Part shown: piece after piece, positions 1-64,000 of the stretch | Layout of the letters: the number at the start of each line of letters is the position of its first letter | How positions within the stretch are numbered: position 1 is the first letter of the stretch | Assembly: GCA_011033025.1 (NCBI GenBank) | Contig: WFMF01000161.1 | Span: 1-64,000 of the forward strand | Source of the DNA: Beroe forskalii | Lineage: Eukaryota > Ctenophora > Nuda > Beroida > Beroidae | Direction: 5' to 3' | DNA length: 64,000 nucleotides | Notes under the pieces: model-generated | What the model was told of the DNA's origin: nothing | Database searches by the model: none | The model's input: the letters and a program-made list of their open reading frames with translations, nothing else | Position numbers and translations under genes: made by a program

Positions 1-356
1 TTCAATTATTGCTTACATGTTACAGGGAAACATTCAAACAGTAATAAGAATTTAATAACGGGGGTGGCAGTCAATCGGTTACAAAAAGCAATTAAAAAGT
101 CTTCAGGATAACTATTAGCGTATGTAATTCAATCACTTTCGATACGAAAGATTCAATAAATCTATTCCTTGATGCAAAATATGCATCGAAATTCGAAATC
201 TGCCTTTCTCGCTGGGTACAGTGTGTTCTGAAACAGACCTAAGAATTTCAGGAGTATCTATACCCCTGGCAATAGACGGGCATGTCATATTTGAATCCAT
301 TCAGCGCCCCTTCACCGCACACAACACTGAAGTAAGAGCCCCCTCGCCCTACTCAC

Positions 357-1749
357 TTGCTTTTGGTAAGGGACCTGGCCGACGAAACCTTGCGAGGCAT
401 ACTCATCCTGAGCAGTGTTAGGATCGAACACGGGGGGAGGGAAGGGCGCGGCCTGGTATCCCCTCGCTACCATGGTAACCCTCTCCTTCAGCGTAGTAGG
501 TGGTATCCTGGTAGCCTGGTCCCCCTGGGTACATCTCAGGAGGGTACTCGAATCCTGGTCCTCCAGCGAACTGTTCTGCGGCTCCAGCATTCTGCGAAGT
601 TAGGGGGTGCAAGGGGTGGGTTAGGAGGGGCAAGGGGTGGGTTAGGGGGGCCAAGGGGTGGTTAGAAGTGCAAGGGGTGGAGATTAGGAGGGGTCAATGA
701 GTGGAAAATAAGGGAGGAATGGGGTTTGAGGGAAAGCTTATTGTAACGCGCAATGATTTGCAGTAGCTCAAAGAGTGGCTAATAATGCAATTCTACTTAG
801 CGAACATTGAACTGTTATGGGGTCGGGGGGGGGGGGGAATTACCCGACATTTATTTGCAAAATATCATCAAAAGGTACTAGTATTACAGTAAACCATCTG
901 CCTTCCTAACAGATATCTAGCACCATTGAACTCAATGTCGTTTTTAATGGGGTTGGAGTGAGTTCCTGAAACGTGTACTAACAAAATGTGTCCGGGTTGT
1001 CACACATTTTAGCGTTATCCGTCCATGTACACATTATACATGGTATATACATTTGTATACATGGTATATATACATTGTATGCACGGTGTATACATTTATC
1101 ATGTGCATATAAACTTTGAAAATACTTACATGCCAAGCACTACTACTATATTGTTCCAAGGCTGCGTCGTTAACAGCGGACCTTTTAGGAAGGATGGTTA
1201 GAAAACAAAACATGTTCAATCATCACGAGGTGAGGATTTTGCTGAACTCTGCTATAACTGGGTTAGTTCCATACAGCTGATATGACACAAATCAGCGATT
1301 ATTATATTTGACAATGATAGAATTTATAAAGTGAATCTCCAGAAAACTGAAGTCTAAGCCCTCTAAACACGTAATAGGTTACCATTCGTTGGATTGTCCC
1401 TGGTTGGTGGGCATGGCATCCTCCATCTCCGCTTCATTCTCTACAGTGTCCTGGAAGCCTTCTTCTTCGGGTGGGGGAGGGGGAGGAGGGACCACAGCTT
1501 TCTCAGACTGCTGACGAGCCCATTCTGCTGCTTTAGCTGCCCAGTCAACTGATGGGGTGGGTTTGAGATACAGGGTATGCAGGCGACAGTGAATTTAAGG
1601 CAGTAAACACTCAACATGGGGATTTTAAATCGTATGCACCAAGCTGGTGCAAACTGGATCTTGTGATTGAGTTTTGGGTGGGATCTCATTGCTGACTCAC
1701 CTGGTCCAGCGGCCGCTGCCTCTGCATTAGGGTTCCAAGAGTTCCACAT
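357..1749 (-). CDS. PNISR-like splicing-associated protein, N-terminal part (runs off the left edge)
   Basis: Four exons join in phase on the minus strand: 1749-1701, 1548-1383, 1181-1130 and 591-357, each with GT donor and AG acceptor. The protein starts MWNSWNPNAEAAAAGP, then VDWAAKAAEWARQQ, a proline run, an acidic stretch, and a Gly/Pro/Tyr-rich segment (GGPGFEYPPEMYPGG). A start in MW followed by a (I/V)DWAA..A..W block near the N-terminus is what I recall of PNISR, an Arg/Ser-rich nuclear-speckle protein; the rest is low complexity, so the family call is moderate. Exon 4 needs a 1-nt shift at the C4 run 460-463 (plus strand) to pass from ..GYHGSEG to YQAAPFPPPVFDPNTAQ, both clearly coding. 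The last donor is GTGAGT next to 357; further exons must lie outside the window. The start is the first ATG of the exon. Confidence 0.55.
601..690. repeat. G-rich intronic minisatellite
   Basis: About four degenerate copies of a roughly 25-bp unit containing aaggggtgggttagg lie in the intron between exons 3 and 4 of the PNISR-like gene. The strand bias (G runs on +) could favour G-quadruplexes. It is not a telomeric repeat because the period is not 6. Confidence 0.75.
1023..1110. repeat. Alternating TA/TG palindromic repeat
   Basis: Several imperfect copies of tacatggtatatac and tgtatacat, partly self-complementary, lie in the last intron of the PNISR-like gene. No coding signal. Confidence 0.6.
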
Positions 1750-1762
1750 CACCGTCAGCCAA

Positions 1763-2435
1763 CCTGGGAGAAAGAGATTATATTAGAAATAAATAATTGA
1801 AGTCACTCATTTAAAAAATCATCAGATGTTAATTGTTACATCAGTTGTCAGCACAAGTCTCCAATGACCGACCTCACTATAAACAGCTATGGTTCACAAA
1901 ACGGCTTTTTTGGATCAGAATCGTAAAAAGATGTCGCTGTTAAAATACTCACTATTTCCTTTGAATTGTAGTAGATGTGATCAGCAAAAGAATTTAAACA
2001 TCAATTTATTCATCCTCAAATTTGATTGTATGAATTCAAGATAACCATTGTCTAGTTATTGAAATGTGGCACAAGCCACAAGATGAATGTGGCAAGACAG
2101 GCATGTACAGTTAAATATCAAATGGTATCGTTTATTTTGAAATGGAAAACAAAGTCAGTGTTATGAAGCCAGTCACAAACAACTTATCCAATCGATAAAT
2201 GAGAAATTACAGAATTATATTGAAATTTATCTTTGGGGCTAGAGCTAACCACGACCAATTTAATTTATTCATTTAAAAATATTCTAATTTAATAACAATT
2301 TTGAAATTCACATTATCACAAACAAATATACATAAAACTGTTTAAAAAATTTTCTCGTATATAAACTAATAATAGTAATTAATTCTAATAAATTATTCTA
2401 CCATGATGCATGAATTATTAAGTTATAAAGCTATT
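1763..2435. other. Intergenic, AT-rich, nothing recognised
   Basis: This lies between the start of the PNISR-like gene and the 3' end of AMDHD1. The AT-rich stretch 2210-2400 probably holds the 3' UTR of AMDHD1 (minus strand). I see no ORF, repeat family or RNA gene. Confidence 0.5.
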
Positions 2436-3707
2436 TTACCTAGTTCTTTGATGAGCAACCGTGCCCTTTATGATGACATGGGAAATAATTTCAGAAGCAT
2501 TCATTTGATAGATGATATGTTCCCAACAGGGTGCATCAAAAATTACCATGTTGCCATACTTTCCCTTTTCCAAAGACCCATGCATATCTGACTTTTTCAA
2601 GCTAGCAGCAGCATTCAAGGTAGCTGCAATCAAAGCTTCTTCCATTGACATTCTGAAAAGAATGCATGCCAAATTCATTGTTGTAAGCATTGAGACACAG
2701 TAAGCATTTGGGTTGAAGTCTGTTCCCAAAGCAACTATCACCCCATCTTCGAGAAGCTTTCTCACTGGAGGATGTTTAAGTTTTAGAATGTGGGCAGTGG
2801 TTGGAAGTATGACAGCAATACAGTCATTTTCAGCCATCTGTGTGATGCCATCATCTGATATTTCTTCCAAGTGACTGATAGCATGAGCTCCAACTGACAC
2901 ACCCATTTCAACTCCTCCAATATAATTCAATTCTTCAGCATGAAAATTGATAACCATGTCATTCCTTTTTCCCTCCAGTAATATTTTTCTAGAAGACTCA
3001 ACCTCAAATACACCTTTCTCACAGAAAACATCGATGTTATCAACATTGATTTCACCCTTTTTGATACAATTAACAACAGCAGGAATTTGCTTCTCTATAA
3101 CATCCTTCATGGCTTCCTGTTCGGAACTTCCTTTAGGAATTGAATGGGCACCACAGAATGTTGAAGATATTTCAATAGGTTGCAATGACTTGGCTTTCTC
3201 AATGACTCTCAGCATTTTAAGTTCTGTATCAGTTTCAAGGCCATATCCAGATTTAGACTCAACTAGTGTGGTCCCATTTTTCAACATAAGATGGAGGCGC
3301 TCTGCATAGGAGATGAGGAGATCATCTTCTGAGGCTGAGCATGTTTTCTCCACAGTGAACCCTATTCCTCCACCAGCTTTGTGTATTTCCATGTAGGAAG
3401 CACCTTTCAGTTTAAGGGCAAACTCATGAACTCTATCACCAGCCCAGACAGCATGAGTGTGAGCATCAACAAATCCAGGCACAACACATTTGTCTGATGC
3501 ATCAATAACAGTGTCAAACTCTGACTCAGGATATCTGCTTAGAATTTCACTATGTGGTCCAATATCAGCTATTATGCCATTGCTATCAACAACAACAGAT
3601 GCATCTGTGTGAACAATAAAATTTGAACTAATGTCACAACTTTTTAAAAACTTCTGTCTTTGAGAACAAACCCCAACCACCTGCTTTGCATTTTTTACTA
3701 GTAACAT
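2436..3707 (-). CDS. AMDHD1: Imidazolonepropionase (amidohydrolase domain containing 1)
   Basis: Hydrolyses 4-imidazolone-5-propanoate to N-formimino-L-glutamate, third step of histidine breakdown, in the cytosol. One exon encodes about 423 aa, the normal family length. Amidohydrolase landmarks are in order: metal site DAHTHAVWAGDR (residues 81-92), MEIHKAGGGIGFTVE, KSGYGLETDTELKMLRVIE, CGAHSIPKG, NFHAEE, ISHLEE and ALGTDFNPNAYC with the late metal-ligand Asp; all expected His/Asp ligands are present. The reading frame opens 16 codons upstream (3755), but MLLVKNAKQVV aligns with the usual family start, so I take 3707. No in-frame break. An intronless form among multi-exon neighbours is notable and could mean an old retrocopy or intron loss; the intact catalytic residues argue for function. 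Confidence 0.96.
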   Translation of the reverse strand: MLLVKNAKQVVGVCSQRQKFLKSCDISSNFIVHTDASVVVDSNGIIADIGPHSEILSRYPESEFDTVIDASDKCVVPGFVDAHTHAVWAGDRVHEFALKLKGASYMEIHKAGGGIGFTVEKTCSASEDDLLISYAERLHLMLKNGTTLVESKSGYGLETDTELKMLRVIEKAKSLQPIEISSTFCGAHSIPKGSSEQEAMKDVIEKQIPAVVNCIKKGEINVDNIDVFCEKGVFEVESSRKILLEGKRNDMVINFHAEELNYIGGVEMGVSVGAHAISHLEEISDDGITQMAENDCIAVILPTTAHILKLKHPPVRKLLEDGVIVALGTDFNPNAYCVSMLTTMNLACILFRMSMEEALIAATLNAAASLKKSDMHGSLEKGKYGNMVIFDAPCWEHIIYQMNASEIISHVIIKGTVAHQRTR

Positions 3708-3775
3708 ATGCTCTAGCTTCTGGATCGGACTTCTAATTAAGAACAGGAAGACCATAAGTCATTAAAAAGTATCAA

Positions 3776-4422
3776 TGTTCGTGGATTTTTCAAAATAAAA
3801 TAAAACAAAAAGGAATTGGCATGAGGGGAGGTACATTACCACAAGGGAAGGTAATGTTATAACAGTTTCAACTCAATAATATATAGGACTATCTTACTCT
3901 ACTATATTAACTTTATATTAAATTCATAACATGGACCTATGACCATATCCTTCCCCTTATCAGATAACTTCAAAATACCTTGCCATAGAAAACACGAATT
4001 AGATATCTATGCCACAAGAATGATAAACAACAATATGAATGGTTAAGACCAGCAAAATGATAAACAACATAATGTTTAAAATTGAAACATGAAAAAGTGT
4101 TAGATTATACTTCTAAGTGTTAGATTATACTTCTAAAAATAGAATAGCAATGACTTTTTTATTCAGCCATTGACATTATATTATTTGATCATGAAATGAA
4201 ACAAAAATAAACCTCACCCACTGTATTAATTGGCACCGACATTGTCTGACGCGCGCGAGGGGGTCAGGCAACGCCTGACAACACCGACATAGGTGTGTGT
4301 ACGCGCGCCGCGCAACGCAAACAGGGATATACGTGTTTAGCAAGCGCGACGCGTAAAAAATCATACAGTATGCCTATATTATAATGATCATTTGTATATC
4401 GATGCGCGATGATAGTTGACTG
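3776..4422. other. Intergenic with short direct repeat and CpG-rich patch
   Basis: Upstream of AMDHD1, probably containing its promoter near 3760-3850. An 18-bp direct repeat (gtgttagattatacttct) occurs twice at 4098-4133. A CpG-rich patch at 4236-4350 (gcgcgcgag, gcgcgccgcgc) is out of character with the AT-rich surroundings. No gene seen. Confidence 0.5.
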
Positions 4423-4545
4423 CAGACGATGTCTGACATGACCCGCTGATGCAAGCCGCGCGTCGCTTGGAAATGGTTAATTAATTAATAAACTATTTCC
4501 AAGCGACGCGCGGCTTGCATCAGCAGGTCATGTCAGACATCGTCT
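4423..4545. repeat. Near-perfect 123-bp palindrome, hairpin 1
   Basis: Left arm cagacgatgtctgacatgac and its reverse complement close a stem of about 54 bp around an AT-rich loop (aattaattaataa). Only two or so mismatches are visible in the arms (c/t near 4444, g/a near the loop). It abuts a second, unrelated palindrome. A MITE or small-RNA hairpin is possible. Confidence 0.9.
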
Positions 4546-4681
4546 GTTACCAAAAGCAAAAAATGTGTTTCATGCCTCAATTTCAGCCGTCCGCGTCGCG
4601 CGTTTAAGGCCATCGTTAACGATGGCCTTAAACGAGCGACGGCTGAAATTGAGGCATGAAACACATTTTTGCTTTTGATAA
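4544..4681. repeat. Near-perfect 138-bp palindrome, hairpin 2
   Basis: The arms gttaccaaaagcaaaaaatg and catttttgcttttgataac pair, continue through tttcatgcctcaatttcagc, and meet at the central palindrome ggccatcgttaacgatggcc. A few bases differ at cgcgtcgcgcg against cgagc. The stem is about 60 bp with almost no loop. Confidence 0.9.
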
Positions 4682-6248
4682 CAAAATTTATATAATTTTG
4701 GTTTTCATATCCAATAATAGCTTAATATGCAATTATGCAATGCAATTATTTATTGCAATTGTTGGCTGTTTAAGACATAAGACAACGCCCGCGCCGCGCG
4801 CTGATCTCACATATCACCTTGTGTCTGCGGGTCACATAGATTGCTCGTAGGAATAGGATGTTACCCTACCCTCGCGCGCGCGGCGCGACGTTCCACATTT
4901 ATTGGACGTCACTTTGCGCCTTCGGCAACGTTCGTCGAATAGATTGCATATTATTCGTATTCATCAAATATTTTTGTTTGCTAATCTTAATCTTAATCAC
5001 AGCTCATTGGTAAAATTTAGCGATATTTCATATTTTATCTATGAAATAAATTGTGACGGTAATTGAAAACTTGATATTTAATTTTTATATTCATCCATTC
5101 TGCCTTGTTGTGACCTTATGACCGACATTGATTTTATGCATTGCATGGGATTGTTTCTTTTGAATTTTTTAACCACTTGGTTCATTTGTATTGATCAGGA
5201 CTATAATGATAAATTTTCTTGCACTTTTTAATTTAAATTATATTGATGATGTTTTGTCCATCGTGATCAACTGAATAATAAAACAACAGAATTCTAAGAA
5301 GTTTGAAGTGATTGATCATTGATGCAGTGAAACTCAATTCTCAAAAATGTTATAGTATTATAGACCAGTATCCATGCTTAAACCATATGATACTAGGTCC
5401 CTTGGACTTCAATTGCAAAAGCTCAAAGTTATTCATAAGCTCAGTTATTTAACACCCTCCCTGTTAAAGGAAATTTGAAAATTTTGAAAAATATACAAAT
5501 AAATCAAAAGAAAATTCATATCTTTCGTTGGAATTTTACAGTTATCAGGCAGAAATGCGAAAGCTTTTACAACAGTTTTCCCAGAATCTTGCTCTTTTTG
5601 TCAGGTTTATGTTGATGATGACCTTTATCAGCAAACCATTGAGTCCCGACATTCTCACAGCTTTCTTATTGCAAACCACTTGATTCAAATTCACCCCCCC
5701 CCCTCTTATTTGAAAGCCCCCCGTTTTACGACATTTTTGAAAATCTTGTACTGGGGGACAGTTATTACAGCCCCCCGTCTATTTGAGACTGAAGAGTAAG
5801 TGCTTTCTCAGACTACAATTATAATAGTTCATTCTCTCTGGGGATTTTTCTCTTTCAGGTTAATATTTGTGGTAGAAAATGAGTGCATTGTAGCAGATCA
5901 CTGCCTGGTCCTAAGGACCAGGGCAAAATTCAAAAAGAAAGATCATTAAAACCTATGCTAGACCAAATACTATTAAAAATTAGCTGGTGTCTTTTTTTCA
6001 GGGGGGGGGGGGTGGGAGGGGTAAAAGATACCTTCAGTAGAGCAAATTTTTGATTTGGTTGCAGTACTGTTTTGGTGCTAACAAAACAGTGGCACCAGTG
6101 GGATTGGGGTCTCCAAACCCAGCACAAAAGTTGACCCATTCGGTGCAAATTTTGGGCCAATTTTGAGATATCCAAATCATTAGACCTGAACCCCCTTAAA
6201 TCCGCTTACTTATAGTTCATATGAACATGCTTTTAAATGTTTCTGCAG
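4682..6248. other. Intergenic with CpG-rich island and homopolymer tracts
   Basis: CpG-rich sequence spans 4786-4935 (cgcgcgcgcggcgcgacg). A C run at 5693-5703 is followed by agccccccgttttacgac and, at 5779, agccccccgtctatttgag; these look like remnants of a C-rich-ended MITE. A G12 run lies at 6001-6012. The rest is AT-rich without convincing coding potential. Confidence 0.4.
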
Positions 6249-7489
6249 TCATTTGTTAGGTCCTTTTGATACATCACTCTTTGAAGAATCAGAATGGATA
6301 ATAAATTCTTTTGAGAGTATTTTCCTTTTCCGCTTTCTCCTTTTACGGAGGGCACATACAATGCAAATCATGATTGATGAAGTCACAAACATCCATGTCG
6401 ATAGTATTATGAATATCCAAACTTTCCATGCAGGCCAATAGTTGCCCACTCCTGAAAATGTACATGTGTATTTAGATACCAATTATGTGTCTTCAGACAT
6501 TGATAATATCTAGAAGTACAAATAAAGGAAATCCATGGCAATTCATAAATTTTTATTAAGGGGAAAAACTATGATATTCTAACCAAGCCATTATAATCAG
6601 TTATAGCACTATTTAGCTATTTGATATTAAAATTGGTCATTGCTAAAGGGAAAATGAATATATTTCTATCATAGATTAAAAGTATTTATTAAGAGAAGAA
6701 TTTGAAGTTGAACTACAAATAAGATTACCTGGCCGACCAATAACTCTATAATATACTTCAACATATTGCTTTATTTCAGTCCCTCGATCATTAACATATA
6801 CAACCCCTTTTTTGAAAACACCACTGCTATAAAGTTCTTTCAAGGTGTCATGAAAACCACAGGTTGCAAATGTAGCATTGTCTTTGCTGTCAACAGTAGC
6901 AAATGGATCTAGTAATAAATCCCATGACACTGTATTTGCAAATGTGTATTCTCTATCAATAAGAAGTGTTGTTACATCCCTACAGCTTGATACAAAGGTT
7001 CTTGGTGATGCTTGTAGCAAATGGGTTGACCATTCACCACCTCTTATTTCATAGTATATCTCTGTAAATCCAAGTTTATCCCCTTCTCGATTAAACATGG
7101 AAAGCATGACTTGAATTCTATAAAAATCTTGTATATCTGTCACATTGAATCCATCAATTGGCTCAAATTTGACTTGGAATATGTGCTTGATGGGATCAAA
7201 CAGAAAGGCTCTTGATTTTACTGACTGGTCACCTTCTGGTACCTCAATGTAGTTCCAGCCTGTATAGTAAATAGACGAAATATTAGATAATAATATGCTT
7301 TATATCAGTGTAAAGTAATTTCATCTAACCTTGCAAATGAGAAGTAAAAATAAAATTAATATCATATTCGATGTACAATTTCTGATATACTCTTACATAA
7401 TCTTATTATATTATTATTGATCGCTCACCTTTGCATTGAGTTAATAATACAGCAATAGTTATCAAAAACATTTGATACACTGCTATCAT
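6249..7489 (-). CDS. Type I single-pass membrane protein, unknown family
   Basis: Three exons join in phase: 7489-7429, 7259-6729 and 6451-6249 (795 nt, 264 aa), all GT-AG. Exon 1 is a signal peptide (MIAVYQMFLITIAVLLTQC). Exon 2 is an extracellular region of about 177 aa with two possible N-glycosylation sites (NVT, NAT) and a pair of cysteines. Exon 3 gives one transmembrane helix (VWIFIILSTWMFVTSSIMIC) followed by a strongly basic stop-transfer run (RKRRKRKRK) and a short Ser-rich cytoplasmic tail. I recognise no family. It is divergent from CHAF1B with 230 bp between start codons. Exon phases and a signal peptide at one end with a TM segment at the other make the model convincing. Confidence 0.85.
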
Positions 7490-7719
7490 CTACTTGATAC
7501 TCATATTTCCATCGATCACCATTGAACCTGGTTGTGATCAATAACAACATGCATAATTGAATGGCAGATATCACTGTTAAAGAGAAACAGAAAATCATTG
7601 TTTCTTGGGATAAAACTCTATTTGAAAAAAAGAATCTTCAAGAATCTTATAAGGCCTTTCTTTGCAATCACTGTTTATAAACCTATGTATTGTACTAATT
7701 TTACTTCCCAGTTCTAGGT
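7490..7719. promoter_or_regulatory. Candidate shared divergent promoter
   Basis: The start codons of the membrane-protein gene (- strand, 7489) and CHAF1B (+ strand, 7720) lie head to head 230 bp apart, with nothing else between them. AT-rich with no TATA box I would call. Inferred from gene geometry only. Confidence 0.55.
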
Positions 7720-10700
7720 ATGAAAGTTACCATTCCGGAAATAGCATGGCACAACCGAGACCCAGTGTTCAGTGCAGACTTTAGTCATGAAGATGGTGCC
7801 CAGTGGAGAATGGCTACCTCAGGAGCCGATTCTGATGTCAAGGTACCCTGTGCTGAGTGTTATTTAGATCAGATTCTCTATTCACACTTTTATCATGAAG
7901 TGAATTGATTTCCTCATTATGCACAAGCCTTGGTATGTTCTGAAAATTGAATAATTGACTATTGAGATATGATTGTGGTAAATTTCATTGGCTCCCATCT
8001 AAGTAAAAATAAATCAAGATAAGAGATATTTGCTGAGTATCATATTACAATATTATTTCTGTTTATACTTCAGATGTGGAGGGTTGTCCCACATCGGGAT
8101 GGAAAAGATGCTGATATTTCTTTCCTTGCCAATCTCAGACGCCATTCAAACACTGTCAATTGTGTCCGGTTCTCCCCTAATGGTTTGTAGTTAGTTCACC
8201 GAACTGCCTTCTACTTCAGGAGGTTTAGGGGAATTAGAATAGTAAAATGGCAGGTTTCGCGGAAAAATAGTAAATTATGCTTTATTATAGGCACTTTGAA
8301 ATTCAAAGGAAATTTTGTCACAAAAATCATATGGCCTGTTATTTCTCAACTTCTGGATTTTCAGGTCTACTGTTGGCTTCAGGAGGAGATGATGAGTGTC
8401 AATGATTTTTATTGATGTCTTTATTCTTTCATTGATAAAGTGATAACAATAGTTCAGACTGATCTGAATGAAAAGTGCTCACGTATTTTTATATGCTTTT
8501 AAGACTTAATTTATAAATAATTAATTAATTTCTGAAATAGAAGGAGGATATTATGTATTTAACTTTATCAATCTTCTAATATGTAACAGATGGGGCGATG
8601 TTTCTGTGGCATGAAAGAGAAGATAAAGAATCATCAGGTAACATCCTTGACGAGGACAGTGAACAGAACAAAGAACATTGGGTCGCCTACAAGATGCTAA
8701 GGTAAGGATACTCAGGGGGCAATATTTTCTTCAGCTAAGGTATGGCATCATTTGACATCATTCCAGCCTTCAGTTGAGAAGTATTTGATATGGCGGAGTT
8801 TCTTGAAAATGAAGAGCTATCAGTATCTATCATGAAAGGTGGGAAATTGATCCCGAAGTAGATAATCTTGCTTAACTATAACAGATTTCTAGATACGTAT
8901 TTCTAGATACGTATTTCTAGATACGTATTTCTATTTACGGGTCCCAACTCTAAAGGTCGCGGCTGTGATGCATCGACCGATTAAGATAGCATGAAGTTGT
9001 CAACCATCGAATTTAAAAGCGTTTCTTTTGGTCAGCCGTTGCAGAACACGACTTCAGTTCATAATCGGAACATCATGACAGCCGAAGATGGGCAAATTTT
9101 AGAATTTGTCCATTTCTAGCCCTCATCAATTCCTTTTCGTAAAAAGTGATTGGAGAGAAAAATTAGGTTGCCCCCGGCCCCTCTATATTATATTAGTGAA
9201 GTGAATAATAAGAAAGGGGTTGAATGTTGATAGTTGCGGTTGCCTTTTGAGAGGTTTTGTAACTAGTTTTTAGACCATATATGCACCGAGCGCGAAGCGC
9301 GAGGGCATATTTATTAAATTCTACGCTATAAAAAATTTAAAAGGTTTGCATTTGCGAGTTACAAAACCGAAATATGCAACGACAATACGTCTTGTAGGTA
9401 TATTTCGTAATTATGTGTAATTCAAGCAAGAATTTTATGGGAATATGTAGTGTTATCGGCTTGTATATTTGAGCTATTGTAATAAGAGCAGCTACTGAAT
9501 CCTTCAGTGTGAAATCTGCGGTCTGTCACCCCAGTGTTCATTTTTAACACCTCTCCCTGCGTATACGTTTGAAGAACACTGGGAGCAATGCCAAAATGGT
9601 TTCATTATCAACTGTAGTTCCACTTTTTTGGCACTGTAGTTCCACTTTTTCAAAAGTGTAACTGTTTTAGCGTGCATAACGGGTATAAAGGAGCACTGCG
9701 TAAACCTCCTTAGAAGTTGCATAATAGTTTTTAGACCATCTTTACATGAACTACGAATTTATCAAATTCTACGCTATAAAAATACAAAAAAAGAGTTGTA
9801 TTAAAATTACAAACGCAAAATCAACACTCACAACCTGACATCTCATTCCGTGATGTATAAGACCGGTATTTTCTTTCTCAAGCTAATTGCCCGTATTATT
9901 TCAACATTCTATTTTATTCGGCGAATGATCACACTATGATTGACGCAGGCAATGTTAGAAAACCAAAGAGACTGCATAATGCAATCAAATTTGAGGTGAA
10001 AATCTAATTTGCTGATCTGGAATGTATTTGAATGTAATCAGTTGGAATTATACTTGCTTTACGCAATCTATCCTTCACTGCTAATTCATTGGCGTCTTTA
10101 CCCGATAATCGGTATGTTGGGAAGGTAATCGTATGGTTTTTGCTCTGGTTTGTAGATAAAAATAATCGGTAACTAGATATAATGTTAACTGATAACTGAA
10201 GCCCCAAACGCACACTGGTATCTGAAATTCTCATGTTTGCAGGGGTCACATTGAGGACGTTATGGATCTATCTTGGTCCCCTGACGGCAAAATGATAGTA
10301 TCGGGATCTATTGACAACAGTGCAATCGTATGGGAAGTGAAAACTGGTGAGTTAAACATTCTAACATTTCAATGATAACATGAACCTTGGTGTAGTTAAG
10401 TAAATGTGGCCTTGGGTGTGGTTCCGATGCTAGGAAATAGGATATTAAGAGGGGTGTGGAAGTTACACTATTAATTCTCTTAATTAATTCTCTAAATTCT
10501 CAGGCAAAGAAGTTGCACTTGCTAAAAGAGCACTCTCACTACGTTCAGGGAGTCACTTGGGACCCTCTCGGGGAGTTCATAGCATCGCTATCCAGCGATA
10601 GGTGGGTGTTGGTCATGTGATACATATACTGTGCTCTGATTGGTGGTTGTTGGTCACGTGATAAATGTGCAGTGCTCTGATTGGTGTTTGTTCGTCATGT

Positions 10701-13365
10701 GATGTATTTACTTTAATCTAATTGGTGGCTGAGAGAATTTTCTAAGTTTCTACTGACATTTTAACATTCGATTAGCTGCTGGAAATGTATAAAGTATAAA
10801 ATACTGTGGGTATGATATGAATTGATACACAACATAATACAAGCGTCTCCAAGTACATTTGACTTTATACACACAATACGTACATTACACATTTTATTGG
10901 GGTTCTCTTAGGTCAATGTTAGTGTACGAAGCAGCAAGGGGCAATCTCCTACACACTGTTTCGAAGTTACGTTCCAAGAAACCCAAGAAAAAGGAAGGGG
11001 ATAACATCACCACCACCACAACGAGTACTAACGAGAACTCTTCAACTAACAACAAAACTAACAACACGACTAACAACACGACTAACAACAAAACTAACAA
11101 CACAAACGAGGAAAGGGAGCGGTCAGGGCACTTGTTTGTGGAGGAAGGTGCAACTAAGTACTTCAGAAGACTTGATTTTACCCCGGACGGTGCTTTTCTC
11201 ATTGTACCAGGTATACAATATACACCAGTGTACATATTAGATAGAATTATATGGGATTTGAAATCAAGTATTTGGCGATTAACAAAATTTGCCAAAAATT
11301 TGCGTTATGCATAGCCACACTTAGCTCTGTTTGATAATCCTGCCTTGCTCCAGAGTGTTGAATCTGAAATCCCCTTCTTTTCAGCTGGTCAAGCATCGAG
11401 TACAGAAGATGTCAGCAATGTTACATTCTTATTTTCCCGCGCAAATTTGAAAAAGCCAGTCGTGTTTGAAGTGGAATATCTATACCGACATTTTATCGGA
11501 TTTCGAAGCTCATCCTCGGTAACACAAACAAATATTCATTGTTGCAAAGAGTTTGAATAAACAGTAAATTTTCAGGCCAGTTTGTCACTTACCTGGACCC
11601 CAGAAACCCGTGTGTGCTATCAGATGTTGCCCTGTTTTATATGAATACAGAGACAAAGAATCCAAAAAACCTGTCAGGTAGCGGAGATTAAATGGAAGAT
11701 TGATGCTCATTGATTAAGTGATTATTGATTGCTGGATTTCATCGGATTGATTTCACACCCAACTTCGCCTTCGTATATTGCTTCCTACAATCAATTATGT
11801 AGATTATTCCTTATAATTGTATTTCGTTATTTCAATTCTACTGTGTTTCAGTTTACCGTACAGAATGGTGTACGCCGTAGCTTCCTTGAGTGAAGTGTTC
11901 CTGTACGATACCGAACAGTTTTCCCCTTTTTGCACAGTTTCAGACATCCACTACGCTTGTATAACGGACCTTGCATGGTATGTACATTCTCAAGTGTACT
12001 GTGTATTGTTATTACATTGTGGTTAGTTTGGTATGTGTGTGTTTCCCGATCAGCGATCCCGGTTTCTAATAATATCATGGTTTGCGCGTGTATATTAAAT
12101 TCCGTTTCCTATCTAATTACTAAACTAATTACTGTGTTGATATTGCACCAAATAAAGTCTGTATTTCGTTTATCCTTCATGCAAAGACAACAATTGTTAG
12201 TCATTTCTGGTAAAATTTCTGTGGTGAGTGTTTTGGTCAATTTCCTTTGGGTGAAATTTGTAAATATCACTCACACATATTTATGCTTATCTTGAGTCTA
12301 CCAGAAACTCTAAATTGAGCAACAATTGCGATTCGATCGCCCGGAATGTGAAATTATCAAAATAGTTTTGGCGCGAAATCTAAAGTAGCCATCTTTACCA
12401 TGTCTTGTATGTATGGCGCGATGGCAATTTAATGATTGTCTTAGCGCATAAATACATTTTACGCGCGGCGCGCGCGCACGTATCACTGCGCTGCTGTATG
12501 TTTGCACTTGAGGATGATGGTTAAAATTGATTCGCGATGGCACTGACAGTTATCATTGCCCATTGGGTGGGGCAAGAAGATTTGGAGGAAAACTTAGCGA
12601 TAAAAGAGATGTTTGTTGAAGTTTATTTTCACCTTAATCGATAACCTATCCTACGAACAATTCAGGTCGAGTAACGGTCGAGTCCTAACGATTACGTCAT
12701 ACGACGGATTCTGTACGGTGTTAACTTTCGACCAGGACGAGCTCGGTGTACCTTACTCTGCCCAAGCGGCCCAAGTCAACTCTCCACGCCTCCTTCTCAA
12801 ACCAGACTCCCAAACAAAGAAAAAGAAGAAGAAAAGCAGTCCCAAAGCTGCTAAGATGGACCTTACTGCGGATAACGGAGAAGTAACGGGTTCAGTACAG
12901 CCCTCTGAAGCCCTCCTCCCTTCTCCTTCAGAAAGTGATAAGACTGTTCCCTCTGAAATAGCAAAATCTGAACCCAAACCTCAGGGTGGATCTGATTCCG
13001 CTCTGTTAGCTGATCCTGAGGTACCAAAAACAGGACAGCTTACACCAAAATCTAGGACGATTGTGCCAAGTGATGCAAATGGCCGGGCGGTGGCGACCGA
13101 AACTTTTGCCACCCCTGAAAGAGACGGTGACGTTGCTCCGACACCCGCATTGCCTGAAAACAAGCACGTGTCCAGTGTGTCGGAAGCGGACACTGTCAAG
13201 AGAATTACCCCCACCAAAGTTGAGGATGTCTTGAAAAACAGAGGCACTGTTCCGAACATGAGTGTAGTGGACGTTAATGAATCGAGTTCGGACTATCCCA
13301 AGAAACCTGTTCCCGCTCAAACCGTCAAACAGCCTCGCCGGATTGTGCTAACCAAAATCGAGTGA
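7720..13365 (+). CDS. CHAF1B: Chromatin assembly factor 1 subunit B (p60), WD40 protein
   Basis: Subunit of the nuclear CAF-1 complex that deposits H3-H4 on newly replicated DNA. Exons: 7720-7842, 8074-8182, 8365-8391, 8590-8701, 10243-10346, 10504-10601, 10912-11210, 11385-11454, 11576-11677, 11852-11977, 12666-13365. WD repeats are visible as [96 protein letters not shown] and [22 protein letters not shown] disordered Lys/Ser/Pro tail ends in [11 protein letters not shown], like the ASF1-binding B-domain motif of p60. Exon 7 inserts an Asn/Thr repeat. The exon sum is 1870 nt, one too many for an open frame; the excess fits an extra A in the A4 run at 10524-10527. The exon 3 donor reads ATGAGT and the exon 8 donor is GC. 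The product would be about 622 aa, longer than the vertebrate protein through exon 7 and the tail. Confidence 0.93.
8885..8935. repeat. 18-bp tandem repeat in CHAF1B intron 4
   Basis: The unit tttctagatacgta is repeated about three times. Confidence 0.8.
9258..9360. repeat. Small repeat carrying a GA/GA-GAA hairpin, CHAF1B intron 4
   Basis: At 9277-9310 an outer stem (atatgcacc with gggcatat, one bulged base) encloses GA, inner stem gcgc, loop gaa, gcgc, GA. The flank agtttttagaccat and aaattctacgctataaaaa recurs at 9726-9785 without the hairpin, so this is a dispersed repeat with and without the hairpin insert. Confidence 0.7.
11017..11112 (+). repeat. In-frame Asn/Thr codon repeat in CHAF1B exon 7
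   Basis: A run of acc/aca/act and aac codons encodes [15 protein letters not shown] and related Asn-Thr repeats in a surface loop between WD repeats. Units of actaacaacacg and actaacaacaaa suggest expansion by slippage. Confidence 0.85.
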
Positions 13366-13888
13366 ATTTAGTATTATATTGTATGAATGTTAATGGTTTA
13401 AACAATATCTAATATCAAACTCAATTTTCTGATTTGTTATTAAATGGAAATCGATGAATCCTTAGATTAAAAGAACAGTAGACCCTGAATTTTGTCAGGC
13501 CATGAACCGAACATTTTAATTTATTTCCATTATTCTCGATGACCCTTTCAGAAATTGTTTTCGTTGTTTAAGTTTAGCAGAATTGTAATTGGTTTGAATT
13601 CATGACAGCGCTATTATACGTTTCTTTGTTTATGGAATTTTCTAAAATTCTATTTTCTGAAATTTTATCTTGATAATACTGACGAATTTCAGAATCGACG
13701 GCATCATATGAATTTCTACTTCTCAGTTTTCCAATGTTTTGTGGTGCAATTCTCAGGAATGTGCAATTCTGACTTATAGTAGAACACTCACAGTCACAAT
13801 AATTGTTCGTCTGTGAGTACTGAAAACTGAACAAATGGAATTTTTAGTCCATTCAGGTGTATTTTAGTACTTTAATTTTCAGCGTCAT

Positions 13889-14003
13889 TAAGAGGGATAT
13901 TTATGTGGAGGACAAATTTGGTGTTGAAAATTTTGGTTGTGTGGAAATGTGGCGATTTTCCCGAAAAATCCCCAAATTACCCCCTCCATAAATATCCCTA
14001 GTA
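13889..14003. mobile_element. MITE with gagggatatttatgtgga inverted ends (copy A)
   Basis: Ends gagggatatttatgtggag and cctccataaatatccct are inverted repeats about 115 bp apart. The interior (acaaatttggtg, gattttcccgaaaaatcccc) is related to the element at 58360-58550. Copy B carries the same insertion at about 23568-23668, so it predates the segmental duplication. Confidence 0.75.
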
Positions 14004-15980
14004 AGGTGTTGCAAAAGTATGAAGGCTCACATGTAATATGGCAGGCTGTCTGTTGTGACACGCGCTGTTGTGCCACAAAAACTGTTGCTAAAACCATACT
14101 TAGATTAAATGATTTTCTGACGTATATGTGCTCATTATTCAATAAACCTCGTCGAAACATCAGATTCAAAAGAGTTGTAAAATTGCCCTCTAATGAGGCA
14201 AGTTTGGCGCAAAAGCCCATACCCAAACAGTTTTCCATAAAAACCATGCTTCCCACCTTGACCTTTCTCGAGTTTGATCTCTTATTTATCTCTATTTATT
14301 GCCCTTTTTACTTCCCTTAAACCTTTCGGGTTATAAAGTTTTGTTTTGAGGCTCTAGGTTTTTAGGTCACCTGTTTCTATTATCTATCTCAAGTGGTGGG
14401 GACCATTATGCTCCTTACCTTCTAACTGATGAGCACATGGAGCAGTATTGCAGTAATATATTGATATATCTTTAAACTTCAGACCTACTGAAATAGTGAA
14501 TAATAGCTCTTTAGCAGAGTGTTATTAAAGGTGGTAGATTTATGACAATAGAGGAAGTAAGGAATGGAATGGACATGGATGTAATTCATACTTCATGTTT
14601 AACTTGAATGATGATATTGAATTCAATTTTCTTAATCAACCAAGATTATCAATTTTATCATTGAATTAATATATCTGGTAAAAATTTAAATGATATCAAC
14701 AAATTCGAATTTGAAAGTTTGAAATTGAAACTAGTCTAAAAACTAGTCTAAAACTTGCAGATCAAAGTTCGACATCGACGTTGAGGATTCAGGTGCTTGC
14801 GGCGCGTCAATTCTCTCAAGGATTCTTTAGATTTTCAACATCAGAAAAAATTAAAATTTTAAAGTTTCAATGAAATTATGGAAAACTCGATTTTAAACGT
14901 TTTTTTAATTCAAATAATAAGAAAATTATTTTGATGAATTCCCGTGCCGCGCCGCGCGCAGCTACGTTGCTAGATAGCTTGCCACGCCGCGCAACAAAAT
15001 TGAAACGTTCAAGCTCGATTGCGTGCGGAGTATCAAATTTCTATAGCAACGTCTTCGCGAAACCACTGTATTTTCAGTATCGTCTTTCCAAAAACTGTTT
15101 GTCATGGCATGTCCCGTCAAGCTCCTTTATTTTATCCGCATAAATTTTCCTGTTTTCACGATGCATGTTTTGTTTGGTAAAACATAGTAAGTTGAACAAT
15201 AATTAGTTGAAAAAAGTTTTATCTGATGATTTTTGCCGAATTGTGTGAGTTTTGATACTCACTTCTCAAGTTCCTACGTACCTTTTCATGTGTGAATGAG
15301 TTATCATAGAGTTAGTATGTATTCATTATTTAACTGTAGAGCAGGTATCACTGTCGCCACTGTACTCACCGGTAAATTAGAAGTTCAGAGGTTCTAGCTA
15401 TCTATATACCTTGTCATGACACCTGTTGTCCTATGAGGCTACAGTATGATTAGTGATTGTATAATCATTTAATGATACCTACAACAAAGCGATTGTCCTG
15501 TATTTGACCAATATCCATACTCGAGTGAAGAAACAGCAGCAGGGCTTTGTTTAAGATATATTTGCTAATTTCCCTTATCTTGTATACATCAAGGGTCATA
15601 CTTTAATTTACTGGCTACCTAAATATGAGGAGTTAACCAACCACGGTTGATATTATAATTATTCATTCAAACTGTTGGTGCATACAATCTTCAAACTTTT
15701 ATTATTATCTATTTTCCAAACTTTTAATTGGGGTTTAGGGCTAGGTCTGTCATTGCAGGCCCTACATGGTAGCATTTAGTTTGACCATGTGAAATCTACT
15801 CTATTTTATTCTAATTTAGGATATAATCGAAAATTATTCCAACAGAAATATATCATGATGCTCCTTGTTGATTATTTAGTTTTGCATTCAGTAGATTCAT
15901 TCTTGACCCCGGTTTGCCAGAGAATGAGCAACCTATAAAAGGTTCTGTGACCAAGTGAGGTTTGCTGTTGGTGTTCCGTG

Positions 15981-16097
15981 AGCTGAGCGGAATCTGAGCT
16001 GGAAGGAATCTGAGCTGAATGGAATCTGAGCTGAATCATGGAATCTGAGCTGAATGGAATCTGAGCTGAAAAGAATCTGAGCTGAAAGGAATCTGGG
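15981..16097. repeat. 15-bp VNTR (ggaatctgagctgaa)
   Basis: About seven copies here against two in duplicate B (25730-25756), so the array changed length after the duplication. Confidence 0.85.
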
Positions 16098-16464
16098 GTT
16101 TACACCTAATAAACTGTATTTGATGATTCACTCAACTTACACATTCATCCAACTTACAGTGCGTATAGTTCATGTAGTCATGCAATGTCTGATACGTTGG
16201 TCGTAGGACTTTTGAGGCTCCTCAACCCAGCATTCTAAAACCTTTGCAATCTTCTTGTTACTTACTCTCTAGTTGATAATTACAGTAACTGTTACCTAAC
16301 GGCTTTTTTGTCCTTATATCGATTTTTAAAATAACCATAAAATAAACATAGAATAAACATTAAATAGTTTGTTTTCCAATTCACTGAAATGCCATAAATT
16401 TCTGTGAATTCGTGATGCTATGAAAATTATGAATCGCATATTTTCTAAGAGTGTAATTAACTAT

Positions 16465-17445
16465 TTAAGACGAATCACACGTATTCGCATCCATACCTGC
16501 TTCATATTTGACGCATATAGCAGAAATGTCGCACCAGAAGTTCGGGCAAGCATCAAAGGTGCAGGATTTCCTGTCCTGCACATCGAGTGTCCCGTCCTGG
16601 TTTATCTCAGGGACAGTGTAAGTTGGGTTCCACAACCTCACCACACAAGCTTTCATAACCCACGCATCATCCCGACAAGTGAGGGTCGTAGTACTGTGTA
16701 AGTAATTAAGGATCACGACTTCTGTTGTGACTGCTGGTGTGCGTCTCCTGCAAACTGCCTTACTCTGAAAGGTACGGTTTGTTAATATCGTTGCTAGTGA
16801 GTTTTGTTTTGTGTAGGTTGTAGACTAGGTTTTCAAATTTAGTTAATTTCTCAGTTTCAGAAATTTATTTCTTGATTTCACTATAGGGGTGGGGGGTCTC
16901 ACTGTCCCAATTGTCCCAAACTCAAGAAAAAGTAAAATTGGGACAGTGACAATTGGGACAGTGACACTCCCCCACTATACATTTTCTTGCTACTATCACT
17001 CTGATCGCAACATATTTTCCGTTAAACAAACCTGAGCAACATGAATAGCGTCAGACCCTTGGACCCGGCACTCGTTATTAACAATGAGGAGACCGTCAGT
17101 TCGGTATTCAGCTGCGGGTAACCCTCGGTCTGTGCCTCGGTACAAAGTACAGGAGGCAATGTAATGTGTTGCAGGCGGACATGCTGCCCCTTCTAAGACA
17201 TCGTCATCTGTAGAAGGTTTCCAAAGTTTACTGTTTTATCCGTTAACGTTTATTTTTAAACCTCAATTAAGCAGTGAAAGCTAAGTAAAGGGATTGAATA
17301 ATTAATCCATTTCGTAGCTATGAAGGACTTGTAACTTTTTACCTAAGTACTTACTTCTCACGACGTTGCTGTAAACTATGAGGTCCTCAGCTGCCAAGCA
17401 TCCCATCCCAATTATACTCAGCAGCAACAGGAACCATGTTGCCAT
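16465..17445 (-). CDS. Secreted cysteine-rich protein, copy A
   Basis: Three exons in phase: 17445-17355, 17207-17032 and 16764-16465, giving 567 nt and 188 aa. Exon 1 is a classical signal peptide (MATWFLLLLSIIGMGCLAA, then EDLIVYSN). The mature part has at least eight cysteines, including VCRRRTPAV, LTCRDDAWVMKACVVRLW and SCTFDACPNFWCDISAICVKY. The last segment weakly recalls the C-terminal half of a rhamnose-binding (SUEL-type) lectin domain, but I would not assign the family. The stop codon TAA lies within TTAA (16465-16468), the exact site where duplicate B took a 5.5-kb transposon. The exon 1 donor is GTAAGT. Both copies are intact. Confidence 0.82.
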
Positions 17446-17763
17446 CCTTTGAACAGTGTCGCGTCAAAAATACCAGGCAACAACTAGCTATCAAATAAAA
17501 CAGCGGAATGAAAATATTCAATGAATTGGTTTGATGATGAGGTTCAAATTAACGTTGCTCACAGCTGATTACAAAGTAGAGAAGTAAGAACTAGGTACTG
17601 AGTTATTTATCTAGATACTGTAACCTAGGGATAGGAATTTTAGGTAGTGGGAAATATGGAAATCGGCTCAATTAAATTCGTCTGAATAAATTGTCATGAC
17701 AAAAGAGTAAAAGTTTAAACTTCTACTTCTTGTAAGTAGTGGTATGATAATAGTTGGAATCGA

Positions 17764-17875
17764 GCTATTGTTCTACTAGCCCCATCGCTAGATACTAACC
17801 CTAAAAACACCACTTTTTTGTGGCGTTTTAGAGGGTTTAGAGCGTCCGGCGAGGCTAGTAGAACAATAGCTCAAC
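17764..17875. mobile_element. MITE with 20-bp inverted ends (copy A)
   Basis: The arms gagctattgttctactagcc and ggctagtagaacaatagctc are perfect inverted repeats; an inner pair (ccacttttttgtgg) forms a second hairpin. Confidence 0.85.
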
Positions 17876-18675
17876 TATTTCAATGTCATTGTCACTCAAG
17901 AGGAAGGAGGTTTTTTAAATTTGTGGAGTAGATCCTATAAATGCAGCAAATTAGAGGGCTATGAAACGTTAAACACGAGAAACCCTCCCTTCTTTTACCA
18001 TTTTATCTAATAGCTTATAGCATATGAGACCGACTTGCATTGTCCATGTCGCGTGCCAGACTATGCTCTTATGGATGATTTGAGATGATCTTGTATCTTT
18101 AATTTAATGTGATTTATAATAGAATAATGTTAGGAAGAAGTACGATTTTATGTGGTGTGTGATAGAAGGCAAGTGTACTTAATTTGTCTACATAATTGCA
18201 ACCCCTTGATCCCCGTTCTTTAGACTTTATATTGTTACAAAATTAGTTAAGATTTGAGGGAGAGCTGATCGAATGAATAGTTCAACAATTCATGTTTTCT
18301 GTGATCATCACCATTAGATCTTAGACTCCTGACTCTATGACTTGCAGTTATTCTTCATAAGATGGTAGCTGATTGTAGATACTCACGTTTAATTTGGTTC
18401 AGTATAATAGGAACCAAATGAAACGTGTGTACCTACCTTCTTTATTATGGCTGTGTAAGGAGTTTCAAGACACCTTTAAGCAATGTTAATACTCATAGAG
18501 GCCTTGAGCAGTACCTTTTAGACTGTAGGTTCGTGGTAAAAAACATGCTTATTTCCAAATATTGATATCATAACTGAGCTGAGGAGCTTGTTATCCTATG
18601 AGAAGCTAATAGATTTATGTGATTGAGGAATTAGGGACTTAGTATGTCCTTAGAGCTAGCTTACACTAGTCTCGG
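17876..18675. other. Intergenic upstream of the acidic-protein gene, copy A
   Basis: AT-rich, alignable to 32961-33778. Likely holds the promoter of the downstream + strand gene; I see no firm motif. Confidence 0.4.
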
Positions 18676-19326
18676 ATGGACCTGGAAACCCTGAACAGTG
18701 AAATTGGAGAGGTGATGACAACAGATGAAGTCCTGGCAACACCACGAGATCAGGCAGAAGGGACGGAAACCAACGGACGGTCGCTAACACCCGGGACGGA
18801 AGGACGGCTGCTAACGTCCAGCAGTGACGATCGTATAACCTTCTCATCGGGGAGCGAAGGACTGGTTGGGTCCGGGGATTTCCACGAAGTTCAGATAACT
18901 GAAATCCTTCAAAACCAGGCTGATGAAATAGAGGTCCTGGCTCAGCTGTTCAAAGACCAGCATTCCGAGCATATGCGACAGCAGTCTGACGGACTACCAC
19001 GTGACTTTACTGACAGACTGCTGATCAGGGCGGCTAATCAGCAACAAGCCAGAGAGTCATTCGAGTCACTGCGCAATCAAGTGATTCTGATGCGGGAACA
19101 GGAGTTGAGGGAAGAGGAGGGAGAGAGTGGGGAGGGAGTGAGTGGGAACAGTGGGAGTGGGCACAGTGGGAGTTGGCGGTGTAGTGATATGGAGTGCTCT
19201 GCTACGTTTGCGGAACACGATCATTCCCAACCCTTCCCTGACGGCAAGAGACACATCTTCTTCTGGGATTGCTGTCTCAGTGGAGATAAGGACTTACAGA
19301 AGTGTGATATGTTTGGTTTCGATTAG
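18676..19326 (+). CDS. Acidic single-exon protein with Cys/His-rich C-terminus, copy A
   Basis: 216 aa, no intron. The N-terminal about 70 residues are Ser/Thr/Glu-rich and probably disordered; residues 75-155 (ILQNQADEIEVLAQLF through NQVILMREQELREEEG) look helical or coiled coil. A Gly/Ser linker (SGNSGSGHSGSW) leads to a compact Cys/His block: CSDMECSATFAEHDHSQPF, then FFWDCC and KCDMFGFD, spaced like a small zinc-binding fold and distantly reminiscent of half a CHORD domain. I do not recognise the family. Duplicate B (33779-34441) is identical in protein from about residue 40 to the end despite roughly ten or more base changes, so both copies are translated and under purifying selection. 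Start: first ATG after the upstream stops, shared by both copies. Confidence 0.88.
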   Translation: MDLETLNSEIGEVMTTDEVLATPRDQAEGTETNGRSLTPGTEGRLLTSSSDDRITFSSGSEGLVGSGDFHEVQITEILQNQADEIEVLAQLFKDQHSEHMRQQSDGLPRDFTDRLLIRAANQQQARESFESLRNQVILMREQELREEEGESGEGVSGNSGSGHSGSWRCSDMECSATFAEHDHSQPFPDGKRHIFFWDCCLSGDKDLQKCDMFGFD

Positions 19327-20312
19327 GCGGGATGGGGCCTTAAATTTTATTTTAGAAATCATGATTTTTACGATTTGAATACGTATTTCGTACCTTACTT
19401 AACTTGCAAAATCTTTTAAAATTTCAGAAATAAATTTACAAGATGATGATCCTGTTGCCTATGAATTTTGAAAATTGCATGCTTAATGATCAATTTAATT
19501 TTTAACGAAATGAAATTCCAGAAACTTTTTTGAATCGTTAAAAAATATTATTATGATAAACCTTCTTAATGCGTTATAAATCTATCTGAGTATCCTTGAA
19601 AATTTCATCGTAAAATTAATAAGAGTTTGTTTTGATTTTTTAAATTTTGTGATATATCTACTCGAGTATGTTACATTTTTAACTTTTTACTCCATAAGTC
19701 ACGCAAAAATGCAACTATTTCAGTGGGGGCTAAAATGTTATTATTGACTGAGTTTTTCAAATACAATTTAACATTTTAAGAGTTGCTTACTGATCCTTTG
19801 ATTAACTCCTATCTACACCTTCCCTTCTTCATCTCATTACTTACAATATTTACTGATATCCCAAGTCCACGTTATGCGTTTGGTTATAAAGGAAGGCTCG
19901 GTTGACTCTCGAGAACTCTTTGACCCTGATCTTATATAACCCCATATCTTATATTACCCTTTATACTTCATTCTTTTATTCCTCCATGAGTCTCATTATA
20001 ATTGAGTAATTGAGAATCTATTGCAACACCTTGCCCTCTCTTACTTTCCCTCCAAGCCTCAACAATATCCCTGTACATACTTACATTGCAGTACCTAAGC
20101 ATATATCCCTACGATTGGAATTTGGAACTTCAACCTGGCTCTTTCTAACCTTTCTGCAACTAACCTGACACTTAACCGTAGGGATGTGATAAGTTAGGGT
20201 ATAATATTGTACTAACCTGGAATAACATGTGATAAGTTAGGATATAGTATCTTACTAACAATCAAATTTGAGCCGTAGGGATGTGATAAGTTAGGATATA
20301 GTATGCTACAGA
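19327..20312. other. Intergenic, copy A
   Basis: AT-rich and shared with copy B. At 20178-20305 a repeat containing gtgataagttagg(a/g)tata occurs three times; B has two copies (35296-35378). No gene. Confidence 0.5.
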
Positions 20313-20845
20313 ATGATGTCATCAGAAACCAACTACCAGCTCGTCCAGGACGCTAAGAAGTGCAAGTACTCCCTGATTCCGGCCAGTCTCTCAGTGGAAG
20401 GTCAGTGTGCGAAATTAATGGAAACATCAACATTTGTTAAGGTGCCTATAGGTAATTCAAGTATCTTTGCTCATAGATTGATTTCAATAATTGAAATAAT
20501 GAAATAAATAGGATTTGGTGGAAAAATTCATTATTTTTCACCTTTAATATTCTCTAATAGTAATATTCGTTTAGCAAGTTTTCTTAGTATTGATCATTCA
20601 AATTTCAGTGGCTACAAAATTCACTATGATCGGTACAGCTGGTAAAAATAAGATAAAGTTTGCATATCCCGAAGCAGTTTGTGTATTACAAAAACAGAAA
20701 TTTCAATCGTCGGAAATCCTTGAAACTTTTAGTTCGCATAAGTTGGTACCTACCCCACTTATTGTTCAAGTGTATTACATATTCTTTAATTTATGCTAAT
20801 TAGTTAATTCCATTTCAGAACAAAAAAGTAATTAAGGATCTTTAA
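20313..20845 (+). CDS. Small three-exon gene of unknown function, copy A
   Basis: Exons 20313-20400, 20609-20769 and 20819-20845 join in phase with GT-AG borders and end in a stop after NKKVIKDL; about 91 aa. The product starts MMSSETNYQLVQDAKKCKYS and continues SLIPASLSVEVATKFTMIG. No domain, signal peptide or TM helix recognised. The same model holds in copy B with four or so amino-acid changes. An AG just before the ATG (ctacag) could be an acceptor for an upstream exon, in which case the ATG is internal. Confidence 0.6.
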
Positions 20846-21177
20846 ATTTGATTACTTTATGAACACCACACCAACGCAGGATATCGCATATCCATTCTAG
20901 ACTCTAACCCCGATGCCCCGATATGTAGGTCGGATTTGCTGCACTATGCATCTCGCTGAATTGAATGTTAAATATATTTGATTGAAAGTCTAAACTTGTC
21001 GGCCTTGCAACATTTTGTAGTTAAGTTCAACTCAAGATGTAATTTTATTCATAAAATGCATTGAAAATTCTTGAAGATATTTGTTGAACAATAATGGTTT
21101 TTTATAAATTATTGGCTCGTTCATAGTTCAAGTTTGTTTGTTTCGTGATAGAATTTTCGGTCGTATGAAAGTATACC

Positions 21178-21412
21178 AATGACCCCCTGCTGACCCCCTG
21201 CTGACCCCCTACTGACCCCCTACTGACCCCCTGCTGACCCCCTACTGACCCCCTACTGACCCCCTGGTGAACCCCTACTGACCCCCTGGTGAACCCCTAC
21301 TGACCCCCTGCTGACCCCCTATTGACCCCTGCTGACCCCCCTACTAACCCCCTGGTGAACCCCTGGTGACCCCCTGGTGAACCCCTACTGACCCCTACTG
21401 ACCACTTTCTGA
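21178..21412. repeat. Minisatellite ctgaccccctg/ctgaccccctac
   Basis: About 19 copies of an 11-13-bp C-rich unit with small variants (gaacccctac). It sits just after the end of duplication copy A. Confidence 0.95.
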
Positions 21413-21573
21413 TCATAATTCTAACATATATCATGAATGTTTTAAAAGCATTTAAAATAGCACTCAGCCTTATAATGACGCTTTATTGGTCAATTGCCAC
21501 TCGATCAAGGCACCCTAAACGCACGCTCAAAACATAAACGAGTCAGTTATATTTTTCATGTTCGTTATGTTAT

Positions 21574-22235
21574 TCTGTTATTCAAGTCAGTCAAATAAGT
21601 CAGGACAGTCACGTTAGTCAAGTTATTCAAGTCATTCTGTCAGTTCTGTCAGTCATGTCAGTCATCGATACTGTCAGTCATATCAGTCACATGTCAGTCA
21701 TGTCAGTCATGACTGACATGACTGACATGACTGACATGACTGACATGACTGACATGACTGACATGACTGACATGACTGACATGACTGACATGACTGACAT
21801 GACGACATGACTGACATGACTGACATGACTGACATGACTGACATGACTGACATGATCGACATGACTGACATGACTGACATGACTCGACATGACTGACATG
21901 ACTGACATGACTGACATGACTGACATGACTGACATGACCTGACAGACTGAATGACATGACTGACAGAACTGACTTGAATGACTTGAATAACTTGACTAAC
22001 GTGACTGTCCTGACTTATTTGACTGACATGACTGACATGACTGACATGACTGACATGACTGACATGACTGACATGACTGACATGACTGACATGACTGACA
22101 TGACTGACATGACTGACATGACTGACATGACTGACAGAACTGACATGACTGACAGAACTGACTTGAATGACTTGAATAACTTGACTAACGTGACTGTCCT
22201 GACTTATTTGACTGACTTGAATAACAGAATTTACG
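21574..22235. repeat. Palindromic atgactgac satellite at the duplication junction
   Basis: A 9-bp unit (atgactgac) is repeated dozens of times, with orientation switching near 21710 (gtcatgtcagtcatgactgac). A 65-bp spacer (cttgaatgacttgaataac...) occurs at 21965 and 22153, and inverted at 21580-21650, so the block is a foldback. The long open frames here follow from the 9-bp period and are not genes. Confidence 0.95.
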
Positions 22236-22337
22236 AACCCAGACGAAAAGGGGGGGGACAAATTTTGAAAAAAATTTTTTCCCAAATATCACCCTAGTCA
22301 CTATAGTAGACTATAACCTACCCTACGAACATTCCAG

Positions 22338-23025
22338 GTCGAGTAACGGTCGAGTCCTAACAATTACGTCATACGACGGATTCTGTACGGTGTTGACTTT
22401 CGACCAGGACGAGCTCGGTGTACCTTACTCTGCTCAAGCGGCCCAAGTCAACTCTCCACGCCTCCTTCTCAAACCAGACTCCCAAACAAAGAAAAAGAAG
22501 AAGAAAAGCAGTCCCAAAGCTGCTAAGATGGACCTTACTGCGGATAACGGAGAAGTAACGGGTTCAGTACAACCATCTGAAGCCCTCCTCCCTTCTCCTT
22601 CAGAAATTGATAAGACTGTTCCCTCTGAAATAGCAAAATCTGAACCCAAACCTCAGGGTGGATCTGATTCCGCTCTGTTAGCTGATCTTGAGGTACCAAA
22701 AACAGGACAGCTTACACCAAAATCTAGGACGATATTGCCAAGTGATGCAAATGGCCGGGCAGTGGCGACCGAAACTTTTGCCACCCCTGAAAGAGACGGT
22801 GACGTTGCTCCGACACCCGCATTGCCTGGCTCAAGCACATGTCAAGTGTGTCGGAAGCGGGTTTTGTCAATACCACCAAAAGTGAGGATGTCTTGGCTCC
22901 AGAGGCACTGTTCGAATATGAGTGTAGTGGACGTTAATGAATCGAGTTCGGACTACCCCAAGAAACCTGTTCCCACTCAAACCGTCAAACAACCTCGACG
23001 GATTGTGCTAACCAAAATCGAGTGA
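22338..23025 (+). pseudogene. Orphan last exon of CHAF1B (duplicate B)
   Basis: Matches CHAF1B exon 11 from the acceptor (attccag) to the stop, including [10 protein letters not shown] and the terminal RRIVLTKIE, but no upstream WD40 exons exist here. Around 22828-22915 compensating indels replace the [12 protein letters not shown] segment of copy A with an unrelated sequence while restoring frame. It could serve as an alternative 3' exon of CHAF1B by long-range splicing, but it is most simply a dead duplicate. Confidence 0.88.
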
Positions 23026-26000
23026 ATTTAGTATATTGTAGCAATGTTAATGGTTTAAACAATCTCTAATAATCCAACTCAATTTCCTGATTTGTTAAAT
23101 GCAAATCGATGAATCCTTAGATCAAAAGAATAGTAGATCCTGAATTTTATCAGGCCATGAACCGAACATTTTAATTTATTTCCATTATACTCGATGACCC
23201 TTTCAGAAATTGTTTTCGTTGTTTAAGTTTAGCAGAATTGTAATTGGTTTGAATTCATGACAGCGCTATTATACGTTTCTTTGTTTATGGAATTTTCTAA
23301 AATTCTGTTTTCTGAAATTTTATCTTGATAATACTGGTGAACTTCAGAATCGACGGCATCATATGAATTTCTACGTAGTACTCAGTTTTCCAATGTTCTG
23401 TGGTGCAACTCTCAGAAATTAAATGTGCAATTATGACTTATAGTAGAGCACTCACAGTCACAATAATTGAGTAATTGTTTGTCTGTGAGCACTGAAAACT
23501 GAACAAATGGAGTTTTTAGTCCATTCAGGTGTATTTTAGTATTTTTACTTTCAGCGTCCTTGAGAGGGATATTTATGTGGAGTACAATTTTGGTGTTGAA
23601 AATTTTGGTTGTGTGGAAATGTGGCGATTTTCTCGAAAATCCCCAAATCACCCCCTCCATAAATATCCTTAGTAAGGTGTTGCAAAAGTATGAAGGCTCA
23701 CATGTAATATGGCAGGCTGTCTGACGTCTGTTGTGACACGCGCTGTTGTGCCACAAAAAATGTTGCTAAAACCATACTTAGATTAAATGATTTTCTGACG
23801 TATATGTGCTCATCATACAAAAAAACCTCGTCGAAACATCATATTCAAAAGAGTTGTAAAATTGCCCTCTCATAAGGCAAGTTTGGCCCAAAAGCCCAGA
23901 CCCAAACAGTTTTCCATGAAAACCATGCTTCACACCTATCTCGAGTGGTTGGGATGAAAATTCTATAAAATAATAAAAAATAATAAAACGTTTATTACTT
24001 TGGTCTCTCTATTGCCCTTTTTACTTCCCTGAAACCTTTCGGGTTTTGAAGTTTTGTTTTGAGGCTCTAGATCTTTTTAGAAAATGATATCTATAAGACA
24101 TACTTTAAAGACATATTAAAGACATTTTTAGGTCACCTGTTTCTATTATCTATCTCAAGTGGTGGGGACCATTATGCTCCTTACCTTCTAACTGATGAGC
24201 AGTAATATATTGATATATCTTTAAACTTCAGACCTACTGAAATAGTGAATTAGCACTTTAGCAGAGTGTTATTAAAGGTGGTAGATTTATGACAATAAAG
24301 GAAGTAAGGATTGGAATGGATGTAATTCATACTTCATGTTACTTGAATGATGATATTGAATTCAATTTTCTTAATCAACCAAGATTATCAATTTTATCAT
24401 TAAATTAATATATCTGGTAAAAATTTAAATGATATCAACACATTCGAATTTGAAAGTTTGAAACTGTAAAAGTCTGAAAAGTGTAAAACTTGCAGATCGA
24501 TCAAAGTTCGACATAGGCGTTGAGGATTTAGGTGCTTGCGGCGGGTCAATTACTCAATTCTCTCAAGGATTCTTTAGATTTTCAACAACAGAAAAATACA
24601 ATTGCAAAGTTTCAATGAAATGATGGAAAACTCGATTTTGAACGTTTTTCATATAATAAGAAAATTATTTTGATGAATTCCCGTGCCACGCCGCGCGCTG
24701 CTAATTTGCTAGATCGCTTGCCGCGCCGCGCAACAAAAGTGAAACGTTCAAGCTCGATTGCGTGCGGAGTATCAAATTTCTATAGCAACGTCTTCGCGAA
24801 ACCACTGTATTTTCAGTATCGTCTTTCCAAAAACTGTTTGTCATGGCATGTCCCGTCAAGCTCCTTTATTTTATCAGCATAAATTTTCCTGTTTTCACGA
24901 TGCATGTTTTGTTTGGTAAAACATACTAAGTTGAACAATAATTAGTCGAAAAAAGTTTTATCTGATGATTTTTGCCGAATTGTGTTCGAGTTTTGATAGC
25001 ATTCACCGATATCAAGTTTTGTACCTAGCCTAAGTACCTTTTCCTGTGTAAATGAGTTATCATAGAGTTAGTATGTATTCATTATCTAATTGTAGAGCAG
25101 GTATCACTGTCGCCACTGTACTCACCGGTAAATTAGAAGTTCAGAGGTTCAAGCTATCTATAGTCATGACACCTCTTGTCCTATGAGGCTATAGTATGAT
25201 TAGTAATTGTACAATCATATAATGATACCTACAACAAAGTGATTTTCCTGTATTTGAGCATGCAATTCAGCCAATAGCCATACTCGAGTGAAGAAACAAC
25301 AGCAGGGCTTTGTTTAAGATATATTTGCTAATTTCCCTTCTTGTATACATCAAGGGTCATACTTTAATTTACGGGCTACCTAAATATGAGGAGTTTACCA
25401 ACCATGAGTGATATTATTCATTCAAATTGCTGGTGCATTCAATCTTATTATTTGATTTATCTATTTTTCAAACTTTTATGTAGGGCCTAGGTCTGCCATT
25501 ACAGGTCTTACATGCTAGCAATTAGTTTGACCATGTGAAATCTACTCTATTCTATTCTAATTTAGGATAGATTCGCAAATTATTCCATCAGAAATATAAC
25601 CAGATGCTCCTTGTTGTTTATTTAGTTTTGCATTCAATAGATTCATTCTAGAACCCCGGATTGCCAGAGAATGAGCAACCTATCCAAGGATCTCTGACCA
25701 AGACGTTTGCTGTGAGTGTTCCCTGAGCTGAAAAGAATCTGAGCTGAAAGGAATCTGGGGTGACAATTCACCCAACTTACACGTATAGTTCATGTAGTCA
25801 TGCAATGTCTGATACGTTGGTCGTAGGACTTCTGAGGCTCCTCAACCCAGCATTCTAAAACTTTTACAATCTTCTTGTTACTAACTCTCTAGTTGATAAT
25901 TACAGTACCTGTTACCTAACGGCTTTATTGTCCTTATATCGATTTTTAATATAACCATAGAATAAACATTGAATAAACATTAAATAACTTGTTTTTGAAT

Positions 26001-26087
26001 TCACTGAAATGCCATAAATTTCTGTGAATTCGTGATGCTATGAAAATTATGAATCGCCTATTTTCTAAGAGTGTAATTAGTTACTAT
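23026..26087. other. Intergenic, copy B equivalent of 13366-16464
   Basis: Alignable to copy A throughout; includes the MITE at about 23568-23668 and a contracted two-unit VNTR near 25730. Small insertions specific to B near 23950-24000 (aataataaaa) and 24080-24130. No gene. Confidence 0.5.
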
Positions 26088-27630
26088 TTAAAGGTGCATG
26101 ACGCGATTTTCATGAAAAATTTACATATACTTTTTATTGGCTTAATATGTTCCTTATATCATAACATTAACTTGTGGTAAGTATGGGCGTGTAATTTCCA
26201 CGTATTACCGGTCTAATTGGATAAACTAATTTGTGCCGGAATCGAAACTGCAGCACCCGCGCTTCTGTGTGTGTATTGTTTACTTTACGTTTCACTGTTT
26301 GTGTACAGTTATGCGTGTTTCACGGTGTGCTGTTTCATTCCAAACTTTTATTCTGCATAATTTTGAAAATTGTATATGTCTACGCACATTTTTAGTAAGG
26401 GAATAGTCCAACATGCCTGGGAAAAAATTCATAACAAAGGTTTTAGTGTGCCAATCGACTCAAATGGGTCCCTAGAGTCACCAAAAATTTTTGTTCAAAT
26501 TTTTGGTGTCCGGAAAACTCAGGGTGGCCACGCCCTTTTTTGACCGTGGGAATATTTGATTAAAATCGTTAAAAAATTATTATGACGAAAACGAGGCATG
26601 ATTATACTCTAAACCTATGTTTTTTGATACCAGAAATCGATTGCAAGCATCACCTAAGCTCTCAGACCAATATTTCGGCTTTTATCGGCCACGCCCACTT
26701 TTTTCGTTACGCATTTTGCCGAAAATTTCGAAAAAACTAAGCTACTGCAACTAAGGCATGATCATACTCTAATCCTATGTTTTTTGGCACGAGAAATCGT
26801 TTAGAACTAATGTCTAAGACCTTAAACCAGTATTTTGGCCGTTATGGACTACGCCCATTTTTTGTCATCAATATGGTGGCCGAAAATCTGAAGTTATTAT
26901 ATTGATTTAGCTAGGGCATGATTATACTCTAATCCTATGTTTTTTGGCACGAGAAGTCGTTTGAAACCAACGTCTTAGTCCTAAAACTAATATTTTGGCT
27001 GTTATGGACCACACCCACTTTTTGTCAGTAATACAATGGCCGAAAATCTGAAGTTATTATATGGATTTAGCTAGGGCATGATTATACTTGAATCCTAGTT
27101 GTTTTTTCACGAGATGTCGATTAAAGCAATTAACAAAACACTACAACAAATATTTTGGGCATTTTGGACCACGACAACTTTTTGACATCAATATTATGGG
27201 ACTCTAAGGCACAGGACTCTACGGCACAGGACACTACGGCACAGGATTCTTGGGCACACTTTTCAGTTTTTGGGGACGCTGCGGCACACTTTGTTTTTAG
27301 GGTGGACTCTGCGGCACACTCTAAGGCATGGTTGCAGTTAGGGTAATGGAGAAGGGGACATTTTTTCCTCTTACGACAGATAAGAGATCAGGAACATACG
27401 GTAGATACTGCTTGTTAGCTGACCCTATTAGGATTACAGATATGGAATCTACGAGACCTTATTAAGTTATTAGGATTCCGGGACTCATCGTACTTCGTTC
27501 CCATGAGAAGAATATTATTACTTGATTGCACATGAACTAGGTATCTGACGAAACAACCAAATAGTAGAAGAGATACCTCTCTGTAGGATCAAACCATCAA
27601 ATACATTTATTCTCTACCAATGTTCGACAA

Positions 27631-28460
27631 TCCAATGTCTTATCTATAAAGGTGTATGGGTATACTACAAACATAACAAAATACTGTACATCGATTTTCT
27701 AATTCAAGGATTGACATAGGAGGCGGAAGAGACTAAACTGTGAATCATCAGCGGTTACCCTACAGTTGTAAGGTCTCCCTGCCATCTGCGATGTAGGTGT
27801 CCCATCAGCAGGTGACAAAGGGAAACGGAGGGTTTCGGCCCACGTACCCCTCACAGCTTACAACTGCAGGGCTGGGCCACCCAGGACTCCGGATTCCTGA
27901 GCAACACAGTTTAGAGGGAAGGGGGAGGAAAAGGAAAGAGTTCAGTAGAGGCAAAAGATCAATGAGTGTTATTAAATTCGGGTGAAACATCTTAATGTTA
28001 CGCTATTTAAAACCTGAAAGTGGAAGTTAAAATGAATGGGAGGTTACAGGCATCTGCCTGTCCAGCCCCACATTCAGTCCCAGGCTAATCATACAGTAAG
28101 TTGCTCAAGGTCAGCAACAAGCTGCACAACTATCCAGTACAGAATGTGAAGAACCTCGCGTGCCAATACCTAAACAAATTGATCTAAAATTGTACTGTTA
28201 TCTAAAATTGCATATTTCTGAAAGACTAAGCTATTCTTATTAAGGCAACGTTTAATAATGTCTACAAGATTGAGTTACTATATCCTCTTTCAATCAGTTT
28301 TTGGAAAACTTTTTTAAGATTGAAGAGGAAAGTTTCTAATTCAGTACAAATGTTAGCATACCTAAGGATTTGACTATAGAATACATTATGGCCTACTTCT
28401 AGAGGGATATTACTCTGTGGAAATGTTAAGGAAACTACAGAGAAATTAAAGTCATCGGTC
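27631..28460. mobile_element. Insertion inside FLYWCH copy 1
   Basis: Interrupts sequence that is continuous in copy 3 (tgttcgacaa / agaagtcaag near 52500). Part of it (27650-27880) matches 54858-55080, so it is a dispersed repeat. No clear inverted ends. Confidence 0.75.
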
Positions 28461-28512
28461 AGAAGTCAAGATATGGAGAGGGCAGACAGCTGGATCTCAG
28501 AATCTCCTGCCC

Positions 28513-29023
28513 CTTGGATTCCGCTATTCGAAGAGTGGGAAGCCCACCCTGGATGGCAGACAGGCTTGAAGGTGCGTGAAGAAGAACGACTGCTGCAATG
28601 GAAGGCTCTGCACGGACTCCCAGGGGAACCTCGACACCTTCAAGCAACCACACTGCCACGAGCCAGACCTTGCTGACTGTGAGCTGCGTGAGGTCATCTA
28701 CAACATGGCTGACATGGCGGAGAACACTCACATCGCCTCCTACCTAATCCACTGCTCCACCACTGCTCCACCACTGGCTCCATCTCCCAGGACACCCGGG
28801 CTAGACTACCTAGTGAGGAGGCTACCAAGAAGAGAGCTCAACGCATCAGGCGGAAGAAGAACCCTCGCCCTAGAGCCCCCACCTGCCTTGCAGAGCTGGA
28901 GATTGAGGATGATGACTGTACTTCCCTTGATGGTGACCTGATGCTGAACATTGACGGAACCTTTGCCTCCTGTCCTTTCTTCCCTACCCTTGAGATTGTA
29001 TTGAATTCTGAAAGTTGGCTTTG
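28513..29023 (+). pseudogene. Broken FLYWCH-domain ORF, element copy 1
   Basis: Matches the intact ORF of copy 2. The conserved Trp codon is TGA at 28567-28569, and an extra 11 bp in the tccaccactgc repeat near 28760 shifts the frame. Confidence 0.85.
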
Positions 29024-31601
29024 ATATGATGAAGATTACAACTACGATTTTCATGAGCATTCAGCAACCATTAAATTAAATCTACTGTACAATGATCGTT
29101 GCATTATTAATGTGGAAGGGCACCCTCAAAGCCTCAAGAAGGCACCAAGCTAGATGGAAGATGACTATTTCTTAATAATATATTGCTTTTTGACCTGCCA
29201 TAATATTAAAATATCATCAAAACTCTTAGCTGCGACGCATCTTGGCAGCCGTAGTATTTGTGAAGTGGTTTTAAGCCTGAAGATAAAAGTCTTATCAATG
29301 AATTATACATCGACCCCCTTTTTAGTGCTTTTTGATTCATGATTTTAGTTCGGATATTCGATGACAATAGGAGGACGTGGTCCAAAATATTAAATTTGCA
29401 GTAAGAAAATTGCCCGTGTCAAAGACCTATTATGTGAATAGAATCAGCCTTAGTTGATCATGCCGTATAACTATAATAACTTCGGATTTAGACCATAATA
29501 TTGATACCAAAAAGTAGGTGTGGTCCATAACGGCCAAAATATCAATCTGCAGACTTAGACATTGGTTCTAAACGATGTCTCCTGCCAAAAAACATAGGAT
29601 TAGAGTATAATCATGCCCTAGCTAAATCGATATAAGGACTTCGGAATTTCGGCCATTATATTGATGACAAAAAGTGGGCGTGGTCCATAACAGCCAAAAT
29701 ATCTATTTGAGGACTTAGACATTGGTTCTAAACGATTTCTCGTGCCAAAAAACATAGGCTTAGAGTATAATCATGCCCTAGCTAAATCCATATAATAACT
29801 TCAGATTTTCGGCCACCATATTGATGACAAAAAGTGGGAGTGGTCCATAACGGCCAAAATACTGGTTTAAGGTCTTAGACATTGGTTCTAAACGATTTCT
29901 CGTGCCAAAAAACATAGGATTAGAGTATGATCATGCCTTAGTTGCAGTAGCTTAGTTTTTTCGAAATTTTCGGCAAAGCGTGTAACTAAAAAAGTGGGCG
30001 TGGCCGATAAAAGCCGAAATATTGGTCTGAGAGCTTAGGTGATGCTTGCAATCGATTTCTGGTATCAAAAAACATAGGTTTAGAGTATAATCATGCCTCG
30101 TTTTCGTCATAATAATTTTTTAACGATTTTAATCAAATATTCCCACGGTCAAAAAAGGGCGTGGCCACCCTGAAGTTTTCGGACACCAAAAATTTGAACA
30201 AAAATTTTTGGTGACTCTAGGGACCCATTTGAGTCGATTGGCACACTGAAACCTTTGTTATGAATTTTTTCCCAGATGCCACCTCTATTCAGATATGATT
30301 CCCTTACTATTTTCCCAATCCCTTTTTAACTTTTTTTGCCACAACAATCGAATAAAAAAGTTTGAAAAGACACAAAGTTTATGCTTTCATGTTGTTGATT
30401 CATGTCACTCTCCTATATAGCGTCATAGTATATCATTTTGGCTGGTAAGCTATGTTCATAGGACAAAAAGTAGATGAAAAGGGTACGTAATAAGGCTCGG
30501 CTGTCGACTATAATCACATGATTTTGGAAAGCTTATGATTTCCAACTAACATCCTACGTAGTTTTATATTTAATCGCCATGATAATAGAATGACAGTTCT
30601 ATAGTTCTTGTAGAAAAAATCATCCTAACAGGAGTTCGAGAAAATGGTCGGTTGATATGTACTTGATCCGGCCATGTGGCAGGGTGAGTAGGCATTATAA
30701 GAACAATGATAATGCAAAAGGGATGGAGACGGATAAAGAACCTTGAAGCCATCAGAGATCAGTGTTTTCTAGTTCGTATTGTCATGATGTACCAACACTC
30801 TCACGACAAGAATAGGAATAAAATACACAAATACAACGGTTTAAGGTTTTTAAACAGAAGTTTCATGACACGTTCACGAACCAGGGACCGATCCTTTGCC
30901 TTCAAGAGTGCAGATACCTACCATCACCTAAAAACTTAAAAACTTTAAAAAAATCTCCAACCACCTACCTACTGATAAAGTTGATCCTTTCATCATTCAT
31001 TAGACGTTTATAAGTTTATAGTTCGTGACAGATAAAATGTGATAGCAGGTAAAAAAGTTAAGTTATTATAAGTTAATTTATTATAAGAGTATAAGTTCAA
31101 TAATGTTGAACGTTACTTATCGAGTATTGATGGCTGACTTCGGTCATCGAAAGAAACAGTTTCAGAACCACACGGTCACGGAAATTAAACTGGCTAACAC
31201 TGTAACATAGCAAAAACCCCGATTATATTGACTTGAACTTCGATGTTTGATTAAATACCAGATGCATTATTGATCATTATTGATCATTATTGATCATTGA
31301 TCGTGATTGATCATCACTATTACTGACACATTATGTATGCTTTTCAAAATATTGCGCATAAACAGAACGACGTTGCAGACGGACTGCAGATACAATCAAA
31401 TTAGCTTTGCTGTTTCGCTAGCGTACTGTAATTGATATTGATATGCAGCGCAGGGTGCTGCAGTGCTGTAGGAAGCAGAATCTTTGAGGGCTCTAATGAG
31501 GGTGATCTAATTAGGCACGCGTTGCAGGATATACATAGAAGTGGTCCACTAGTGATCTGCTACTATTTTAAGCAAAGTTGTTTTTTTCGCGTCATGCACC
31601 T

Positions 31602-32504
31602 TTAAGACGAATCACACGTATTCGCATCCATACCTGCTTCATATTTGACGCATATAGCAGTAATGTCGCACCAGAAGTTCGGGCAAGCATCAAAGGTGCA
31701 GGATTTCCTGTCTTGCACATCCAGTGTCCCGTCCTGGTTTACCTCAGGGACAGTGTAAGTCGGGTTCCACAACCTTACCACACAAGCTTTCATAACCCAC
31801 GCATCATCCCGACAAGTGAGGGTCGTAGTACCGTGTAAGTAATTAAGGATCACGACTTCTGTTGTGACTGCTGGTGTGCGTCTCCTGCAAACTGCCTTAC
31901 TCTGAAAGGTACGGTTTGTTAATATCGTTGCTGGTGAGTGTTGTTTTGTGTAGGTTGTAGGCTAGGTTTTCAAATTTAGATTTTTTTCTCAGTTTCAGAA
32001 ATTTATTTCTTGAATTTCACTATACATTTTCTTGCTATTATCGCTCTGATTACAACATATTTTCCGTTAAACAAACCTGAGCAACATGAATAGCGTCAGA
32101 CCCTTGGACCCGGCACTCGTTATTAACAATGAGGAGACCGTCAGTTCGGTATTCAGTTGCGGGTAACCCTCGGTCTGTGCCTCGGTACAAGGTGCAGGAG
32201 GCAATGTAATGTGTTGCGGGGGGACATGCTGCCCCTTCTAAGTCATCGTCATCTGTCGAAGGTTTCCAAAGTTTACTGTTTTGTCCGTTAACGTTTACTG
32301 TTTACTTTTAAACGTCAATTAGGAAGTGAAAGCTAAGTGAAGGGATTGAATAAGTAATTCATTTCGTAGCTATGAAGTACTATGAAGGACTTGTAACTTT
32401 TTACCTAAGTACTTACGTCTCACGACGTTGCTATAAACTATGAGGTCCTCAGCTGCCAAGCATCCCATCCCGAAACTCAGCAGCAACAGGAACCATGTAG
32501 ACAT
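31602..32504 (-). CDS. Secreted cysteine-rich protein, copy B
   Basis: Exons 32504-32417, 32252-32077 and 31901-31602, 564 nt and 187 aa, all GT-AG and in phase. Signal peptide MSTWFLLLLSFGMGCLAA; every cysteine of copy A is kept, with only a handful of amino-acid changes (S to G, I to V, I to T). The transposon target duplication supplies the same TAA stop, so the protein end is unchanged, but the original 3' UTR now lies 5.5 kb away on the far side of the element. Expression would need a poly(A) signal from the element. Confidence 0.82.
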
Positions 32505-32811
32505 CCTTTGAACAGTGTCAAAAATACCAGGCAGCAACTAGCTATCAAATAAAACAGCGAAATGAAAATATTCAATGAATTGGTTTGATGATCAGGTTCA
32601 AATTAACGTAGCTCACAGCTGGATAACAAAGTAGAGAAGTATGAACTAGGTACTGAGTTAGTTATCTAAATACTGTACCGTGGGGATAGGAATTTTAGGT
32701 AGTGGGAAATATGGAAATCGGCTCAATTAAATTCGTCTGAATAAATTGTCATGACAAAGGACTAAAAGTTTAAACTTCTACTTCTTGTAAGAAGTGGTAT
32801 GATAATAGTTG

Positions 32812-32965
32812 GAATCGAGCTATTGTTCTACTAGCCCCATCGCTAGATACAAACCCTATAAAACACCACTTTTATAGACCGTATTGACTATGCGGTCTTT
32901 TTTGTGGCGTTTTAGAGGGTTTGCTTTTAGAGCGTCCGGAGAGGCTAATAGAACAATAGCTCAAC
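32812..32965. mobile_element. MITE with 20-bp inverted ends (copy B)
   Basis: Counterpart of 17764-17875. Its loop holds an extra hairpin (agaccgtattgactatgcggtct) absent from copy A. Confidence 0.8.
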
Positions 32966-33778
32966 TATTTCCATGTCATTGTCACCCAAGTTAAGAGGAA
33001 GAAGGTTTTTAAATGTGGAGTAGTAAATGCAGTAAATTAGAGGGCTATGAAACGTTTAACACGAGAAACCCTCCCTTCTTGTCACTAAGACCATTTTATC
33101 TAATAGCTTATAGCATATGTGACCGACTTAAATTGTTGCGTGCTAGACTTTATGGTTTTGAGGATGATTTAAGAGGATCTTCTATCTTTAATTTAATGTG
33201 TTTTATATTAGAATAATATTAGGAAGAAGTACGATTTTATGTGGTGTGTGATTGAAGGCAAGTGTACTTAATTTGCAGTATTCTTTATCTTCATAATTGC
33301 AACCCCTTGATCCCCGTTCTTTAGACTTTATATTGTTACAAAATTAGTCAAGATTTGAGGAGAGCAGATCGAATGAATAATTCAACAATTCATGTTTTCT
33401 GTGATCATCACCATTAGATCGTAGACTCCTGACTCTATGACTTGCAGTAATTCTTCATAAGATGGTAGCTGATAGTAGATACTCACGTTTAATTTGGTTC
33501 AGTATAATAGGAACCAAATGAAACGTGTGTACCTATCTTCTTTATTATGGCTGTGTAAGGAGTTTCAAGACACCTTTAAGCAATGTTAATACTCATAGAG
33601 GCCTTGAGCAGTACCTTTTAGACTGTAGATTCGTGGTAAAGACATGCTTATTTCCAAATATCGAAAACATAACTGAGCTGAGGAGCTTGTTATCCTATGA
33701 GAAGCTAATCCATAGATTTATCTGATTGAGGAAGTAAGGACTTAGTATGTCCTTAGAGCTTGCTTACACTAGTCTCGG

Positions 33779-34441
33779 ATGGACCTGGAAACCCTGAACA
33801 GTGAAAGTGGAGAGGTCCCTGGTGTGGTGATGACAACCGATGAAGTCCTGGCAACACCACGAGATCAGGCGGAAGGAACGGAAACTAACAGACGGTCGCT
33901 TACACCCGGCACGGAAGGACGGCTGCTTACGTCCAGCAGTGACGATCGTATAACCTTCTCATCGGGGAGCGAAGGACTGGTTGGGTCCGGGGATTTCCAC
34001 GAAGTTCAGATAACTGAAATCCTTCAAAACCAGGCTGATGAAATAGAGGTCCTGGCTCAGCTCTTCAAAGACCAGCATTCCGAGCATATGCGTCAGCAGT
34101 CCGACGGACTACCACGTGACTTTACTGACAGACTGCTGATCAGGGCAGCTAATCAGCAACAAGCCAGAGAGTCATTCGAGTCACTCCGCAATCAAGTGAT
34201 TCTGATGCGGGAGCAGGAGTTGAGGGAAGAGGAGGGAGAGAGTGGGGAGGGAGTGAGTGGGAACAGTGGGAGTGGGCACAGTGGGAGTTGGCGGTGTAGT
34301 GACATGGAGTGCTCTGCTACGTTTGCGGAACACGATCACTCCCAACCCTTCCCTGACGGCAAGAGACACATCTTCTTCTGGGACTGCTGTCTCAGTGGAG
34401 ATAAGGACTTACAGAAGTGCGATATGTTTGGTTTCGATTAG
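33779..34441 (+). CDS. Acidic single-exon protein with Cys/His-rich C-terminus, copy B
   Basis: 220 aa, paralogue of 18676-19326. It differs by I to S, an inserted PGVV after residue 13 and G to R in the N-terminal 40 residues, and is identical after that. The observed base changes in the identical part are third-position or otherwise silent (for example ctgcta/ctgctt, gaacag/gagcag, tgcgat/tgtgat). The intact frame and conservation show that this duplicate is retained as a functional gene. Confidence 0.88.
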   Translation: MDLETLNSESGEVPGVVMTTDEVLATPRDQAEGTETNRRSLTPGTEGRLLTSSSDDRITFSSGSEGLVGSGDFHEVQITEILQNQADEIEVLAQLFKDQHSEHMRQQSDGLPRDFTDRLLIRAANQQQARESFESLRNQVILMREQELREEEGESGEGVSGNSGSGHSGSWRCSDMECSATFAEHDHSQPFPDGKRHIFFWDCCLSGDKDLQKCDMFGFD

Positions 34442-35385
34442 GCGGAATGGGGCCTTAAATTTTATTTTTAAAATCATGATTTTTACGATTTGAATACGTA
34501 TTTTGTATCCTACTTAACTTGCTAAGTCTTTTAAAATTTTCAGAAATAGATTAACAAGATGATGATCCTGTTGCCTATGAATTTTGAAAATTACATGCTT
34601 AATGATCAATTTAATTTTTAACGAAATGAAATTCCAGAAACTTTTTTGAATCGTTAAAAATATTATTATGATAAACCTATTTTATGCGTTATGAATCTAT
34701 CTAAGTATCTTTGAAAATTAATAAGAGTTTATTTTGATTTTTTAAACTTTGTGATATATCTACGAGTATGTTACATTTTTAACTTTTTACTCTATGAGTC
34801 ACGCAAAAATGCAACTATTTCAGTGGGGGCTAAAATGTTATTATTGACTGAGGTTTTCAAATACAATTTAACATTTTGAAAGTCGCTTACTGATCCTTTG
34901 ATTAACTCCTATCTACTCCTTCCCGTCTTCATCTCATTACTTACATTATTACTGATATCCCAAGTCCACGTTATACGTTTGGTTATAAAGGAAGGCTCGG
35001 TTTGACTCTCGAAAACTCTTTGACCCTGATCTTATATAACCCCATATCTTGTATTACCCTTAATACTTCATTCTTTTATTCCTCCATGAGTCTCATTATA
35101 ATTGAGTAATTGAGAATCTATTGCAACACCTTGCCCTCTCCTACTTGAATATTTCCCTCCAAGCCTCAACAATATCCCTGTACATACTTACATTGCAGTA
35201 CCTAAGCATATATCCCTACAATTGGAATTTTAAACTTCAAATCGGCTCTTTCTAACCTTTCTGCAATTACTAACCTGACATAACATTGCAGCCGTAGGGA
35301 TGTGATAAGTTAGGATATAGTACCTTACTAACCATAACATTGCAGCCGTAGGGATGTGATAAGTTAGGATATAGTATGCTACAGA
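34442..35385. other. Intergenic, copy B
   Basis: Counterpart of 19327-20312. A two-unit repeat gccgtagggatgtgataagt occurs at 35291-35378. No gene. Confidence 0.5.
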
Positions 35386-35916
35386 ATGATGTCATCAGAA
35401 ACCAACTACCAGCTCGTCCAGGACGCTAAGAAGTGCAAATACTCCCTGATTCCGGCCAGTCTCTCAGTGGAAGGTCAGTGTGTGAAATTAATGGAAACAT
35501 CACTTTGTAAAGGTTTCTATAGATAATTCAAGTATCTTTGCTTATAGATTGATATCAATAATTGAAATAATGAAATAAATAGGATTTGTTGGAAAAATTC
35601 ATTATTTTTCACCTATAATATTATCTAATAGTAATATTCGTTTAGCAAGTTTTCTTACTATTGATCATTCAAATTTCAGTGGCTACAAAATTCACTGTGA
35701 TAGGTACAGCTGGTAAAAATAAGATAAAGTTTGCATATCCCAAACCAGTTTGTGTATTACAAAAACAGAAATTTCAATCGTCGGAAATCCTTGAAACTTT
35801 TAGTTCGCATAAGTTGGTACATACCCCACTTATTGTTCAAGTGTACTACATATTCTTTAATTTATGCTAATTAGTTAATTCCATTTCAGAACAAAAAAGT
35901 AATTAAGGATCTTTAA
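35386..35916 (+). CDS. Small three-exon gene of unknown function, copy B
   Basis: Exons 35386-35473, 35680-35840 and 35890-35916, same phases and splice sites as copy A. It differs by M to V, EA to KP and P to H, with few silent changes, so constraint looks weaker than on the neighbouring acidic-protein gene. Coding status is less sure. Confidence 0.55.
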
Positions 35917-36258
35917 ATTTGATTACTTTATGAACACCACACCAACGCAGGATATCGCATATCCATTCTAGACTCTAACCCCGATGCCCCGATATGTAGG
36001 TCGGATTTGCTGCACTATGCATCTCGCTGAATTGAATGTTCAATATATTTGATTGAAAGTCTAAACTTGTCGGCCTTGCAACATTTTGTATTTCAACTCA
36101 AGATGCAATTTTATTCATAAAATGCATTGAAAATTCTTGAAGATATTTGTTGAACAATATAATGGTTGAGTAGATTTTTTTGATAATTCATTGGCTCGTT
36201 CATAGTTCAAGTTCGATTGTTTCGTGATAGAACTTTCGTGATGGAATTTTCGGTATTC

Positions 36259-37914
36259 ATTAGAGTACATAAAGAACTAAATTTCAAATAATCCCAATAA
36301 TCGTTCATTATTTAGTTATATTTGTCTTGGCTAACAGTTCTATGATCCGGCTGGTCGCCATCGAAACCACTTTTAATTCCATTACGCCATTGCATTGGTC
36401 CCCTCTTTTTATGAAATTAACTTTTATGATTATGAGTATTATGAAATTAGGATCCCTGCCGGAACTACACAGCTATAAATATCACTGAGGAGGCTATTTC
36501 GTTTTAATGGGCGTGTAAGTGCCACTTGGGGACAAAGGGGGGCCTTGAGAGACACCTTTATTTTAGATGTAGACGAATAAATATCCGAGATGCGTTCAAA
36601 TTTCAAAATCACATGTGGCCCAGTGCTTGGTCGTGGGGATGTTATGTTATTCATTAGTTCAATATTCATTGAAGGAAAACAGATAGAAAAAAGGTAAAAA
36701 TATGGTCCATTTGGTCCAAGTTGCAGGCAAATTCATCATTCATTGACAGCTGCTGCCAGCATTATTTATTCGCTGCATGAAATTATTGAAATGATGGCAA
36801 TGCTACTATGCCAGTGGCAGTAATGATTTTGTGGGTCTGAGTTGCAATGGCGCAGAAAAACTGAATGTCTGAAACTTTGTTTGAAGGTTTGAGATGAATT
36901 TGTGGCTTGTATGATAACGAAAACAAGCTGAATGAATTTTATCAAAAACTATAGTTTTAGTCTCATAAAAGCCACAAACTGAGATTCAGGCGTAACACTT
37001 TGCAGATAGATGTAAAGAACAAATCAGGCAGGAAATTTAGTTTATTTTAAACTTTAACACATAATAACATGATATTTCTAATACAAATGGTATTGAAGTT
37101 CACTTTTATGTCAATTAATTCTTAAATCTATAGGTAAAGCTTTTAAGTGACACTTGTCAGGGATTCATGGCATAAAATCTAGCCTCAGGAATATTGTCAG
37201 CACAATATAAAATCATAGATAAACTGATATCCCTTGAAAATGGCAAGCAATTGTAGCATCACAGTGATATGGCAGTCTTACAAAAGGAAAGTGGGGGTCT
37301 GGGGCGCAGCCCATCCAGAGGGTCTGAGAAAAATATTTATCACGGACATAGGATTTTCATCTCAAATTTCGAAATTCTTCTGCAGATCCCAATCCCCCTT
37401 AATTTTTCACTCTTCGGTTCAAATCCCCAGAATCATTGAAATTGGGCCAACCCCCACCTACCTTATCTGACTCAAATCTTCATCCCCCCTTAGGAAGACT
37501 ATGGACTGTACATGAAGCACAATTAATGGGTACATTTACAATCTTGCATAGTTTTACATGTACAAATATGGAGATAAGCACCGTGTTTGTTTACATTTCA
37601 TCTGTAGAGTGTGTAACAAGCTTGCTTATACGCACTTTTTTGCGTTACAAAAACGCATATCTCCGAGGTTTTAGAGCAATCTTAATGAAACTTTCAGAAT
37701 ATAACGGGCGCTATGTTGGCAATATGATCCTGGAGTAGCTTAAATTTTTGACCTTCAGAAGCTGGGATATGGCAAATAAACCGGTTTTTCGTTGATAACT
37801 CGGGCATTTTTTAAGGTAAACATTTCAAATTTTTCATGCAAAATTGTATCGTACATACCTATGACATCCCAAAGTTTCATTAAGAAAATCCAAACATAAC
37901 CAAAGTTGATTCCC
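36259..37914. other. Intergenic, no gene recognised
   Basis: Single-copy-looking AT-rich sequence with scattered short ORFs. None has a recognisable motif or exon-like borders. Confidence 0.4.
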
Positions 37915-38071
37915 GCACTATATAGAGACAGCGCACTATATAGAGACAAGCTGTTTTGGAGCCAAAGTTCACATTCTCTAAATAGTGCGTAAAAACACTT
38001 TATGGAGACAACGCACATTATAGAGACAATAGAATTCCATGACTCGTATGTTAATGTACAACTGATAATCA

Positions 38072-38262
38072 TGTTAGCTGACCTTATTAGGATTACAGAT
38101 CTGTAACATACGGTAGATACTGCTTGTTAGCTGACCTCATTAGGATTAGAGATAAGGAACATACTGTATATATACTGTATATATACTGTATATATACTGC
38201 TTGTGCCCTCATTATATGATTCCGGGACTTATCGGACTTCCCCGTGTGCCCCGAGGAACTTC
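38072..38262. mobile_element. Diverged fragment of the FLYWCH element core
   Basis: Sequence such as gttagctgacc..attaggattacagat, acatacggtagatactgctt and gattccgggact matches 42425-42545. It also has three tandem actgtatatat units. Confidence 0.75.
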
Positions 38263-38387
38263 GCTCCTGAAACCATCATGGTGGACTTCGAACTGGACTT
38301 TCGGGACATCCTCTAGGACCATGCCATTCTACACTTTTTCGAGCTAGTGGGGTCCAGAGGAGAGGTCAGTGTCAGCAGCCTTCCTCT

Positions 38388-38539
38388 TCAGGGTCTTCTT
38401 TGCAAGATGAACAGCGATGAGGCCGGGTTGTTCATCCCCGAGGAGCTTCTGTGCACTTCCAGTAGGAGACAGGGGGAGAGGGGCGGGGTCTGATGAGGTA
38501 CTGGAACAAGGGGAGGAAGAGCTAGGTATCCTAGGTCAT
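38388..38539 (-). CDS. Candidate last exon of the cyclophilin gene
   Basis: The acceptor next to 38539 (acacag) matches the phase left by the donor of exon 39676-39435 and gives a Pro-rich tail ending QRRP. The adjacent frame reads a more protein-like tail (KLLGDEQPGLIAVHLAKKT then LKRKAADTDL, stop at 38344) but needs a 1-nt shift, so which frame is used is unresolved. Confidence 0.35.
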
Positions 38540-38733
38540 CTGTGTATGCAGGTAATGGAACGTTGTAGAGTAGACATGGTGCGAATATACTAACCGTAAT
38601 GAATTGCGCAAGAACCATTGTACATGAGTACATGTTACTGTGACTGCATGTTGTGTGGGACCAATGCAATGTGACCCGCTACTGCGATCACTAATAAGGC
38701 ACGCTTGTACGCTTAATGAGGAGGTGTCTCTAT

Positions 38734-39159
38734 CAGGCCCGTAGCCAGGAATTTTTTCCGGGAGGGGCCCTCGCGCTGCGAGCAAGCTGGGCAGGGGTCT
38801 GAGGGCGCAGCTCCCAGCGGGGTCCAGGGGCGAGCCCCTGCCAGGGGGTTAGGGGGCGGAGCCCCCGAAAAATTTTAGGGAAATTAGGGTGCTGCATGAT
38901 GATTTTTACAATTAAGAAATGAACAGGAAATGTATAGGACAATATTTGTCAAAATTAGTGCATCGAAAAAGTATATACTCAAATATAAACGAGCTATAAC
39001 AGTCAGAATAAGATTAAACTGCCACTATTTAACCAAGCCAAAGTATAAAATTATGATTATCAGTCACAAAACTTTTATTCTAACTATTTTTTTGAAATGG
39101 TACCTTTTCTTCCGAGGGGGGCTGCAGCCCCCCTAGCCCCCCCTCTGTCTACGGGCCTG
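38734..39159. mobile_element. hAT-like MITE, 426 bp
   Basis: Inverted ends caggcccgtag and ctacgggcctg are flanked by a perfect 8-bp target duplication, gtctctat (38726-38733 and 39160-39167). CAG..CTG ends with an 8-bp duplication are typical of hAT. No ORF; G-rich and C-rich subterminal blocks. Confidence 0.93.
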
Positions 39160-39434
39160 GTCTCTATAAGTCTATATAGTGCGCTTTCACTCGAACTTTG
39201 CTCCGAACATACATTAACATATGGTCGACATTTTGTCTCTATATAGTGCGAAAAAACACTATATAGCGACAGTGCACTTTATAGAGAAATGGTGTCTCTA
39301 TATAGTGCGGTGTCTCTATACAGTGCGATTACCACCAAAGTTACAGCGCGCTAATTTGTAACGTTCATTTTGGACCAACCGGTACATCGTCCTACCGTTC
39401 AATGACCGTCCACTTCCCCCAACACATAACTAAC

Positions 39435-39676
39435 CTACTCCAGCTGACACCATCACTGAGTTGGGCTGCGGGACATGGGAAGGCGGCAGGACGGGCATCA
39501 TGGGGACATGGGGTGGAGGAGGCGGCTCATTCTGCTGCAGCCCATACCCGGGAACTATGCCACAGTCCACAATGCGGACATCTGAGTAGGGCTTGTGGTC
39601 TGCGTCCACAGAGGTCTGCTCCATTGCGTTCACAAACCTCTCACCTTCAATCACGTGCCCGAACACAACATGAGAG
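39435..39676 (-). CDS. Cyclophilin-type peptidyl-prolyl isomerase, C-terminal exon of the domain
   Basis: The exon, with acceptor ttcag and donor GTTAGT, encodes SHVVFGHVIEGERFVNAMEQ, then KPYSDVRIVDCGIV. This is the HVVFG strand and the final D(V/I)RIVDCG strand of the cyclophilin fold (prolyl cis-trans isomerisation). It continues into a Pro/Met-rich linker (EPPPPPHVPMMPVLPPSHV). The pattern is closest to large nuclear cyclophilins of the PPIG/NKTR type, but the catalytic exons (FHR, QFFI) are not visible upstream to 41.4 kb and may be beyond the transposon cluster. Could also be an isolated retained exon. Confidence 0.78.
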
Positions 39677-40844
39677 CTGAAATGGAGAGGGGTTAGAGAC
39701 TTGGAAGCTGTGTGATATATCATCCATTTGAGGGGAAAGCACCATGAAACCAGAGCAATAAGTAGTTATGCATGTTCACTGCGTCAAAATATGGAAGGTT
39801 GAAAAACAACAAAACAAAACTTTAATACTGCATTATGAAAAAGTATCACAGAAAAATGCGACTAAACTGTGAACACAATTTAAATTGGAAGTCACAGGGT
39901 GAACGAACAATTTTAGCCAAGCCACAATATGGAAATGGCATCATTGACTTGACATTCACCGGACATCGAGTTGAACGAAAAAATCATTGGGGGCAAACAG
40001 GGGCCAAGAGAAATTATAAGGATTATATAAGAGGGAGAACGGACTGCAATAATTTCTATTGTTATCTTTGACGCATTACAAATTGGCCGACTGCGTCACG
40101 AAGTCCAAATCTGTAGTCTTAATTTTTAAAACAATTCAATTTTAATGACTTTTCAGGGCAAAAGTTCGCTAGGTACTACATTTATGCCCAACTTTAAAGA
40201 TTACATCCTTACCACACTGGTTGGAGTAGCTTTTTAAGTAGCTGGACAACTTAAAATGCGTCCAGTTAAACTCATTTTGAGGGTACTTACTTGTAGGCCT
40301 GTTCCAATTAAGAAAACAAATTGTCATATTATTTTTTGATTCATCATAAGAACTATAAAAGCAACAGTGGAACCAAAATGGCTTCCACCAGAAGAAAATG
40401 AAAAACGGGACACATTAAAACAACAATTCTTGCAAGTTTGAAGTAATATAAATAAACATCATGCAAGAAGTTAACAAAGCCAATCGGGAGAAAGCGTCGT
40501 TTCCATCCATATGCTGCCTTGACATAAACCTTCCTGCGGAATAGAATTGGAATTAAATTGCCAATTTCCAAGCAATGAAGAATTTACCTAATAAACCAGA
40601 CTTTCACATGCCATGGGAGCTGTTGAAATTTGTAAGTAGTATAATGTAGGGTTCATCAATATCTGTTTTCTTATGACTGGCATTATTGCGTTTGCGTAGT
40701 TTGAGGGAAATCATCAAAACGGGATTTTTCGGAAATTTGACAAAGGATCTTGGTTTGAATAATTATACCCGTAATTAATCATATGATGTTTCCGCAAAAT
40801 TGGAACAAATTGGGTACAAAAATGATGACAAAAATGATGATAAC
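39677..40844. other. Probable intron or intergenic, nothing recognised
   Basis: AT-rich with no exon bearing cyclophilin motifs on the minus strand and no repeat family identified. Confidence 0.4.
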
Positions 40845-41435
40845 AAGAATTGTGCCTGCACCGACACAATTGTTGTTGTTCCCGTAGGCCGTATGCAGGC
40901 GCTTAATTTCCCTCCCCCGCGATGCTTGATGTAACCTTAGCATCATAATACAAAACGCAGTCGTAGTAAGAGTATAAATACTGTTCCTATGCACGTGCTG
41001 CGCGCGACCACCGAGAACACGAATTGGCACGTGCCATTTCTTCTAAAATTCTTGTGCGCGCGTTCGTTGTTGCACTCAGTTCGTTGTAGATTTCGCGCCA
41101 TTTTGTTGAATTGGTTTACGTTTCGCATCAAATTGTGTCAGCGTTTATTCACGCAATGTATTTTCTTGAATGTTTATACTAGTTGATATCACTTTTTATC
41201 TGACTTTCAAATTTCGTGTTTGTGTTTTCTGTTTCAATGCTGTCTCTTGTTCCAAAAAGCAATATTAATTGTCTTTCACAGCGAAAAGTATTTCTCAAAC
41301 TTAGTCGAATCCAGCAGAAACTCTAAAGGTTATGCATTTGGTACTAATTCTAGAACAAAACCGAAGCCTTTTCCTCTAATCTACCGCCCAACTCACACCT
41401 AAGATTTTAACTTTTTAAGACACGAATTCTTTAAC
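40845..41435. repeat. Dispersed repeat R1, left part (interrupted)
   Basis: Matches 56988-57510: cgtatgcaggcgcttaattt, tgctgcgcgcgaccaccg, gtgccatttcttct, gcgccattttgttgaattgg and ttctgtttcaatgctgtc. The FLYWCH element copy 2 splits R1 here; its right part resumes at 44453. Confidence 0.88.
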
Positions 41436-44400
41436 TAGTAAGGGAATAGTCCAACATGCCTGGGAAAAAATTCATAACAAAGGTTTCAGTGTGCCAATCG
41501 ACTCAAATGGGTCTTTAGAGTCACCAAAATTTTTGTTCAAATTTTCGGTGTCCGGAAAACTCAGGGTGGCCACGCCCTTTTTGACCGTGGGAATATTTGA
41601 TTAAAATCGTTAAAAAAATATTATGACGAAAACTAGGCATGATTATACTCTAAACCTATGTTTTTTGATACGAGAAATCGATTGCAAGCATCACCTAAGC
41701 TCTAAGACCAATATTTCGGCTTTTATCGGCCACGCCCACTTTTTTCGTTACGCATTTTGCCGAAAATTTCGAAAAAACTAAGCTACTGCAACTAAGGCAT
41801 GATCATTCTCTAATCCTATGTTTTTTGGCACGAGAAATCGTTTAGAACTAATGTCTAAGACCTTAAACCAGTATTTTGGCCGTTATGGACCACGCCCACT
41901 TTTTGTCATCAATATGGTGGCCGAAAATCTGAAGTAATTATATTGATTTGGCTAGGGCATGATTATACTCTAATCCTATGTTTTTTGGCACGAGAAATCG
42001 TTTGAAACCAATGTCTTAGTCCTAAAACTAATATTTTGGCCGTTATGGACCACACCCACTTTTTGTCAGTAATACAATGGCCGAAAATCTATAGTTATTA
42101 TATGGATTTAGCTAGGGCATGATTATACTTGAATCCTAGTTGTTTTTTCAGGAGATGTCGATTAAAGCAATTACCAAAACGCTACAACAAATATTTTGGG
42201 CATTTTGGACCACGACAATTTTTTGACATCAATATTATGGGACTCTACGGCACAGGAATCTACGGCACAGGACACTACGGCACACTTTTCAGTTTTTTGG
42301 GACGCTGCGGCACACTTTGTTTTTAGGGTGGACTCTGCGGCACACTCTAAGGCATGGTTGCAGTTAGGGTAATGGAGAAGGGGACATTTTTTCCTCTTAC
42401 GACAGATACCTCTCATCAGAGGTCAGGAACATACGGTAGATACTGCTTGTTAGCTGACCCTATTAGGATTACAGATATGGAATCTACGAGAGATACTGCT
42501 TGTGACCTCATTAGGATTCCGGGACTCATCGTACTTCGTTCCCATGAGATACCTCTCATCAGAGATCAGGAACATACGGTAGATAATGCTTGTTAGCTGA
42601 CCCTAATATTAGGATTACAGATATGGAATCTACGAGAGATACTGCTTGTGACCTCATCAGGATCCTGTCCCTTGGATTCCGCTACTCGAAGAGTGGGAAG
42701 CCCACCCTGGATGGCAGAAAGGCTTGGAGGTGCGTGAAGAAGAACGACTGCTGCAATGGAAGGCTCTGCACGGACTCCCAGGGGAACCTCGACACCTTCA
42801 AGCAACCACACTGCCACGAGCCAGACCTTGCTGACTGTCAGCTGCGTGAGGTCATCTACAACATGGCTGACATGGCGGAGAACACTCACATCGCCCCCTA
42901 CCTAATCCACTGCTCCACCACTGGCTCCATCTCCCAGGACACCCGGGCTAGACTACCTAGTGAGGAGGCTACCAAGAAGAGAGCTCAACGCATCTGGCGA
43001 AAGAAGAACCCTCGCCCTAGAGCCCCCACCTGCCTTGCAGAGCTGGAGATTGAGGATGATGACGGTACTTCCCTTGGTGGTGACCTGATGCTGAACATTG
43101 ACGGAACCTTTGCCTCCTGTCCTTTCTTCCCTACCCTTGAGATTGTATTGAATTCTGAAAGTTGGCTTTGATATGATGAAGATTACAACTACGATTTTCA
43201 TGAGCATTCAGCAACCATTAAATTAAATCTACTGTACAATGATCGTTGCATTATTAATGTGGAAGGGCACCCCCAAAGCCTCAAGATGGTACCAAGCTAG
43301 ATGGAAGATGACTATTTCTTAATAATATAATGCTTTTTGACCTGTCATTATATCAAAATATCATCAAAAACTCTTAGCTGCGACGCATCTTGGCAGCCGT
43401 AGTATTTGTGAAGTGGTTTTAAGCCTGAAGATAAAAGTCTTATCAATATATTTAATACATCGACCCCCTTTTTAGTGCTTTTTGATTCATGATTTTAGTT
43501 CGGATATTCGATGACAATAGGAAGACGTGGTCCAAAATATTGAATTTGCGGTAAAAAAATTGCCCGTATCAAAGACCTATTATGTGAATAGAATCAGCCT
43601 TAGTTGATCATGCCGTATAATAACTTCGGATTTAGACCATAATATTGATACCAAAAAGTAGGTGTGGTCCATAACGGCCAAAATATCAATCCGCAGACTT
43701 AGACATTGGTTCTAAACGATGTCTCGTGCCAAAAAACATAGGATTAGAGTATAATCATGCCCTAGCTAAATCGATATAACGACTTCAGAATTTCGGCCAT
43801 TATATTGATGACAAAAAGTGGGCGTGGTCCATAACAGCGAAAATATCTATTTGAGGACTTAGACATTGGTTCTAAACGATTTCTCGTGCCAAAAACATAA
43901 GATTAGAGTATAATCATGCCCTAGCTAAAGCAATATAATAACTTCAGATTTTCGGCCACCATATTGATGACAAAAAGTGGGCGTGGTCCATAAAGGCCAA
44001 AATACTGGTTTAAGGTCTTAGACATTAGTTCTAAACGATTTCTCGTGCCAAAAAACATAGGATTAGAGTATGATCATGCCTTAGTTGCAGTAGCTTAGTT
44101 TTTTCGAAATTTTCGGCAAAGCGTGTAACTAAAAAAGTGGGCGTGGCCGATTAAAGCCGAAATATTGGTCTTAGAGCTTAGGTGATGCTTGCAATCGATT
44201 TCTGGTATCAAAAAACATAGGTTTAGAGTATAATCATGCCTCGTTTTCGTCATAATAATTTTTTAACGATTTTAATCAAATATTCCCACGGTCAAAAAAG
44301 GGCGTGGCCACCCTGAGTTTTCCGGACACCGAAAATTTGAACAAAAATTTTTGATGACTCTAGGGACCCATTTGAGTCGATTGGCACACTGAAACCTTTG

Positions 44401-44452
44401 TTATGAATTTTTTCCCAGATGCCACCTCTATTCAGATATGATTCCCTTACTA
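41436..44452. mobile_element. Long-inverted-repeat FLYWCH element, copy 2
   Basis: Ends tagtaagggaat and attcccttacta, flanked by AAC on both sides (41433-41435, 44453-44455). The R1 copy at 57 kb has a single AAC at the same place (cccaacagccc), an empty site that fixes the boundaries and a 3-bp target duplication. Each arm holds four or five monomers of about 160 bp. The core has the only unbroken FLYWCH ORF, a 15-bp minisatellite (ctacggcacagga) and a tandem about 130-bp duplication at 42405-42660. Confidence 0.94.
42590..43171 (+). CDS. FLYWCH zinc-finger protein of the element (truncated MULE-type transposase N-terminus)
   Basis: 193 aa. FLYWCH signature at residues 30-76: GFRYSKSGKPTLDGRKAWRC, then C54/C55 and HCH (H74, H76), a zinc-binding DNA-binding fold. 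The following RLPSEEATKKRAQRIWRKK and LMLNIDGTFASCP..LEIVLNSESWL resemble the linker that precedes the catalytic DDE domain in FLYWCH-bearing Mutator-like transposases; the ORF stops just where that domain would begin. So it could bind element ends but cannot be a transposase. The true start is uncertain; the upstream 25 residues look non-homologous. Copies 1 and 3 have TGA in place of the Trp46 codon. Confidence 0.8.
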   Translation: MLADPNIRITDMESTRDTACDLIRILSLGFRYSKSGKPTLDGRKAWRCVKKNDCCNGRLCTDSQGNLDTFKQPHCHEPDLADCQLREVIYNMADMAENTHIAPYLIHCSTTGSISQDTRARLPSEEATKKRAQRIWRKKNPRPRAPTCLAELEIEDDDGTSLGGDLMLNIDGTFASCPFFPTLEIVLNSESWL

Positions 44453-44915
44453 AACAGCCTTATCAAATTTAGAAATTTTCACAATTTAATTTTGGAGTTC
44501 GAGCATGCGGCACGGATGGGCCAGATCAACCTACAAAATTTATACTTTTGACAACTGACAGCTCCATGAATTAAGAAATTCGTTATTTTGAAGATTTATG
44601 TGACATGGGGACGGAGGGACGGAGGGAGGGAGGGAGGGACATTTTCGCGACTGATATTATAAAGGAGCAATCCGGGCACTTTCCAGAAATTACAGTAGTT
44701 GTATTGCAAATCTGGACCTGATATACAAATATCCCTATTCTCACCTTCCCAAACCACGATCTCTGCCAACCCTCTCATTTGCCTTTTTGTATTCACAAAT
44801 AGGCCAATGGGGAGGGAAAAAATTATGATAAAATGATGATATCTGAGTGTTAGGGATATTCTCTAGTAGAAACTTAGATACTATCAAAGCTGATTAATGC
44901 GTGAAATATCCCAAC
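44453..44915. repeat. Dispersed repeat R1, right part
   Basis: Matches 57512-57920: gatattataaaggagcaatc, gggcactttccagaaattac, ttctcaccttcccaaa and cacgatctctgccaaccctc. A ggacggagggacgg run at 44608-44638 corresponds to ggacggacggac at 57678. Confidence 0.85.
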
Positions 44916-44949
44916 ATTAATGATTCATTGGCTATTGCTGTAGATAAAT

Positions 44950-45185
44950 CAGGTATTGCCCGATATAGAGCAATACAATATTGCCCAATAAAGAACAATA
45001 CATCAGGTATTGCCCGATATAGAGCAATACAATATTGCCCAATAAAGAGCAATACATCAGGTATTGCCCGATATAGAACAATACAATATTGGCCAATATA
45101 GAACAATACACCAGGTATTGCCCGATATAGAGCAATACAATATTGCCCAATAAAGAGCAATACGTATCGCTCAATACATAAACAA
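44950..45185. repeat. Tandem array of 55-60-bp units with internal hairpins
   Basis: About four copies of a unit reading ggtattgcccgatatagagc, aatacaatattgcccaataa. Each contains the inverted pair gtattgc/gcaatac around a 10-nt loop. Immediately followed by a TATA-like box. Confidence 0.9.
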
Positions 45186-45194
45186 TACATTGAG

Positions 45195-45230
45195 TATATA
45201 AGGGCAGCTCTCAGCAGCACTGCAGAACTT
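45195..45230 (+). promoter_or_regulatory. Candidate core promoter after the hairpin array
   Basis: TATATAAGGG at 45195-45204 followed by agctctcagcagcactgc, spaced as a TATA box and start region. A short ORF begins at 45418. Inference from motif and spacing. Confidence 0.4.
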
Positions 45231-45417
45231 TATTTTGCCACCAGCTGGTCGTATTGTTACGTATATTGTTGTACATTTTACATTTGATATTTATTAACTC
45301 AAACTCTCGTTTCTCTGTCTCTCGTCATCCTTCTCACGTTACTGTCAAAAGATTTCTACAAACCCATCGGTTCAGAAGGAATTCCGATCCAAGAAGAGAA
45401 AACGCAACGACAGTAAC

Positions 45418-45495
45418 ATGAGCGGAAAAAAGCCAAGCCATCGTTCCATTTTAAGATTTTTTGACACTTTGTACCCATTTTGTTCCAACTTTTAG
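45418..45495 (+). pseudogene. Truncated ORF, transposase-like N-terminus
   Basis: 25 codons, MSGKKPSHRSILRFF then a stop inside a tandem repeat. A basic start followed by SI(L)xxFF is common at the N-terminus of hAT/BED-type transposases, but the match is very short. It looks as if the 3' part was replaced by the repeat at 45465-45660. Confidence 0.3.
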
Positions 45496-45660
45496 TATGT
45501 CATCACTTTATGCCCATTTTGATCCAATCTACAGTATGTCATCACATTGTACCCATTCTGTTCCAATTCAGGATGTGCAATCATTTTGTACCCAACTTGT
45601 TCCAAATCAAAGTATGTCATCACTTTGTACCCATTTTGTTCCAATTTTGTTCCAAATGCG
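45465..45660. repeat. Tandem repeat (ttgtacccattttgttcca)
   Basis: About five copies of a roughly 40-bp unit with tagtatgtcatcac. Confidence 0.9.
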
Positions 45661-45684
45661 CGAAAACATTGACTCTGATTAATC

Positions 45685-45830
45685 AGGGGGCTGGCAAGCC
45701 CCCCGCGGCGGTTTGCGAGCCCGAGGGCCCGAAGGGCCCGAGGGCGAGCATTGGACGGCGGACCTAACAGTGCGAGGGCCGAGGACCCGAAGGGTCCGAG
45801 GGCGAGCATTGGACGGCGATTCTAACGAGA
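45685..45830. repeat. GC-rich duplicated block with ggcccgaagggcccgagg
   Basis: The unit cgagggcgagcattggacgg occurs twice about 70 bp apart, each preceded by a GC-rich inverted stretch (gagggcccgaagggcccgag, gaggacccgaagggtccgag). The two hairpins have gaa in the loop and compensating stem changes. Confidence 0.7.
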
Positions 45831-46985
45831 GAAATCTCATGTATTTCCCCACATTTCACGAAGAAATTTGGGCAACTTTCCGTTATTGGATTTCCACCAA
45901 AATCGATACGTCGCATGTTTGAGGGTCAAAGGTGCAACTGTCAAAATTTCAGATCGATTGGATAAAAGATGCCCAAGTTATGACAACTTATTCGCACTGA
46001 AATCGCACACGCGATGTGTACGCATCGCTGCGCTTGCCAGCCCCCAACTATATGTTTTCTTGGATTCGCCGAATTTCAAAAATTTTTACGGTACGTTCCC
46101 GACGATCAAATCAATTGAAAATTGAGTTTCCGCGCCTTCGCTGTGCGCGCGCACGGAGTTTAAAATTTGAGATCAATTCGTTCAGAAATGGCTGAGTTAT
46201 AACTACTTGAAATCGCCAAAATTGAGGGTGTTCTTGTTAAAAAGGGTTACGACGCTGATACATATACGAGAGATGACGCTTTTAATGCAAGAAGTATACC
46301 CTATTTAAACGGCCATATCTCGGGAACGGTAAAAGATACAGAGCTCATCGACACAGCGTTGGAAAGTAGAAGGATAGAACTTGCGAAAAATGCCCTTAAA
46401 AACTATTTTACGTCACGATAATGACGTCATAATGCATTATAAGTTACGTGAATGCTGTATATTGTGACGTTGCAGCAGTTTTAACCGTCGCGTTCTTTCT
46501 CATATCATGGGTTTTACAGTAAAGAACGCCTTAAAACCGCCGCGGACCATCACAACCAAATCCTTTTTGGTTTTGGGAAAATATGTCACATAAGTATCAT
46601 CAAGATACTAAGTAGAGTCAACTTCGATCGTGTAACTGACCAACCGATCGATAAATTAATGAAATTGAAGTAAACGATCGATCGCTCACCTAGAAAGCTA
46701 AGATATATCGATCGAATCGATCAGTCTATCTGATCGATCGATTATGTCAGCGCGCGCGCCGCATGCAGCCAGCACGCACGAAAAAGTCGTGCAATTAAAG
46801 CCAGGTAAAGAACTTCGCGCGTTCCTGCAAGTTCACATAATTGTGACAATTTTGTGACAAAAATGTTCGAACATCTACTCCGTGGGTTTCTTTCGACGCT
46901 TCTTCAATAAAAGCACTCATCAATTTTCTCTACCCGAACAAATACCAAGTGCGAAGGTTTACAACAATCATGATCAATTCCGAAT
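45831..46985. other. Intergenic with a CGATCGAT cluster
   Basis: No gene recognised. At 46625-46745 palindromic gatcgatcg words recur at least six times. cgcgcgcgcc occurs at 46752. Confidence 0.45.
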
Positions 46986-46989
46986 GAAT

Positions 46990-47110
46990 CCACACATACC
47001 ATAATGGCTCCCAACTGACATGCCCCCATCCAAGTACTAACATTCTCCTCACCCCATACCCGTCAAATCTCTCCAGTCTGTCACAGTCCTGGGTGGGAAA
47101 GGATACTAAC
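46990..47110 (-). repeat. Possible 5S rRNA-related (SINE3-like) fragment
   Basis: The minus strand reads gttagtacttggatggg at about 47042-47026, identical to the 3' internal control region of 5S rRNA as I recall it. The flanks do not continue the match, so this is at most a 5S-derived SINE remnant. Confidence 0.3.
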
Positions 47111-47460
47111 AAGCGTACCCTTATCCTGGTGTTCGACTTAGGCTAGATAAACTAACTGGTCCACGCCCAAGTCTTTGTGTTTCTCCTCCGATCTCCTCTA
47201 TTGGACTGAGAGTTATTTGCTGGCCACCCACAACCAAAGACTGTACCGACAAGACATCCACCAATGCTTCCACCCGGGACCCAACACACCCACCCTTTAC
47301 CCCTCCTGTTGGGGAGTAGAGACCGGGTATCCTGTTTTAATTTCACTGTTATTAAGGCATAACCGTAGTGAATCACTCATCAGGTGTTTCACAAACACTA
47401 ACTTATTATTCTCGAGCACGAATAAGCAACTCTATCCTCCCGCTACCGAAGGAGGGGTGA

Positions 47461-47620
47461 GACATAAGCAGCTCGAGCCAGCAGTCCACAATCTTAGCTT
47501 ACATTACATACCTGAGCTGATCTTTGTGCTCGAGCCAGCAGTCCACAATCTTAGCTTACATTACATACCTGAGCTGATCTTTGTGCTCGAGCCAGCAGTC
47601 CACAATCTTAGTTATATTAT
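47461..47620. repeat. Tandem repeat, about 61 bp x 2.7
   Basis: The unit gagccagcagtccacaatct, tagcttacattacatacctg is repeated almost without change. Confidence 0.95.
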
Positions 47621-47692
47621 AGGGTGAGCAGAATATAAGTATGCATAAGCATGCATAATATGCATGTGAAAACTGAGGGAACCTTATAATAT

Positions 47693-47871
47693 AGAACTAT
47701 AGGTCGAAGGAGTAACCTAATACCACATATATATAGTGAGCACGAAGCGTGAACTATATATAGACGCATTATTGGCCGAAGCGAAGCTGAGGTCAATAAT
47801 GGTTTGTTTTGGACGAGGCGAAGCCGAGTTCAAAACAATGTGGTATTAGGTACTCCTGAGACCTATGGTGA
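47693..47871. mobile_element. Cloverleaf hairpin element E1
   Basis: Terminal inverted repeats (ctataggtc-GA-aggagta and tactcct-GA-gacctatgg) enclose three hairpins: 47730-47760, 47767-47801 and 47806-47836. Each has an outer stem, GA, inner stem, GAA loop, inner stem, GA, outer stem. Examples: cattattggcc-GA-agc-GAA-gct-GA-ggtcaataatg; gttttggac-GA-ggc-GAA-gcc-GA-gttcaaaac. No ORF. The target duplication is unclear. Confidence 0.85.
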
Positions 47872-48212
47872 TATTACATGGCGAAATAACATAAATTATG
47901 TGGTGGAAACTCATTAGAAATAAGAAACATAGCGTCTCATAGTTGTACTTGTATCAGGCGTCATGGGCAGAAAAAGTTTGAATGATCTCGCCGGTAATTA
48001 CATTTTTGTCGGGCCTAAAAGACATGTACACATGTGTCGGTGGAATGCATATTATTATGCCATGTAGCAATTTACCACAGTGAAGCAAGATAACGGCGTC
48101 ATTTGAACAGCCTGTTGTTCATTGGAGTCTCAAATACCACAGAACTCGAATATCTGCGTTCCACCAAAATTATTCAAATTGAATTGGCACTTAAGGAGGC
48201 AGGTAACGTTAC

Positions 48213-49991
48213 TAGGGTTTGCATTATCGGTTCAAAAATTTTTATCGCCGATAACCGATAATTTTTCATAATTATCGCCGATACCGATAATTATCGCCGA
48301 TAAAATGTTAACCTACTTTTGGCCGTTGTCATTGACACAATTTTCGATGAATTGATCAGCAAGTGTAGTGAGGTGTACGTCTAATGTACTAACTTACGTG
48401 TCGGCATTATATTATTTACCCTGACGCCATTTACTTTTTATTTGAAAGGTTGCAGAGTACATGATGAAGTAATAAGGTGTTGTCAGGGCAAAATGGTGTC
48501 GGTGTAAAGTGGTGTCGAGTTAATAATAATGCGTTGTCAGGGTATTAAAGTGGTGTCAAAGTAAAGTGGTGTCAGGGTTAAATTGTGTATTGGTTAGGAG
48601 ATGCCAGGGTTTAGTGAAGTGACGAACTACTGAGATCAATGTTCTACAGCCTGTCGAGCTACGATTACGAAGCCGATCTATCGTTCTATCAGATCTATGT
48701 TCTGCGATCTAGTAATTAGGGTCGGTCTCCCTAAGCTTTTTACTATTAGAGCAATAAAGAGCCTGACGCCTGAAAAGTTCAACCAAGGAATTCGTCGATT
48801 TTAACCCGAAATTAATCAAAATGCGCTTCTAATTCCAGGGCATTAGGCATAAGTCGAAATGAAAACTTTAGTCACTGGGGTGAAGTCAGGTAAAAATGGT
48901 GTCAGTGTGACGTGGTGTCGAGGTAATGCGTTGTAATGGAATTGAATGGTCCCTGCAATGTAAAGTGGTGTCTTGGTAAAATCGTGACAGGGTTAGGTGT
49001 CAGGGTGAAATGGTATCAGGCTAAATTGGTTTCAGGTTAAATTAGTGTCAGGGTAAACTGGTGTCATGATGAAGTGGTGTCAGACTCAAATAGTGACGAA
49101 GTATCAGGGCACAATAGTGCCAGGGTTACGTTGTATCAGGGTGAAATGGTGGCAGGGTTAGACTGGTGTCAAGTTAAAGTTCTGTCAGGGTAAATTGGAG
49201 CCTGAGTCATATCCTGGTTTCGGGGTGAAGAGGTTTTGGGGTTAAGTGGTGTCAGTGTAAATAGCTTGTGGTGTCAGAGTAAGTGTAACTGTGAAGTGGT
49301 CCCAGTGTTAAGTTGTGTCACTGTCAGAACAAAATGGTGTCATGGCTAAGTAGTGTCAGGTTAAGAATTAATGCCAACAGCAAGAGAAAACTCGTTTCTA
49401 GGAATACTGCCTGACATGGTGAAGTGATGGCAGAGTAAACTGTTGTCATGATCAGCTAGGTTAGGATATAGTGGTGTCCGGGCAAATGGCTGCCAGGAAA
49501 AATGTACTACAGTGAAACGTGCCATCAGGGCTTAGTGGTTTCGGGGTGAAGACTGAAGTGTCATAAGGATTGACTGATATCAGGGTTAAATGCTACCATG
49601 ATAAAGCGGTTACCTGGCAAGGTGGTGTCAAGTTTTGCGGTTTTGTGGTGTCAGGGTAAAGTGGTGTAAGGGCGAGATATTGATGTCAGGGAAAGCTGTC
49701 GTCAGGACCGGGTGGTTTCTGGGTAAAGTGGTGTCAGATTTGAATGGTGTCAGGGTTGAGTGGTGCCATAGTAAATTGGTGTCAGGGAAAAGTGAAGTGG
49801 AAATGCGATGTTAGTGTTTTAAGTGCTTTAAAAGTGCAGGCGTCGGGTCATGCCTATTCTTCAAAAGATGATAAATTCTACCCATTAAATTATCGGTATT
49901 ATCGGTCAGATTTTATCGCCGATAACCGATAATAATTTTTCGCGTTTTATCGGCGATAATTTATCGCCGATAATATCGGTTGCAAACCCTA
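48213..49991. mobile_element. hAT-like non-autonomous element, 1.78 kb
   Basis: The ends tagggtttgca and tgcaaacccta are inverted and flanked by the 8-bp duplication aacgttac (48205-48212, 49992-49999). Subterminal regions hold repeated palindromes ttatcgccgataa / ttatcggcgataa (four or so per end). The interior (about 48470-49830) is a degenerate minisatellite of aagtggtgtcagggt. No transposase. Confidence 0.93.
48470..49830. repeat. Degenerate gtggtgtcagggtaa minisatellite inside the hAT-like element
   Basis: Dozens of decayed copies of a 17-20-bp unit. Any ORFs here are by-products. Confidence 0.85.
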
Positions 49992-50011
49992 AACGTTACT
50001 CGTTTTAAGTC

Positions 50012-50275
50012 TGCGAACAAATGTAGGCAACTCACGTCATAAACTTTCTTATTGAATCCATGACGATGCCATCATTGTAAATACCCTATCAACTCTTGGA
50101 AAATCCCATAACATGGGGTTATAGGATCCGAACGACGCTAAAAAATATGTAGGCAACTCACGTCATAAACTTTCATATTGAATCTACGTCGGATTCATCA
50201 CTGTAAACACAGCTTATAGGGTCGGAAACGACCACATAACATGGGGTTATAGGATCCATCCCGACCCTATAATAT
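50012..50275. repeat. Two direct repeats of about 130 bp
   Basis: Both begin tgtaggcaactcacgtcata, aactttc and contain cataacatggggttataggat; offset about 135 bp. Confidence 0.9.
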
Positions 50276-50324
50276 TGAAATAACCCGATGTATATGGTTG
50301 CAAATAAGGGCTTATGAGCCATGT

Positions 50325-50510
50325 AATATAGAACTATTAACCGAAGTAGAGATTAGTAACATGATATATGTTGCGAGCGCAGCGAGCAACATATATATGC
50401 ATTATTGTACGAGGCGAAGCCGAGTTCAATAATGATGTGTTTTTGTACGAGGCGAAGCCGAGTTCAAAACTAGATGTTACTTATCTTTACTGAGGTTAAT
50501 AGTGATATTA
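50325..50510. mobile_element. Cloverleaf hairpin element E2
   Basis: Outer repeat actattaacc-GA-agtagagattagtaacat with atgttacttatctttact-GA-ggttaatagt. Hairpins: 50364-50396 (loop GCA, stem atatatgttgc), 50400-50434 and 50439-50470 (inner ggc-GAA-gcc). Same design as E1, with stem sequences differing in the first hairpin and in the outer repeat. Confidence 0.88.
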
Positions 50511-50519
50511 TATGGCGAA

Positions 50520-51248
50520 ACCACTCATTAAACGTAGTTAAAACATGGATAATAATGGTCTTTCGATGGGAGCTGCAGACTTCCGGAAGCAAGAGCCATC
50601 AAGGTAATCTTATTCACAGGGCTGATTACATTTAGTTTTTAAAGTATTGAATACTCAAATATGCAGTACAGAATTACGTAGTTACGCAGTTACAGGCCGA
50701 ATCAAAATGAATTACCACGGATTATAGTTAGATAATTCGTTCATCTTCATGGGTTGAACCGGTAACTTAATGAAGCGATACACGTTTTCCCCTTCACCTG
50801 AACATCATAGTAATTCTTCAAATTCCATAAGAATTAGAGTCGGGTATCACATATTATAAGGCAGCTTGGTCGGTACTTTTAATTCGCTACTTCTACGCAT
50901 GATAATGACGCTATAAGAGTCTACCGCTAATTTGTTTGGCAGAAAGTTTTAACATTCTAATTGTGGTTCATGATTCATGTCGATTCTCGATTCTCGAGTA
51001 CATAGTCATGTCAAACCGTGATACCGGAAATAAATTGTAAACCCGGATGAACAGTATGTGTTTCAATCGCCGTTTGCTTTCATGGATTTCGTTATTAAGA
51101 CTGATTCAGAGCAGCTAATTTTTGACTCCTCTGACTTTGAGAAGCTCTAATTGCTGTTGCGACGAATGTGATTCTGCAGCCAAGATTAAGATTGTTTAAT
51201 TGAAAAAAAATACTCTTAATGTCGTTGGGGTTATTCGGTCGATCTGAG
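50520..51248. other. Intergenic, nothing recognised
   Basis: AT-rich, no coding signal or repeat family identified. Confidence 0.4.
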
Positions 51249-51249
51249 G

Positions 51250-54200
51250 AATAGTCCAACATGCCTGGGAAAAATTCATAACAAAGGTTTCAGTGTGCCA
51301 ATCGACTCAAATGGGTCCCTAGAGTCACCAAAAATTTTTGTTCAAATTTTCGGTGTCCGGAAAACTCAGGGTGGCCACGCCCTTTTTTGACCGTGGGAAT
51401 ATTTGATTAAAATCGTTAAAAAAATATTATGACGAAAACTAGGCATGATTATACTCTAAACCTATGTTTTTTGATACGAGAAATCGATTGCAAGCATCAC
51501 CTAAGCTCTAAGACCAATATTTCGGCTTTTATCGGCCACGCCCACTTTTTTCGTTACGCATTTTGCCGAAAATTTCGAAAAAAATAAGCTACTGCAACTA
51601 ACTAACTAAGGCATGATCATACTTTAATCCTATGTTTTTTGGTACGAGAAATCGTTTAGAACTAATGTCTAAGACCTTAAACCAGTATTTTGGCCGTTAT
51701 GGACCACGCCCACTTTTTGTCATCAATATGGTGGCCGAAAATCTGAAGTTATTATATTGATTTAGCTAGGGCATGATTATACTCTAATCCTATGTTTTTT
51801 GGCACGAGAAATCGTTTGAAACCAACGTCTTAGTCCTAAAACTAATATTTTGGCCGTTATGGACCACACCCACTTTTTGTCAGTAATACAATGGCCGAAA
51901 ATCTGAAGTTATTATATGGATTTAGCCAGGGCATGATTATACTTGAATCCTAGTTGTTTTTTCACGAGATGTCGATTAAAGCAATTACCAAAACGCTACA
52001 ACAAATATTTTGGGCATTTTGGACCACGACAACTTTTTGACATCAATATTATGGGACTCTACGGCACAGGACTCTACGGCACAGGACACTACGGCACAGG
52101 ATTCTTGGGCACACTGTTCAGTTTTTGGGGACGCTGCGGCACACTTTGTTTTTAGGGTGGACTCTGCGGCACACTCTAAGGCATGGTTGCAGTTAGGGTA
52201 ATGGAGAAGGGGACATTTCTTCCTCTTACGACAGATACCTCTCATCAGAGATCAGGAACATACGGTAGATACTGCTTGTTAGCTGACCCTATTAGGATTA
52301 CAGATATGGAATCTACGAGAGATACTGCTTGTGACCTCATTAGGATTCCGGGACTCATCGTACTTCGTTCCCATGAGAAGAATATTATTACTTGATTGCA
52401 CATGAACTAGGTATCTGACGAAACAACCAGATAGTAGAAGAGATACCTCTCTGTAGGATCAAACCATCAAATACATTTATTCTCTACCAATGTTCGACAA
52501 CGAAGAAGTCAAGATATGGAGAGGGCAGACAGCTGGATCTCAGAATCTCCTGCCCCTTGGATTCCGCTATTCGAAGAGTGGGAAGCCCACCCTGGATGGC
52601 AGACAGGCTTGAAGGTGCGTGAAGAAGAACGACTGCTGCAATGGAAGGCTCTGCACGGACTCCCAGGGGAACCTCGACACCTTCAAGCAACCACACTGCC
52701 ACGAGCCAGACCTTGCTGACTGTGAGCTGCGTGAGGTCATCTACAACATGGCTGACATGGCGGAGAACACTCACATCGCCCCCTACCTAATCCACTGCTC
52801 CACCACTGGCTCCATCTCCCAGGACACCCGGGCTAGACTACCTAGTGAGGAGGCTACCAAGAAGAGAGCTCAACGCATCAGGCGAAAGAAGAACCCTCGC
52901 CCTAGAGCCCCCACCTGCCTTGCAGAGCTGGAGATTGAGGATGATGACTGTACTTCCCTTGGTGGTGACCTGATGCTGAACATTGACGGAACCTTTGCCT
53001 CCTGTCCTTTCTTCCCTACCCTTGAGATTGTATTGAATTCTGAAAGTTGGCTTTGATATGATGAAGATTACAACTACGATTTTCATGAGCATTCAGCAAC
53101 CATTAAATTAAATCTACTGTACAATGATCGTTGCATTATTAATGTGGAAGGGCACCCTCAAAGCCTCAAGAAGGCACCAAGCTAGATGGAAGATGACTAT
53201 TTCTTAATAATATAATGCTTTTTGACCTGCCATAATATTAAAATATCATCAAAAACTCGTAGCTGCGACGTATCTTGGCAGCCATAGTATTTGTGAAGTG
53301 GTTTTAAGCCTGAAGATAAAAGTCTTATCAATAAATTATACATCGACCCCCTTTTTAGTGCTTTTTGATTCATGATTTTAGTTCGGATATTCGATGACAA
53401 TAGGAGGACGTGGTCCAAAATATTGAATTTGCGGTAAGAAAATTGCCCGTGTCAAAGACCTATTATGTGAATAGAATCAGCCTTAGTTGATCATGCCGTA
53501 TAATAACTTCGGATTTAGACCATAATATTGATACCAAAAAGTAGGTGTGGTCCATAACGGCCAAAATATCAATCTGCAGACTTAGACATTGGTTGTAAAC
53601 GATGTCTCGTGCCAAAAAACATAGGATTAGAGTATAATCATGCCCTAGCTAAATCGATATAAAGACTTCAGAATTTCGGCCATTATATTGATGACAAAAA
53701 GTGGGCGTGGTCCATAACAGCCAAAATATCTATTTGAGGACTTAGACATTGGTTCTAAACGATTTCTCGTGCCAAAAAACATAGGCTTAGAGTACAATCA
53801 TGCCCTAGCTAAATCCATATAACAACTTCAGACTTTCGGCCACCATATTGATGACAAAAAGTGGGCGTGGTCCATAACGGCCAAAATACTGGTTTAAGGT
53901 CCTAGACATTAGTTCTAAACGATTTCTCGTGCCAAAAAACATAGGATTAGAGTATGATCATGCCTTAGTTGCAGTAGCTTAGTTTTTTCGAAATTTTCGG
54001 CAAAGCGCATAAGTAAAAAAGTGGGCGTGGCCGATAAAAGCCGAAATATTGGTCTTAGAGCTTAGGTGATGCTTGCAATCGATTTCTGATATCAAAAAAC
54101 ATAGGTTTAGAGTATAATCATGCCTCGTTTTCGTCATAATAATTTTTCAACGATTTTAATCAAATATTCCCACGGTTAAAAAAGGGCGTGGCCACCCTGA

Positions 54201-54336
54201 GTTTTCCGGACACCGAAAATTTGAACAAAAATTTTTGGTGACTCTAGGGACCCATTTGAGTCGATTGGCACACTGAAACCTTTGTTATGAATTTTTTCCC
54301 AGATGCCACCTCTATTCAGATATGATTCCCTTACTA
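51250..54336. mobile_element. Long-inverted-repeat FLYWCH element, copy 3
   Basis: The right end attcccttacta is complete, but the left end starts at aggaatagtccaac, having lost the first seven or eight bases, and no target duplication is visible. Otherwise close to copy 2, including the monomer arrays and ctacggcacagga minisatellite. Confidence 0.9.
52556..53056 (+). pseudogene. FLYWCH ORF with nonsense codon, element copy 3
   Basis: Same reading frame as copy 2, but the conserved Trp codon is TGA at 52610-52612. The downstream part is otherwise open to the common stop after NSESWL, so a shorter protein without the first half of the zinc finger could be made from a later ATG. Confidence 0.82.
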
Positions 54337-54857
54337 TTGGGAGCCATATAATACAAGTTATATGCTGACGAGCTTGCTAGGGAGCAGCACAATATGAAGC
54401 CCACAAGAAATAGAGCACGGCGTGGCAGTGAATCACGTATATTTATCAATGCCCTTAAACAATTCCATTGAAGCTATCAGTATTCATCCCAGAATTGTCC
54501 TGGTTTGAGAATAATTCATTTAAAAGCATGTATCAAGCAGGGAATTAAGCGTGGTACCGTATGGTCTTTTACAAAAGGGGAGTTTGATTTTTATCAGGAA
54601 AACTAAAAGTTGAGGCAGTATGGTGTTCGTTTTAGGAGAGTTGATAAATTTGGAAAGAGAGTAAGAATAGAATGATTTATCCCCATGGGGAGGCTATGAT
54701 GACATCATGACGGTCATCATGAATACATCATGGCAGGATGGGGCCTTCGCAATATCCTTACTTTTATAGAGCAATAGGAACTGAATATCAAGAACTAGAA
54801 TCTTGAGGCAAAGTAAATATATTGTATTTACGTATTTGTATTGAATACTTGAATATT
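54337..54857. other. Intergenic, nothing recognised
   Basis: No gene. gatgacatcatgacggtcatcatg near 54698 is a short palindrome. Confidence 0.4.
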
Positions 54858-55085
54858 GTATGGGTATACTACAAACATAACAAAATACTGCATATCGATT
54901 TTCTAATTCAAGGATTGACATGAGAGGCAGAAGAGACTAAACTGTGAATCATCAGCGGTTACCCTACAGTTGTAAGGTTTCCCTGCCATCTGCAATGCAG
55001 ATGTCCCATCAGCAGGTGACAAAGGGAAACGGAGGGGTTTCGGCCCACGTACCCCTCACAGCTTACAACTGCAGGGCTGAGGACA
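54858..55085. repeat. Dispersed repeat R2, second copy
   Basis: About 90% identical by eye to 27655-27880 (tatgggtatactacaaacat, gaatcatcagcggttaccct, ccatcagcaggtgacaaagg). In the first location it lies inside FLYWCH copy 1. Confidence 0.88.
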
Positions 55086-55487
55086 GTATTAAAAGCACCG
55101 CTCTTGGCCTGGAGGGCTGCATCCACTACTTATGTAAGGCAGGCTTGATGCCATCAGTGCACCATTCTTAAACATACCCCTGACGTCATCACCCACTACC
55201 AAGCAACATCTGGGAGAATGGGGCTGAATATACACGATAGGTATTTGCTATAAAAGGTTATCTCCCCTTAATACCCTCTCCAGAAGGGCCCCAGACCTGC
55301 CACAAATTATCCCTACTTATCTACGTCAATGCAGCGTGTATTCGTGAAGAGATGTGAGTGCTGGAACTGATATAGAGCAGCAATGAGGTTAGAAACCTCA
55401 CCAATTTCCAAGCTCGCATGAGAGCTCTGATGATAATGTAGCTACTAACAAGCTGTAGTTGACGGCGTATTAATAAGGTATAAGTTA

Positions 55488-56807
55488 TACTATGTCCCGT
55501 TTAAGTTCGTAAATTTTAAGGTTACATTTTCAGTCTTAAAAATTGACTTATGGACAAATTTCACACATCATTTCAGAGCAAAATGATGAACATTTATGGT
55601 AAATTAACTTCTATAACCGTTGTTATCGACACAACTTGTCCATCGCCTCTCGACTTTAGGCCTCAAATGAGCAAAATTACCCCTTTTTAGTTTCTTGAAT
55701 CCCCACATTACAGCTCGTTCCAGGAGAGTCATAGTGGTAAACGGCTATTGTTTTCCATTGAAGATGTTTCTTGTGAGTGTCAGCCATAGCCAGAAATCGA
55801 CGGGAGTCAAATCTTGGGAGTAGGGAGGCCATGATACGAAGATGTGTTTCCTTACTGCTCTCCCTCGAAAATGCATGTCAATAATGGCTCGATTTTTAAG
55901 AGCCATTTGAGGTGTTCTACTAACTTGCATGATCCATGACGACTTCAGCATGTGTTTCTACATCAGCTGACGCAAAAACCGACAGATAATCATAGTGAAT
56001 ATGCCCGTTAACCTCGTTGTGGGAGCCATTTTGTTGAATAATTAAGGAAAATGGAGATTTTGGGGCTAAAAGCGCCTCAAACCATGACTTCAATAGGTGT
56101 TAACCGACTTCCAAGAGGCTGAACAGTGTCCCTGTTAAACGTCCAAAATTATTGAGGCCAATTCTGGGATATCCCATGACTGTAAAACCATGATTTGCCG
56201 GGAAACAAACTTAAGGTAATAAGCGCTATTCTCTAAGCCCGCCCCTGCTGGCTGCGAACTAGGCCTTCCTCTGCTTGTCTTTCAATCAGATTTGAAATTT
56301 TGCCTCATGGGCTTCCATCAGTATTCTTAGACGAACAATCGTAGAAATTTTCAGCTCCAATGAATGATGTTTGGTTGATGTTTTTGAAGTTACGGAGCAG
56401 GGTTATTTGAAACGAGGTTTGCACACTTTTCACCTCAGCTTCTTTGATCGATGATTTTCGTCGTTTCCGCTGTCGTGAGCAGTTCTATGGTCACAGAATA
56501 TTTCGCTGATACACTGGAGAGTACCAAGGGTAGGTAAAATTTTGGTGTGGTATCCAGGTTGCTTCCTGGACGACCATTGAATCTTTCAAAGTGATGACCT
56601 CAAATGCACGTTTCAATAACATGTATTTTTCACACTTCCAGTCAACGTGAAGAAATATGGACTCAAACTTCTGAAAACCAAATCAGGCCAAGATATGCCT
56701 AAATGTTCATCTATTTACTCCAATCTACAGAACCATTTAGGGTTTTATCTCTATTGCAGTAGATGCAGAGTGTATTCAAAATTTACGAACTTAAACGGGA
56801 CACACTA
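55488..56807 (-). mobile_element. Decayed mariner-type element, 1.32 kb
   Basis: Inverted ends tactatgtcccgtttaagtt and aacttaaacgggacacacta, with TA on both outer sides. The length is typical of mariner elements. The minus strand keeps transposase remnants: QQNGSHNE (the catalytic FQQDGAPPH block with D changed to N), and further on SWPPYSQDLTPVDFWLW (the WPPxSPDLTPxDFxLW block). Frameshifts separate them; inactive. Confidence 0.88.
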
Positions 56808-56987
56808 TATTAAGCTATAAGTTAATAACTAATAAGTTTACCCACAGCATCTCTACCTATTAGCACAATATCATAATTCATAGCATACAGCATATTCAAG
56901 TCAAACAACCTCAACCGCTTAAGAGCTATGGGCAAATAGCTTATAATAACTAATTATACTTCGTCGACAATAATCAGTTGAATGGTA

Positions 56988-57925
56988 ACAAAAATTGCAT
57001 CTGCCGACATAATTGTTGTTTGTTGTCCCCGTAGGTCGTATGCAGGCGCTTAATTTCCCTCCCCCGCGGTGCTTAGCATCAAAATAAAACACGCAGTCAT
57101 ACTAGGAGTACAAATATTGTTCCGATTCGCATGCTGCGCGCGACCACCGAGAACACGCATTGGCACGTGCCATTTCTTCTTAAATTCTTGTGCGCGCGTT
57201 TGTACGTACAAAGTTGTTTTACACTTTTACTCAGTTCGTTGTAGATTTCGCGCCATTTTGTTGAATTGGTTTACCGTTTATTCACGCGATGTATATTCAT
57301 GAATCTGATTTTAAAATTTTGTGCTTTCGTTTTCTGTTTCAATGCTGTCACTTGTTCTGAAAAGCAATTTTCCTCCTTCTCATCGACATAGTATTTCTCA
57401 AATTTTTTCAAATTCAGTATACAGTCTAATAGTTATAATGCAGTTTGGCACTAAACCAATTGAAACTAAACCAAACTAAGTAAAGAACCGAAGCCTTTTC
57501 TTCCAATGACACGAATCTCCCAACAGCCCTTTATCTAGAATTTAGCATAATTTAGCAGAGTTTGAGCCTATATGGCACGGATTAGCCTAGTCAGCCTATA
57601 AGATTAATATTTTCGACAACCGACTGCCTCAAAATATAGAAATTCGTGATTTTGAAATTTTTGTTATAAAGGCACCGACGGACGGACGGACAACACGACT
57701 GATATTATAAAGGAGCAATCCTGAATCCGGGCACTTTCCAGAAATTACAGTAGTTGTATTGTGACTATAGGTACACATATCCTATATTTCTCACCTTCCC
57801 AAACTCCCAAACACGATCTCTGCCAACCCTCTTCAATGCCTTTTTGTAAAACAAAAAGGCGTTGAGGAGGGAAGAAATAATGATAACCAAAGGCTTTATA
57901 ATCCGGAGTGTATGCATTAATCAGT
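56988..57925. repeat. Dispersed repeat R1, uninterrupted copy
   Basis: Counterpart of 40845-41435 plus 44453-44915 without the FLYWCH element; the junction cacgaatctcccaacagccc is the empty site. Confidence 0.9.
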
Positions 57926-58359
57926 GCAATTAACAATGAGGCCGCAGGCCGAATTGTTCATTGACACGATTAAAGCATTAACTTCGGTCGATAGACACTA
58001 TTCAACTATGAGCCAAACGCTAAGCTGGACCAAAACCACAAGATTTGGTGGGTGTATATTACGGGGAATGGTTAATCACCTCAATAAGGCTCACCTGACA
58101 GGCAGAAGGCAGGTGATATCCAGCAGGTTAGAATGGTAGATCTCTGGGTCAAAGTCTCCAAACTTCTCTTGACACTGCAACAGTGATAGCTTTGTTAGTT
58201 AAAAGTTTTAATTTCAGATTATACGTAAAACTAGGAAACCCAGTCACAGAAACCTTCTACCAGCACGGGTCATCCAAAGGGTCATACTTTAAACCGCATA
58301 AAAATTAATGCTCACCAATTGATGGAATTATTGACATTCAGTGAACTATTATAAAGTAC

Positions 58360-58552
58360 CTTAGGAGGTGTATTTATAAAGATTGTAATTTGGGGATATT
58401 TCGGAAAAATCCCCATATTTTTACCCACCATGACAGTTCGAAATGACGTCATTAAATAGAGTAATAACTTGACATAGATCCCCAAATTGCAACCTACCAA
58501 ATTTGTAAACACCAAAATTTTACTCCACATAAATACACCTCCTAAGGTATAC
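58360..58552. mobile_element. MITE in the left arm (taccttaggaggtgtattta ends)
   Basis: Ends taccttaggaggtgtattta and aaatacacctcctaaggta are inverted. The interior is related to the MITE at 13889-14003. The right arm has only one such end at 63779, so the insertion, or its loss, is arm-specific. Confidence 0.8.
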
Positions 58553-59221
58553 AAAGTTGACACTGCAACTCTACCACATCACAGAGTGTGACTACACAGA
58601 GTGTGACTACACAGAGTGTGACTACACAGAGTACACACAATGTAGTGAAAGGAAGCAACTTTAGGCTTTAGGGAAGTGTGACTGTGTGAAAAGAATACCT
58701 ATTCATACGTTCATGTTACAGCAGATGAAGTGGACAAGTTTGTAGGTTCTTAGATACTAAGCTACTCAAAGGTTGAGTAGCTTTAGAAAAGAGACTTGAT
58801 TAGATAAGAGGGGGTAAATATATCTACATGGCACACAGCATGCAGCTTCTTCAATCAAACAATCAAACAAGATTGTTTAGGATCTTTTAGCATCTCAACA
58901 CAATATTGAATTCACGGATCTGGTCGTTGAATAAGAGTCGCATGATTACAATTGATGAGTAATTGATTTATTCTCTTTTGACTCAATGGTACAGGTACAA
59001 ATCTCAAATTTGATTGTATAAAGTAGCGTTGTAAAGTTTTACATCAACACAATGTTGCCTGTACAACTACATTACATCATTCCTCTCTTTACCAGTAACA
59101 ATAGAGAAACCTTCCCATTCTTCCCTGTATCACAATACCATAACGATAATCAGAGAAATGTCAGGGAGAGGTAGAGCCTGAACCTTGCCAAAGTTCAGAG
59201 AGCAGAGCAGCGGAGGGTCGC

Positions 59222-59421
59222 AAGGAAATAACAACATACAATAAACTAAGTACAGAAACTGTGAATGTGAACAACTGCTTGCATGAAGGACATAACAACA
59301 TACAATAAACTAATTACAGAAACTGTGAATGTGAACAACTGCTTGCATGAAGGACATAACAACATACAATAAACTAATTACAGAAACTGTGAATGTGAAC
59401 AACTGCTTGCATGAAGGACAT
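59222..59421. repeat. 68-bp tandem repeat x 3
   Basis: The unit aacaacatacaataaactaa, ttacagaaactgtgaatgtg is present three times in the left arm and absent from the right arm. Confidence 0.92.
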
Positions 59422-59714
59422 TGTTTTAAAACCAGCGACACGAGAGCAAGTGCCTAACACGTGACAGCGAGTACACAGTTAGTCATGTGACATGCAATTC
59501 ATTGAGTTTAGAGAGATTCCAATGGGAATGAAACTGTTGGTATTAAGGACTCAGGTACTTGAAATAAATGCGTCTTGGTTGAAAAAACTACAGTGCACTG
59601 AAACTATGAGAAGGAGAATGTATTTGATAAAGGGATTCTGCCAGTGTCTATCGCTCTATCAAATATCCCCTCCCTCCGGCTAAATTCTCAGGCAATAAAC
59701 TGCACGAATCTATA

Positions 59715-59870
59715 TTATACATAGACACGCGGCTATCGGGTCAATTTTGGGATACTTCCCGAGGACGTAAGCCCGAGGGATGTATTCGGTTTTGGCCCGA
59801 TGGTATAAACCAATATGGACCCGATCAGGCAAGTGTCTATACATTATAGACCCGCATGAAAACGTCAGAG
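59715..59870. repeat. Hairpin cluster between atagacac/gtgtctat ends (left arm)
   Basis: Outer pairs atagacac/gtgtctat and atcgggtc/gacccgat enclose a hairpin atacttccc-GA-ggac-GTAA-gccc-GA-gggatgtat at 59749-59783. The mirrored copy is in the right arm at about 62935-63062. Confidence 0.75.
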
Positions 59871-59876
59871 GTTCTA

Positions 59877-60536
59877 TATATGTACTTTAGCGAAAGACCA
59901 GGAATTAACATATTATCTCTATTACATACGAATGAAATGAGTATGTAATAGGATATAAATATTGAGTAGCTTGCTACGAAATATTTATATCAAATTTATC
60001 ATATGACAGGCGAAGCCTGGAATGTGATAAATTTAGATATGTTATGAATGGCTTTGCTAAAGTAATATAATAGTCGAACGTGTTCTGCATATTTTAACAC
60101 CTACTTTATTCCTGTGAATAATATTCATCTCGGGGCTATCAATTACATAAGGATACAAAGAAGACGCATGATAAATCGGCATGTGAATTAGCAAAGATCG
60201 ATTTTATATGTACTTTAGCGAAAGACCAGGAATTAACATATCTCTATTACATACGAATGAAATGAGTATGTAATAGGATATAAATATTGAGTAGCTTGCT
60301 ACGAAATATTTATATCAAATTTATCATATGACAGGCGAAGCCTGGAATGTGATAAATTTAGATATGTTATGAATGGCTTTTGCTAAAGTAATATAATAGT
60401 CGAACGTGTTCTGCATATTTTTAACACCTACTTTATTCCTGTGAATAATATTCATCTCGGGGCTATCAATTACATAAGGATACAAAGAAGACGCATGATA
60501 AATCGGCATGTGAATTAGCAAAGATCGATTTTATAT
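59877..60536. mobile_element. Cloverleaf hairpin element E3, duplicated
   Basis: Two nearly identical about 330-bp units in tandem. Each has outer ends tgtactttagcgaaagacc with a complement in ggctttgctaaagtaata, and three hairpins (first unit): 59921-59949 attacatac-GA-at-GAA-at-GA-gtatgtaat; 59953-59990 with inner gtagc-tt-gctac; 59992-60034 with inner caggc-GAA-gcctg. The right arm of the giant inverted repeat lacks them. Confidence 0.85.
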
Positions 60537-60890
60537 AATGTTCATGTAGAGACAATATAATATTGATGCGGTGTTGGATTTATCAAATAGAGCTCATGTA
60601 ATAGATGGGTTTTTCATTTAGCATGTCTATAAAGTGTATGTGAGAGACGCTAGATATCAAGGGATGTAATTCGCAGAGGAGCTATGTTAAATATACGTGA
60701 GACTATTATATAATGTTCATGTAGAGACAATATAATATTGATGCGGTGTTGGATTTATCAAATAGAGCTCATGTAATAGATGGGTTTTTCATTTAGCATG
60801 TCTATAAAGTGTATGTGAGAGACGCTAGATATCAAGGGATGTAATTCGCAGAGGAGCTATGTTAAATATACGTGAGACTATTATAATATG
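60537..60890. repeat. Tandem duplication of about 177 bp
   Basis: The unit aatgttcatgtagagacaat, ataatattgatgcggtg is present twice; absent from the right arm. Confidence 0.93.
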
Positions 60891-61027
60891 ATTAACTGAT
60901 TAAATTGAGAAATGAAAGTTGAGAAAGAAGCACTTTTCGAACTCACCAAGTAAGACGCTAAAAGGACTGAAGTTTCTGGAGGACAATAGACTTCATCAGT
61001 GATGATCAGTTCCTTCAATTCAAGATA

Positions 61028-61585
61028 GAACAACCTCTGTAAGAGTTGCTAGGTAAAGGGTAGCAACAATTATAATATGTTGCTAGGTAAAGGGTAGCAA
61101 CAATATGTTGCTAGGTAAAGGGTAGCAACAATTATAATATGTTGCTAGGTAAAGGGTAGTAACAATATGTTGCTAGGTAAAGGGTAGCAACAATTATAAT
61201 ATGTTGCTAGGTAAAGGGTAGTAACAATATGTTGCTAGGTAAAGGGTAGCAACAATTATAATATGTTGCTAGGTAAAGGGCAGTAACTATATGTTGCTAG
61301 GTAAAGGGTAGCAACAATTATAATATGTTGCTAGGTAAAGGGTAGTAACAATATGTTGCTAGGTAAAGGGTTTTCAATCAAAATAATATGTTGCTAGGTA
61401 AAGGGTAGTAACAATATGTTGCTAGGTAAAGGGTAGCAACAATTATAACATGTTGCTAGGTAAAGGGTAGTAACAATATGTTGCTAGGTAAAGGGTAGTA
61501 ACAATTATAATATGTTGCTAGGTAAAGGGTAGCAACAATAATATTATGTTGCTAGGTAAAGGGTAGCAACAATTATAATATAGTA
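61028..61585. repeat. Array of about 19 gttgctaggtaaagggtagcaac hairpin units
   Basis: Each unit has a 7-bp stem gttgcta/tagcaac around ggtaaaggg. Units alternate between spacers aat and aattataat. About half read tagtaac, which replaces a G-C pair by a G-T wobble. Three diverged units in inverse orientation occur at 62645-62745. Confidence 0.95.
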
Positions 61586-61590
61586 ATATG

Positions 61591-62640
61591 TATCGCCAGA
61601 ACCGGTTTCAGATAGGAAGTCAGATCAAGTGGTCTAGCCAGCCCTTGGTGCAATTTTATTTGTTAATGCTTGTTACCTTTCGCCAAAGGTAAGAGTGTTT
61701 TTAACACTCGAGTGTCCTAGTAGAGTTCGAACGGCACAAGAAGAGAGTGTTTCTAAACACTCGTGCGAAGTAGAGTTCGAAAGCACCTTCATGCCCCTGA
61801 CAAGCCTTCTGAACCGGTACTCAATTTTTCAGCTAGCTAGTACTTTGGAATTCAACCTTTCAGTTTTGGTTTCTTTGTTTGTTAAATCGTTAGTTGAACA
61901 GATGCTATGTCAGTGATGGCATAGATGGTTTAGTATTATCATGGACGCTAACTAAGCTTACCGGGTCCCATCTGTTCTTGTCCATACTTTCGGCATTCAT
62001 AGTTTCCTGACTTTAAGGCCATTGTACGTAAGCATTATGCAATGATGATTTGATATTGAGTTAGAGATTGTAGGTCCAGTCCCCGGCCAAATTATCCACA
62101 TTGTTTAATATGGCAACTCTGTGACCTCTATCGCCAGAACCGGTTTCAGATAGGAAGTCAGATCAAGTGGTCTAGCCAGCCCTTGGTGCAATTTTATTTG
62201 TTAATGCTTGTTACCTTTCGCCGAAGGTAAGAGTGTTTTTTAACACTCGAGTGTCCTAGTAGAGTTCGAACGGCACATGAAGAGAGTGTTTCTTAACACT
62301 CGTGCGAAGTAGAGTTCGAAAAGCACCTTTCATGCCCCGACAAGCCTTCTGAACCGGTACTCAATTCTTTTCAGAGCTAGCTAGTACTTTGGAATTCAAC
62401 CTTTCAGTTTTGGTTTCTTTGTTTGTTAAATCGTTAGTTGAACAGATGCTATGTCAGTGATGGCATAGACGGTTTAGTATTATCATGGATAACTAAGCTT
62501 ACGGGTCCCATCTGTTCTTGTCCATACTTTCGGCATTCATAGTTTCCTGACTTTAAGGCCATTGTACGTAAGCGTTATGCTATGATGATTTGATATTGAG
62601 TTAGAGATTGTAGGTCCAGCCCCCGGCCAAATTATTCACA
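61591..62640. repeat. Two 510-bp direct repeats at the centre of the giant inverted repeat
   Basis: 61591-62100 and 62129-62640, starting tatcgccagaaccggtttca, differ by a few indels. Each contains hairpins gagtgttttt(t)aacactc and gagagtgttt..aaacactc plus two gagttcgaa words that resemble a tRNA B box. The spacer is 28 bp. Confidence 0.92.
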
Positions 62641-64000
62641 TATTATAATTGTTGCTACCCTTTACCTAGCAAGATAATAGTATTGTTGCTACCCTTATTA
62701 ACCTAGCAACATATTATAATTGTTGCTACCCTTAACCTAGCAACTCTTACTGAGGTTGTTCTATCTTGAATTGAAGGAACTGATCATCACTGATGAAGTT
62801 TACTGTCCTCCTGAAACTTCAGTCCTTTTAGCGTCTTACTTGGTGAGTTCGAAAAGTGTTTCTTTCTCAACTTTCATTTCTCAATTTAATCAGTTAATCA
62901 TATTATAGAACCTCTGACGTTTTCATGCGGGTCTATAATATATAGACACTTGCCTGATCGGGTCCATATTGGTTTATACCATCGGGCCAAAACCGAATAC
63001 ATCCCTCGGGCTTACGTCCTCGGGAAGTATCCCAAAATTGACCCGATAGCCGCGTGTCTATGTATAATATAGATTCGTGCAGTTTATTGCCTGAGAATTT
63101 AGCCGGAGGGAGGGGATATTTGATAGAGCGATAGACACTGGCAGAATCCCTCTATCAAATACATTCTCCTTCTCATAGTTTCAGTGCACTGTAGTTTTTT
63201 CAACCAAGGTCCAAGACGCATTTATTTCAAGTACCTGAGTCCTGAATACCAACAGTTTCATTCCCATTGGAATCTCTCTAAACTCAATGAATTGCATATC
63301 ACATGACTAACTGTGTACTCGCTGTAACGTGTAACATGGTATTGTGATACAGGGAAGAATGGGGAGGTTTCTCTATTGTTACTGGTAAAGAGAGGAATGA
63401 TATAATGTAGTTGTAGGCAGTATTGTGTTAAGATCCTAAAAGATCCACAATCGGGTGATTGTCTGATTGAAGGAGGTGCATGCTGTGTACCATGTAGATA
63501 TATTTACCCCCTCTTATCTAATCAAGTCTCTTTTCTAAAGCTACTCAACCTTTGAGTAGCTTTGTATCTAAGAATCTACAAACTTGTCCAGTTCATCTGC
63601 TCTAACATGAACGTATGAATAGGTATTCTTTTCACACAGTCACACTTCCCTAAAGCCTAAAGTTGCTTCCTCTCACTACATTGTGTGTACTCTGTGTAGT
63701 CACACTACATTGTGTAGTCACACTACATTGTGTAGTCACACTCTGTGATGTGGTAGAGGTGCAGTGTCCACTTTGTATACCTTAGGAGGTGTATTTATGT
63801 GGTTTATTAAAGTATGACCTTTTGGATGACCCGTGCTGGTAGAAGGTTTCTGTGACTGGGTTTCCTGTGAACAAGAAGGCCCTTCTAGTTTTACGTATAA
63901 TCTGAAATTAAAACTTTTAAATAACAAAGCTATCACTGTTTCAGTGTCAAGAGAAGTTTGGAGACTTTGACCCAGAGATCTACCATTCTAACCTGCTGGA

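Follow-up and report, generated by a model that had tools for sequence, protein, structure and literature searches.

Non-autonomous elements in the ctenophore Beroe forskalii with a 5' cloverleaf of GA/GNA hairpins and a 3' end complementary to its foot

Within the first 64,000 nucleotides of Beroe forskalii contig WFMF01000161.1 (assembly GCA_011033025.1; hereafter the window) lie two clusters of hairpins built to a single design, in which GA stands opposite GA within the stems and the loops read GNA. What kind of element ends in such a structure, and how might it move? A first-pass annotation, made from the letters of the window, had described two cloverleaves, each a terminal inverted repeat enclosing three hairpins and bounding a small element. 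Both cloverleaves were recovered at the same place, with GA opposite GA in the outer stems (47696-47869 and 50333-50503) and three hairpins inside each. The proposed boundaries did not hold: each inverted repeat forms the 5' end of a longer element (E1, 47692-50328; E2, from 50329).

Anatomy and copy number of E1 and E2

Two related non-autonomous mobile elements, approximately 850 and 1,030 bp long and arranged head-to-tail on the + strand of the window, have E1 and E2 as their 5' ends. The boundaries of E1 were taken from E1 copies in other loci (L009-L028). Its own DNA comprises 47692-48212 and 50000-50328, some 850 bp in all, beginning with TAGAAC and ending with CCATGTAATA. The DNA at 48213-49991 (strand not assigned) is a later insertion with 11-bp inverted ends (TAGGGTTTGCA / TGCAAACCCTA), flanked by an 8-bp duplication, AACGTTAC, at 48205-48212 and 49992-49999. 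This insertion does not belong to the E1/E2 family.

The E1 cloverleaf (47696-47869, + strand) was defined by stem scan, DNA folding and alignment. Hairpin 2 (47767-47801) possesses an 11-bp stem with GA/GA and AGC-GAA-GCT, and hairpin 3 (47804-47838) carries GA/GA with GGC-GAA-GCC; both were identified by the strict rule scan described below. Hairpin 1 (47728-47762), which the first-pass annotation had rightly singled out as the weakest (at 47730-47760), was missed by that scan, its second stem having decayed in the window copy. Elsewhere this hairpin reads GCGC-GAA-GCGC, in two variants present in 13 and 4 other loci. The decamer that we term the guide (TATTACATGG, 47872-47881) starts 3' of the cloverleaf, two bases past the outer stem, and is the exact complement of the E1 terminus CCATGTAATA. 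The 3' end itself (50304-50328) consists of a short hairpin, GGCT-TATG-AGCC, followed by that terminus, and E2 begins at the next base. In E1 and E2 alike the 3' hairpin has the form GGCT-NNNN-AGCC and stops 8 nt before the end of the element.

E2 (50329-51246, + strand) is cut off in the window at 51246; other copies reach ...GAGCCATATAATA, giving a length of about 1,030 bp. Its cloverleaf (50333-50503) contains hairpins at 50364-50396, found by the strict scan, and at 50400-50434 and 50440-50470, both read from the window letters. The E2 guide TATTATATGG (50506-50515) is the complement of the E2 3' end, CCATATAATA. Upstream, a 3' remnant of a third element, E3 (47609-47691, + strand), has ACCTTATAATA as its last bases, and E1 begins exactly after its TAATA. 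A further element of the same design, E4 (59882-60885, + strand), contains internal tandem duplications, so that its guide TATAATAGTC occurs at both 60066-60075 and 60392-60401 and its first hairpin at 59918-59952 and 60243-60277; its 3' decamer, GACTATTATA, lies at 60876-60885. Rfam and tRNA searches of the window returned no match. The window also encodes an imidazolonepropionase; among its 120 best matches, proteins of named animals stand at 53-60% and other proteins reach 83%, from which an early-branching animal host would be presumed.

Copies were sought in the 216-Mb genome by exact end patterns, and copy number was taken from these patterns because scoring in the DNA searches covered 40 of 375 and 40 of 487 candidates. 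The E1/E2 pair yielded 191 5' ends and 184 3' ends, with none for the reversed control patterns; exact 5' strands numbered 361 for F1 and 125 for E4, again with controls at zero. Among 100 listed of the 191 5' ends, 79 had a same-strand 3' end no more than 20 kb away, one such 3' end serving two of them. These pairs spanned 603-711 bp in 25 cases, 831-917 bp in 22 and 979-1,080 bp in 16, the remaining 16 being longer, at 1.4-6.8 kb. Mobilisation as a SINE or by a LINE was rejected on the near-equal numbers of 5' and 3' ends (191 and 184), the 79 of 100 listed ends that were paired, and the lack of an A-tail, judged by eye, at 45 right ends.

Copies of normal size showed no coding capacity, since open frames of at least 140 aa, among the 60 longest listed, lay outside them or straddled an end. 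Five larger copies were checked in whole or in part as candidate autonomous elements (the window E1, L020, L048, L052 and L055). Four had no open frame inside among the 60 longest (at least 140 aa), and L048 held one, by eye a retrotransposon fragment, with no Pfam match. Eight open frames near copies included no Rep and no recombinase; matches among them were to RNase H/RVT_3 and an IS1595-type transposase, two below-cut-off matches of one protein being disregarded. A pattern for further families bearing the E1/E2 cloverleaf foot found one site, and no relatives were found in phages and viral contigs.

A hairpin design with covarying stems

The rule stem-GA-stem-GNA-stem-GA-stem was satisfied by 9 strict hairpins in the 64-kb window and by none in each of 10 Markov-1 shuffles. 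All nine lie on the + strand, two E4 hairpins being counted in two copies each. The single hairpin design perceived in the first-pass annotation was thus upheld, and the GA/GNA pattern is commoner than in shuffled sequence. Three of the six E1/E2 hairpins passed the strict scan (47767, 47804 and 50364); those missed were the decayed E1 hairpin 1 and two hairpins of E2 with a T-T mismatch in the outer part. With the GNA loop required, GA/GA was the most frequent non-complementary dinucleotide pair on the + strand (9 occurrences; runner-up 2). The TC/TC count of 58 represents the same stems on the opposite strand, so that this control is silent about strand.

When the loop was left free (2-5 nt), the window together with loci L009-L060 gave 23 distinct GA/GA hairpin sequences, some of them near-identical variants; a single Markov control gave none. 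The loop was GNA in 16 of the 23 and the closing pair C-G in 22, and a TT loop occurred in four E4 hairpin variants. Across the window and the fetched loci the design recurs in at least five more families (E3, E4, E5, F1 and G1).

The stems of E1 and E2 covary, pairing being kept by compensatory change. We aligned 31 distinct sequences having both end motifs, 14 from E1 and 17 from E2 5' ends. Over 74 pairs, 91.3% of cells were paired, compared with 34.6-42.6% when partners were slid by 1-3 columns, and both sides had changed in 16 of the 74 pairs, 10 of these lying in the outer stem. This bears out the first-pass claim that stems differ in sequence and still pair. The number of cells paired, the number with a double change and the covariation score each lay above all 500 column shuffles. 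The number of double-change pairs did not (122 of 500 shuffles reach it), and a measure of further pair types was lower than in every one of 500 shuffles. Independent changes are few because the alignment comprises two clades and most of the signal reflects one split, that between E1 and E2. E2 also pairs differently from E1 in parts of the outer helix, so that several of the pairs drawn there for E1 are broken in 17 of the 31 sequences.

A C(GNA)G loop forms a DNA mini-hairpin of very high stability, and tandem GA pairs constitute a stable sheared motif in DNA and RNA alike. DNA folding of an E1 tandem junction gave -60.9 kcal/mol, where shuffled sequences averaged -19.8 (z -12.7), and E2 gave -43.4 kcal/mol (z -9.2). 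Furthermore, the strand carrying GA/GNA outfolds its complement in both elements (E1, -60.9 vs -52.5; E2, -43.4 vs -39.3 kcal/mol). The better folding of this strand, together with its C(GNA)G loops, favours single-stranded DNA of the GA/GNA strand as the working form, without proving it. The earlier suggestion that a nuclease-transposase acts on a single-stranded DNA or RNA form remains the best reading, with DNA now favoured over RNA.

Guide, 3' end and insertion site

In all seven families with both ends placed, which represent four lineages, the 3'-terminal decamer is the complement of a decamer at the 3' foot of the family's own 5' structure; the ends of E1, E2, E3 and F1 were placed from the flanks of at least two copies and that of E3b by homology with E3, while a search for the complement led to the E4 3' end, which diverging flanks in the window and in L038 also support, and the E5 3' end was chosen with the complement in view. 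A 3' end of E4 at 60536, tried first, matched at 9 of 10 positions in the wrong place (then five of six families) and was rejected, since E4 runs on to 60885. G1, E6 and a hairpin at 57932, whose ends were not placed, are left out of the seven. Written as 3' decamer and guide, the pairs beyond E1 are CCATATAATA and TATTATATGG in E2, CCTTATAATA and TATTATAGGG in E3, CCTACTAATA and TATTAGTAGG in E3b, GGTGCATAAT and ATTATGCACC in F1, GACTATTATA and TATAATAGTC in E4, and GACTACTATA and TATAGTAGTC in E5.

Complementarity is 10 of 10 except in E3, with nine Watson-Crick pairs and one T-G. The guide starts 0-4 bases past the stem in each of the seven families, and the longest pairing run of each 3' end, 10-11 bases, is located at the guide. 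Finding a complement at some point in the element is not by itself unusual: 1-25 of 500 shuffled versions of the 3' decamer match equally well, as do 6-13% of the element's internal decamers. The force of the rule derives instead from the constant position of the complement at the foot of the structure and from compensatory differences between guide and 3' end in the related pairs E1/E2, E3/E3b and E4/E5. From these sequence relationships we infer that guide pairing may select the cleavage sites.

Insertion occurs directly 3' of RTANTA. The flanks, from which the first-pass annotation had hoped to learn both insertion sites and target duplications, thus gave a site and no duplication. The empty form of one site, GTATG-TAATA^GGATATA (GTATGTAATA^GGATATA), is present twice in the window, in E4 hairpin 1 and its copy, and in other loci holds E1, E2 or F1; the occupied loci may represent fewer independent events because the host site is itself a repeat. 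Among 49 distinct 30-nt left flanks of E1/E2 (the window E2, the second E1 of L021, L038 and L048 being merged with identical flanks), 31 end in TAATA and 18 in TATTA, TACTA, TTATA and similar. At the right end TAATA was found in 42 of 45 cases, using a pattern that requires ...CATRTA and so omits cases such as L047 (CCATA-CTGAA). Sixteen paired insertions have a left core other than TAATA; in 15 of them the right core is TAATA, and in one (L037) it repeats the left. The left core is thus contributed by the target and the right core by the element, and target duplication was rejected.

With element-end targets removed, 43 left and 37 right flanks gave the target logo RTANTA^N5TA (the first copy of the tandem in L041 being paired with the right end of the second). 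A occupies -1 in 43 of 43 and T occupies -2 in 42 of 43; on the right, 22 of 37 flanks have T at +1, 31 have it at +6, and 30 have A at +7. No clear palindromic centre was apparent in the logo. Beyond TANTA, targets favour guide-complementary bases weakly (24 of 43 have T at -7 and 20 of 43 have A at -8), so a protein could read the target. Moreover, a C in the E1 guide faces position -6, at which A is commoner in E1 targets (15 of 22) than G (6 of 22), and the guide does not account for the target TA at +6/+7.

In seven of the 100 listed cases, the 5' end directly adjoins the 3' end of another E1/E2 copy. Mixed neighbours also occur: E3-E1 and E1-E2 in the window, E2-E1 (L012), E1-E3 (L024) and E2-E3b (L049), the last two junctions containing 2 extra bases. 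Such mixed neighbours cannot be produced by rolling-circle replication of a single element. They are expected if the 3' end of an element, as the best match to a guide, is itself a preferred target. Since every element ends in such a guide-matching sequence, the same rule would account for elements inserting behind one another and into each other's hairpin arms. The first-pass reading is partly supported, being right in kind and incomplete in anatomy: the pairing of 3' end and guide, the RTANTA target and the mutual nesting are new here.

Candidate mechanisms and related systems

We favour, at a probability of roughly 0.55, a reading in which these are non-autonomous elements that move as folded single-stranded DNA, with the guide setting the cleavages and an HUH-type strand transferase acting in trans. 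This enzyme, most likely from a Helitron-related source, would recognise the cloverleaf. Pairing of the guide with both the 3' terminus of its own element and TANTA in the left flank would direct both cleavages to directly after (TAN)TA. Joining of the cut ends would create a circular junction, predicted to read CATGTAATA-TAGAAC, at which the stem would become continuous: in a circle or tandem, the 3' end followed by the 5' end would lie against the 3' strand of the outer stem followed by the guide, with an internal loop just past the cut. The same guide would then capture a TANTA in the target, on which the junction would reopen.

The genome was searched with enzyme profiles. Y1_Tnp (PF01797), the IS110 DEDD domain (PF01548) and the resolvase domain of serine recombinases (PF00239) gave no genome matches, while 5, 4 and 10 of 14 control genomes, respectively, were positive. 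Helitron_like_N gave 20 matches, several in long open frames, and Phage_integrase (PF00589) gave seven over the cut-off, all partial (profile positions 91-170, best E 4.7e-7). The co-distributed HUH or tyrosine recombinase gene envisaged at the outset did not emerge, in that none of the genome's profile matches could be tied to E1/E2 ends; by eye, no Helitron match lay within 15 kb of the listed ends (100 of 191 5' ends, about 100 of 184 3' ends). Helitron flanks were covered over 2.5 kb of one coding region. Given 20 Helitron_like_N matches and none to Y1_Tnp, IS110 DEDD or resolvase, a Helitron-derived HUH activity is the most economical candidate enzyme. As a lead only, contig C359 has an unpaired E1 5' end 15.1 kb upstream of a same-strand Helitron Rep.

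A Crypton-like tyrosine recombinase might instead recombine the circle junction with the target through a folded single strand, as in integron attC, although we think this unlikely. Bacterial attC sites, which have no guide to a distant end, are recombined by a tyrosine recombinase where a paired box of the folded strand adjoins an unpaired spacer, and the junction stem here likewise comprises a paired box, an unpaired spacer (AGAA/TG) and a second paired box. The lack of duplication, the short imperfect direct repeats TANTA/TAATA at the ends, and the two TA boxes of the target, which may mean a dimer, would suit such an enzyme, as would the seven Phage_integrase matches. Those matches, however, are partial and none was seen near element ends, and exchange here takes place at a single point, the target base at -3 being kept and the bases after -1 being the element's, with no heteroduplex spacer.

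We give equally little credence to these being ordinary non-autonomous Helitron-like elements (HINE/Helentron type) with odd ends, the cloverleaf being a lineage-specific 5' ornament. They share with Helitrons, Helentrons and HINEs, as the available text of PMC4778049 and PMC4067079 describes them, a eukaryotic host, lack of duplication, a 3' hairpin a few bases from the terminus and protein-less derivatives; Helraiser forms circles with head-to-tail junctions (PMC4778049, PMC4067079), and tandem copies occur here. A before the site in 43 of 43 and T after it in 22 of 37 partly fit Helitron insertion between A and T, and Helitron Rep matches number 20 in the genome. Against this, the canonical termini 5'-TC and 3'-CTRR are replaced by TAGAAC and by TAATA (42 of 45 right ends); the target is RTANTA^N5TA rather than the TT of Helentrons and HINEs; and the 5' stem has its partner about 170 nt inside the 5' end, with no subterminal inverted repeats common to both ends. 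No autonomous partner was found here, the listed ends covering about half of the sites. In the portions of PMC4067079 and PMC4778049 available, a guide rule is not mentioned.

It is very improbable that the 5' structure acts as RNA pairing with the element 3' end and target (bridge-RNA-like, or a structured retro-element RNA): the guide does match donor end and target core, and GA/GA pairs stabilise RNA too, but GNA triloops with C-G closing, the DNA mini-hairpin motif, dominate (16 of 23), IS110 DEDD gave no match, and near-equal end counts (191 and 184, with 79 of 100 listed 5' ends paired) imply little 5' truncation.

Returning to folded single-stranded DNA with an HUH-type enzyme, the elements may, by analogy, work like IS200/IS605 and REP systems; the profile search gave no match to the enzyme of IS200/IS605, and the defining ends of Helitrons and Helentrons are absent. 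As far as the available text of PMC5934647 describes IS200/IS605, the shared features are folded single-stranded ends, a short target kept in the left flank with insertion precisely 3' of it, and a cleavage sequence of the element's own at the right end; a guide that pairs with cleavage sites and target, and a circular junction, would be shared if our reading of both here is correct. Unlike IS200/IS605, these elements have an animal host whose genome gave no Y1_Tnp match, and a multi-hairpin 5' cloverleaf with tandem GA. Their guide is single, 10-11 nt long and placed at the 3' foot, whereas IS200/IS605 has two tetranucleotides at the 5' foot. In IS608 the guide consists of four bases at the 5' foot, and targeting was extended artificially by adding complementary bases 3' of the hairpin, where the guide is located in the elements described here (available text of PMC5934647). 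REP/TnpA-REP systems, in the part of PMC8266576 available, are likewise high-copy protein-less palindromes read as single strands, some with a conserved stem mismatch, and have guide-like bases beside the hairpin; REPs measure 20-50 nt, in contrast to elements of about 180-1,030 bp with a defined 3' end. Replitrons, which are HUH elements, resemble those described here in being eukaryotic and small, with short direct repeats at the ends, but make target duplications of 2-8 bp in green algae and spore plants (available text of PMC10741241), whereas left and right 5-mers here differ in 15 of 16 informative insertions. The open-licence literature of PubMed Central yielded no such element, in keeping with the first-pass annotation, which knew of no described element with this rule.

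Tentatively, and with less confidence than we attach to the mechanism, these may constitute a separate class of eukaryotic mobile element, with several families in one animal genome. In this class the transposon DNA would carry a base-paired guide, at the foot of a cloverleaf with tandem sheared G-A pairs and GNA loops, which by pairing with the element's own 3' end and the target core would set both cuts for a strand transferase not yet described in animals. The strict hairpin grammar offers a route to that enzyme, as a binder of d(C-GNA-G) hairpins with tandem G-A pairs. Should the guide act in the way that its covariation implies, animal elements would choose their cut and target sites by DNA-DNA pairing, like IS200/IS605, and this would be a natural case of DNA-guided insertion in an animal. 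If true, it would link bacterial single-strand transposition to eukaryotic rolling-circle elements, explain the nesting of the families within one another, and provide a testable rule of insertion.

Arrangements of the 5' and 3' structures

Several inverted pairs of the 5' strand of F1, a family sharing the hairpin design of E1 and E2, were revealed in the genome by 5'-strand pattern matches, with a spacing of about 490-670 bp (for example C1:1159353(+)/1159887(-), C88:50383(+)/51036(-) and C115:1868(+)/2342(-)). Because this spacing is smaller than the room needed for two whole F1 copies (about 407 bp each), some F1 forms perhaps possess a 5' structure at each end.

Unusual arrangements were also observed among copies of the non-autonomous elements E1 and E2. 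At locus L021, an E1 copy that stops at the foot of its own cloverleaf (3388-3585) sits behind a full E1 copy, such that two cloverleafs flank one body. At locus L030 (2529-2707), one E2 copy is followed by several tandem repeats of a unit that carries the hairpin of the 3' terminus (AGGGCTTATGAGCCATGTAATATCATGTATTTGTAT-like), as if terminators had been strung together. The copy of E4, a family with the same design, at window positions 59882-60885 contains two internal tandem duplications, one of about 326 bp that takes in the cloverleaf and another of about 175 bp in the 3' part.

Later insertion and repeated sequences in the window

E1 is interrupted in the window by a later insertion (48213-49991), the interior of which is made up of a degenerate 16-bp repeat, designated family D1. 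Judging by its ends (TAGGGTTTGCA/TGCAAACCCTA) and 8-bp duplication (AACGTTAC), we take this insertion to be hAT-like. Immediately upstream of the E3 remnant lies a 57-bp tandem repeat (47471-47611) comprising two full copies and one partial copy, all exact.

In three cases, two open frames lying 9.6-15 kb apart closely resemble each other (18670-19326 and 33773-34441; 12604-13365 and 22225-23025; 42587-43171 and 52613-53056), a pattern that suggests either that part of the window underwent segmental duplication or that the assembly is at fault there.

Hairpin grammar in G1

The GA/GAA grammar of the E1 and E2 hairpins recurs in G+C-rich hairpins of G1, a separate repeat family, both in the window (45719-45745) and at locus L022 (1897-2001).
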